Shown: positions 1 to 64,000 of the stretch, one piece after another
Layout: each line of letters begins with the position of its first letter
How positions within the stretch are numbered: the first letter of the stretch is position 1
From: Lepisosteus oculatus
Lineage: Eukaryota; Chordata; Actinopteri; Semionotiformes; Lepisosteidae
Direction of reading: 5' to 3'
DNA length: 64,000 bases
NCBI RefSeq assembly: GCF_040954835.1
Contig: NC_090698.1
Span: forward strand, 33,409,501-33,473,500
Translations under genes and position numbers: made by a program
Notes under the pieces: generated by a model
Told to the model about the DNA's origin: nothing
What the model saw: the letters and a program-made list of their open reading frames with translations, nothing else
The model's database searches: none

Positions 1-438
1 GTATGACCACCTTCCAGTCCAGGCTGTGCCACTAGTGGACTATTCCACTTGAAGGCTGGAGTGGGCTTACTGGATTACTCTATGGCTGGTGTCGTCTGGC
101 ACAGCAGCAGTGTGAAACAGGCCAGGTGCTGCCGGTAAAGCCAGAGTTCAGAGAGCTGTTGATACAGAGTATATTTCATGGTTTTCTTGAGTTTTCTCGG
201 GCTGCTTATAGTAGGGCTACAGCACTTACAGTAATCATGTTCATGTAAAAGCCGAAAGATAATCATTTTGATTACAGACAGAACAGGTAACCTGTTTTTA
301 ACAGATTTTTAAATATAAATATTAATAACTTTCACAAATAGGAAATGTCCATATCACTTTTCATATAGCAACTGAGAAAATAAGACACTACAGCATTACC
401 AACTGGTGAACAAAATGAATGGCGTATAGCAAGTATAA

Positions 439-4212
<3,774 letters not shown>

Positions 4213-4745
4213 AGCCACCAAAGTGCATTTCTTGGGGAAGGAATTTTTTTCTTTAATTCATGAATACAACCGATGCTTAGGCCATTTAACTATGGCGAGG
4301 ACTATGAGTTGGGACTAGCAGCCCTGGCTGGCTTCCTGTTTAAAATCTCTGGCTTCACAGTTGACTGAATTATTTTACTTCCACTGGAACTTTTCAGAGG
4401 CACTTGTATCAGAAAGAGGAGAGGGTATATTCCTAATGTTTTTGTAATTTGTTTTTCTGCATCCTATATTGTATATTGTCAGCAGTGCTGGCCTTTTCTC
4501 CTTATTTTAAGAAGGCAAAACTGTGAAGTGAATATAAGGTTTTGTTTGTATTTTTTTACAGATAATATATAATCATGAAGACAAGTTTTTTTTTAATGCA
4601 ATGCAGATTATAGTTGATCAGTCCACAAGCAGTGAATGTAAATGGAGAACTTGGTTTGAATATATTGCATAATTGCTTGTAAAATAAAAATCTATAATTT
4701 TATATTTTTTTTCATTGTGTTGCAGACACTGTTGGAATAAAGAGA
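4213..4745 (+). other. jak2: JAK2 3'UTR with two polyadenylation signals
   Basis: AT-rich non-coding sequence after the stop. AATAAA occurs at 4683-4688 and again at 4736-4741, the likely polyadenylation signals. No coding potential is seen. Confidence 0.7.
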
Positions 4746-5577
4746 TAATTCTGTAAGTGTTTGTGTATTTTAATATTTCTGTTTTAGTGCAAATCCAACT
4801 ATATATAAAAGCATTCTTTTCACTGAGGAAAAGAATTTAACTTTTAGAGCCTTAGTCATTACTCTTAGTCTTTCTACAGATGCAGCCATTCAAAATGGGT
4901 GGGGTATTTCGTGGCATACCCCAGTGGGTGTGTCGCGGAATCACGCAGAATCACGCGGTATCGTGCAGTATCACGCGGTTAATCGCATCATTTGACGTCA
5001 TGCCGGAAACTATCCGGCGTCACCTTGTAAAACCGCCAGGGGGAGCTTAACCTCTCATGTACAGCATTTGAGCTTTTAATTTTGAACTGTGTATTACAGC
5101 ATGTTAATCATCAGTCATTAAAATGTTGGTATATTTTATGAAAGCAAGATTGCTCAGTTGGACAAAAGTACACAACCTACCTTTATCAGAAATATTTATG
5201 CATCAAAGCCTTTACCGAAGATATTACTAATAGTATTAATAATGAATGACTTTGGACAAGCTGTATACTCAAAGTATAATTTCTTTTGCACATTTGTACA
5301 AGCACTTGGAATCTGTCCAAGCCATACTTTGTCAGGCATTTTGTTTTACTTCAACGGGCGTTTCATAATTTCTAACTACGAAAATGATTTAAAATGCGAC
5401 ACTTATCATTCAACTCAAAATATCACAAGGATCCTCAAGAGCACAGCAAAGACTGTATTAAAAGATACTTCTATGAGATACATGAGAATCCAAGCTTTTT
5501 TATCAACGCTTTCTTTTCCGTATACCAGATTTTATGGAACCACTTCAGAAGGGTGTAAGCCAGTCAGATTCCAGGAA

Positions 5578-7190
5578 TTGGTACTTTAAAGGAAAAATAC
5601 ACACTGGTATTCCATTTCTCCCTAACGATTTTAAGCATCGAAGTATTTAACGAGCATGTGAAATAGCGTGTGAAAAAGTGGTAGTTTTAAGCTTTTCTGC
5701 TAATATAATATGGAATCGCGTATCTAAAGAATTTAATAACGATATGATTATATTTGTGTACTGCGACAGGGCTGTGTAGGGCTGTTTCGCCTCCCTGTTC
5801 ATGCGAGCTGTCTTGTAGCCTACTGGTCTATGTGTTTGACTAACAACTGGCAGGTTGTATGTTCGAATCCAGCTGGTGCTAGACTTTTCTTTTAACAAAC
5901 ATTTCTTCGAAAAAATAGAATAGCGATATTATGGACAATCAATTGACTTTTATATTTCAAAATATCGCAACATGATCGATTCTAAGTCATTTTTGATAAC
6001 AATGAATAGTCACCTTCTTCCCTTCTGACAACGGTCCCTGCTTCTGCTTCCTGCTTCTATTGTGTGTGTGTGTGTAATAGAGTAAATTTTTATAGAGAAA
6101 TGGAGGCTGGACAGTATGCGTTACAATATAAACATTTATATCGATTTAAATCGTGTTTTGATTTAAATTGCAAATGCGTGTTTAATTATATGTGTTTTTT
6201 TCATCATAATCAGGCTAATGCAACATAAATTGATACAGTATCTTTGTCTTCTAAGTATCTTAATAAACTTTCAGCATAGCTTTCTACCCATTTAGATTTA
6301 TATTTCTTGGGATTTTGGGATCAAACATGGAAGGATTAGATTGTAATCATTTTTATTTTTCAAATACGTTTTAGAAAGGTGTAATCTATACCTGCCCAGA
6401 CTGTACGCCTTCCTAAACCCCACCTTTCACTCCTGTCCTGCTCTTCCCCGCGCACCCCAGCCGGGCGCTCTTCGGCCTCTGCCCGGGACGAATGTATATT
6501 TTGATATTTACACCCGGCGCGGCACCGAGGGAGCGTCTGCATTTATAACTTAGTTTTTAAAATTAGTCAAGCAATATGAAGCATCTCCTTTTACTTTTAA
6601 GTCCCTTAAATACATTGAGCACAGCTTTCTCACCACTTAAGATTACTTTTTGATACCATCCTTACACAAAGCAGAAACGTTCCGATGACATACAGTACAA
6701 GTGGAAAGATTACAGATTTTAATCGTCTTTAATTTTGTTACGTTATACGTTTTAGGAACGTTTCATTTAAACAAACACCACAAAACTATTCTCGATTGTT
6801 TTTCTGAATGTTATGTTACACCTACAGTAGTTCACTGCTTTGAATACATCGAATTAAGAAAGTTAGGTGTAGCACTTTAGATCTTTTTTTCTGAACCAGG
6901 GAAAATCTGATCATGTTTCTCTATAACAATAATAAAAAACTTTATTTTACATATCACCTTTAAAAGTGGCATCTCAAAGCAATACAGTAGATTGAAAAAC
7001 AGTTAAAAGTGACCAAATTAAATACCAGACAAATGCAAATGCGTTTTTAATAAAATGCTTTTATTCATTCAGCAGAGAGTGAGAGGGACACCCAGCAGAG
7101 AGAGACACGCACACCGGTTTCCATTGACAAAATTGTTTTTTTTCAATTCCTCTTGTCTAACAGGAATGTTTTGTTTTTGGACAGACTGTT
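5578..7190 (+). repeat. Left arm of long inverted repeat
   Basis: This is the reverse complement of 10121-11670. In 6360-6545 against 10741-10926 I count four differences in about 187 bases, so the arms are recent or homogenised. It contains a tRNA-like sequence (5815-5884), a TG microsatellite near 6061, a GC-rich block near 6400-6545 and, on the minus strand, AATAAA near 7057-7062. That signal lies just downstream of the BEN-like gene's stop codon, which falls on the arm's inner edge. Confidence 0.85.
5815..5884 (+). repeat. tRNA-like (Pol III promoter) sequence, left arm
   Basis: The 70-nt block has an A-box-like TAGCCTACTGG and a B-box-like TGTTCGAATCC with tRNA-like spacing, but no clear full acceptor or anticodon stem. 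It is likely a tRNA-derived SINE head or an element promoter, not a functional tRNA. The counterpart is 11363-11432 on the other strand. Confidence 0.6.
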
Positions 7191-7535
7191 AGACTAGAGA
7201 AAAAGAGCGCCTCCTTCTACGAAGCATTTCGTTGATCCGATCACAAATTCTTTTCCAGTCGCACGAAGTAAGGGTTGAGAATCTCCAATTCACCATGCTA
7301 CTAATGGTTTCCCAGAGATTGCAAGGCAAGGCACTTTTGCCTCTGGACCCATCGAAATTTACAGACGTGGTCCACCCCCAGTAAATTTCAAAAGTCACAA
7401 GATTTCGAAACACGAGGGCGGCGTAGCGGTCGGCTCTTGCTTTCCCCTCTATGCCGATGCACTGCAAGTACAACCCCCCCTCCATCTCCTGAGTGATGGG
7501 TAACAGTTGGATATCTGGGAGAATTTTTCGTCCCA
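7189..7535 (-). CDS. BEN-like gene, proposed exon 4 (BEN-like domain)
   Basis: The acceptor is cacagacgccag, with a weak pyrimidine tract. It encodes 115 residues from GRKILPDIQLLP to the stop at the arm boundary. The last 50 residues (GKSALP...ISSMV...DWKRICDRINEMLR) fit the C-terminal helices of BEN domains. Confidence 0.5.
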
Positions 7536-8232
7536 CTGGCGTCTGTGAATTCCGCTATGTAAAATTCCTGCGCGGTGGTGAGCGAGAGGCCGGGATGCAG
7601 TGTCCTGAGGCGGTGTGTGCTCTGCAGGGGGCAGAGCTTCTGCCAGGCATTGCAACCCGCGCGGCTGGGAGAGGCACTTTTCGGGAGACAGCTGTTCAAC
7701 TGTTTGACTGCTGGAACATATTGTCTCCTTACTTTGCATTTTCAGGAGTGTCTCTAGCCTCCCAATCCTTCCCAGTAATGCATCGTACTGCTCCCGCTGC
7801 TGCCGAAATGTTTCCATACAGGTGCTGCTTTTACAGGTTGGCACCCTGGCCAGTGGCCGAGAGCAGAGACCCACGGCCTGTGGCAAAATAACATAATTCA
7901 TGTAAGAAATAAAGTCACACAGTAGTATTCATCAGTCGTGGAACAGACGTCAAAATAAACTTTTCTTTTTTTCCGTCTTACCGCCTTCTTTTTTGCTGTC
8001 CTGGTGGTAGATTTCGAAGATTGTTTCGCCCGTACGGTGTTTTCTTGAAGAACAGGCTACGAAGAAATAATTAGAATTGAATTTAAAATTCAAAACGGCA
8101 ATAATACCTTGTAATATGCGCTGTAATCGCGTATTTCAGATGAAGTCTGCTGTATTTGCTTACCCTTCGCTCTTTGGAAACTGGGGCGGCAGAAGCACCC
8201 CGTCTCTTCCCGTAAAAGGTCTTGGTCTCCAT
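7189..8232 (-). CDS. Element-borne four-exon gene with a BEN-like C-terminal domain
   Basis: Proposed exons on the minus strand are 8164-8232, 7982-8056, 7733-7877 and 7189-7535. All introns are GT..AG and phases match (0, 0, 1), giving one 211-residue frame with the stop at 7189-7191. The third join makes the codon ATG. Order: a basic N-terminus (KTFYGKRRGAS, then KSTTRTAKKKA, nuclear-signal-like), a short coiled coil (EQYDALLGRIGRLETLL), then a C-terminal domain with KSALPCNLWETISSMV and DWKRICDRINEMLRRRRR. That spacing resembles the BEN domain, a DNA/chromatin-binding fold. The start is uncertain: the frame also opens at an ATG at 8376. AATAAA lies about 130 bp after the stop, in the left arm. 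The function is inferred only from this weak domain match. An intact frame across four exons inside a repeat suggests recent activity. Confidence 0.6.
7733..7877 (-). CDS. BEN-like gene, proposed exon 3 (coiled coil)
   Basis: The acceptor is attttgccacag and the donor is CAAA|gtaagg, ending in phase 1. It encodes ETFRQQREQYDALLGRIGRL, a heptad-like helix. The frame stays open to 7449 if the intron is retained, giving a different C-terminus without the BEN-like part. Confidence 0.55.
7982..8056 (-). CDS. BEN-like gene, proposed exon 2
   Basis: The acceptor is tttcttcgtag and the donor is GCG|gtaaga. Exactly 25 codons, phase 0 at both ends, rich in Lys, Ser and Thr (KSTTRTAKKKA), suggesting a basic nuclear-localising segment. 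Confidence 0.55.
8164..8232 (-). CDS. BEN-like gene, proposed exon 1
   Basis: ATG at 8232 opens METKTFYGKRRGAS and the exon ends GAGCGAAGG|gtaagc, a consensus donor in phase 0 after 23 codons. The same frame extends upstream to another ATG at 8376, so the true start may be earlier. Confidence 0.55.
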
Positions 8233-8501
8233 ACTGTACTGTGGTTGCTGTAGTGCAGGTTCGCAGTTTTTTTTGTGATGGGAGCTCACCCAATCCCTTG
8301 GTGTATTTATGCTATATTCACATGTACGGCTAGAATGTTTATTGTCTTCCAATGAAAGGCGGGTGCCTTTTGCCAAAGTCGGGAGACATTAGAGGCTTGC
8401 CACACCCGGACTGTTAAACCAACGCATTAGCACGTCAAAGCCCATTGAGGACCCGGGCGCAATAGTTGTTTTGTCCCTTGATTTACTGATCTGCATTAAT
8501 T

Positions 8502-8699
8502 ATGGAAATCGAGTTCCTGCTCTTTGCAGACGACCTGGTCCCGCTGTCGCCCACAGAACAGAGGCTGCGCCAGAACCTGGCACTGCTGGAGAAGCACTGT
8601 CAGACCTGGGCGCCGACAGTCAATCTGGACAAGACCAGAGTTATGGTTTTCCAGAAAAAAAGCCAGACCTCAGGGAAACAGGTACAAATTCACACTTAA
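8502..8699 (+). pseudogene. Non-LTR retrotransposon reverse-transcriptase fragment
   Basis: The open frame contains LLFADDLVPLSPTEQRLRQN and later TVNLDKTRVMVFQKK. FADD is the RT catalytic aspartate pair, followed by the usual LINE sequence around the thumb. Only about 65 codons remain with no endonuclease or 3' tail, so it is a captured fragment inside the composite element. The clade cannot be fixed. Confidence 0.7.
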
Positions 8700-8881
8700 C
8701 AACACATTAACACCTAACAACGGGAGCAGGGACGAATTAGGCCAGTACCCACTATTGTTAAACATACAGAAAAGAATATTAAAGTATTGAAGTATTGACT
8801 TTAGTATTAGCCATACAGAACATTAAAGTGCCCCTTTTCCATTCAGCGAGTGCCTGAGCCGCTGTGTCCTATCTTCTGACA

Positions 8882-9062
8882 GTCGCCGTTGTGAATGTCT
8901 GTAGAGTGTATCTTATTTTTAGTACTATATTTTTGCATTATATTCCCTATTAATCAAACTCTAAGAGTATGTATCGGCTTGTCCCCTCCTCCCGCCCCTC
9001 TCTTTGTACAGTAGAGCCTCCTGTCCAGCCAGCACATGTCCACAGACATTCACAACAGCGAC
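8882..9062. mobile_element. Small inverted-repeat element (MITE-like), about 180 bp
   Basis: The ends are 21-bp inverted repeats differing at one base (gtcgccgttgtgaatgtctgt at 8882-8902; complement at 9042-9062). The interior is AT-rich with no coding potential. No clear target duplication was found. Confidence 0.5.
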
Positions 9063-9478
9063 ATATCATAAAACATTTGCACATATAGATAAATTATTAG
9101 TTGTTTTTCAGGAAGTTAAAAAAAACACTTGAATTACTTATCCAGTCTCTCGAAATAAAGTTATTTTTCATGCAATGCAACAAATGTCGGGCAATGTTTT
9201 TTTAATCCAGCCACATCTTAAATCTTGTCAGTCAGCTCTTTTTTCTCTATTTCAATTGTGGCTTACACATCACACGACTTTAAAAGCTAGAAAGACAGGT
9301 TTTGATTCACATTAGCTGGCGAGCCTTGTTAACAAAAAAACAGACAATACTCAGGGAGGGGGAGGTCAAGCCAGAGAGAGAGTTTTTTACCCTCTGTCAA
9401 AAACCCAAATAACCTGGGGCAGAGACTCTGGGGGGATCATTGCGTGGTACAGAGTGGAGCTAAGTCAATTCTTATGGA

Positions 9479-10085
9479 ATGTGTTTTCTTTCTTTTTTTC
9501 AGCATGGAATAAACCTGTTACTTGATTCATATGGATGCCCGGTTCCGCCGGGGATTCAAAACATTTTTTTTTTTTTTTTATCGGGTATCAAAGGGAATAG
9601 GCAGTATAACCCTGTTCATGCACAAACTGTGGCATGTTACATTGATTTGGGTGTCTCCTCTTGCCAGAAAGCTCTAAATTGCATTTTGAGTGCGGTTTTT
9701 GACACAATGAACTGCGCCACGAAACTTCTTCGAGGAAGTCGTGGTCACACAGCATGCTGCCCCATATATCAGGGAGCAGTTTGGATCAAGGCAACGTCTC
9801 TTTCAAGACAACGATCCGAAACACACAGCAGCAAGGGCGGGCTTATAGCAGAAGGAGTGAACTGGGTGAAAACTTCAGCCGAATCCCAGATCTAAATCCG
9901 ATAGAGATGGTTTGGCATTCGTTGAAAGACTATGTTCGGAAAACTGCTAAGCCCGTCACAAAGCAGGAACTGATCGATATAAATTCTGGGAGGAAGAACT
10001 GACCGAATAAAATTGTAACAATTTTATTAACAGGCTGTTTCGTGTTCTTCCTAGGATTGTTGACCGGGGCGGGGGACATTCGGGA
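9479..10085 (+). pseudogene. Degraded Tc1-type transposase
   Basis: Pieces in shifting frames resemble a Tc1/mariner DDE transposase. There is a QDNDPKHTA-type block near 9810-9830 (frameshifted), then EGVNWVKTSAESQI and DLNPIEMVWHSLKDYV (9890-9935), and a C-terminal FWEEELTE interrupted by a stop near 10004. It runs into the right arm. It may be the remains of the composite element's own transposase. Frameshifts and stops make it inactive. Confidence 0.65.
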
Positions 10086-10120
10086 ATGTAAGTCTGAGAA
10101 AGACAGTCTCACGTTTGTGG

Positions 10121-11670
10121 ACAGTCTGTTCACAAACAAAACATGTAAAAAAAATGTAAAAAAAACAATTACTTTTTGTCAATGAAAACCTGTGTGTGTG
10201 TCTCTCTCTGCTGGATGTCCCTCTTACTCTCTGCTGAATGAATAAAAGCATTTTATTAAAAACGCGTTTGCGTTTGTCTGGTATTTACTTTGGTCCCTTT
10301 GAACTGTTTTTCGATCTACTGTATTGCTTTGAGATGCCACTTTTAAAGGTGATATGTAAAATAAAGTTTTTTATTATTGTTATAGAGAAACATGATCAGA
10401 TTTTCCCTGGTTCAGAAAAAAATACATCTTAATTCGATGTATTCAAAGCAGTGAACTACTGTAGGTGTAACATTACATTCAGAAATACAATCGAGAATAG
10501 TTTTGTGGTGTTTGTTTAGATGAAACGTTCCTAAAACGTATAACGTAACAAAATTAAAGACGATTAAAATCTGTAATCTTTCCACTTGTACTGTATGTCA
10601 TCGGAAAGTTTCTGCTTTGTGTAAGGATGGTATCAAAAAGTAATCTTAAGTGGTGAGAAAGCTGTGCTCAATGTATTTAAGGGACTTAAAAGTAAAAGGA
10701 GATGCTTCATATTGCTTGACTAATTTTAAAAACTAAGTTATAAATGCAGACGCTCCCTCGGTGCCGCGCCGGGTGTAAATATCAAAATATACATTCGTCC
10801 CGGGCCGAGGCCGAAGAGCGCCCAGCTGGGGTGCGCGGGGAAGAGCAGGACAGGAGTGAAAGGCGGGGTTTAGGAAGGCCTACAGTCTGGGCAGGTATAG
10901 ATTACACCTTTCTAAAACGTATTTGAAAAATAAAAACGATTACAATCTAATCCTTCCACGTTTGATCCCAAAATCCCAAGAAAAATAAATCTAAACAGGT
11001 AGAAAGCTATGCTGAAAGTTTATTAAGATACTTAGAAGACAAAGATACTGTATCAATTTATGTTGCATTAGTCTGATTATGATTAAAAAAACACGATTTA
11101 AATCAATATAAATGTTTATATTGTATCGCATACTGTCCAGCCTCCGTTTCTCTATAAAAATGTACTCTATTACACACACACACACAATAGAAGCAGGAAA
11201 CAGAAGCAGGGACCGTTGTCAGAAGGGAAGAAGGTGACTATTCATTGTTATCAAAAATGACTTAGAATCGATCATGTTGTGATATTTTGAAATATAAAAG
11301 TCAATTGATTATCCATAATATCGCTATTCTATTTTTTTGAAGAAATGTTTGTTAAAAGAAAAGTCCAGCACCAGCTGGATTTGAACACACAACCTATGAG
11401 TTGGTAATCAGGCACGTAGACCAGTGGGCTACAAGGGAAGTCGCATGAAGAGTGAGGTGAAAGAGCCCTACACAGCCCTATCGCAGTACACTAATATAAT
11501 CATATCGTTATTAAATTCTTTAGATACATGATTCCATATTATATTCCCTTTTAATCAAATTCTAAAAGTATGCTTGTTGACTCCAGTATCTCTTTAGTTA
11601 AAGACTTCGATGCTTAAAATGTTTAGGGAGAAATGGAATACTGGTGTGTATTTTTTCTTTAAAGTACCAA
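10121..11670 (-). repeat. Right arm of long inverted repeat
   Basis: Inverted partner of 5578-7190. It holds the complementary CA microsatellite near 11171, the GC-rich block at 10741-10926 and a tRNA-like sequence on the minus strand (11363-11432). AATAAA at about 10240 could serve transcripts entering from the Tc1-like remnant. Open frames here, such as 10744-10926, mirror the other arm's repeat sequence and are not convincing genes. Confidence 0.85.
11363..11432 (-). repeat. tRNA-like (Pol III promoter) sequence, right arm
   Basis: Reverse-complement partner of 5815-5884, with A-box-like TAGCCCACTGG and B-box-like TGTTCAAATCC. About a dozen of 70 positions differ between the two, clustered in the middle where an anticodon arm would be. 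That is more than in the GC-rich part of the arms. Confidence 0.55.
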
Positions 11671-11999
11671 GACCAGCCATATACTGTATGTTTATGTTCC
11701 AAAATTAACATTTCACACGCCTTCACATGCGTTACAGTATGCTCCTATTCTTTTTATGCTTAGCTACTAAGATTTCCCTTCAGTGGTCAAATTCAATATC
11801 TACAACGGGCACAGTAAAGACGTTTACTGTGCGTCTTTCTACGACAGATCAACGGACCACGAGTGCCCCTGTCGGCCAACCAATCACGTACCGCGGTACC
11901 CCGCGTCATCTTGCGTCACGATGTGCGACGCCGTAGCCAATTACCTCCGGTACGTGTCTGTACTGCGCACTTTGAATGGCTGCATCTGTACATCTCTAG

Positions 12000-12124
12000 A
12001 ATAGTAGTTAATGGATGAGATGAGCCCTAAAGCCCAGGCTGCGAATCTTCTTTTTTTTTACCCTTTCACCACCCCCTAGCTTTAGAGGAAGTCTACATTA
12101 TTTAATTAATACCTTTTTTTAGGT
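12000..12124. other. Intergenic, nothing recognised
   Basis: Sequence between the composite element's right end and the next SINE; T-rich, with no gene or repeat end that I can name. Confidence 0.5.
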
Positions 12125-12378
12125 ATTAAGTGGTTCTCTGTGGCTAGAAGGTTGCCGGTTCCAATCCTGCAGCTGACAGAGGAATCCTACTCCACTGAGC
12201 CCCTGAGCAACGCCCTTAACCCCAGCTGCTCCTGGGGTGCTGTGTAAATGGCTGACCCTGTGCTCTGACCCCAAGCTTCCCTCCCTGTCTGTATGTCTCA
12301 TGGAAAGCAAGTTGGGGTATGCAAAAAGACAAATTCCTAATGCAAGAAATTTTATATGGCCAATAAAGTGATCTTTTA
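12125..12378 (+). repeat. tRNA-derived SINE
   Basis: The head has a B-box-like GGTTCCAATCC (12155-12165) after tggctagaaggttgcc, followed by a body with gagcaacgcccttaacccc and a tail ending ggccaataaagtgatctt. This arrangement is typical of fish tRNA-headed SINEs. It has no coding meaning; minus-strand frames over it are shadows. Confidence 0.7.
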
Positions 12379-14135
12379 CTTCTTTCTTCCTTCTCTTTGC
12401 TTTATACTGTACATCAGTCTTTCTCTTCCTTTCCTTACTATTTTTTCCTTCCATTCTTTTTTTCAACTTTTTCTTTGGTGCCATTGTGATATGTCTTTGT
12501 AGGGCCCCCCTACCCATTTAAATTTATTTACTTTACCTTCCAAACCATAAGCAATCTTTTCATATTGAATCTGTACAAACAGCTTCATTAAACCATTCTA
12601 TGTGGGATGTCCCCAAATCTTCCACCCATTTCTGCAGTGTAGCTCTTTTAGTAACAATGCAAAAAGTCAGAAATATATTTTTGTATTGGGTTGATAGTTC
12701 ACACAGGTTGTAGGTAATAACTGTTAATGAGTTTGATATATCCAGGTGTCTTGAGTGTTTTCTGCTCTGTAGCTGTCTAAAAGAACGTGCATTCATGATT
12801 CTTTATCAATATTGCATTTAAGACACAGGCGTGTGCTGTTGATCTTCATCCTCTCTAATTCCTGGAGTGCAATAAAGTCTATTTAGAAATTTTAAATTGA
12901 AATAATATATTATTTATTGCTGTAAATGTCTGGTTAGCTTTGAGCCAGACCATAGCCCAGTCTGTTTAATCTGAATTAACTGAGAGATCGACTATTCAAC
13001 GAGAGGCACAGCTCTCAAAAGACCTATCTGTCTCTGTAAATTATAAAATGCCTGTGTCTTCACTAATGAGTTGGTCTGTATCATCTGATTGATGATGAAA
13101 ATCACTGAAGATGGCTGTTTTGACCAACAGAATTTTAAACTTTGCATAACTAAAAAGTAAATTCAGGAAGAGACGTGTAAAGAACTAGATTTTGCAATGC
13201 TTTTAATTACTTTTCCTAATAACATCCCAAATTAGGCTAGACTAATGCCTGCCCTATCACCCTCTGGCAAATTAATTGGTTTTGAATTTATTGGAAACTT
13301 TGGAGATCTGAATAGTGGTTTGTTAAAACACAAAGATACATTAAAAACACCTATTACAACTATTAAAGTTCTTAGATTTAAAAGCAGCTGGCCATACATT
13401 ATAGTACAGTTTTTCTAACCTTTTTTTGGTTGAACCTGGATAAAAGTTAGGTAAATTGAGTCTGCCTTTGTTCAATACTGCGATAAATCATCTCTCGAAT
13501 GAGCATCTTCATCTCTTTCCTGTGCAAATAAAGGACATGATTATTCTACAGTATGCACTGCATCAAACCATTTTCATGAAGTACAAGTCACTTCCATTTT
13601 TTTTGCCACCTACAGTACATACACTCCGCAGCTGCAAGAAAACCCAGAACTCATGACCGCAATATGTACTTCTACCCTTCTTGTGTCTTACATATAAAAT
13701 TGCTACACCTTTCACATGTGGCCAAGCCACAATGTTAATACAATTATTCATTTTTAAACCTTGATTCTAAAAAGGAAAGTAAGGGACAACTCATTGCATA
13801 ATAACCTTTATAACAATAGCAATGAACTGTAAATTCCTCTTCCCCTCTCCCCCCACCTGTATCCCCTCTCTGAACTTTCAATGTGGCCTTACCATAGTGG
13901 ACCATTTATTTATTTTCAGCTCTTACAATAAAACATTATTAACTGGAAAAAAAAGTAAAAGATATGAGAGGCAGTAATAGCAGTAAAAGGATATCCTGAA
14001 GTGAAATCATTTTTCCTCACAGCCAAGTAGTTATCCGCTGTGAGCCAGGCTTTGTTGCCCTGCACTGGATTGCATTTCATGACTGGGAGCGAGACAATAT
14101 CTTTGTTTAGACAACATACTTTTATTGTGGTTTAG
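12379..14135. other. Intergenic, nothing recognised
   Basis: AT-rich sequence. Short open frames on both strands lack splice-site support or recognisable protein motifs. Confidence 0.5.
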
Positions 14136-14139
14136 GTGG

Positions 14140-14240
14140 GTAGCTGTGTCATATGCTGCAAAGGAACAATAGGTTTATTCCATGATGAAAAGAGAAGACA
14201 ATACAACGGTTCAGCTGTGGAGCCTTCTTCAGTTGTGACT
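14140..14240 (-). repeat. Copy of a dispersed repeat end (CATGGAATAAACC type)
   Basis: Read on the minus strand this carries catcatggaataaacctatt followed by gttcctttgcagcat. The same ending occurs at 25135-25240 (minus) and, in shorter form, at 9500-9530 (plus). I take these as 3' ends of one interspersed family that I cannot name. Confidence 0.5.
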
Positions 14241-15899
14241 TATACTTTTATAGTTTTAAATCACCAACTATAAAAATATTATCATAACTGAGCTTCTTGA
14301 GGAGCTTCTTCCACCTAGCCACTGTCTCCTGCAGAACCCAATTGTTGATGTACAGTAGAAGCTCTTTCCCTTCAACTCTATTCCTTTCTCCTTCACCATC
14401 ATCTTCATTTTATAATGCGAGAACCATACAACAATGTGCCATAGTTTTACTGTTGTACTTCACTCCTCCATCTGATACAATGCATATCCCAGCAGCCTGA
14501 GCCTCTGTTGACCTCATCTCATCTATCATAAATGGTTTCACCACCTCCTCACTTGGTAAATGCCTCTCTTTTTTTCCCTCCACCCCCATTAAAATGTTTT
14601 TTTTTTCTTTCTCCCACAGTGTAAGTCTAGGACTGATTCTTTCTTCAGTGAGTTTTCTTTTTGCAGACTTCCTCATTTAGTTTGTTATTTTTCTAACATA
14701 TTATTGAGGGTCCAGTCTGATTTAATAGTTCAATGAACATTTTGACAGGCAAACTAAATTTCAAATACAGTTAAGCCAATATATTGTTTTTTTTTTTCAA
14801 ATTATTTAGTTGGCAATAGATTATGAACATTATCCTCCCAGGGGAACATGTGGAGTTTCAAAGCAGGGACCCCGCTTACAGGATATTGTCCTCGACCAGT
14901 CTTTCCCAATCATGCTCCTGAAGCACTCGTTGTCTTGTGGTTTTTATTCTGACTGGACTGTTTGTTTGAATCCTCAGGCTCGTTAATTGAACTGTTTGCT
15001 TGTAGTTTTAAAACTGCTTTAGGTCTCATTTAGAACAAGTTTAAAAATTAATTAAATCCTTAGTTTGAGCTCTCCTCTGAGCTAGGGTAAGAGTTTCAAT
15101 TTAAGCCTTTTGGACCAATGCAGGACTAAGAATATTTATGATGAGAGTGTTTGATAGTGTTATTCACACCTACTGTATATCTGCACATCATTAATTGATT
15201 AATTGAAACAATTATAATTGTTTGGAGAGCTGTAGGGGAACAGCAGTTTTGAGTTCAGCTCTCTACAGTATCTTTATACAGTATATTATAGTGCAATATT
15301 TCCTGGAAATGACGCAAATGAGATTTGAGAGAATATTTTTGTAATGCTGAAGATCATGGGTTTAATTGAGGTTTCAATACGTTTACTTGATTTAAGAGCT
15401 CAGCTGGAGTCATGATAACCATAAGACACAAGGGTACTACTGTTTTATATATGGTTCTGTATCTAGCTATCACACTCACGGGAGAATACTAATTGATCCG
15501 AATCACACTTGCTTCAGCTTAAATGACAACTTTCACTTTCAATAAGTAGCTGTATATAGGACCTTGTTCAACCTTCATGATAGAACTTAGTGAGTTTCTG
15601 TCCAAGTAACTACTAGCAATTGGTGATTTAAAAATATAGAAGTATATTTTGTCTAAATTTATATATTATCTGTCTTCCAAAATTCTTACTATTGTATGCA
15701 CCATTCACTATCCCATCGAATAGTAGTTGTAATGACTTGTACTTCAATGAGAAAACTGCTAGTATTGTTAAGCAAATATTAACAGAAAGTGCTACACCCG
15801 GCATGAGAAATTACTTTATCCCCAGTACCTACCTGGAATCAGCCTATCCTTGATTTTTTCTATACAATCAATCACCAGGAATTAACTTGATTTATTGCC
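14241..15899. other. Intergenic, nothing recognised
   Basis: AT-rich with a few poly-T runs. No gene, RNA gene or clear repeat boundary seen. Confidence 0.5.
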
Positions 15900-15939
15900 A
15901 AACGATTCCATACCAACTAATGTAATAAAAGACTTACTT

Positions 15940-16480
15940 CATACACTTGCCCATCATCCTGTATTAAGTATAATTAAAATATAACTGCTTACAGGCATAT
16001 TTCCAGCTGTATTTAAGGTTGACATATTAAAGGTACTCAAGTAACCAAATTTGGACTTTAATTCCCATTTCTTATCTAAAAATCATAGCAAACCAACTAC
16101 AGTACACAATTTCCATACATAACATAATAACATGAAAAAAAATAATCTCATCCCAAAATTGATTAAATCAGAATCAAGAATGATCTGGTCTTGCCTTCAG
16201 ATGCTGAAAGCATACCCATTTTTGTTCTTCTAGATCTAAGTGCTGCCTTTAACACTATCAACTCATCAAATATTAATCATTTAGAAACCTCAGCTTCTTG
16301 AGCTTCTCCTAGTTCAGATCATACCGCTCAGTTCTGATTATAAGCAAATAAGTGATGCATGCTTATATTTGTCATCAATTATGTGTAGAGTCCCGCAAAG
16401 TTTTTGAATAATAACATTCCATCATGTTACCTAATGGTCACCTAGAAAAGGGGCAATGCAAGAACACAGTCCACAGTCTA
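15940..16480 (+). pseudogene. L2-type LINE reverse-transcriptase remnant
   Basis: Broken frames resemble the RT of the L2 copy at 41.5-44.3 kb. The clearest block, near 16215-16260, reads PIFVLLDLSAAFNTIN, the LLDLSAAFDT motif that holds the first catalytic aspartate; here the D is replaced by N. Upstream pieces near 16000-16090 recall the segment before the RT fingers. Many stops; inactive and old. Confidence 0.6.
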
Positions 16481-18890
16481 GCCTGTTTGTAAATTTGTCA
16501 TCCAGCCTGATTATAAGTCTTTAAGTAATGCCATAAATTTTTTTTATTTAATCTGGTGTAACTGAAGACCCATATGTACTACATCAGGACTGGGGCAGCT
16601 GTCATGGCAGAAGTTTGGGCAGCTTATAATAACGTTTGATGCATAAATATTTTAATGTATCATGGCAAAGCTAATACAAAGGATCAGCAAATACAGGGAA
16701 ATGCAATTATGTACGTTTAGTAACTGATGGTATCGTTTGAATGAAGCAAAAACAACCTACATTAAACTGAATTGGGTTATAGCTGTCGCAGGTGCGCAAT
16801 AAAACAGAGGTCACAAGCAAATTTTTTCCGGCTTTTGTTTCACCATAAAGTTTAATGGTGTTTTTCTGAGAGTATGCATCAGATGAACTCTGTTGCAGTT
16901 TTGAAACATGTTTTAGATGCCATAGATCTTGGGAACTCTATATGTTTTTCTAGTGTACCTTTAACAATACATTCTGTGCTGTGCAGTTCAAAATGTGCTG
17001 GTGAGCAAAATTACATTGGCATTAGGAATTCCTGTTTCAGAGCACAGACTGGCATTATCTGCATCTGTGTAGTCACCCTTCAGCCAGTGTGTAAAGTGGT
17101 GTGAAGACTGTGCCAGTACGAATGTGTGTGTTTTGCAGATGGGAATGAGAATGTTTGAATCTGAATCTGCTCTTCATGGTCTTTTTCGGACGCTCCCAGT
17201 TATGAGAGGATGCTTGCACACCTTGGCTTGTGCTTCTCCACCATGTTTTCACTTCATTCTCAATTTTATAGTTGCTCTCCATTAATAGTTTCAAGTTCTA
17301 TTAGTACAGTATGCTTCTGTTTGCTCATTTGTGTTTTATATTACTCTCTTGACGTTAAGATTTTCAAACTCACTACATACTTGCTTACAAATGAACTTGA
17401 CCACCTCTGAAACTAACATTAGTTTTCCTGACAAACAGCAGCCAGGTTTGCCATTTAAATTCTCTTACTCTTCAAAACCACCTGTCTCTCTGCTGATGGA
17501 AAAACAGAGAGTCCCTATACTGTCTCTCTTTCAGCCATGAAGAGAAGACACACTGCTAACGCCTCTGCATGCACGTCAACCCTGTCCAGCATGTGAAACC
17601 CTGTTCCTCAGCAACCTCACAAACCCTGTTTCTGCCTGTCCAGAACCTGTGATCCCCTTCAGTACAACCTCAGCTGTATTTTCTCAAATAGCAACCTATT
17701 CTCGGTCCCTAGCTCAGCAGTCCCACAGGCCTGTAAGCCAGACCAATCCACATCACACAATAATATATCAATTTATCACACTCCCTTCTTCCATGCAGGA
17801 GCCTAAATGCAGATTGATTTTTTTTCCTCCCAAATGTTCTTATAAGCATCTTAAGTAGCCCAGAGGACTGGCAAATTCCCCGCAGAGCCAATCCTGACTT
17901 CTTTTCCTTACATAAAATTTCACTCCCTCTGATTGCCTACTGTTCATTCAGACCAGCTGATCCTCATTCTGTAGGTTTCCCTATAAATGTTTTGAAGACA
18001 AATGGTGACTCCTACAAAGCCACCACTCACTAAATCACACTTATCTTTAAGGCAAGACCATGTGCATTCTTTGAAGTGCTGGAGTCAGATTAATAGGAGT
18101 CTAACCATTTTCAATTGCCTTGTCAGTTGAGGCGGCCACAAAAACCAGAAGCCAAATGACCAGACATTGTGAACTCAGGAAGGCAGCATTTCTGTGGATG
18201 ATAAAAAGTGGAACCTGATACAGTACAAGTAAGACTCCACAATCTTTCAAAAGATGAATAGAGTGCTGAAGACATTACAGTGTGAGTGGGATCCTTCTGT
18301 GGCAGTCCAGACTACAGAAAGCATCTACAGCACATGATCACTGATATACTTCCATTTTATACTCTAGTCCGGTTCTGAATTTATTTGGTTCCAAGAATCA
18401 CTTATGCCAAACGGTGACATTTTAACTCCTTACCTCAGAACGAAGCTTTCTCTTATCATCTCTATATGTACGTAAAGGATCATTAAGAGATCTTTCTTTA
18501 TCAAAGGTTGTTTCATGTTCCATTAGGTACAATGGAACTACTAGTCTAAACAAATGTTGCATGCAGATTTCTCTATTCTACAGTTTGTTACATCAAAAGT
18601 ATAACCTTTTGCAGAGTAAGGACACACTGGAAATTTAAATTAAAATTAATTTTAATTCACAAAGGCAGCTCTAAGACAGTCACTAAATGCACTCTTGTAA
18701 GTCACTTCAACTAAGACTAAAACAAAATGATGGTATTGCTGGTATTATAACAAAGTTCTCTGTGACTTACGTTTTGTCACATCTCTACACTTCTTGGGAC
18801 TTAGAAGAACTTGCACGTGACCAAGATCAAAGAATTTTCAAACTCACATTTGAAAAAAAATCCTTATTCTGTTAGAACCAATTTCATTCG
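16481..18890. other. Intergenic, nothing recognised
   Basis: Mixed AT-rich sequence with short open frames on both strands that I judge random. No convincing exon or repeat end. Confidence 0.45.
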
Positions 18891-18896
18891 CAGGGG

Positions 18897-18989
18897 TAAA
18901 TGCTCAGGGTATCACATCCCACACTCTGCATTCCGCAGTGTTCACGTCATCGCACAGGATCTTCCTATTCAACCTATCGGTTCCTGACA
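18897..18989 (+). repeat. 5' LTR remnant, internally deleted
   Basis: Its end (tgcattccgcagtgttcacgt... to ttcctgaca) matches the last part of the 3' LTR, and its start (gtatcacatcccacactc) resembles the 3' LTR start. About 340 bp of the LTR appear to be lost between these blocks. Confidence 0.6.
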
Positions 18990-18999
18990 GAATAGTGAG

Positions 19000-19690
19000 C
19001 TGAAAAATATGGGTCCAGCAGGCCAGAATAATCAATTTTCTATTTGCCAAGAGCACTCCCGGACCCTGGGCCAGCTAGATGTGGCAGTCCAGCAACTAGT
19101 AGTCTCATGATCACCACCTCCCCAGCTGGCAGCTCCAGTTCCTGTTCCCCTGGTTCCAGTACCTGTTAATCCACTACCCCCTCCTCCTCTGGAAAAATTA
19201 GATGGGACCCCTCCAAGTGTCAGAGCTTTCTGACCCAATGTTGGATGGCCTTCCACATGGATAGAGAGAGAATTGGTATTTTACCTCACCATACAAGCTC
19301 TAGGTTGGGCCACGCATTTCTTCTCTCCGAATGTTCCAGAGACTGCTAACCTCTACTTTTTTCAGACAGCTCTACAATCAGTCTTCGGACAATTTCACTC
19401 TCACCACTTTATTGTTGCACGTCTCACTTCCCTCACTCAAGGATCTCGTTCCCTTCAGGACTATGTCACAAAATTCTGTTCCCTGGCTGCTCAAATCCCT
19501 TGGATTCCGGACTTTTTCTTCCAGCCACACTTTCATGGAATAAAGGACAAATCTCTCTGCTTTTGTCGATTCAGGCTCCAATGAAAACTTCCTAGATTCC
19601 GGACTCACTTCGTCATGGAACATTCCCCGGTTACCCATCACTCCTTCTATTCGTCTACTCACTCTTGATGGCTCCCCTCTCTCCCCTGGT
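19000..19690 (+). pseudogene. gypsy gag and protease remnant
   Basis: The gag-like stretch (about 19270-19560) includes YDVTKFCSLAAQ-type sequence (seen as LQDYVTKFCSLAAQIPW), typical of retrotransposon gag. It then runs into FVDSGSNENFLDSG, where DSGS matches the retropepsin active site. A stop near 19107 and a frameshift separate the pieces. Confidence 0.7.
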
Positions 19691-19984
19691 TTGGTGAAGT
19701 GGCAGACCCCTCCCCTCACTCTCCACATCAGCGCTACCCACCTGGTGGTCATTCAGTTCTTTATCACCCAATCCCCTTCTCACCCACTGGTTGTTGGTTT
19801 CCCTTGGTTACAGACACGCATTTCCTGGTCGCAAGGGGAACTCACAGCCTGGGGATCTTAATGTCTTTCGTTTTGCTGTCAACTCCTCCTGAAACGTTTC
19901 ATTTCCCGTATTTCCCAAGATAACCTCTCTACAATTCCTTCTTACTACTCTGATCTACACCTAGCGTTCCTTCCCTCCTCGTTG

Positions 19985-20141
19985 CCCTTACGATTGTCCC
20001 ATTAACCTGATTCCAGGAGTTCTTCTTCCTAAGGACCATGTCTATTCACTCTCCCATGAAGAAACTCAGGCTATGGAAAATTATACTCAAGAATCCTTGA
20101 GATCTGGCTTCATCCGTCCCTCTTCCTCACCTGCCTGCGCC
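19985..20141 (+). pseudogene. gypsy RT N-terminal fragment
   Basis: The open stretch includes CPINLIPGVLLPKDHVYSLS and SGFIRPSSSPACA, the conserved entry to the Ty3/gypsy RT fingers. The frame fails at a run of T near 20142-20150, and the following part of RT is replaced by the nested element. Confidence 0.75.
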
Positions 20142-20244
20142 ATTTTTTTTTAAAAAGACTGATCTCTCAGACCCTGCATTGATTAATGCGGTCTAAACAA
20201 TATAAGTATTTAGAACAGTAAACCCCTTCTTCTGATTTGGTTGG

Positions 20245-20538
20245 TGTCACGCCCTCTACAGCTAAAGGGCACTCCTGTCCTGTCTCTATTTTCCCTGTGC
20301 TTTACTTGTCCTTCCGGTGTGTCTTTGTCTGGGGCTTTATATTTCCGGGTCACTCTTTCCTCCACGCTCAACATTGAGGGATCGGATATCCTGAGACCCA
20401 TCTTGCACCAGATCATCTCCTACACGGCCCGAGGGCATAGGTTTCTACCCAACATCGTCTGACCTCCTGTGCTTGGGCTAACCCCCATCTTGCCGCTACA
20501 CATAGGATCTTTTTCCGCTCTCCTGCCATTCCACAGCA
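20245..20538 (+). repeat. Left LTR of the nested element
   Basis: Begins tgtcacgccctc and ends near ccattccacagca. Compared with 21374-21673 it differs by scattered substitutions and small indels, so the insertion is not very recent. Confidence 0.65.
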
Positions 20539-20665
20539 GGAGAATGTCACATCTGTGACAGAATCTGTGACAGAATCTGTCACAGAATGTTGAGCCATCT
20601 CCTGACCCCGCGAGCGGCGCTTTTTGTTTTTCGGCATTGTTTTGGGCCTTTTTTTCAGTTCTCCT

Positions 20666-20960
20666 ATTCTAATTGCGGGATGCCACTCCCGACATCCGTG
20701 CCTGTGAGCGGGTCATTCAGTGGTATGCCTTTCTGACATCCACATACAAATACCTGGCTTTCCTCGGGTTGTCACACGGTATCCGTGATAGAATGTTGAG
20801 CTTTTTTTTTCCGTTCTCCTATTCTTGTTTCTGGATGTCATCTCCCAACATCCGTACCTGTGAGCAGGTCATTCAGCGGTATACCTTTCCGACATCCACG
20901 TATGGTTACCTGGCTTTCCTCGGGTTGTCACCTCCCAGCATCAGCAACAGAATGTTGAGC
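20666..20960 (+). repeat. Tandem repeat of about 150 bp, two units
   Basis: The units at about 20666-20820 and 20821-20960 share acatccgt.cctgtgagc.ggtcattcag, tacctggctttcctcgggtt and agaatgttgagc. A partial earlier copy of agaatgttgagc lies near 20583-20595, suggesting a third, eroded unit. Confidence 0.65.
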
Positions 20961-21373
20961 ATGTTTTTGCCCAGTTTGCAGTATTTTACTACTTTTGTTC
21001 CCAGGTTTTTTGTTGTTACTTTGTTTTTTCTCTTGGTGTTTTGGTTTTTCACTTCCCAGTTTCCCTGTTCTCTCATCCCCCCGACCCCTGTTTCTTGGAA
21101 CTCTTGGTTCCTATCTGTTGTGTGTGGTTTGTTACCCTGGTCTTCCAGGTTTATTTTTGTTGTGTGTGTTTTTTCGTCTCGCTCCCCGGAGCCCTCCCCA
21201 GGCCCCCCTTCCTCTACCCAAAAAGGTTTTTACCATGGAGGAAGGGGTAGCTCTCAGCCGTGGACTCCTGGAGGTTTCCTTTCAGTTAAATGAGGTTTTT
21301 TCTCCCCTCCAGAGCTGTGCAGCTAATTTGTTTTTTGGGCGTCAGGAGCCACATGTGAAGGGGGGGGGGGTAC

Positions 21374-21673
21374 AATCACACCATCTACAACTAGAGGGCG
21401 CTCCTACTCTGTCCTGTCCCTAGTTTCCCTGTGCTTTCCTTGTCCTTCCGGTATGTCTTTGTCTGGGGCTTTATATTTCCGGGTCACTCTTTCCTCCTCG
21501 CTCAACATTGAGGGATCGGATGTCCTGAGACCCGCCTAGCACCAGGTCGTCTCCTCTGCAGCTTGAGAGCATAGTTTTCTACCCGACATTGTCTGACCTT
21601 CTAAACCCAGACTTTCTCCATGTCTCGTTGCTCCGCATAGGTTCTTTTCTCGCTCTCCTGCCATTCCACGGCA
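21374..21673 (+). repeat. Right LTR of the nested element
   Basis: Direct repeat of 20245-20538, starting aatcacaccatc (the terminal TG is eroded) and ending near ccattccacggca. Confidence 0.65.
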
Positions 21674-21717
21674 TGCCTTTCTGTGAGAGTTGGCTTTGGA
21701 ATCACTCCTGGACGGCA

Positions 21718-21946
21718 TTCATTACTACCCACAGTCAGTATGAGTACCAAGTAATGCCTTTTGGACTGGTGAATGCTCCTGTTGTCTTTCAGGGTTTCAT
21801 GAACAACATCTTTAGGGATATCTTACACAAATATGTCCTGTTATACCTGGATGATATTCTAATATTTTCCCCCAGTCTCCAGGATCATATATCCCACATG
21901 CGTGAGATTCTTAACCGTTTAATAAAGAACAAGCTCTATGCTAGAT
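21718..21946 (+). pseudogene. gypsy RT palm domain
   Basis: The open frame reads [18 protein letters not shown] then [17 protein letters not shown] is the catalytic aspartate pair. It ends at a stop near 21946, before the RT connection and RNase H regions. Confidence 0.88.
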
Positions 21947-22094
21947 AAATGCACTTTCCACGCATCCAGAATTCACTTCCTCGGCTACATCATCTCACCC
22001 CTGGGCATTAAGATTGACCCAAGACTAACTCCATAAAGAATTCATTTCATTCCCCTCCCTACTCTTCCATCCGCTCAAGAAATGGACGATCTCT

Positions 22095-22433
22095 TTGTTC
22101 TTCACATCTTCAGACTCCATGGCATTCCTGCAGACATCGGATCGGAAAACGCAATTTATTTCTAGATTTTGGAGAGCCTTTTGCAAATCTCTTGGAACTT
22201 CCACATCTCTTACATCTGGTTATAATCCCGAAGGTAATGGGCTTGCAGAAAGAAACAACCGAGACCTTTTCACTTACCTCCGAGCATACGTCTCTGCTTC
22301 ACAAGACGACTGGGTCTCTCTCCTCCCATGGGCAGAATACGCACATAACTCTTTTTCTTATTCCACAAGCAGGATGTCCCCCTTCTATTGCTCCCTAGGA
22401 TACCACCCCCCCCCCCCCCTCTCCTGGACTTAA
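22095..22433 (+). pseudogene. gypsy integrase core fragment
   Basis: Contains FISRFWRAFCKSLG, then SGYNPEGNGLAERNNRDLF where the glutamate is the E of the D,D35E triad, and WAEYAHNSF. The upstream zinc finger and first aspartate region are missing, so it is not functional. Confidence 0.85.
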
Positions 22434-22639
22434 ATCCTCCCTTCCCTTCTACCATTGCAGACGAGGAGAATTCGTCTGTCTGTCTACCAGGAATTTACCC
22501 CTTAGAGAACCTTCATATAAGTTGGGGCCCCCGTTATATTAGACCTTTTTGCATCCTCTCCCAGATCACCCCTGTCACCTATCGTCTTGCCCTTCCTCCA
22601 ACTCTAAAGGTACATCCCTCCTTCCATGTCTCTCTCTTG

Positions 22640-22907
22640 CAACCCTGCCATAGATCTCCCCTCTCCCGACCTCAACCCTCCACCTCCACCACGACTCATC
22701 GATGGCTTACTCTCCTACACAGTTAATAAGATCTTGGATACAAGCTCGCATCGGGGCCGCCGACAGTTTCTTGTTGATTGGGAGGGCTATGGCCCAGAGG
22801 AGCGTTCTTGGGTCCACGAGAAACATATTTTGGTCCAGAGCCTCATTAAAAAATTCTTCCGTCAACACTTAATGGGGTCGTCAGGACCTGCTCTAAGGGG
22901 GGTGTAA
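22640..22907 (+). pseudogene. gypsy integrase C-terminal chromodomain
   Basis: The frame (ORF 22626-22907) includes [20 protein letters not shown] then [13 protein letters not shown], the chromodomain aromatic pattern ([11 protein letters not shown]). In chromoviruses this domain directs integration to marked chromatin. It ends at the 3' LTR. Confidence 0.85.
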
Positions 22908-23331
22908 TGTCACGTCGCACACTCCTCCTCGCAAACGTACTCGTACTCACGTACTCATTCCCACTGAAGCTACCACATTCTCACATGCACCAGATTCCTG
23001 AACCAATTATCCAACCATATCTCTCTTCCTTTAGTATTTAAACTTTCCTCACTCACCAACCCACGCTCACTATTGAGAAGCCTCCTTTAGAGTTGTCTAC
23101 TGATTTTCACAGTTCCTGAACTAAACTCTTTTCTTATTAACTTCGCTAATTGGATATCGCTTCTCAGATTTCTTCCCCTCGTTTGGATTCCCCTGGTTAC
23201 TACACTCGTTGCTTCTTCTCTCGACCTAGCCGTGCATCAGATTTAGTTCTAGTGCTACTCTGCATTCCACAGTGTTCATGTCATCGCACAGGATCCTTCT
23301 ATTCTGACACAGGGATTCTGTGTTCCTGACA
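22903..23331 (+). repeat. 3' LTR of the gypsy element
   Basis: Runs from TGTAATGTCACG to TTCCTGACA (429 bp), preceded by the purine run ctctaagggggg. The last 70 bp match the 5' LTR remnant. Confidence 0.75.
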
Positions 23332-23336
23332 AGGGG

Positions 23337-24155
23337 ATTCATTTGACACCATTACAGAACTCAAAATCTTTTGGTGGCCTGGTTGTAGGTGATTAAAAAT
23401 ATTAATATTGGGCTTTCTGGTTAAGGATGTTTAAGATGTGGTTTGATTCAACAGCCTAAGCCTCTTTGAGGTGGAATTAATCAAATTAATTCAATCACAA
23501 GCTCATCCGTTTGGAAAGATTTGCACTTGCTGATGGGTTCTCCGAATTTGGTGTGCTCGTCACAGTATACAAAATACTGTATGTGCATACATTTAGTGAC
23601 TCTCTCAGTTACCTTTGTAAAGGTTCCACAGCCAGACACCCCGTCAGTCCCAACTGGAATGCAGACTATTCAGTAAATTCATTTCTTCTATAAATAGCAC
23701 ACCTGCCACATAAACTGTAAGCAAAACCACACTGAAAGATTGCTCTCCACCTTCTTTGACACAGATGTACTCAGAGCATACATAATGTGATAGGGTATTT
23801 GGGGATGGACAGAATGACTAACGTGCTTTTGATTTCGGCTGGTGTGACAGTGTCCATGACTCCATCTCAGGAATGACTCTCAAGTTATTATTAATCATCA
23901 AGCACAACATTTTCTCGTGTAGACCTAATTCCAGCCAGAAAATCTACCTTAATGGGGGATGATAACCTTAAATCCATTTTGGTAACATTAATTTGCACAA
24001 TTTGTTTTTCTTTTAGAAAGATAGGCTGATAAATTAGCATTCACAATTACTGTTTAATACACAAGTATTCCATATCCTCAAGGGCACTGACAAAGCTAAC
24101 TCTGCAGATATCTTCAGAATGAGCAGTGAAACATTAACCTGAGAATGTAAGTGTA
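23337..24155. other. Intergenic, nothing recognised
   Basis: AT-rich; no convincing exon, RNA or repeat boundary. Confidence 0.45.
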
Positions 24156-24159
24156 TAAT

Positions 24160-24345
24160 GTGTAAAAAGTGATAAAAGGAGGCATTTCTTTACCTAAAGA
24201 GTTGTAGGAGTTTGGAACAAACATGTTGCTAAAGCCTATCTTCCTGCATGAAAAAGCTGGATGAGATCTTTGTATCAATTTGCTTCAAATTAACTAGATT
24301 GGCCAAATGGCCTCCTCTTGTTTCTATATTTTTATTGTGAAACAT
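24160..24345 (+). repeat. LINE 3' end fragment (CR1-like)
   Basis: Contains ggcatttctttacctaaag, gttgtaggagtttggaac, gctggatgagatctttg and ggccaaatggcctcctct, which I recognise as the conserved 3' end of a LINE family common in basal ray-finned fish and related to CR1. The family name is from memory and uncertain. Confidence 0.5.
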
Positions 24346-24377
24346 TATAATAAAGAAAAATGACAAAGCCATTTATT

Positions 24378-24608
24378 CCTAATTAGGGTCATGGAGACCC
24401 TGAGTCCAGCTTAGAAGCAAAGGGTGGAAGAGTGCAAAGTGAGACCACACTTTGAGCAAAGCACCAATCACATACAAGGAGAATTTGAGAGACATTAATC
24501 TGATGAGCATGTCTGTGACAGCTAGGAGGAAACCAGATCAACAATAGTGACACACAGACATACAGCACATGGGAAGAACATAAAACTCCACACAGAAGGC
24601 ACTCAAGG
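24378..24608 (-). repeat. SINE copy, minus strand, same family as 58905 and 63085
   Basis: The reverse complement contains tgtggagttttatgttcttc and tggtttcctcctagctgtc, the landmarks gtggagtttgcatgttctcc and ggtttcctccca of the other copies, and ends near ccatgaccctaattaggaat. The tRNA head is lost. Confidence 0.55.
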
Positions 24609-25134
24609 AGGGAATTAAAAAATAAAGGTCATGTCAAACTATTTTACTGTACATCTAACAAGTACTAGCCTTAATTCCAGCAGGGATTAGATCATTGAAA
24701 TGTACTTTGCTTCATTGAAGTACCCAAACCTTAGTAATATACAGTACAAGCCCTATACAGAGTTGCCCAGTGATGCCACAGGCTTAGACATGTACACTGG
24801 CAACAAGACAAACAGACGCTGGAAGAAGGGAGAGTTAGTAGAGAGAGAGAGTTCATTGATCTGCAACGCTGATGTGCCTGAGTGCCTGTGTCACTCCCAA
24901 GCTGTGCATCAGTTCCGCAGTATAATGATTTCAGTGAATTTGTCAGTCAACTGCTGGGAGAAACTATTAGATACAATTCAGGCCCCAAAACTCCTGTACT
25001 CGAACTCCAAATCTGTTCTGTGTCATTGCTGATTTTGTAGGCTAAATATTTATGCAATAGTAAGATTAATATTTTCAAATGTGTTTCTTCCAATGTTGTA
25101 AACAGAACAGCATGTGCATGAAGACGTTCAAGTA

Positions 25135-25240
25135 CAGTAGGTAGGATGCATAGGCTGCAAAGATTTATTCCATGCTGTGTGATGTTCCACACACCTGAAT
25201 AAAGCTTAACATCTGAAACATTGTCTCTTTTTCTTTTCCT
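25135..25240 (-). repeat. Second copy of the dispersed CATGGAATAAA repeat end
   Basis: The minus strand carries acattgtttcagatgttaag, agcatggaataaatctttgc and agcctatgcatcctacc. It is similar to 14140-14240. Confidence 0.5.
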
Positions 25241-26400
25241 TTTGGCACAGTGTGTACATGACCTGTTTCTAATCCTGATATAGAATACAATATTTTTCAG
25301 CTTTAGCTGTTGTTCACTCTCCACTTGTTTGACTTCATTCAGCACTTATAACTTATGCAGTTATTATCTTTGAAAAATTAACGACCAACCATATTGCACA
25401 CAAATATTTTGGCACCTCTGATATTCCTACCTTCGTCTTACAAATCATAAATGTAATTGAAAATTAATTTTCTCCTCCTGATGATAAGAGCTCTTTCTGT
25501 ATGCAAACCATTTTGAAACCATATCTTCATACTGTCGGTTTCACAAATTTGTGGAGCTCATTATATACCACTATGTGATTGAATCAGTTAATTTCCAATC
25601 ATAGGTACATAATACTTAAGGAGCCTTACAGTTGAAATGTCATATTCTGAAACAAAATGTGTCCCTGAACACTCAGCAGACTGTAAGTGATATTGATATA
25701 TGCCCAGTTATTTGTTTTTGTACTTGTGATTGCTCATGAGTGTGACAACAAGCTCTCAGCAACATTTATGAATCTTGCATTGAAATAAAGTTCCCCCTAC
25801 ACATTGCAGATGCTCATTTTGTATGCCAACCTCCCATACCTGTCTGAAAAAAAATTGTTATGCTAAGTGCCCTATTTATTACTTTGTTTATTGTGAAGTT
25901 TTGAATCTAAGGGTCGGAATGACAGACTTGGAATGGAACTTCGTGTAATTGTGCCACCATATGTTCCTCTGAATTATGTCTTCAGGACCACTGCTTTTTA
26001 GCTGCACTGGTTTGTGTGTGATTTTTTCTTCTGTGGTTATCTTTTTTACTTATCTTAGACAAGATATAAGACTTCAAAGACAATATCATACAAGCTTGCA
26101 ATTGGTGTTTGGGGCTAAGTTTATATTTAACTTTCATATATCTCAGAAATAAAATATGGTACAGTCCTTTTATTTACTTAGCTGGGGGAAGAGTCAAATA
26201 TAAATATATAGTTAGGAGTTAAGTTTAATATAACGTTCAGTCTACCTTATAACAAAGACAAAAAAACTATTTGAAAAAAGTGCACCTCATCACTTCCACT
26301 TCATTGATATTGTATTTTAGTACACAGAGCTGAATAAAGAAAAAAATCAGGCGAAATATTACAGCAAAACTGTCAAACAGAAGAAAATATTGTAGGAAAA
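25241..26400. other. Intergenic, downstream of the relaxin gene
   Basis: AT-rich; no gene or clear repeat seen. Confidence 0.45.
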
Positions 26401-26405
26401 CTAAT

Positions 26406-26411
26406 TTTATT
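26406..26411 (-). terminator. rln: Polyadenylation signal of the relaxin gene
   Basis: AATAAA on the minus strand, about 220 bp downstream of the relaxin stop codon; the first good signal in the 3'UTR. Confidence 0.55.
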
Positions 26412-26628
26412 GTCCTCTAGGAAACAGAACAAGTAAAGCCATAAGGACAGTGGGTCATTGAAAATTAAAAGATTTCAAATTCAAAAGTGACCCCTCACCC
26501 AACACATTCTCTCTAGTTCCCAGCACACAACAGGAACTCTCTTCACTGACACACAGTCAATATACATTAAATAAATACAGCTAGACATCGAGACTGGTTA
26601 GCGCGGGCTCCTGCGATCTGCTGTATGA

Positions 26629-26987
26629 TCAGCAGAGCCTGCCAATGTCATTCTTAGTGCAACCCTGATTGCAGCACATTCCTGCCAAGCCCACTGAAAA
26701 GTTCCTCTTCCTCCTGGGGGACTTCAGCCAGGGGATGTGAGGACTGTTGCCCACTTTTTCAGTAGTCTGTAACTTCTGCTGCTGCCTGAGCTCTGACACC
26801 TGCTGCAGGAGCTCTCCGAGGTCATCAGGCACTGACTCATAGTCACTGTAGACGCCGTACAGGCTGACAAGGTCCTTCAGGGATAGCTGCGTGATGGGCA
26901 GGGGGGGTCTTTCCAGGATGGACTGCAGTCTGCTCAGACTGTCCTCACCTTCAGGGGCGGTGTGGAAAGCAGAACCCAGGGGCAGAT
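26629..26987 (-). CDS. rln: Relaxin exon 2: C-peptide and A chain
   Basis: The acceptor is ccttttttcaccag. It encodes the rest of the C-peptide with a helical Q-rich part (ELLQQVSELRQQQKL), RRKR cleavage, and the A chain with CC..C....C spacing (MCCNQGCTKNDIGRLC), then TGA at 26629-26631. Confidence 0.95.
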
Positions 26988-29773
26988 CTGGTGAAAAAAG
27001 GAAATGGCCACTGACTAAGGAGAGGCATCAAACATTGCCTCAAGAGTAAGTTTACAGAATTTACATGCGGCCATGGTTATTTAACTGACTGTAATGTCAC
27101 CTGAACTAGAAAGGTTATCTTAGTAGTTTAGGTTTATTTAGTTTGTAGTGACTGGAATTCTCCATGATGAATTTTGAAGCATTTTGTACAATATGCAACT
27201 AATATTCTGAAAGTAATGGTAAAATTACTGATTGTAAATACATTGAGACATATAGTGGTCCATTTTTGTTTTTATTTAAATGTAACGTTTTGGCCACTTG
27301 GATGAACTACAATATATTTAAAAAACAAAAGGTGGGGATAGCTCTGCAAACACCCCTAAAGCTTTTTCCAAACATTTTTGTAAACCTTGTGCAGGTGTAA
27401 CAAACAGTGTTGTTAACAATCTATGAAGAGCTTTGTTAAGGCCTTGGGGCAACCTTGTTTTGAAAGGCACTATATAAAAATAAATTATATTGAATTGAAA
27501 AGAACTAAGAAATTAAAACTCAAAAAGTTTTAACCCATCATATAATACCATTTATATTTCCACATTAATGTTGGATTCCAGATATTATTAAATGCCAGTA
27601 CACCCAGCATGAATAGGCAAAGATGAAATAAAAATGGAATAAGTTTAATGAGCTCCATTGACAGATTCAAAACGCAGACCCTCATTCTTCTCAATAAGGA
27701 ACTGTTACAACTGGTGACCACCATTGATGTACTGTATAGTACACATGGAACTATTGATTACATTTTAAAATAATGGCCATAGATTCCAGCAAGATAATAC
27801 AGGAAAATATTCTAGATAATGCTCTCTCCAAATGTATGTAAATACTGACTCAATAACCAAATATTGTGAGGTATTACCAATGTATTATCTTGTAGGTGTT
27901 AATTAATTAATTCTTAATATTATTATTAATTTATGCAAGTACTCGCTCATTTTTCTATGTCAGTTTTATCTCGTACATGTTAGACATGTGACACCACCAG
28001 CCTATTCGAAAAATGAGAGAAGTGTCTTTGAAAACAAGGAAAAGATTTCAGTTGCTCATTATCAGCAAAATAATCCATTAATTATCAGAAAGCATGGTTT
28101 TTATTTGAAGGATTTTAAGGGTTGTGAAGCGGGATGTTATTAATCATAACTTGGGACATGATCAACTTAATGATAATAATTAAAGAAGTTTTTTAAATGA
28201 GCATATTTAGGCAGATAAGTGAACTTGCAAGACAAGCAAAGATGTTGTTGCTAAAAAGCTAACACTTTCAACTATCAGAACAAGAAACACATATTCAGAA
28301 GAAAAGGTAGATTATGTATACACTTTACAAATACCCACGATTTGTGTGGCTGTCCTGTATGGATGGTATGGATGGATGGACACAAAATTAATTAATCAAA
28401 TTAATTATGTCTATTTTAAGGAAATTCTGTTCAAGTACTGAAGCAACTTTAATTTTCAGAACCCCTACCAAAACATAAATTTAAGATAAAATAAATACAT
28501 GCAGGATTAAAATCAACATTAGTTAAATTATTTTAAAGCACGTTTTATTAGTATGAGGTTAAATTGGACCAGGTTTATCCTCTGTATTAAAAAAACGTTT
28601 TCGCCGGTTTTGCTATTTGCAATTTCGTACGGAAGCACCCTTTACCCTTATGTGTGAGTGGAACAAATTTACTGTACAATCCAAGGTCGTTAAACGAATC
28701 TTCTTCTTACAAATTCAGATTACTGGTTGTTTTCTCAGATTTAATATCGTTCATGGCTTCAAAGCCAAGGACAGTCCTGCTGCTTTACGATCAATGTTTA
28801 GTCTAATTTATCAAAATGTATAATTATATCAAGGACGACGTCATTATCGATAAAAATATCAAATTACCTTATTCTGGACAGCAATTTAAAATTTCTAGAC
28901 AATTTATCCTCAAATTTACTCAAACAATGACAGGTGATGAGTTTAGGCGTTTTAACGAGACAAAAAGTTTAAGAAAATGTGTTCTACATAATATCCTGTC
29001 TGTAACTGCAATATAACTCACTAGGTTCGAATTCTGTCACAATGACGTATTCTCTTATCACAATATACACAAAGCATTTCACGTAGAAAACAATGTTTGA
29101 AGTTGAGGTACAACATGACTTTTTTTCAAAACCGAAAGAATGATCTTTACGTTTTGCATTTTCATTTATTGAATTCATTAAATTATTTTAAAATCATAAA
29201 AATTACAAGCAAAGATTTTGAAAATTAAGAAAATTGTTTAGATTTTGGAAGTTGTTTAATGATAAAAACCTTTTGATTTTTGGTTTTCAGAAGAAAGAAG
29301 TCTACTGAAAGAGCCATAACATATTGTAGTGTGTACTGTAATGTGCCATTTCAGTTACTACACATACCATTGACACATAGTCATTCATTAAAACAACAGC
29401 GCACTGCATTAGTTTGTACTGAGCTGAACGCAAAACAGTCAAGTGGGTATTTAAAAAGATGTACTGTAGATATAAACACCGGTAAGTCACACTCTATGTC
29501 TACAGAACACGTTCAAACACAAACTTTATAAATCCTAGTACTCAAGTACTCACTCTTCTCGATGCCTAAAGGTGAATCCGAGTCCTCCGAAAGCCTTTTC
29601 CATCTTGAACCTCCGCAGGTGAATATGACGGCTCTGATAAACTCTCTGCCACACAGCTTCACCCCGTATTCTCTTGTCAAACCTCCCTTGCTCACACCTT
29701 GCGCTCTGGCACCCAGACACATGCTGCCAACACACATTAGAAACACAGACAGCAGCTTTAACATTTTAACCAA
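26629..29773 (-). CDS. rln: Relaxin-family prohormone with relaxin-3-type B chain
   Basis: Two exons, 29554-29773 and 26629-26987, spliced GT..AG in phase 1 as in other insulin/relaxin genes, give 192 residues plus TGA. Order: signal peptide (hydrophobic MLKLLSVFLMCVGSMCLG), B chain with GVKLCGREFIRAVIFTCGGSRW-type sequence, KR cleavage, a C-peptide of about 100 residues, RRKR furin-like site, A chain NFSVGLAGMCCNQGCTKNDI ending RLC. The six cysteines sit as required for two inter-chain and one intra-chain disulfides. RxxxRxxI (REFIRAVI) is the RXFP-binding motif, and the B-chain GGSRW end is typical of relaxin-3. It is a secreted hormone acting on RXFP receptors. Position downstream of JAK2 and beside PLGRKT fits the RLN1/RLN2 locus; the copy keeps the ancestral relaxin-3-like B chain. 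A second start (MLKLL) lies three codons in. Confidence 0.95.
26988..29553 (-). other. rln: Relaxin intron, with an L2-like 3' tail
   Basis: About 2.6 kb, AT-rich. On the plus strand 27420-27490 reads gagctttgttaaggccttgg, then gaaaggcactatataaaaat and attgaattgaa, the 3' end of an L2/Maui-like LINE. Frames at 28617-29016 lack recognisable motifs and I do not call them genes. Confidence 0.6.
29554..29773 (-). CDS. rln: Relaxin exon 1: signal peptide and B chain
   Basis: ATG at 29771-29773; the exon ends GAGAAGA|gtgagt, phase 1. It encodes the signal peptide, B chain (cysteines in KLCGREF and IFTCGGSRW) and start of the C-peptide after KR. The upstream region to the TATA-like box at 30061-30067 would be 5'UTR and promoter. 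Confidence 0.95.
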
Positions 29774-30060
29774 CTGCGCTTACAGAACGTACAACTAAAT
29801 AAAGGACCTTTCCGTAACTCTGCAAGTGGTGTTTTGAGTAGTGTGGGTCTAAGTAGAAGATTCTAAACGCTTTATTGAAGTTGCAACAACTTCTGGAACC
29901 CTAAACACAGCGGCGTTGTCAGCGCTAAGCACTCCTTTAGTCTAGTAGTATTACGTTTTTTTAAATGGTGTGCCTTAACTAAACCTAACTTCACAGAGTT
30001 GCTGTTACAACAGCCAATGCACCTCCTTTCCTTACTGGACATGTTGTTAATTTGTCTCCC

Positions 30061-30067
30061 TTATATA
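30061..30067 (-). promoter_or_regulatory. rln: Possible TATA box of the relaxin gene
   Basis: The minus strand reads ggagctatataaggg, about 290 bp upstream of the start codon. A single-site guess; transcription start not established. Confidence 0.35.
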
Positions 30068-33000
30068 GCTCCTGTCCCGTTACCCTCTGACTCATACAGT
30101 ACGAACAACCTTTCCTCCGCGATCAACCCCCTCCCCCATGTGTTTTATAAATGACCTCACTTCTTTGCTTTCGCAAAAGTTCAAGCGTTTTTCAACAGCC
30201 CGCCCTCCTGAGAAATAAACTGTGATTAAATTAATATTAAAATATCGATTAAACAAATCGTTATTGTAGAGGCACATGCTCCTTTCTATTAGCCGTTAGT
30301 CTTGAACCTTTTCAGCGTTACTGTATATTGTGACAAAATTTTAAAATACAACTGTTCTCGACAGACCGTTAAACAGTAAGAATTAAAAAAATAAGGCCAA
30401 GTACAGCTAAAGCAAAACCATATCTCAGAAACGTACAGTGTACTGTACCTTGATTACAATCCCTTATATTAAGCACATATTTCTTCTTATGATAATTAAA
30501 TGATACTGTCATTTCTTATAGAAAAGCTTATTATTTAAATCAAAATCCAGCAAAAAAAAGTGATTCTGCAGTAAATTTATCTGAAAAACGATTTTTTTAC
30601 TTTATCTATGGGGTATAAAAAAATCAAATTTGCTCTGTACCATAAAAGCAACTAAATATTGAAGAACACCTGATATGAATAACAGATATCACTTAGACAA
30701 CATAATATGAAGAAGTAACAAAGATGGCCTAGTTAAAATGTATAGTTCCACAATCCTGCCCCACCAGTATACTGTAGCTCACAAGGAATAAGGACACCTA
30801 ATCAGAAAATGAATGAATATTCAGTTCCTTCAACATGTCAGTGTAAGCTCTTCTCTTAATGCCAAGGATGTATCTGGCTCCTTTTCTCCAAATAGATTTA
30901 TTGACAAAATTTGAAATAAACAGCTTTGGTTTATCCTGCTTGGCTAAGGGTCAATCACCCAGGAGGTTAGGACACTCATGCAGAGTGAAATTCACCAAGG
31001 GGATGCAGCAAAGCTGGAGATGAGCTAGAGAAGGGATGCAAAAGGAAATGTATGTGAGGAGAAGAGGGGCTTAGTTGATTTGTTTTAACATTCTGGGAAG
31101 AGACACCATGGAGGATTACAAAAAAGAGCAGAAGAAATGAATAGTTGCAATCATTCCTCAAAAAACTTCACTACAAACCCAGTTGAAAGAATCCTTTCCA
31201 TTTGAGAAGAGAAAGCCAAACAGAAATATCCCACACTTCTTCAAGTCACGCCCAGCCAATCCAGGAGTGTATGAACACAACTAATTATTTACTGATTAAT
31301 CCAGATTCTTTATCAGATCAGTGAGCACCTCTAACACATTGAACATTAAAACACACTTGGATAAATTATTCAACCTGTTGGCATAGCAGAGCAGATAAAG
31401 CTACTCTTTTGTATTAATATAAGGAAAGGCTTATTGGCTTTCCTTATGTTTATACAACATAAGGAAATATAATACAGTACATACAGGGTAATGTACTGTG
31501 TATAGGATTGTCAGCAATTTTAGATCCTTATAAAAATCCATATTTTTTTAGATTTTCATTATCACATTTCCAATTATACCATCACATAACTGAAAGAACC
31601 AATGCTCTTGAAAATAGGTAGCAGATAGGGTAAAAATGAAAATTATTTTGCACATTACACATCTGTCACAATAAACCTACAAAAAATACCCAGACATGAC
31701 AATATAATAATGGCTCAATTACACGTACTGGGAGATATGTGTCTTTGTGCTAATCATGTACTGTAGTTGAAATAGAATACTCCACTAGAGCTAGTAATAG
31801 AATAAATATTTTATTAATTAAATAAACCCATTTAGTGCAATTTAAAAATACACAGTAATTCAAATGGATATCTGTTGAATATGTGAGTTCAGTTTATAAT
31901 GTATGGCATGAATCTACTGTAATTTAACATACAACAGCAACCAATAAAATTAGACAAAGGGATGTAATATTATTTCTAAGCATTACATTTTTACTGTACC
32001 TTCAAATTCTCCAGCTTCCACCATAATTTTGTCTTCATCTAATAATGGAGTGAAAGCTTTTTTGTATTAGATGGCATTAATAAAAGTGATAATTCCCTTT
32101 GTTCCAATATAATTCAGTTGTGAAATTAAGAATGAAAGATGTATAATATAGTTGCTTGAATTAACTTCCACAATAAATTGATTATAATGTAATCAGACAA
32201 TATAAAACAGTTTGAAAGGTAGAGTATTACAGGGACTTTTGAAAATTATCTAGGTATTTATTGAATAAACTGAAATGAACAGTCACTGCATGACAAATCC
32301 TGCCTGCAGCAGATTGTCTGTCACCAGCAAATGAGAAACGTGTAAGTGCATTTTCACTCATGCCAAAGGGAATTGGTTTTCCAGTCAAGATGCTGTTACA
32401 CATGGAATTACTGTACATGTTTGAAAAGAAAATCACAATTTCACAATTTTATGTTTTCTAATATTACTTGTATTTCTTATATATTTTTAGTATAAATGTC
32501 AGTTTTTTCACTCGAAAAACCCTTTCCATTTAAAGTTACAGCTTGATTAAGAACGTTAAAGATAGTCACACAGTCCTGAGTGGTTCATCTGGAAGAAGCA
32601 TCTGTTCACAGCGTAGAAAATGCCATATAACCTGAAGATTGATAGTGCTAACCTGGGCTGTGACACTTAGCGGGGTTGAAGTCAGCCTCTGGCTATAAGG
32701 GAAAGCTGTCACTCATACAGTACATCTAATGCAAGAATTTGTACTCTGCTGTTGGAGGCTAAAACCAGGACACAGTTGACAATGCACATCTTAGAGAGAG
32801 CTTGTCTGCTGTCTTTATATTTTCTGAAGAAGAATGGGAGAGATGGATTGAACATTATTCTAATTGGAATTTCCAAATTTTTGCAGATAAGCAAGGAATA
32901 TAACTGAGAATCCAAATGTTTTAAAAGACGGTCATGTTCGTCCAGGTAAATAATGAAAAAAATATTTTAACAGGTACAAAATTTAAAATAATGAAAGGTG

Positions 33001-33249
33001 ATGTGCACACAGTAATCTCTTAAGCCAGAAAAAAGAAAAAGTGCTGTTAAGTACCATTACAAAGACGAATTGGGGTTTGCAAATTAACTAAACATCAAAA
33101 GAAACATATCACTTATAAAAGCAAAAAAATCACAAAGCTATTATTAAGAAAATTACACCTGGAGTAGGTGCAATGATATTCCATTGAATGGACATGACAT
33201 TCATGAAATTTGTTATGCTAATTAATATTTGTTATCAACAGAATCAATC
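30068..33249. other. Intergenic, nothing recognised
   Basis: AT-rich sequence between the relaxin promoter and a Tc1-type element. One modest palindrome (aaggaaa..tttcctt) near 31424-31445. No genes seen. Confidence 0.45.
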
Positions 33250-33269
33250 AACAGGGGATCTAATGTGAA

Positions 33270-33476
33270 TGTGATTGTTAGTAGTGTGTGCAGCCATTGC
33301 TGGAGGCAATACAAGCTGTACAAACTGTATAACACATGCTCTGCAGCAGATAGCAGAAGCTGTGTTGTGAGATTCTGTCCCCATTTATCTCATTGAGCCT
33401 GGAAAAACATGTGCCTCTGCTTCCCAGGTCCCTAGATGTCCCAGCTCCTTCCACAAATGTTCAACCAGGCTCGATT

Positions 33477-33565
<89 letters not shown>

Positions 33566-35030
33566 TTTATAAAGCACCTTAAAAGGTGGCTTCTCAAAGT
33601 GCTTAAAAATGACAACAACAACAACAACAATAAAAAAACACAAGATATGCTGATGACAATAATACAAATTTAGAGGAGACAGAAGATGGTGGTACAGTAG
33701 GAGCAGAGGGGTAAAGAACAGAACCAGTTAAGCAAAGCTCTTCCAAAGACAAAGGTATTAAGTCTGGTATAGGTGAGAGAGTCATCCACATAATCTTGCA
33801 AATAACCTGTTATTACATGAGGAGCATGAGGACGTGCTTCATCCTTCTGGAAGTTTGTCACATCGGGAAGAGACTGCAGGAAGGGCAGCAGTTAGGTCCT
33901 AGCTCTTAATCAATGAAGAGCCATGTGCACTAGTTGCCATCAATCACTAAAAGTCGAGTTCTGCAGCAACTAGACACCATGACCATCAATCTTGGAGATG
34001 TAGTGAAAAAACATTCTGCACGTCTGCCTTAAATTCACCAATCTTCATTATGATGGTCTACACAACATCTACTGTAGATTCATTAAAAACAAGCACTTGA
34101 ATCCACAGAAAAAAACAGCTTAGTCCAGCCTCCAATGTATCAATTGTACACGGGTGTTCTCTTGATGAATGAGCAAACTTGACTCCGTTCTATCTCCATT
34201 CTTTCTTGGCTACATTCTTTCTTTTCTCCAGATTTGATACTCATCTAGATAATTGAACACAACACCTGTTCCTAATCAATCCAAATCTGTGAAGTGTATC
34301 ACAATGAACGTTCGATAAATCAAAATGATGCCAATAACATTTAATCAGTATCACAAATCCATCCATATTACACATACATAAACACTCTTTGAAGAAAATG
34401 AAATCAAAAATGGCAAAGCCCTCAGAAAGATCTGCAGTACTGTCTTGAGACAAACTAACATCCCAAAGACCAACACTCCTTGTAAATTCCACAGCAGTGT
34501 ATACTACAGTATATAAAAACAACACCACCTCTTCCACACTCTGGCCCTCCCGTCTGAGTGGAACAGGCTGAAGAGTGACTCATCTATGAAGAGGACCTGA
34601 TGCCACTGCTGAAGAGTCCATTGCAGCCTCTGTCTGGCCCAAGCTGGTTGAGTGTGACGTCTAGGAGGTGTGAGCAGAGAGCCTCTGAAAGGTCGCCTTG
34701 CTTTAAGGCCAGGAGCATGGAGCCTCACTGTCCTGTCACTGATGCAGGCATTGCATCTGCCGGCAGTTTCAGCAGCAGTACGGATGGAAGATATGAAATG
34801 GTCTCTCAGATGGACCAGTCTGATGTGTTGGTCGTGGTCTGGTGTGATCACTCGAGGGTGACCGGATCTTGGACGTTCTGCCGGTCTGCTGAAACTTTCT
34901 GCAGCTGGGACACAGTGGAGCGGCTTACTCCATGGTTTCTGGCAACGCTGGCACATGACATGCCTGCCTGCCTGCAGCATGCCAATAGTTCTGGTGACAT
35001 TTGAGTCATTATGGAATGCACAGAAAACTA
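33270..35030 (-). pseudogene. Tc1-type transposase, split by an L2 3' end
   Basis: Minus-strand pieces in order: 34504-34980 with RPRSGHPRVITP (second HTH/AT-hook-like region) and QVLFIDESLFSLF (first catalytic D); 33790-33861 with NFQKDEARPHAP in place of the usual QDNARPH second aspartate block; then, below the insert, EHLWKELG (33440-33475) and a C-terminal CTACIASSNGCTHY (33270-33310). This is a full-length but broken DDE transposase of a Tc1/mariner element. The catalytic second aspartate appears changed to E. An L2 3' end and microsatellite (33479-33790) separate the last two parts. Confidence 0.8.
33479..33790 (-). repeat. L2-type LINE 3' end with TAA/TTA microsatellite
   Basis: (TAA)n then (TTA)n at 33479-33562, followed by ggtggcttctcaaagtgctt and agaagatggtggtac. 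The same sequence, ggtggcttctcaaagcactt, follows the microsatellite of the long L2 copy at 41.6 kb, so this is a 5'-truncated copy of that family. Confidence 0.75.
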
Positions 35031-35117
35031 AGTATGGCCTTTTTCTTGCAGTGACCTAAGCATTGAATTAAGGTCTGTTTAAAGGTGGCCTGATCAGGCA
35101 TTGTTCCACCTGGACTT

Positions 35118-35213
35118 CAATTTGTCAATCACATGAAAGCTCATTAGGTGCACTTTTACTTACTTCGTTGAGTAAAAGTGCACCTAATGAGCTTTCATGT
35201 GATTGACAAATTG
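35118..35213. repeat. Perfect 43-bp hairpin with a 10-nt loop
   Basis: 35118-35160 and 35171-35213 are exact reverse complements around tacttcgttg. It lies just beyond the N-terminal side of the Tc1-type transposase, where a transposon terminus would be. Confidence 0.9.
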
Positions 35214-36359
35214 CAATGCCTCACTGCACAAGCTGTATTGCTGGTCAAAGGGCTTAAAACAAATTGAGAACTTTTTGTACATAAGCTATAACTATAGTAT
35301 TCTCAGACTTTGAAAAGTATAACAAATATTCTAAAATAAAAAAGCATAAACATTCTGCCGTGTACGTAAATTGTAGAAATTTTGCATTTATTTTTACAAA
35401 TAAGTTTAATGTGAAAGGTAACAGGGTCAACAGCATCATTTCCTTGCACTGTAGCTGTGAATAATAAAACATAACCTTGTTAAAAGTTCTGCAAAAGCGA
35501 CTTGTTTACAAGAAAAAGCTTAGTAAATAAAACACACAAGTGCTTACAGTACAGTGTGAAACAAAACAATGCACAGGAAGATTCATTATTTAAAGTACAG
35601 AAACATAGAAAACACTTTATTCCAAGTACATGTAGTACAAGAAGATGTCCATCAGAAATCCATGACTAATATTATGATGTGACCTTGGTTACTAAGAGTT
35701 TAAATGCTTATACTGTTCAAGTTTTATTTAAAAAATAACAGAAATCACCAACACTTTCTAACTCCCACACAAAAACCTTCCGAATTGCATTTTTTAAACA
35801 TTTAATCAGTTATCCTGATTTGTGATTTGTCAATAAACAGACTGAGAAAATAACTACAATTATATGAAATAATTAGTGCAAATAATAGCTTTATCAGTAA
35901 AGACAATTCTCTTTAAGCATCTGAGAAGTGAATTCAAAAATCAATTTCCATTATTTAATTGACTTGGTGTTCCAGGTCACACCTGGATCTGACCTTGTGC
36001 TTTTTTAAATCACTTCCTACAGATGATTTCAGCAAGGTATACACAAGGACCTCCAAAAACACTGGTAAAATTGGCACCCCAAGTCTATTTACAAGTAAAA
36101 TCATCACTTTAACATTATTCATTTACTCTGAAAAAGCTTAGGAAGTTTACTTGAGACTTTGCCTTTGCCTTTTAACGCCTTTAGTTTATAGTTTAATAGT
36201 TAATATTAGCTTTACTTATAAACTTTGCTTGATTTTATGTACGAATAAGGGCCCTTTCTGAAATAAAAATCCTGTAAAGGGGTCATTCAGGCAGGAAACA
36301 TTATTGGCACATTCTATATGCCACAAACTATTTAATTAACTGGATAAAGCAGAGCGTTT
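35214..36359. other. Intergenic, downstream of PLGRKT
   Basis: AT-rich with no recognisable gene. A frame at 35959-36141 is short and unsupported. Confidence 0.45.
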
Positions 36360-36365
36360 TTTATT
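36360..36365 (-). terminator. plgrkt: Candidate polyadenylation signal of PLGRKT
   Basis: AATAAA on the minus strand about 85 bp after the stop codon. Confidence 0.45.
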
Positions 36366-36449
36366 TACTTGAGTAGCGAACGAATTAAACACTTTTATGA
36401 AGGTGGGGTGTCAAGAACTTTTATAAGTGTTGCCAACACCGAGTACAGT

Positions 36450-36571
36450 TTATTTCTCAATGAAGAAGGTGCTCTGGGCTCTTCGCGCTTTCTCAATGGT
36501 TTCAAAGGTGGGAGCTCCATGAGGCAGGTCTAGACGATCATGCTCCGACTCCATTATACCCTCTGCTTCAG
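36450..36571 (-). CDS. plgrkt: PLGRKT terminal exon
   Basis: The acceptor is tgttctttcag. It encodes EAEGIMESEHDRLDLPHGAP, then TFETIEKARRAQSTFFIEK and TAA (36450-36452). The terminal lysine, which binds plasminogen kringles in the family, is conserved. Confidence 0.93.
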
Positions 36572-39500
36572 CTGAAAGAACATAAGAATGTAAAAAATCT
36601 AAAATTTCGAAGTCTGTTCAAGATACCTACTACTTTACTTTATTTAAGTGAAAAATAAGTGTTTCCTAGTCTCTGTCCTGAAAGAATCACCCTTAGGTTT
36701 CCCAAACTCTTGTTTTACTACTGAGTATTAAAGTGTCCTCTGGATTGAACTGATCTATACCATTTGGGATTTTGTATACTTGGATAAAATCTCCTGTCAT
36801 CCTCCTCCATTCTAGACTAAAGAGACATCTCCCTCAACATGTCCATATACAGTGTGACAGACACGTGACACAAGGAGTCATTTTTGCTGCTCTTCTTGGA
36901 ATTCGTTTAAAGAGTATAATATCTTTTTATAGTATGGTTACCAAAATTGAACACAGCATTCTAGACAATTGCATTGTAGAGCATAACTTTCCTGGATTTA
37001 AAATTACAAAAAATATACCCAAGCATTCTGTTTGTTTTTCTTATTGTTTATCCACTTTATCTTATTGAGGTCATAGAATAATCTACACCCAGATCACTTT
37101 CATGTGTAGCTTCCTTCAGCTCAGAAGCACCCATGTGATGTATGATTAGAAGTGTTATTACTATCGGAGCGTAGCACTTTTTACTTATTGGTTTGGAATT
37201 TCACTCAGCCCACTCCATGATTTTGTTTGTCATTTTTTAATTCCTTTGCAGCTGCTCCTGTATTTGCCCCTCTCTTGTTTAGTACCATCAGCAAACTTGA
37301 ATAGTGTGTTAACAATACCAGGATCCATACACACAGTGGGGAAATGGTCAGAATCTTCCTTTGCTCTACACAAATAAAATGACTTGCAAGGTAAACTTAT
37401 TGTAACGTCTATAATATATCACCAGATGGATCATTAAACATCTGACATCTGAAAGTAAGATCCCTTAATTTGCAAGTTAAAGCATGGCTATAGTAATGCA
37501 AATGTATGATGCTTTAAATGATGTCAGAGACACAAAAAATATAGCATGCATATTACAAAAATAGATTTAAATTACAGTATGTGTAGAATCAACATAATTG
37601 TGCAACAAACAGCTAAATTAGTCATATTAGTAATACTGAGATATAAATGGTGTTGTGCATTGTTCTTTTATTATGGATTTGACTCTACATAACACTTCTG
37701 ATAAAACAGTTTTCATAGGGTACTTCTGACACTAAAGTACACTATACATTCCACAGCAACAAATGCTTCTTGGAGAGGGTAGCCCATTTTAAATACCCAA
37801 TACTTCTCCCCCATAAGCCTTTACTTAACAATTGAGTAAAAGCTGATGCTTTCTAATCACCCTTTACTGTAATAATTTATTCAAGCTACAATTGCACAAG
37901 TGCTGTGAATCCAGTTACCTTTCATTCTTTGCAGTAAGGTTCCGTAGCCCATGTCAAGTTGGTAGGCGAGAACAAAACTTAGTGGGATTACTGGTATGAA
38001 TAACACGGGCCTCCTTCTTTTCACAGCACTAGAAGACAAGATAGTTTCAGACTGGGACAACAATATGAACTAAAAACCAATGTTGTCAGATAGCTCCAGT
38101 AGGTTTCTTAAAATCAATGACTCTACTCTCAAACACTTTGTATTTTAAAGTACTTATAGTACTTCCCCATAAGAAGTAAAGGGAAGTTAAATACCTAAGT
38201 GTTTTAAATCTAATGCCAATGTAAGCATGGTGAACTCAAATATGATAAAAATGAAAAAGTCTAATGAAATTCTAAACAAATTCAGACAATGAAATAGTGG
38301 ATGTTCTGGATCCTCTGTGTTGCAGATGAGAAAGATAACTTGTGTTTAAACTCCTTTGCCATTTCATGCAGTACATAACTTTTCACAAAGTTATTTTCAC
38401 AAAGAAATCTCCCAGATTACCATCACTAACACCTGCACAACCTCTACATTTGTGACACTCAGAGTATGCAATTATAATCACATTCTAGCCACATTGTAAG
38501 GAAGAAGGCAAGACATCTAGGCAAGAAGGACCTCCTGGGAAAAACTAAGGTTGCTGCTGGAAGAGATGTTAGTGGGGCCAGCAGGGGGTGCTCACCCTGC
38601 GGTCCATGTGGGTCCTAATGCTCCAGTATAGTGACGGGGACACTGTACTGTAAACAGGCGCTGTCCTTCGGATGAGATGTAAAACAGAGGTCCTGACTCT
38701 CTGTGGTCATTAAAAATCCCAGGGCGTTTCTTGAAAAGTGTAACCCCGGTGTTTTTACCCTTACCAATCGTGGCCTCCTAATAATCCCCCTCTATGAATT
38801 GGCTATGCTGCACATTTCCCCATTACCTGTAAAGCACTTTGAGTGGAGTGTCCAGAAAAGTGCTATATAAGTGTAAGCAATTATTATTATTATAATCTAA
38901 ACTAAACGTTTAGCAGCTGAGTAGCTCAACAGTGATATGTTTCAAGGAAGAGTCAAGGCTACATCACAGGTGAAGTGTTAAGATTCCTTTAGAGATGTAG
39001 CACAATTTTGGTTCAACCAGGATACCCACAACTTGCTACTCAAGAGTGCGTACTAGGTTTTGAATTTGGATTTGAGTTAAAGTTTTATTTCTGTACAAAG
39101 AAAATCTATAAAACTATATAAGGGCCTCCCAAGATTTCTTGTTCCCATGAGGTATAAAATTAGATAACACATGGAACACATTCAGCAGTAGCTTCAATCC
39201 TTTGTGGTTTATAGTTGGAGAACTGTCTGAAAACTGCAGGCACTCAATCACTGACCTCCAGAAGTTGGAGGATGGCTATAAAAGAATCCACAAAAACCTG
39301 AACATACCACATTCTACTGCAGTATCCATTAATAATGAATATACAGCTATTGGTAAAGAGACAACTCTGCCAGGAAGAGGATGCAGGTGTATCCTACCAT
39401 CATGGACTGTGAGACACGTGGTTTGGGAGGCAATCGTGTGAACTATGAACCACTGTTCTTTCCATTCCACATATGATATTTCCAGAGTTTTCTATAAATT

Positions 39501-39872
39501 ACTGTACATGGCAAACTCAGGTGGGGGTTATTTACCCATTTAATTAATTTATTGTGGACTGGCCATTTAGCCCACACAGGAAATATTGTGTCTATGCCTC
39601 CTGATCTTTTTTTATTGTCTAGTTATTGCTGATAACACTACATCAGTGTTTGCACAAGTTGTAACTTCTGCTAACACTGATTTAGTGTTTATATTTTGCA
39701 AGCCTGAACAGACATATTTAATAAATATAAAATGAACTTACCCAGCAGTAAGAGCAAGGGATGCTAATCCAAAAAACACTCCATAGTACTTGAGGAATTC
39801 CCTTGACCAGGCTATCTGCATGGCCATCTGCCTCTCTCTCATCTGATTCTGCATAAGGATCTGCCTTTCCAG
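36450..39872 (-). CDS. plgrkt: PLGRKT (plasminogen receptor with C-terminal lysine), three 3' exons
   Basis: Exons 39742-39872, 37919-38028 and 36450-36571 splice in consistent phases. They give LERQILMQNQMRERQMAMQI, IAWSREFLKYYGVFFGLASL, KRRRPVLFIPVIPLSFVLAY, GYGTLLQRMK and a C-terminus ending TFFIEK. This matches the family: a small two-pass membrane protein that captures plasminogen at the cell surface through its terminal lysine, which is kept here. The two hydrophobic segments (GVFFGLASLALTAG and FIPVIPLSFVLAY) are the membrane spans. The first coding exon (about 27 residues in relatives) was not found in the 24 kb upstream; it may lie beyond the window or be missed. Its minus strand and place beside relaxin agree with the human locus. 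Confidence 0.93.
36740..37330 (-). pseudogene. LINE RT remnant in a PLGRKT intron (CR1-like)
   Basis: The reverse complement of 37270-37310 reads FKFADGTK, close to the FADDTK RT motif of CR1-type LINEs, within a longer repeat-like block containing ctagaatgctgtgttcaatt. Heavily broken. The plus-strand frame at 36772-37068 over it is a shadow. Confidence 0.45.
37919..38028 (-). CDS. plgrkt: PLGRKT exon (third coding)
   Basis: The acceptor is ttgtcttctag and the donor is aag|gtaact. It begins AVKRRRPVLFIPVIPLSFVL and ends QRMK, covering the second membrane span. Confidence 0.93.
38536..38895 (+). repeat. 5S rRNA-type SINE with L2-like tail, copy 1
   Basis: Starts with a 5S-like remnant (ggacctcctgggaaaaacta), then gtgacggggacactgtactg, ccttcggatgagatgtaaaa, and a tail ending gctatataagtgtaagcaat with ATT repeats. 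It is the same family as 40130-40565. Confidence 0.65.
39199..39450 (+). pseudogene. Tc1 transposase N-terminal (HTH) fragment
   Basis: The frame includes ITDLQKLEDGYKRIHKNLNI, PHSTAVSINNEYTAIGKETT and LPGRGCRCILPSWTVRHVV, matching the paired-like helix-turn-helix and linker of Tc1-type transposases. The catalytic part is missing. Confidence 0.65.
39742..39872 (-). CDS. plgrkt: PLGRKT exon (second coding)
   Basis: The acceptor is gtcttgttag and the donor is ctgg|gtaagt. It encodes LERQILMQNQMRERQMAMQI and the first membrane segment, ending in the glycine codon of LTAG. Confidence 0.93.
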
Positions 39873-39954
39873 CTAACAAGACAAAAAATAAACTGTCAAT
39901 GTACGGTATGGAACAAAACAATATTTGAAATGGTGCAAGATGGAATAAGGTGAA

Positions 39955-41300
39955 TAATGCTGGAACTAGGACCAGAATGTTTTCAAATGTTGCTAGATGA
40001 TACTTACACATCTTTTTCCAATCAGTGTTTTTATTGCAAACTCGAAACATTTTAAAGACAAAATTAGTTATTTGTCAGCAGACATTTTTAAATAATTGCT
40101 GCTTGCATAAGTATTCAGACCCACACAATAGCAGCCATATCACCCTGGTCCATGTGGGTCCTAATGCCCCAGTATAGTGACGGGGACACTGTACTGTAAA
40201 CAGGCGCCGTCCTTCGGATGAGATGTAAAACCGACGTCCTAACTCTCTGTGGTCATTAAAAATCCCAGGGCGTTTCTCGAAAAGAGTAGGGGTGTAACCC
40301 CGGCTTCCTGCCCAAATTTCCCATTGGCCTTCACCAATCATGGCCTCCTAATAATCCCCCTCTATGAATTGGCTACATTACTCTGCTCTCCTCCACACTG
40401 ATAGCTGATGTGTGGTGAGCGTTCTGGCACTATGGCTGCCGTCGCATTATCCAGGTGGATGCTGCACATCGGTGGTGGTGGAGGGGAGTCCCCATTACCT
40501 GTAAAGCGCTTTGACTGGAGTGTCCAGAAAAGCGCTATATAAGTGTAAGCAATTATTATTATTTGTAGAGCAATAACAGTCTTTTGGCTTAGGTACTGTA
40601 TCTACCAGCTTTGCACAGGTGTGCTGTTCACCCATTCCTCTTGGCAGATTTGCTCCAGCTCATTTAAGGTTCTTGGACAACTTTTTAGGACTGCAATTTT
40701 CACAGATTCTCAATAGAGGTGAGATCGGAACTTTCACTGGGCCAATCAAAGACATTTGTGTTTTATTCTTGATGGTATCATGCAGCTTCCACTTCTTGAT
40801 TACTGAGCCAACAGTGCTCCCTGGGATTTTAAACCCTTTGATATTGTTATGTGCCCTTCTCCTAATGTATGCATTTTTACCACTTTATCTCTAACATCCT
40901 TCGAAACTCTTTTGTCTTAATTTTTGTACCTTTTCTTTACTCCCAGGCCAACTGTCCCTACACAGACAGTGTTTTTTAGCCAGTAAGTGTCAGTCACTTC
41001 AATGGTGAACAGGCAGAGGCCAATAATAATGCAATTTTATCCTTGTTAGAGCAATTTCTTTCACCTATGTGAACATAGAGCTACTACAGCACAGGGCTCT
41101 GAACACTTATGCAGGCAGCATAATTTAAGTTTTTGACTTTCATTAAAAATATCTGCTGACAATGAACTAGTTTTGTCTTTAAAAATGTCTTTGCATGTTA
41201 GTTTCCAATAAAAATACTGATTGGAAAAATACGTGTATCATCCAGCATACTTTGAAAACTTTGAAAGGGTCTGAATACATTCTCTAGCCACTGTATATAT
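39955..41300. mobile_element. DNA transposon with about 170-200 bp TIRs, carrying a nested SINE
   Basis: 39960-40123 and 41097-41295 are inverted copies: ttttccaatcagtgttttta / its complement near 41210, cagcaga.atttttaa, and ctgc.tgcataagt.ttcaga. The interior has no clear transposase and looks like a decayed Tc1-type or non-autonomous element. The SINE at 40130-40565 sits just inside the left TIR. It lies upstream of the PLGRKT exon at 39742. Confidence 0.65.
40130..40565 (+). repeat. 5S rRNA-type SINE with L2-like tail, copy 2
   Basis: More complete than the 38536 copy in the middle: ccagtatagtgacggggaca, gcatttccc-type blocks, tggatgctgcacatcggtgg and a tail cgctatataagtgtaagcaa with ATT repeats. 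The 5' 5S head is absent or truncated. Confidence 0.7.
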
Positions 41301-41471
41301 ACATGTATATACTTTCATGTAGTCCTCACCAAGTCCTAATAGTAGATAAAACTTACTTCATTTGACAAATAACACACAAAAATATAACTTCGTAATTATT
41401 TAATAAAAAATAGTCAGGATTCAATATCTTGCACCCTTAGTTCTAACAACTCAATTAAGGGGCAATGTTAA

Positions 41472-41472
<1 letters not shown>

Positions 41473-41506
<34 letters not shown>

Positions 41507-41528
41507 TTACTACTACTACTACTACTAC

Positions 41529-41574
<46 letters not shown>

Positions 41575-41575
41575 C
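41473..41575. repeat. Microsatellite (ACT)n / (AAT)n at the L2 3' end
   Basis: Adjoining CTA/ACT and TAA arrays, abutting the L2 3' end at 41576; the L2 tail probably seeded the array. Confidence 0.9.
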
Positions 41576-44350
41576 TTTATTTTATATAGCGCCTTTAAAG
41601 GTGGCTTCTCAAAGCACTTTACAGAATGAGAACAACAATAAATAAAAAGAATACACAAGATAAAACACAATTACAATATACAGAGGAGACCGTGGATGGT
41701 GGTACTAGGAAAAGCAGGGGGGTGAAGAATGGAACCAGTTAAGTAAAGGCTCTTCTAAAGAAGAAGGTTTTGAGTCTGGATTTGAAGGAGTCTAGAGAAG
41801 GTGACTCTCTGATATCCTTGGGCAGAGAGTTCCAGAGCTTGGGGGCATAACAGGAAAATGCCCTGTCACCCATACAATGTAGACAGGCTTGGGGGACAGT
41901 TAGGAGACCAGAATTAGAAGAGCGAAGGTTGCGAGGTGGGGAGTAAGGCTATAATACTTCAGACAGCTACTGAGGTGCCAAGCCATTCAGAGCCTTATAG
42001 GTGAGCATGAAGATTTTAAAGTCCACAAGGAATTTGACAGGAAGCCAGTGCAAAGACTCCAGGATAGGAGTAATGTGATCACTTGCACTAGACCTGGTCA
42101 GGATCCTGGCTGCTGAATTTTGGACATACTGCAGTTTGTTCAAAGTAGATTTAGATACCCAAGCGAGTAGAGCATTACAGTAGTCAATTTGAGAGAACAC
42201 AAATATTTTGATCAGCTTTTCAGTCACAGTTAGTGATAGCATAGGGAGTAGTCTGGTGATATTTCTGAGGTGAAAAAAAGACGTTTTGACAATATGCTGC
42301 ACATGTGGGTCAAATGTTAAGCCATAATCGAATATCACCCCAAGGTTTCTCAATTTAGACTGAAGCTCATCTAGTACAGAACTATCTACAGACAGGGTTA
42401 CAGGATTGGCTTTATGAAGTTGATGGGGGGTGCCAATAAGCATGTCTTGTCAAAGGTAAGATGAAGCAAATTATTAAGATGAAGTTTTATGTCAGAGATA
42501 CAATTAGATAGAATAGAGACAGCCACATCAGTGTTTGGTATGGGTGTATATTTGAGTATCATCAGCATAGAATTGATAGCTGAGGCCATGTGATCTTAAA
42601 AGCTGACCAAGTGGAAATATGTAAATGCTAAAAAGCAAGGGGCCCAGTATTAAGCCCTAAAGAACACCAGACTTAACAAGGCCAATTTCAGACCTATACC
42701 CGTTAAGAGAGTCAAAGTGACAGCGATCACTGAGAGCAGTGTCAGAAACTCCAAACACAGTGTCAAGATGAGAAAGTAAGATGTCATGGTCATCAGTGTC
42801 AAAAGCAGCACTGAGATCAAGAAGGATGAGTAAAAGTTCTAGAAAGAGAACCAGAATCAAAAGCTATTAGAAGATTGTTAGTGACTTTGATCAGGGCAGT
42901 TTCTGTGCTGTGAAGTTGACGGAAGCCAGATTGGAAGGGTTCAAAAAGGTTATTTGTCATGAGGTGGTTATTTAACTGAAATGTGACAGCGCGTTCTAGA
43001 ACTTTTTGCAAGAAATGGAAAGTTGGAGATGGGGCAAAAATTGTTAAGATTGTCGAGAGCCATGTTAGGCTTTTTGGCACAGGAGTAAGGGCAGCAGTTT
43101 TGAGGACCGTTGGTACAATGCCAGTGCTCAAGGATTCCTTTATAATATTGAGGACAATAGGACAGAGAGAAGAGAAACAGGACTGAAATAAAGTGGTGGG
43201 AATGGCATCTAAAATAAAAGTGGTGGGTTTCATGTGTTTAACTAGTTTATTGTGGGATGTTGAGTCAAGAAGAGAGAAGCTGGAGAGAAGGGAACCACAA
43301 GTTGGATAAGGAGGGAGGAGGTATGGAAATGATATGTGTAGCGGAGAGAGTTGTCGATCTTGATGCTAAAGACATCTAAGAATGTGTTGCAAAGTTGTGA
43401 TGAGGCAGGTAATGTGGTGGGGAAGTTTGGCTTTAGCAAGCTGTTGATGGTGGAGAAAAGATGTCCGGGGTTGTCATGGTGATTTTCAATTATGTGAGAG
43501 AAGTAGGTGGATCTAGCAGACTCTATTGTAACCTTATAATCTCTCCAAGCCTGATAAATGTACATTTAGGTCAGAAAGACGCCACCTACGCTCAAGTTTG
43601 CGGGAGGCTGCCTTCATAGATTGCAGATGGTCGATGTACCGGGGGGGCAGGGTGAGAGGAGATGGTTCGAGGAGCAAAGATGTCGAGGGTAGATAAAAGA
43701 ACACTGTCAAGTAACTGTATTTTGTCCTCTAGACGGGCAGAGGTAGAGAAACAAGATAAGGAGGACAGAACAGAATTTGCAAGCCTTGGGTGATCAATTG
43801 ATCGCCAGTTGCGGAAATTTACAGAGCATGAGGGGGAAGTGTTAGAAACAGGTAATTCCATATTGAAAAGAATAGCTAAGTGGTCAGAGAGGCCTAGATC
43901 AAGGGAAGCAGATTAGGGGATAGAGACATTTAAAACAAGGCACTCAAAAGAAGAGGGAGGAGGTATAGTAATAGGAATAAAATTGTAAAAAAGGTTGCAA
44001 ATAACAATGATGCCCCCTCCTCTGCCTGAGAGACGCAGAAGGTCAAACAAACCATACCCGGGGGGACTAGTTGGTTAAACAGCAGTCCATCATTTTGTCT
44101 GTGCCAGGTTGTGGTTAAGCACAGAAGGTCCAGATTTTTTTCTTTGATAATGTCACATAAAAGAAGAGCCTTGTTGTTTATTGAGCGGGTATTGAGTAGC
44201 ACTGATCAGGCCAGTCTCGGGGATGCAGAGGGAAGTGGAGTGCGCTCCAGGTGCGATAGTAAGAGAAGATTTTTTAGGTCGGCGCCAGTACGGGATGGAC
44301 TTACAGTCATGCGCTGAAAGGCGAGGATAGAGACTCTATTGGCAGACGAA
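41576..44350 (-). mobile_element. L2-type LINE, near full-length but broken
   Basis: Minus-strand frames in ORF2 order: endonuclease piece at 43930-44202 (LLNTRSINNKALLLCDIIKE, NLDLLCLTTTWH); RT fingers near 42817-43233 (FLQKVLERAVTFQLNNHLMT, FQSGFRQLHSTETALIKVTN); LLDLSAAFDTDDHDILLSHL near 42780-42840; YADDTQI-type palm near 42545 (frameshifted); C-terminus at 41967-42443 (LGVIFDYGLTFDPHVQHIVK, RITRSSASDHITP-type). The motifs place it in the L2 clade. Several stops and frameshifts make it inactive. Ends in the microsatellite at 41473-41575. Confidence 0.85.
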
Positions 44351-47300
44351 TGAAAGAAACGGCATCCTGTGCTGCGATGGATGTAGCAACTCGGTTATAA
44401 AATCCCAGTAATACGGCAATAAATAAATGTGACTGGGGTGATTGGGGTGCACCACATGTTGACTGGGGTGCACCAAAATGTGTAAATGATCATCAGGAAG
44501 TGAAGTTTTCCTGGGTGCACCCACTCATTCGGAAAGTCAGTGCTAATTGTTATTTATTACTACTCAAACTCAAACTACTCTCTGGACTTCAGAGAAATGT
44601 ACCAAACTTGATTTATTAAAATAGAAAAATGAAATAACTTTCTTCTATTGATGGATAAATGACTTTATAAATAATGTTTAACGTTGTAAAGGTAAAATTA
44701 TTTGTTTCTACACGGTAGGGATCTCTTTCACTTAAGAGATAATGCAAAATTTTATGTGGAGCGTCACTTGTTTTCTAATTCTTTAAAGCATTATGCCTAG
44801 TGCAATAACGGGACTGTATTTTAAATGTAATTGTGCTTTCAAATGTCTTGGTCTCTCATGTCTTGACCAGGAGTTCGAAAAGGAGGCTTCATCACTCAAA
44901 AAGCACAATGACAAGGACATGAGTAATCACATACAATTTAACATATCTGCTATGACTTCACTGAAATGAAAAGTCATCATTATAACTTCCTTAATATTTT
45001 TCTCTACTCCTCTTCTCTGCACATGATGTTTTAATGACTTCGTTTGCAAGTACTATAATGGGCAGCCTTTGTTTCACCATCTATTCATAGAGACAAGTGC
45101 TCTGTTTGAAAAGAAATAAGATGACAATCAGATCTCATTTTCTTCCAGACCTCATAATGCTCATGTAAATTATAAAGGCAAGTGTGATACTGTGTGTTCA
45201 CTCATTCATTTCAAAGTGTCTGCATGTCTAAGTGAGGGGGTCACAACTGACATAATTTATAATAACTTACAGACATTGTGTTTGCTGGGGTTAATAAACA
45301 TGAAAGTTAATTAATGAGATAAAACAATAGAAAACTCAATTGAATTAAAAAAATAAGAACAATTAAAATTTTTTGAAAGTACATCACAAAGTATACTACT
45401 CCTTTAACACAAAAGGACATAAATGGTCGAATTCAAATCAGTGTTACGCAATGAAAAAATCACATCTAATCAAAACCCTTAAAATCAGTGTATTTATTAT
45501 TGTCTTCTGAATCTACTTTGTTTTTACAGAGTAGCCGTAAATTTAGATTCCATGATGACAGTAGTCAAGACCTATCAACTCATGTAGCTCAGGTGACAAC
45601 ACAAAAAGACTAATTTTCAGTCTAACAACTCTGAAATTCAGGTTCAATTCCATAGAGGTAACATGACTGGCAAAAAAAGGAGGAAATTTATTAAATGTAT
45701 TCTGAAGTTGTTGTGTTGCTCATCACAGCCTTAAAAATGTCATGTCAAAAACGTGAGTTAGGAATAATTAAAATCAAGCATTTACTCAGTGCCACCAGTG
45801 GTAGGGGTTTAACTCTCCGTTGGTGAAACAATTATGCCTGTGACTTACTGGATATTTACAAACCTGCTGTGATGTCGGTGAGGCATGTGTGTGATACTGT
45901 ATATAAAAAGATACTCCTACTCTGGATTTGATCCAGACAAGCAACCAGATTCATTCCAAGGCTTAAAGGCTAAAAGGAATAAAACTTTTTCTTCAACTTT
46001 TTGACCCTCTTAAAGACTTTGAGGGGAACCCCATTCAAGTACTCAAAATCCTCAAACCTGTTGACAAAATCAGTCCTATAGACTTCTTCAGAAACAACAC
46101 TGAAAAAGGAAATTAAAGATACTACACATGATTATTTGGAAGTGCATTTAAAACTGAAAACAAGGGGCACTTCTCTACAAAACAGGTTGTGAGAAAATTC
46201 CCACTTGAACTTTTACATAGAATGGTGATGCAGTACATAAAGGAATGCAAACATTTAATGCTTTGTTTCATCAGTGTGCAGTGCGGTTATTTTTTGTAAA
46301 AGAAACGCCATTAGTTTAATCATAAAATGGCTAAAAAATATATTCTGAACAATTTTCCCATCTTTAAAATCCTTAAGGCAATTCTCATTAAAGAGCTTAG
46401 AAATAAAAACAATGTTCATTAATAACATATTCAATAACCAAATTAAAATGTGACTGCAGTATCCTTATCAGAATATATGACAGAGCAATTTGTTGACAAA
46501 AGCTAAATCTATAGTTTATAACTTCCATTAATCCATTTGCAGTGGATTTTATACTACAGTATATAAGATTATTTTTTAAAGAAAAGGTGTCTACTCACAT
46601 GCTTTTCTAGTTTAAATTGTATTGCTGCTTTGACTACATCACAAAGTCTAATCTCAGTAATTTCAAACTATAAAAAGTAACAAACATCAAATGTGGTGCA
46701 ACTCACATATTCAAACTATATTAAATATGTCTGTATAAAGTAGCTACAGTAGAAACATTATCACTTTGAAGAACTCAAAAAGCAATACAGAAGTCAGCCT
46801 ACCTGATTTTACATCACTTTGATGACTAACAGAGAAGACAATCTTCTAGATGTGAAGCAAATCTAGATTAATATCCCATCAGCAAATACACTTTTATATG
46901 TTGTACAAGTACTGTATAGTATCAGAAGCCTATTCCTTGGTGTCTAATCTAACCATGTTTTCTGAAGCAGAAACCATTTAAGGAACTGAATTTGCCTTTA
47001 TGTTTATTATTATATTCTTCTCACTCAGAATAATAGTATTGCCTTTATAGTTATGTGTCATAAATCATTCCTGTTGCATATTAATATTCAAAATAATGCA
47101 CATTTTACATTCCCTGCACCTTTATCTCAAAAATACTTTTGACATTTGCCACTTAAAGGCAACGTGAAAACTAACTTGTAGTATTCTCAGCGAGGAAGAT
47201 AAATAAGAACTGTTAGGTGTCTCAGTTTCACAAAAGGCAAGACAATGAAAACAGTTTTGCAATCTTGAAATCTGCAAAAATATAGAGAAATTACAAATAA

Positions 47301-48748
47301 CTCAATATGACTTTTTGTTAAGAGCTTTATTACTTTTACAAATATTACCTAAAAAAACGTTTTACAAATTTCACTTGATACAATGATTAATTTTAATTCA
47401 AAGGTAACCTGAAAACCCCTTCCACTCTCAATGGGGCCAAAGGCAGGTCTTGCCTCTTGCCAGTACAGTAAGTTCAGGGCCACTCTAGGTAAGGCTTCAA
47501 TCAATTTGTACATCTCTATCCTAGTGATGCACAGCCAACAAAGACCCACACACCCCTCTTCCCCTGGACATGAAAACATTCTCATTCTGATTCTCTGGTT
47601 TGCAATATTACTCTGGAATGCACTGAGCTATTCATCATGCACAAATTGCTTGGACGGCACAATTGCAAAGCTACAGTACGTCAGTAACTGGATGATTCTT
47701 TAGATTATTTCCCTCCCCCAGCCCCTTCAAACGCATTATTTAATATAATATTAATATTACCATTGGCATAAATTCTAGGATACGATTATTTTTAAACATA
47801 AGAATTTTAAATCAATGCCTGCATTTGTTTTGCCACTATTCACTGAAGAATTAGAGCAAAAGCACATACTACTGGGATTTTAACTCATAATACTCTAAAG
47901 GAAGACCTTTCAAAACAAACTGAACTGGTAACAGGAAACTTTTATAAATTCTAAATTTACATTTATAAATACCCCTGTGATACACTGTTTAAAGGGCAAA
48001 CAAAAAACAAAATATTATTTGTCCTATTTCACTCCTGAAAAATCTGAAATGTTTCAGCAAATATTTCCACAAGCGCATTAGACAATATACCTTGGATGGT
48101 GGTGAACAACATTAGTATTGTGTATGTACATTACTGAAATTAAAATAACACACAATGGCGTAGTGTAGCACAATGCTAAATATTAGGTTACTTTGTAGTT
48201 TGTCAATTAAATGTGTATGAGTTTATATTTAACTGGATACTAGTTGCTAGTTTTTATAGAGTAATACTGTAAATAAAAATGGTAGATAACCTGAACAGAA
48301 AAACACTAGAGTATCGCTAAGAGACAATAAAAGAGAGAAAATAAATTAACATGAAAAGAAATGAAATTGTTACAGTAGTCACTGTTGGCCAAAAGTATTG
48401 TAAAGTCTTCAACTTATTGTGTACATTTTATTATTTATTGCAAATTATCTGTAAATTAATAATACAAGAAGAGTTGTAGATAGCCACCAAAAGATAAAGT
48501 GCTCAGGACCAGATGGCAGTTGTCTTCATAAAAATGCTAGAATCATGTATTGGCATAAGTGTTTTACCGGTTATAACTTGTGATATTTTGTAAATCATGT
48601 GGAATCAGCAGTTCTTTTATAAAATTTTAATCTCTCCTGAGTTTTTTACTTGCTTTACTACTGCAGCAGTTGAATACTTTAATATATTCATGACTCCTCC
48701 AGCACAGATCCATTCATTCATTATTTGACACACTTTTGAGCTCCAGTG
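44351..48748. other. Non-coding (intron or intergenic), nothing recognised
   Basis: AT-rich with no supported exon, RNA gene or repeat boundary; probably within a long PLGRKT intron. Confidence 0.4.
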
Positions 48749-49043
48749 TGTCACGATCGTCATCCCTCCTCTTAAGGGTGCTCTGACCGTTTCGTATTTA
48801 ACTTTATTATGTGCACTTGCCCCCTGTTTGTCGGTCATTATTTAAGCATGGTGCCCTGGTTTCCCCCTTTGGACTGTCTGGATTGTTTGCCTTCGCCATA
48901 CCCCCAAGCACTGGATCACCGCTGTCATCACCCCCTGTCTGTTCAAGATCAACCCTTCCTGATCCTCTCTGTCTTTTCCCTGTTGTCCTTCTTCACTTAC
49001 TTCCGGATTATACTATCTGCATAGGGTCGTGAACTACGTTACA
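48749..49043 (+). mobile_element. Solo LTR, 295 bp
   Basis: Begins TGTCACGATC and ends CTACGTTACA, flanked by the exact 5-bp repeat CAGTG (48744-48748 and 49044-49048). There is no internal region, so the element has been reduced by LTR recombination. The TGTCACG start resembles the nested LTR at 20245, but the rest does not obviously match. Confidence 0.75.
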
Positions 49044-49059
49044 CAGTGTGCACTACAAC

Positions 49060-49310
49060 AGGAATGGAGCCAATTACAAAAATGATGCTTCTCTCACTGA
49101 CACTGCTGTAATCCCATGGCAGCCTGGCACATCTCAGGGGTGTCTGTATTATAATATTGCCAGATGCATTATTAACTTGTCACCTGATCTTGTCAGATCT
49201 CAGCTAAACTACACCTGGTCAGTACTGAGATTGGAGAACTCCAAGGAATCAAACCGAAAACCTAAGAACTAAGAGGCAGTTGTACTAACTGGCACACCAC
49301 CATACCAACC
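49060..49310 (+). repeat. 5S rRNA-derived SINE or pseudogene
   Basis: 49186-49258 reads acctgatcttgtcagatctc, agctaaactacacctggtcagtact and gattggagaact, corresponding to the 5S internal promoter region with a deletion after the A-box. It is too diverged for a functional 5S gene. Confidence 0.6.
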
Positions 49311-51850
49311 TTCTTTACCAATTAATATCAGCAGCAAACAATCCAAAACATTCTTATAGTCTCAACATGATTCTCTGGAAGAATTTAAGAATTTCTTCTT
49401 AACTGAATGAAACCCTTACTCATACTGAATGCATCTCACTTATACTTTCTCATGTAACTTTTTGCTATGTAGAATCGCCTTGTGTTTTTTTTTACTTCTT
49501 AAATCACCATTTTTTAAAGCCACCAAAATGTAGGTTTATGTCACATCTCAATGTGCTTCTGTGAACCCATATCCTCACACAGACGAGAAGGTGGAAGTGT
49601 TGGCAGTCTCCTCAGACCCGCTCGCCTTCAAATCACTCATCTTTTAACACCTCTGAGGCAAACAGTGACTGAAAGGATGTTCATCACCAACAGCACTGCA
49701 AACCTGCAAGTCCAGTACCTCAGAGGCTAGAGGGGTCATTTTATTTTCAGACCACCACATGTACCCCCACAACTATGTCTTCTTAAGTCAGTATTGAATA
49801 AGCCACAATTTGTTAAACACCTTTAAAACTGGAAACAACCCAGATTTGTTTTACTTAACTTATGCTACAATATCTCCCGGGTTGTGGAGGAAGATGTAAA
49901 AGATATAACCCTTCAAAACATTTCCATATTTCTGGATTTGTGTTGATGCTATTGTAAAGGTAGTTAATTAGCAACTAGTATCCAGTTAAATAAAAAAGTG
50001 ATAGATAACCTGAAGAGAAACAACAGTAGAGTAACACTTTTATTATCTAACACTTCTACCGTTTTTGTTTCTGTTCAGGTTCTCTCTCACATTTCAACCA
50101 TCATCTTAAGCAACTCCTCAGGGCTATATGAGACAAAATGACAAAAAATAACGATTCAATGTGGAAAAGGTTTGGGCACAGATTCCTTAAATATCTCGGC
50201 CACCATGTCTTTTTTTACTCTAATTTCATTCCCACAATATACTTCCTTGAAAAGTTACAAGACAAACTCAACACAATATATAGAATGTGTTAAACAAAAA
50301 AGGAAGAGGAGTGAAAAGCCAGCCCTGTAAACCATTTTCTTTTCAGAGCATTCAATTTTTTTCTGTGCACAGACTTCACAGGACGTTAAGATTTCTTAAA
50401 TGTGTTTGTTTTTTTGTCTCTTAGTGTAGAGCACACAGCACAATATAATTCTGTGTGTCCTTGAAAATGATCTTGCTATTGTATATTAATGAACCAAACT
50501 AAACTACCATCAATGATGCCAGAGCAAAACATAGTGGCCTTTTTCTTTTGTCCTTTTTTCTTTCCATTTTCATATTAACTAGCCTCTTTAAAATTTCTAG
50601 ATGCAAAAAAGCTCAAGACATTTAGAAATTCACTAAATGGAAAAGGTGATCTTTCTGTGCCAAGAAGAGGGTCAGGCATTGTATTTCTCATGTAGTTTCC
50701 TGTTTCCTGTCAGAAATAAAATGTCAGTCCTCTGCTGGCCTCTCTCTTGATTTAGCAATAGAACACAGAAGCATAATTTGTATTCCTTTCCACAGCCTTG
50801 TCTGCAGGACTTTTGCCATATCTTTGCTTGGATTAGGTGCAAAAGAAGGGGCAAACTCCTATCATGTGATCACCAAGTTTGGCAACAGAGGGACAAATCT
50901 CAGTGCTGCTTTAGTTCACTGTCACAGTGTCAGTGCAATTCCATTTAAAATGCTAAATACTAAGATAAACATAAATGTCATTTTCTACTGCTTTTGAATT
51001 AGAAATGAGCTGATTGAAGGGTCTGTGGGGGGGGGGGGGGGTGTGGCTGTAAAAAACAGTTATCTTTCCAACCACTTGCCTTAAGACTTTCAATAACTAA
51101 TAGGAAAATGTATAGTGTAGTCAACTTTATCAAATGTATTAAACATTAATTATTGTTGTGTAAATATTAATTATTGCAGAGTTTCTAATTTTATTAGACT
51201 TCATGACAAAACAGTGTTTTGGCAAACACAGCATATAACTATGAATTAATGTACAAATTATATTCATCCCTCACTATACAAGCACAAATAGTAACAAAAT
51301 TCCTGTTTGTAGCCAAACACTTGTATAAGAAACACTAAATTCCCATTACAATAGTGTACATGTGAAAGTCTGCAATTAATTCCAAGTGGTCCTAACCTAT
51401 TGAGATTAGGTGTGTTTTTCTCATGGATTTGAATAATTTGCCACCATGAATTTTTAAGAATACTGTATGTTACAACAAGTAGAAGAATTTACCAATGCTT
51501 CTTTTTAATGCAAACTTATATTAAGACGTATTATGAAGCAGTGATCTGCTTGGAGATCTAATTAATTTGCATGAGCTAATTATGATGAACTGATCAAATG
51601 TTCTCACTGAACAAAAATTGTTTATTATGTTAGTTAAGAAATATTGTCAAAGACCTATAACCTAAAAGTTGTATAGAAATATATGTTGAAATTCTAATAT
51701 ACAATATATCCCTAGGAGTGGAATAATGAACTAGGAATGGAGAAGAAGTTACCATAGACCCAAAAACGTAAGTAAAGTAAGGAAGCATGTTTGTTTAAGG
51801 AGACACAAGCTTGAAAAAAATATTCGTTTAGGTCAGTGTTTATCTACTTA
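49311..51850. other. Non-coding, nothing recognised apart from a G-run
   Basis: AT-rich; a run of about 15 G near 51028-51042. No exons or repeats that I can name. Confidence 0.4.
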
Positions 51851-51851
51851 C

Positions 51852-51931
51852 ATTTTCTAATCGTTTTTTTGTGATGGCATATAAAGAAGAGTAAATCTCT
51901 GCACGTTGATCCCAGAATTGACAACTCCCCA
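51852..51931 (-). CDS. Orphan exon candidate, 80 nt
   Basis: The minus strand has a good acceptor (taattaaattttgcag) and a consensus donor (aat|gtaagt). One frame, entered after two bases, reads SCQFWDQRAEIYSSLYAITK then KRLEN with no stop; a second frame is also open. I do not recognise the protein. It is not the expected PLGRKT first exon. It could belong to an unidentified minus-strand gene, a 5'UTR or alternative exon of PLGRKT, or a non-coding RNA. Confidence 0.4.
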
Positions 51932-54900
51932 CTGCAAAATTTAATTAAAATAATACAGACTTGAACCGGTTTATTTTATGCCCAGATAGAGCACTGAAAC
52001 CATAAAACAACGTATATGAGGTAGGTATTGAAAAACACTGCCCGTATTTGAAATAGACAATCCTGAGTACTATTAACAATTCCAGGTTTAAAGTGCTCCT
52101 TGATACAGTAAAGTTGGGGGAATGCTGTTGCCTGATGATACAAATGACTGCAGAAAATTTTAACCACACTAATGAAACCCAAGTCATATAATCCAGAACC
52201 AACCTTAGATATTCCCTTTCCCTTTCAAACTAATCAAAAGACTTTTCATCATCTAATTACTAAAAGGCACAGGGAGAGACAATATCTGCAATTGAGTGTG
52301 TAAATGTAGAAAAGACAGTAAATGCTATGTCTGACAGCCTTTAATAAAGCCTGTCTGATTGTGATGAATTCATTTCCTACTGTAGGTATCCATGCAAATC
52401 AATGAAATGACAGCTCCCACATTGTGTAGGACCCTTATATTTTTTCCCCTTCCCTTCCCCAAAGACCAAGGGCATAATTCTGGCCTTAAAGTCTAGTGCC
52501 AGGAGATTCTCCTTTTGCCCTTTTAACTACCCCCTTTTAGTTGGACAGGAGTGTATTTGCCTATATATCAACATATAATATATAATATAATATATCAACA
52601 GCTACTTCTGCAGGAGCAAAAGATGAAAAAAAGAGTTTATGAACTGTACAGTTTATAATAAAACATGCAACATTTGGAGTTTATCAAGATGGGATCTGTA
52701 ATGCCACTTATGTTGATCTAATGGCATAAATATAAAAAAAAACAATCAGTGTTGCGGAGATAGTAAGTGTCTAGGACGATTGGGATTCCAATAATAATCT
52801 AGCCTAGATCAATATATGGATGGGCTCTATTGAAAAGGTAGTCCATTAAAACAAGTTTTGTGTTAGTAAGCAAGTGTCTTCCCAGGGGTGAGGTTAACAA
52901 ACTGACACCTGGATTACAAAGCTATCTATAACAGTAATTCTGTATGACAGTAATAACAGGGCATAACAGAGCATTAACACCTTCACTATTCACTATACAA
53001 AAAGCTGATTAAAGTAACCATTTGAGTTGTTTATTATTAATCTATGCTATACATCTAAACAGAATGAATATCTGTTTACATTTCAGTATAGCCTTGAAAC
53101 TTCACAAATAATTGCACAATGATGATGTGCATCAGCAGGGCTTTCTATTAACTAAAAAACAAATACTAAAAAAATGAACTTGAACAGTTGAATTTCATTT
53201 GCTATAAATATTTCAGTAAGGTCTTCTTAGCTGTGATTTATTCCCTTCCTATCATGATCTACAAGCAGCTCAAAAATATTACTTACTGAAACCTGACCAG
53301 CGTACACCCACATAAAATCTGATTTTTATTCAATACATTATTTCATATACGAGATTCACAAAAACACGGACCTTCGCTGGCTGATGGGGCAAATGTAGAA
53401 TTTTATTAAAGGAAAAAACGATATCTGTCTGTTTTGAGTTTTGTTCTAAGATTTGAGTTTGAGCAAGTGTTCTACATCTACATCTTCATTTCCGAGAAGA
53501 GACACAGAATATCTGCTAATCTGAACATCCATTTTTAGTTTAATTTCACATTTTGCACTCGATACGGATTTAAAATATTTAGGTTCTATCGCTCTGCAGG
53601 GATTAGGAGGTACACACAAAAATACACACTCTTAACACTTGATACAAAAGGGGCTTAAAAGCTATCCTAATATCCTTTTTACAGGGCATACAAAATACAG
53701 TAAATTAGTTCTACTTAGAATTTGTTCCTTCCAGATTTGAGGTTGTTTTCCTGTTAAACTGGAGTTACAGGAACTGTTAATGAATGAAATAACTCATAAA
53801 AATAATTTGTGCCTATTAGATTATAAATATAACAGAAACATGTCTGTAATAACCAATGTTGTTACAGTATATCAGTTTTCAGTTTTTCTCTATTTTTCTA
53901 AATTTAACTCAAACAAAAAGTTTTTTTAAAGCATTTATTCTTGAAACTCAGTAATACTAATACTCAATAATATCATCAAATAGTATTTTCTTTTCTACTA
54001 AAGATTTTTTGTAAATGCGATTTAATAAATGTGTTGAAGTAATATTCCAAATGTTATTCAAATATCAGTTGTTTTGAGAGCACATCACATTATCTATCAA
54101 ATGTATTGTTATTGAGGAAAGCATGAACTATTTAAGAAACAGCTAAACACACACTAAACACAAAAGCACTATACTTTGCAACATATTTCAATTTAAGATC
54201 ACAAGAAACCAAGTCAACAATGGCTAAAGAGTTTATGTACACATTTAACTAATACTAAATCAGTATAACATAGCCATGTGCTGAAAAAACATTTATAGAT
54301 AATTACCATCTGTTAGTGATAGAACAAAGTTCTTAAGAGTTAATGTTGCTAATGTTGCAGTCCTAAAATGAAGTGACTATGACTTCTTACTCGTGTACAG
54401 CACTGTACATGCTTCAAAAATGGTGTTGTTGTTTCTGAAATACACTGACAGCTGGAGCCCGTTGCCTGGTGGGGGATTGTGTTTCCCTCAGTATTGTTAT
54501 AGCTTGTCCATGTGATGGAAGAGATCCTTCAAACATCCTGTGCAGTAATGACTGCATGGTAGTCTTACACAAAAGGCTAAAACCATGCCAAAGTGAACAG
54601 AGCTTATGAAATATTAGTCAAAAATACTTGCCTTCATACTTGCTAAAAAGTATATGTATCTGACTTCCTGAAAGTAATCGCAAAGGTATATGTTACAATG
54701 TACTGCACTTTATTGCTACTAAAATCTAATCCATACATACTAAAACTTTCTAATTGTTTCATAAATGTGATGGTTCATTTCCCAGTGGTTTCTTTTAACA
54801 GTAAAACTAACTCAATAAGATATTAAATGTCAGTTATGGAACATTTAAGACAGGTTAGACTAACATTAAAAGAGTATGAGACAAGTACTAAGTACTGTAT

Positions 54901-55187
54901 ATAATTAATTAAAAACTAGGTATTTGACTACTTAACAAAGAAGCAAGTAGTTTCTGGAATTTTTTTTTACCAGTTCCTTCAGAAATTGTATTTCATTTTG
55001 TGATTAAGATGTCACAACTAATGATTTCCTTTAACCTTTTGTCAATGTTGGTCTTTTTTCTCACATTCACTGAATAAGGAATGATTATCGAGATACTGTG
55101 ATTTTATTCCATATTGTTATGAGAACATGCTATTTACAGTGACAGACATACTGTACCTCACTAAACAAGAGTGTTCTGGAATTTTAT
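51932..55187. other. Non-coding, nothing recognised
   Basis: AT-rich, with a short TATAA-type repeat near 52573-52600; no supported genes. Confidence 0.4.
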
Positions 55188-56163
55188 ATTTGGTGCCTAG
55201 TAAAAGTATTAATACCCTTCTTATGGTGTTACATTTTGTGAAAAAAATGATGCATACTGTACAGCAGTTTTCAAGTCTTTCCACAGATTGTCGATAGGAT
55301 TCAAGTCAGGACTCTGACTAGGCCAGTCAAGGATATTGAAGAGTTGATGTACACATTTAACTCTGTTCATTTTCCCTTCAATCTTAACAGGCTTTCTAGT
55401 CCTTGCTGAGCAGAAGCATCTCCATACTGTTGTACGATGTTGCTCACCACCATGCTAGATTGTAGAGATGGTGAAGAATTAGTTCAACAAGAGCTCTCAG
55501 GTGCAATGTTATAAACTCTAAATGGTCTCTGAGACTGCTTATTGTTAGTACTACTTTGAATAATGGCTTCCTTATTGACACCCTGTCATACAGATTTGTT
55601 TTATGTAACCTTTTGGTTACATAAATGCAATTTACTCCCAACTCAGTTTTTGCTGGCCTCACAGTGGCCTCCTTGGCATTCTTCACCAGTTGCCTCTTTG
55701 CATGGATGCTCAGTGAGAAGGGATGACTTGATCTAGACAGTGTCTTGATGACTGAGTAGACTGTGCTTACAGGAATATTTAGAGACTTCAATATTTTTGT
55801 GCTTTTTAAAGACTTTATTTTTAACTTGTTTACAAAGCTCTTTAGTCTTCATAGTTGAATCTTTGCCTGAAATTCTCTATCTGACTAAGCACCCTCACAG
55901 TGACAGAAAAACACAGAGGTGCATAAATTGAACTTACATTAATTTAGATTTGCCATAGCAAAGGGTTTACTTATGCAATCATGACTTTTCCATTTTGTTT
56001 TTGATATTAATTATTAATTTACTACTAATTTTTGGTTTAAATGTTTGGGGTAGTTAATATATATCACAAATTTTAATTGCTACTTCAAAGTGGCTACAAG
56101 CTTTAAACCAAGAAAACTTGACCACTATGCATGGGTCTAATTATTTTTGCAAGGCACTGTATA
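55188..56163 (-). mobile_element. Tc1-type DNA transposon, decayed
   Basis: The ends are inverted: ggtgcctagtaaaagtatta at 55192 and the complement of agtgccttgcaaaaataatt at 56137-56158. A minus-strand frame at 55444-55791 begins MKSLNIPVSTVYSVIKTLSR and continues AKRQLVKNAKEATVRPAKTE, the Tc1 helix-turn-helix linker. The catalytic half is lost or scrambled. Confidence 0.75.
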
Positions 56164-58900
56164 CACATATATAAACAGAGGTATTGAAAATGGAACAAAT
56201 GCTACTGGTTACAACAAAAGCCTGCAATTAAAATAATCAAAAATCAAAGTCTAAAGGTGCAAGAACGTGAACAGACATGATAGTGACAACAGTGTTAATA
56301 AACTGGAGGGAGGTTCATTCAGTGCCTTATCATGGCCATCGATTCTTCTACAGAATTCTTCTATTTCCCCTGATGTCAAAGCATGAACGACTGCATTTGA
56401 ACCTATATTTCATTGATTGGCATCTGGCAGCCGAACATTCTCATCTGCAGTAATTTAATTGACTCTGACATCTCGAAGACATTGATTTCACTCCTTCCTT
56501 GGCAGGCTGCGTCATCCTGGTAAAGATAGCTTTCAGGAGGTAAACCATAAAAGAAAGAGAGGGAAGCTCAGCTAAGGGCTGTATTGTGTCAGCTCAAATT
56601 TATGAATGACAGAATTTCATTCTTATACTTAAGAACTTTGAAGGACATTCTAGATAAGCCGCACAGAAACATTACCCAGATATAATAGTGAGAACAAGTG
56701 AGAACCCCTTGGCTTTCCATTCTTTTCTAATTCCGCTCATTTTTACAATATCTAGAAAATGTAAGGGTTCATAAAATACATTTAACTAGACTTTAAAATG
56801 CTTCAGGTTTTTTCCGTTTCTTAATGTTTGCAGTAGATAGTAAGCAAGAGACATCCAAGAGGAATAAAGGAAAATAGAACTTAAACATTTTCTTTTCCTT
56901 CTCAGATATTGTTGGGAAATGCAAATGATACACAAATACTTCTATGTATGCAGAATGGAAGATATGTACTAAAAGAAAATCAAAATTAAAAATAATAAGT
57001 GCATATCCTCTATAATGTTATAACCTATCTTGTTAAGATGTTACAGTACCTCCCAATAACGGCCCATTTGTTGAGTTAGCAATGTATACTCATTTTGTTA
57101 AAATGAAGATTTTTAATCAAACTTAAATGGGCAGATAGAATACTTTTAAGGGTGAAAAGATATTGGGAAAATGCACAAAAAAAAACCCAAACTAAAATAT
57201 GTTGATTTTATAAGTATTAACCCCATAAATCAATACCTACTGGAAGCACCACCTTTACAAACTGTGAAAAATTACAATCCTTTATAAACGGTTACTGTTC
57301 ATAAACATTGTTGTACTGTAAGTTCCTATGATACCAGAGCAGAAGTTGTAGTTTTGAGTCTCGTAACAGAAAAATACAAGAAATTAAACAGCAAAAACAA
57401 ACCTGCACACCTACAATATTATGTTTATTCAAGCATGATTCCCAGGAGAGTAAAAGCAGGCTTAGATATTTTTATGATTACATAGAAAAATTAAAATACA
57501 AAGAAAGGGGGTTATTCAAAGATATGAAATCCCAGTGCATTCTTTTTCTTTATAGCTCAGATAACTGTCATGCTGTCATGCCGTTTTTTCACACATCAAG
57601 TGAACAAATTCCCCATTAAAATAACAATCAACTTAGGAAGGCAATTTGAAACAGAAATTTGTTCAACAGTACTATATATGGCAGCTCCCTAATTAGGACA
57701 GTTATCAAATAATCCAGCACAGAAATTACAGTTGAGAAACAGCATCTGATGTGCAGGAAAATTTTCTTACGTATTAATAGTTTTAGCTATATAAAACTGG
57801 CTAGCATTTCTTTAATATGATGGCTGCACATACACAATAGACAGTAGCAATAATTCAAATATTCAACTAATTTTCTATCATGTAGTTTGCCTTTGTCTTT
57901 TTAGAAAATGCAATATTTGCAAAGACAGTGTATGCGTTAATTTCTTGCTACCTGCATTAAACAATGCTTGCCTTCACAAAACGTAGCAAACCTTTGTAAA
58001 GTTAAAGCTTCGAACAAAAGACCACAGGGAGAAAAGAATGAAACGTCCTATTAAATTTTATAAAACAACAAAAAAAAAGAAATAACATCTCACACGTAAG
58101 CTACATACAGTATGGAATATAATTGACAGCAATATGCTGGCACTGGTGTGAAGCAAAAACAGTCAACATCTGGAATCCTGCACTTTTTATAAAGGCAATT
58201 GGCAACAAAATGAGATGGACTTGATAAACTTGATAGAAGCTATCAGAATTTGTTACTATGGTTACCATTCTAATTAAGGTAGAACTAATTTTTAATTGGA
58301 ATTTGCAGCCACTGTATTAGTCCTGAATTAGATTGTTTTACAATTAACACAACAGTCAGTAATTAATTGTAAAAAAATGTAGTTGCAAAATAAAGCTCTT
58401 AATGAAATACTGAAAAGGAAGGCCACTTTATGAAATCGCTGCTACTGTCCTGTTTTATGTATTCAGAATTTGCCTGAAAAGCATTGATTTCTTGTCTGAA
58501 TATCACAATTCAATGTTGTCATTTGTCTTGGACGATCAGATCACCATGAGCAGTCTGTGACTATGTTTTATGGTATAAGTATTTAGAGCATTTTAAACCT
58601 TTTGCTTTGTGCTCCCAATTTAGAAAGACTATGCGCTCATGAAAATATGCAGTTTGTAGCATTTGCAGCATTCCAATAGCAGCTGAATTAATGTGTTCTG
58701 AGGGCCTTTGGGAAAAAAACTGTTCTGGCTAAAAAAAGGCAAAAAAATATTAACTTTAAACTGTTGAAGGGGTAATATGCTTAGATATCTGCAGATTTCC
58801 TGCAGCATAATAACTGTGTCTAAATCAGTCTAAAGCTGTGTATTTCACCAGGAAATACACCAGACAAAGACTGTTTTTGTATACAAGGAACGTTTTAAGG
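56164..58900. other. Non-coding, nothing recognised
   Basis: AT-rich; no supported gene or repeat boundary. Confidence 0.4.
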
Positions 58901-58904
58901 TATT

Positions 58905-59245
58905 AAGGCAGCAAAGTGGTAAAGGGTTAGCATTGCTGCCTTACAGCCTTACAGCACTGGGGCCCTGAGTTCAATTACAGACCAGGAGTGCCATATGTGT
59001 GGAGTCTGGATGTTGTCCCTGTGTTTGTGTGGATTTCCTCCTGTGATTGTGGTTTCCTCCCACAGTCCCCAAACATACTGGCACGTTAACTGGCTCCTGG
59101 GAAAAACTGTCCGTGTTGTGAGTGTGTATATACGTGTTTGTATCTGTTTCAGCCCTGCCTTGAGCCCATTGCTTGCCAGGATAGCTTCAGCTCCCCAGCA
59201 ACCCTGAATTGGAAGAAAATAGGAAACGGTTGGAGGGAAAGAAGT
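58905..59245 (+). repeat. tRNA-headed SINE
   Basis: Contains ttagcattgctgccttacag, gagttcaattacagacc (eroded B box), gtggatttcctcctgtgatt, actggcacgttaactggctc, then agcttcagctccccagcaac and cctgaattggaag. The arrangement matches the copy at 63085-63420. Confidence 0.7.
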
Positions 59246-61124
59246 AAACAATTGAGTCGTCTGATGGATAATTAAATCAACTAATGTTGAGCTACTAGTT
59301 TTCAAATGCAGTATAAAAAAATACAATTTCAATTAACTGCTGATTGTATTTATAAATAAACCTTTAAACATGTTCTGTAAATAGCACAAAAAACACTTAT
59401 TTCAAACACCGTTTCACTGACATTTTGCCAGAGAGATTTTTCTTGATGTTTACTAATTTCAAAAGCTTTGGTACATTTTTGTCCATCTGGAATTTTGTCT
59501 TATTTGTAAAATTATTTAGAAAGTGTATCAACTGGTATTCGTATTGTGTTACAAAAGTCTAAAACGTTGCAATCCCTTCAAAACATTTTAAAAAATATCA
59601 AAATACACAAAGAAAACATAAAAATAAAATATAAATAAAAAGGAAGACTACATATTTTCAGCTATCGTCATAGTTTTCGTCATAGTTAAAACCCAATAAT
59701 CACAAATCCAACTAGCTATGAACAGGTTCATCAGATTTTCTTCCTGTGTAGCTGTGGTCCACAGAAAGGTAAACCAGAGTTTAGGGTAAGATTAATAGAA
59801 ATTGAGTATTCTGCAGTAAAAGTCTAAAATACATTGAACAGAGGGTGATGCCACATCACCTACAGTAAGTTCCTATTGCCTATTCTCTTCAATTTGCTTA
59901 TTTCTATATATCACACTTTATTAACAACATTTTCATAATATTCTCCTTTCTCTTTTAGTAAAGTGAGAATCACGTTCTGTAAAATGACAAGGGAGCTGCC
60001 ATTGTTATTCTAGTGCATAGCTGAACTGATACTAAGACAGAACATGACTCGCTGTAGCAAAAGCCCAACTCATGCTCTTGTCCAACTCGACCAAATGCAG
60101 CAGATGTTAAACATCTAACAAAAAAAACAGACTGAAAGACAACAGCTGTTAAGTTGTAGATATACATGTATGTTTTTAAATCCACAAGTGAAACAGCGAA
60201 ACACAAACAAATTGACGGATGAAATTTAAAGAGGTGACGATGCAGAAGCAAAAATCAGATTCAGGAAAGAAGTTCACTGACATTTGAAAAGGTCATGTAT
60301 AAAGATTTCCAGATTGAAAGTAACCATTCGTGAAGCTGATACTGCTGCTGGTGTGAAGGGCTCCTACGAAGTAACTAGTCTTTTCTACAAATACTGTGAA
60401 GTTTCTTACCAACTTAACCCAAAGGTAAATATGAGCAACCTGCACCTATACTTTCTATACTAACTTTCTAGGAACTATTTCCAGTGGTGCCAACTGCCTA
60501 ACCATGGTAAAAAGATTTTAAAAAAGAGAGACTACCCGACCTATGACTTTATTATTGTGTAAGGGTTTTATAACCTAGGAAAGGGTTAGGCAGCCTGATC
60601 TCTTCCAGTCCTTTTCCAGATACAGTACATTGACTTTATTCAATTAATAATTTTAATTAAATTAATAACTGCTAAACTAATGATAGATTAGCAGAAAAAC
60701 TATGCAGTGAATTAGTGGAATAAAGACTTGCAATGCCCATTGGCTGGGCTGCCCTTCTAGAAATAACAGTCACATCTTAAAAATGCACTGACCTGTAAGG
60801 TGTAAGCATTCTTCCACTGTACAGAAGGATAATACCAACAGTTACTGACAGGATGGTACAGTAAGGCGACTATAAAACATAATGAAACTTGAATTGAAAA
60901 GGTTCTCATAATCCATCCCCATTAGACATCAAGAGACTCACTCTGACTCTTTCACAGACCGAGAAGCCCATTAATCTAGGCGCTCCACAGTCACCATTTC
61001 AGGAAAAAGAGACAATACATTAAATCAGGATTTTAAATTTTTCAACAATTCTTTATCTAACCCGACAAAACCAAGAGCAAGCAGCAGGGCATTTACTGGT
61101 GCACACTAAATTACAGTGTCAAAC
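59246..61124. other. Non-coding, nothing recognised
   Basis: AT-rich, no supported genes or repeats. Confidence 0.4.
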
Positions 61125-61129
61125 AACAG

Positions 61130-61200
61130 CAGCTCACCAAGGATTTGAATCCACAACCTGCCGATATGAAGCTCAGAGCCTTAAACCACCCCTACTCGCT
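61130..61200 (-). repeat. tRNA-like SINE head fragment
   Basis: The minus strand carries ggtggtttaaggctctgagc and the B-box-like GGATTCAAATCC (61141-61152). A tRNA-derived SINE head without a recognisable body. Confidence 0.5.
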
Positions 61201-63084
61201 ATTGCCCAAGAGAAGAACATATGGCTCATTTTGCTCATTGGGTTGAAAGCTGCTTCTTCCAGATTACAGGGAATTATCTTAAACAATTTGACTGCCTAGC
61301 TATTTCTAGATACAAGCAACCTTTTACAAAAGACATTTTCTTTGTTTTTAGTACTAAAGGCAGATCCTCTACATGTCCATGTTTGTATTTGAGTCTTGAA
61401 GTAGTTCTCTAGGTAGATTTTGTCAATACCTTCCAGTGACAACTGTCACTATATTATGTTCTTTTAATGCTAGGAATTAACTTAAAACACAGGAATGTTT
61501 TAGCAGCCTTTTAGGCTTTTAGGTAGGTAACCAAATCAATTAAAGGCCCTCTTTTAATCAAATGCAGTGGGACAACAGAATATCCCTGAGCATATTATAG
61601 AGAACCCTTGTGTAGGGAGAGTCAAGGGCAGGCGCTCGGCTTGTGATAGGGGAGGATGCAAGATGTCACAGTGAAAATGAATGGTTAATGCCCTGTATTA
61701 TTAACTGGAAAGAATGATCGTTTTGTTCCATGAGCTGCGAGTTGTGTTCTCTACAAAACCTAAACTCTGCTCATTGTGCATAGCAGAAACATTGCGTTAA
61801 AAATAATATTTGTCTTATGCTGGACAACATCAAAAATTTTCTCCATCCATTCTTTTATTTCAGCTGACAAAGCAATTGATATTGTATTGCAATCATACCA
61901 TATAATTAATAATAAAAATAAACTTGAAAACCTGAAAATTATACAGCTTCCCATAGTTTTTGTTTTTGTAAAAGTTTGTTACTGGGAGTAACAGTCACTC
62001 ACACAAAAACCATGTACATCCACCTTTCCTTTTCTAACCTTTAGAAATATCATTTTTTTCAAGCTATATGTAAACTTGTTTTAGCGCATTTAAATTTGAA
62101 TACATTTGATGACTGCCTCAATTATGCCAGTGACACTGCAGGAAATGGGCGCTCATTAAACATTTCCATTTTGTCTTTAAACAATACAACATTACTGCAG
62201 AATAGTAATTACCCCCACTCAGCCTTATGCCAACAGTCATTTTCTTCTCATTATTATGACTTCAAAAGAAATATCCTTCAATATAGCTGTTTGAGAATAC
62301 ATCATAGAATTTTCAGAAAATGCAACTTAGATTTATTCAGATTTTCCTGTTCACTCTTATTAAAAGCATCTATGACAGATAGCAATTTATATTTCAAGGT
62401 TCAAATTCTAAATATCATGATAACATTCATTTACAAATGCAGAGATTTGTTGAATTTGTTCCATGGTAATGAAGATCCAGAAACATAAGCTTGGCGTTAC
62501 AATAACTCAAACTTGGAGAATACAGCTTTCTTTATAATCATGTACAGTGGTACCCACAGGAGGGTGACTTTGGGTAAACAGTGGGGCTATGTCCCACCAT
62601 TGTCAAGTCAATGTTTTGACATACAGTACTTTCCTTTATGTCCTTTTCTTGACCAATGTATTATTCAAATTATTTATTAAATAATTGTATTATTTTAAAT
62701 GTTTTCTTTGTGTAGCTGGTATAATTGAACAATATTAATTTTATCTTGACCGACTGTGAAAATATTGTTTTATCAGCTCCTGACCTTTTTCCTTTCAAAG
62801 TATGGTAGGTTCACCACAATCATGTTTCACACAAATATTTGCAATCTTTTAATTTAATTAAAAAACAGATTTCAGGAGCTGTGGACAGGAAATAAGGGGA
62901 GTACTTTACTAATTAAACCATTTTTTATGTTACTGTTAATTGAGTGCAGTATTCAGCTGTGATTCCTCCTACCTATCTACACAGATCTATCTATCTGTGT
63001 TGGGATTTCAAAGCATGTAGTGAAATCAGATTGAGTTAAATGCACCGGGCTAATTTAAACAAAAATCAACAATTCAAGTTTCTG
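61201..63084. other. Non-coding, nothing recognised
   Basis: AT-rich with small open frames on both strands, for example 62096-62488, that show no family resemblance or splice support. Confidence 0.4.
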
Positions 63085-63420
63085 GGTGGCATGTTGGCAT
63101 AGTGATTAGGTGGAGCCCTGGGTTCAATTCCTGGGTGTTTGTACTGTATGTTCTCCCCTTATTCACGTTGATTTCCTCCAGGTGCTCCGGTTTCCACCTA
63201 CAGTTCAAAGACATACTGGCAGATTAATTGGCTTCTGGGAAGACTGTCCCTGGTGTGAGTGTGAGTGTGTGTGTGCCTGTGTGGTGCCATTCAATGTACT
63301 AGCATCAAATCCAGGGTATATCCAACTTTGTACCTGTTGCTTGCTGGGATAGGCTCCAGCTTCCCCGCATCCTTTTATTGGAGAAAGCAGTTAGGAAATG
63401 GGTGAATGGAAGTTACTTTT
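63085..63420 (+). repeat. tRNA-headed SINE, second copy
   Basis: Contains ggttcaattcctgggtgttt, ctccggtttccacctacagt, aaagacatactggcagatta, gttgcttgctgggataggct and tccagcttccccgcatcc. Same family as 58905-59245, with a TG-rich stretch in the middle. Confidence 0.75.
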
Positions 63421-64000
63421 TTTCTGCTCGTGCTCACAATATAGTAACTGAAATTCCCTAACAAAATACAGTAAAATGTCCTTCAGAAATCCATTAAATA
63501 ATTTATTAATTACTTAACTTTAACAAGAGGTGTATAAAATCAATGTTTTAGATTATATTCCTGACCTTCCCACACTTAAAGCTATCATTAGCATTCTTAA
63601 AACCACCTCATTTCCTTCATTTAATTTGCTGTCAGTGTGCTGCTGTAGAGTAAGAATACCTTTCATAAAACATTCTGAGCTGACTATATAAACCATTACA
63701 GGTTGTATTAATGTTTACCTCCTTTTTTTAGAATAAAATCAAACTCCCAATGATTCAGCATGAAAACAACACATTGACTCTTCTCTTAAATTTGCAACCT
63801 GAAAGATCTGAGTTTATTTTTATTTTCAAATGTTTGTGTTGTTTTCTTATTGGATAAAAAGAGGTGATATGAATCAGAAGGATAGAATAGCCTCTGGCTG
63901 CAGACTTTCATTGTGATATTGCAGTGGTAGAATTTGATTATTAGAACTCTCTGGAGCTTCAGACAGCAAATTAACAGAATAACAGAGGTGGTAAGGAATA
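63421..64000. other. Non-coding window end, nothing recognised
   Basis: AT-rich; no exon or repeat end seen. Confidence 0.4.

Follow-up and report, generated by a model that had tools for sequence, protein, structure and literature searches.

Tc1/mariner transposons are usually short, at 1–2 kb, and typically encode a transposase as their only gene, a trait that does not define the superfamily. To our knowledge, no need for an accessory factor has been described in this superfamily, and a literature search of limited range found no case of one. PIF/Harbinger elements have a DDE_Tnp_4 transposase and a 3-bp target site. They are reported to encode a second protein besides the transposase, and both proteins are required for mobilisation (PMC2836001). 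Long inverted repeats are described in two Drosophila systems. Bari, a Tc1 element, exists in forms with long and with short inverted repeats (PMC4877112). In Galileo, a member of the P-element superfamily, long inverted repeats recruit internal sequence, and chimeric copies are attributed to recombination (PMC3573991).

The element at positions 4877–11988 of the window, the 64,000-nucleotide stretch of DNA from the spotted gar Lepisosteus oculatus that was analysed here, belongs to a family that resembles Tc1/mariner transposons in its TA target, a short terminal inverted repeat (TIR) that starts with CAG, and a transposase of the DDE_3 kind, which also gives a weak match to a Tc3-type helix-turn-helix. 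The family differs from them in its size of 7–8 kb, in the presence of a further gene, which is spliced, in the intron that interrupts the transposase gene and in internal inverted arms of 1.6 kb. The trait of one gene in a short element is absent, as the copies L017 and L023 have two genes. Like Bari, it is a Tc1-type transposon with long inverted repeats, but those of Bari are about 250 bp long, terminal and placed around one transposase gene. A second element-encoded gene beside the transposase is shared with PIF/Harbinger; the gar element, however, has a transposase of another family (DDE_3), a TA target and a second protein without known domain. Galileo differs in its transposase superfamily, and the gar arms, unlike its repeats, sit inside distinct end regions; a P-type transposase with a THAP domain was absent from the Pfam scans of the transposase copies and the accessory protein.

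The window element is very probably decayed and non-autonomous, one member of a gar family of cut-and-paste transposons within the Tc1/mariner superfamily, and is best filed as an oversized two-gene, palindromic and somewhat unusual variant of this superfamily. The fullest architecture of the family, present in L017 and L023 (7.4–8.2 kb), runs from an 18-bp TIR through an end region, a 1.6-kb arm and the accessory gene facing that arm to the central spacer, followed by a two-exon transposase gene facing the other arm, the inverted arm, the other end region and the second 18-bp TIR. This vertebrate family is large and exists in many copies, its second gene keeps a fixed position, its transposase gene has an intron and its arms apparently recombine; it bears on how Tc1/mariner elements grow and reshuffle.

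Termini, copies and target sites

The exact 18-bp inverted termini adjoining TA that the initial annotation had reported are present at both ends. The TIR, TACAGATGCAGCCATTCAAA, is located at 4877–4894 on the plus strand (L end) and at 11971–11988 on the minus strand, with TA flush outside: the 18-bp ends (CAGATGCAGCCATTCAAA) abut the TA dinucleotides at 4875–4876 and 11989–11990. With the flanking TA included, the inverted repeat covers 23 nt (4875–4897/11968–11990) at 96% identity. Beyond the TIR, the family has two types of end region, L and R. In the window, the L-type region of about 700 bp (4877–5577, plus strand) has nothing in common with the right end except the TIR, and the R-type region occupies 11671–11988 on the minus strand. 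Short subterminal tandem repeats with a period of 10/20 (4934–4979, plus strand) are possible protein-binding sites. ARAGORN detected no tRNA in the element, and the window gave no Rfam match at gathering scores.

In the 1.2-Gb genome, the left arm has at least 61 matches, at least 41 of them long and the window's own included; these counts are lower bounds, as scoring covered 40 of the 6915 candidates from the first look. Regions of 8.4–9.6 kb around twenty of these copies were mapped against the window element and against markers, and TIRs that deviate at no more than 3 positions were sought in L009–L048. Of the 47 TIR ends recognised, segmental duplicates counted, 45 are preceded by TA and 2 by CA. 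With the duplicates L012, L021 and L027 and the copies that are hard to pair simply (L013, L014, L020, L022 and L028) set aside, the window element and 12 of the 20 mapped copies make 13; L009, in which only one end could be located, was then removed, which leaves 12 two-ended copies. TA is present on both sides in 11 of these 12 distinct copies, the window's included, and L017 has CA on one side. Comparison of the flanks places L012, together with the right-hand portion of L014, at the L011 site, and L021, L039, L042 and L044 at the L018 site. A 123-aa open frame across the joined L015 flanks has no Pfam match, may be due to chance and was not counted.

The window element belongs to a mobile gar family that occurs repeatedly in the genome, with fixed ends adjoining TA. 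The single mobile unit that had been proposed, with TA target sites and a spliced non-transposase gene aboard, is supported by other copies with the same ends; it had been said to fall if no other copy shared both ends, and further two-ended copies exist. An assembly artefact is ruled out by the presence of the same parts on many contigs. As regards a link of chromosome C14 to sex, a literature search of limited range found nothing bearing on it.

The long, imperfect inverted arms and the many rearranged copies, which are reminiscent of Galileo, could also mark a foldback-type element, in which the arms are the true termini and the Tc1 transposase is a passenger. This is highly improbable, as the copies terminate at the 18-bp TIR and TA, approximately 320–700 bp beyond the arms, and L016 has retained both short ends with only one full arm. 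In the favoured cut-and-paste model, the transposase would act on the short TIRs and insert the element at TA.

The transposase and the central spacer

Fuller copies hold a full-length transposase gene of two exons and a short intron, as read in L023 and L014, which has the central spacer on one side and an arm on the other. Its product matches the Pfam family DDE_3 (E 3e-17) and, weakly and below the Pfam cut-off, a Tc3-type helix-turn-helix. In the PDB, Sleeping Beauty (5cr4, E 8e-16) is the sole match at E 0.001. The gar transposase is close to this protein of solved structure and to the zebrafish si:dkey-77f5.3-like transposases, and its nearest relatives, among the best 120 of 928 matches, are of the Tc1 type and come from fish and Xenopus. 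In a tree of 84 of these proteins it groups, at a support of 100/100, with zebrafish, croaker, Polypterus and Xenopus proteins in a clade that comprises 19 rows. The last two catalytic acids are separated by 32 residues in L023, in contrast to the 34 residues of the DD34E/D pattern. Within the clade, 16 of the 19 rows show the spacing of 32 and 3 that of 34, and in the tree the spacing of 32 is confined to this clade. When the spacing was read by pattern in 122 proteins, a set that includes the two accessory proteins, 71 showed 34+E, 19 showed 32+E and 4 showed 32+K, while 28 were unreadable. A literature search for DD32E in connection with Tc1 found nothing.

At least 104 transposase places in the genome were scored (of 6573 candidates), and 67 of them, as counted from the table, contain no stop in the match. 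Exon 2 is open and in frame in 17 of 25 copies, most of which were picked by protein similarity, a choice biased toward intact frames. Variants shared between copies of exon 2 give an omega of 0.43 (P 0.0035, 25 copies), or 0.42 when duplicates are left out (P 0.0065, 20 copies), and single variants give 0.71–0.77. Four transposase copies picked by the arm alone contribute 2 shared variants, too few for such an estimate. These substitution patterns show signs of purifying selection on the transposase.

In the window, the transposase gene lacks exon 1 as well as the beginning of exon 2, and positions 425–679 of the 695 of exon 2 are left at 9726–9978 on the plus strand. Whether this Tc1 remnant was the original transposase or another passenger had been left undecided; because fuller copies hold the gene at the same place, it is the leftover of the family's own transposase. 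The fullest of the copies analysed, L017 (7383 bp) and L023 (8186 bp), carry both genes with broken accessory frames, and L009, L011–L013, L015, L016 and L024 contain a stretch of about 2–3 kb made up of shuffled fragments in place of the transposase part.

The spacer between the two divergent genes (8701–9700), presumed to be the promoter region, includes a 24-nt inverted pair at 8882–8905/9039–9062. Adjacent to it, at about 8490–8700 on the plus strand, a putative reverse-transcriptase-like peptide (FADDLV...) is visible by eye; the one overlapping family copy that was scanned matched no Pfam family. The initial annotation had spoken of captured repeats. The reverse-transcriptase-like fragment, which many copies have, also occurs outside the window element, as does the spacer that contains the inverted pair; because other copies share them, they were already part of a source element and did not join the window copy later.

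The accessory gene

The spliced multi-exon gene that had been recognised in the spacer is real in the sense that its three exons, located on the minus strand with borders taken from the sequence (exon 1 with the ATG, 8164–8232; exon 2, 7982–8056; exon 3, 7189–7877), match an annotated gar protein of 286 aa, P0001. In the window copy, exon 3 has 44 bases missing and 7 extra relative to L011, and its frame is broken. P0001 has basic ends and, in a low-confidence model, a helix at residues 63–98. In a database of 5.8 billion proteins, a word-based search of limited reach matched P0001 to two gar proteins only, and residues 165–286 alone retrieved the same two. Comparison of P0001 with Pfam (to E 10), NCBIfam and PDB gave nothing convincing. 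Two AlphaFold models of the accessory protein, with a mean pLDDT of 34.5 and 37.0, are too poor for fold comparison. A possible resemblance to BEN-domain proteins (PF10523) gained no support from Pfam or PDB. A literature search of limited range for BEN domains together with transposons and Tc1 yielded only work on lateral transfer in Lepidoptera. The basic ends hint that the protein might be a DNA-binding or regulatory helper.

The genome contains at least 136 scored accessory places (of 3407 candidates), which were chosen by similarity, and 95 of them have no stop in the match, as counted from the table. Exon 3 is open and in frame in 7 of 12 copies, the window copy not being among them. When the scored places of the two genes were compared, 20 of the 104 for the transposase proved to lie no more than 7 kb from a scored accessory gene. 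The upstream accessory genes are all divergent from the transposase (19/19), the downstream ones are all on the same strand (6/6), and 5 transposase places have an accessory gene on both sides.

The chances are about even that the accessory gene is a passenger, i.e. a gene of the host or of another element that was trapped once in the source transposon and has no role in transposition. Shared variants give an omega of 0.65 (P 0.10, 15 copies), or of 0.58 (P 0.057, 14 copies) without the L014 duplicate, neither significantly below 1, and the last 81 residues give 0.95; selection on the accessory gene is thus not significant in these 14–15 copies. Furthermore, the captured reverse-transcriptase-like fragment adjoins the gene in many copies, and 84 of the 104 scored transposase places have no scored accessory gene nearby, a figure that refers to the matches listed and overstates absence. 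Because of these places, the gene seems often lost or dispensable, to an extent that the same figure exaggerates. On the other hand, the many similarity-selected accessory matches free of stops, the splicing of the gene and its retained position beside an arm argue against a mere passenger, and the word-based search of the protein database, with its limited reach, found no host parent. More than 100 natural copies provide material for deciding between partner and passenger; if the protein is a partner, it would represent an accessory factor in the Tc1/mariner superfamily.

The inverted arms and the orientation of the interior

The left arm (5578–7190, plus strand) and the right arm (10121–11670, minus strand), each about 1.6 kb long, are 89.4% identical over 1622 aligned columns, with ungapped blocks that range from 668 nt at 98% in the best core to 291 nt at 89%. 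The approximately four mismatches in 187 bp given in the initial annotation are therefore valid for the best core and not for the arms as a whole. Per 100-bp block, the two window arms are 94–100% alike in the core (5878–7077), while the outer 300 bp are 81–84% and the last inner block is 86% alike. When the window core was compared with 18 other aligned arms, the medians per 100-bp block were 94–99%. High arm identity had been read as a sign of recent insertion, but the core is about equally alike across other copies, which makes this likeness a property of the whole family. Because the core is similarly alike between unrelated copies, the arms do not date the insertion.

Outside the window element, the end is known for 23 arms, and in 22 of them the outer 300 bp fit the matching end type of the window; the exception is one arm of L025. 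The neighbouring gene is known for 24 arms, when fragments of the accessory gene are scored as its side, and in 20 of them the inner 150 bp fit the matching gene side of the window; the exceptions are L018, one arm of L014, L033 and L043. The arms appear to recombine, since their outer sequence tracks the end and their inner sequence mostly tracks the gene.

Collapsing the shared sites L011 and L018 leaves 12 distinct orientable copies. The interior is oriented as in the window in seven of them (window, L011, L015, L016, L017, L035 and L041) and is inverted relative to the ends in the other five (L018, L019, L022, L023 and L025). The simplest explanation of these inversions is that the arms within a single element crossed over. 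The two orientations could also result from an exchange of ends between copies by ectopic recombination or conversion, which is unlikely. The likeness of the arm cores across copies makes ectopic exchange possible, and L014, which has two L ends, fits a two-site cross: its right flank resembles the L011 flank at 98%, and its left flank the L018 flank at 79%. In L023, however, both ends are jointly swapped, so that the R end adjoins the accessory gene and the L end the transposase, which takes one inversion as opposed to two exchanges. The flipped copies may have one ancestor or one event in common.

A two-component Tc1/mariner system is improbable; in it, the transposase would have the accessory protein as its dedicated partner, and the arms would work as a flip switch for the gene that adjoins each end. 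The arms would provide common 3' ends for both genes. Both genes terminate near the inner border of an arm, and AATAAA is present within each arm, at 7060–7065 on the minus strand downstream of the accessory gene and at 10241–10246 downstream of the transposase.

Family copies on one chromosome and their rearrangements

Copies of the family, a Tc1/mariner-type transposon with 18-bp TIRs at TA and an accessory gene beside its transposase, are numerous on contig C14 of the gar genome. This contig, 60 Mb long and 5% of the genome, holds 33 of the 104 scored places for the transposase (scored from 6573 candidates) and 38 of the 136 for the accessory gene (from 3407 candidates). A common flank, 98–100% identical over 300 bp, is found at five of its loci (L018, L021, L039, L042 and L044), so that segmental amplification on chromosome C14 is likely.

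Two kinds of end region follow the TIR on its inner side, termed L-type and R-type after the left and right ends of the window element. The C14 copy L014 is L-type at both ends. On the right its flank resembles the L011 flank at 98%, on the left the L018 flank at 79%, and the copy looks like a cross of two insertion sites. R-type ends occur on both sides of L026 and L027, which are duplicates of one site. In seven copies (L009, L011–L013, L015, L016 and L024), the position of the transposase is occupied by shuffled, partly inverted fragments derived from the arm, the spacer and the transposase 5' region. This stretch is alike in several of the seven.

Related ends and a fish relative

Related ends adjoining TA lie close to family copies at L015:1373, L016:8465 and L022:781. 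Their subterminal sequence differs, the TIR is altered in two of the three, and they possibly represent an older sister family.

The annotation of P0005, a Larimichthys crocea relative of the gar transposase, includes a BESS-like tail (Pfam BESS, E 0.0096, under the Pfam cut-off). This tail hints at either a different second gene adjoining the transposase in fish relatives or a wrong gene model.

Other features of the window

The open frame at 26629-27027 (minus strand) is without a match in the PDB and reaches Pfam Insulin only at E 0.055; its C-terminal end, ...NFSVGLAGMCCNQGCTKNDIGRLC, resembles a relaxin/insulin-family A chain. A probable remnant of another Tc1-type transposase lies at 34504-35055 (minus strand), where HTH_Tnp_Tc3_2 is matched at E 0.0034, under the Pfam cut-off. 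By eye, open frames at 20649-22433 and 41967-43365 resemble polyprotein fragments of LTR and non-LTR retroelements, and a 156-bp tandem repeat occupies 20649-20972.
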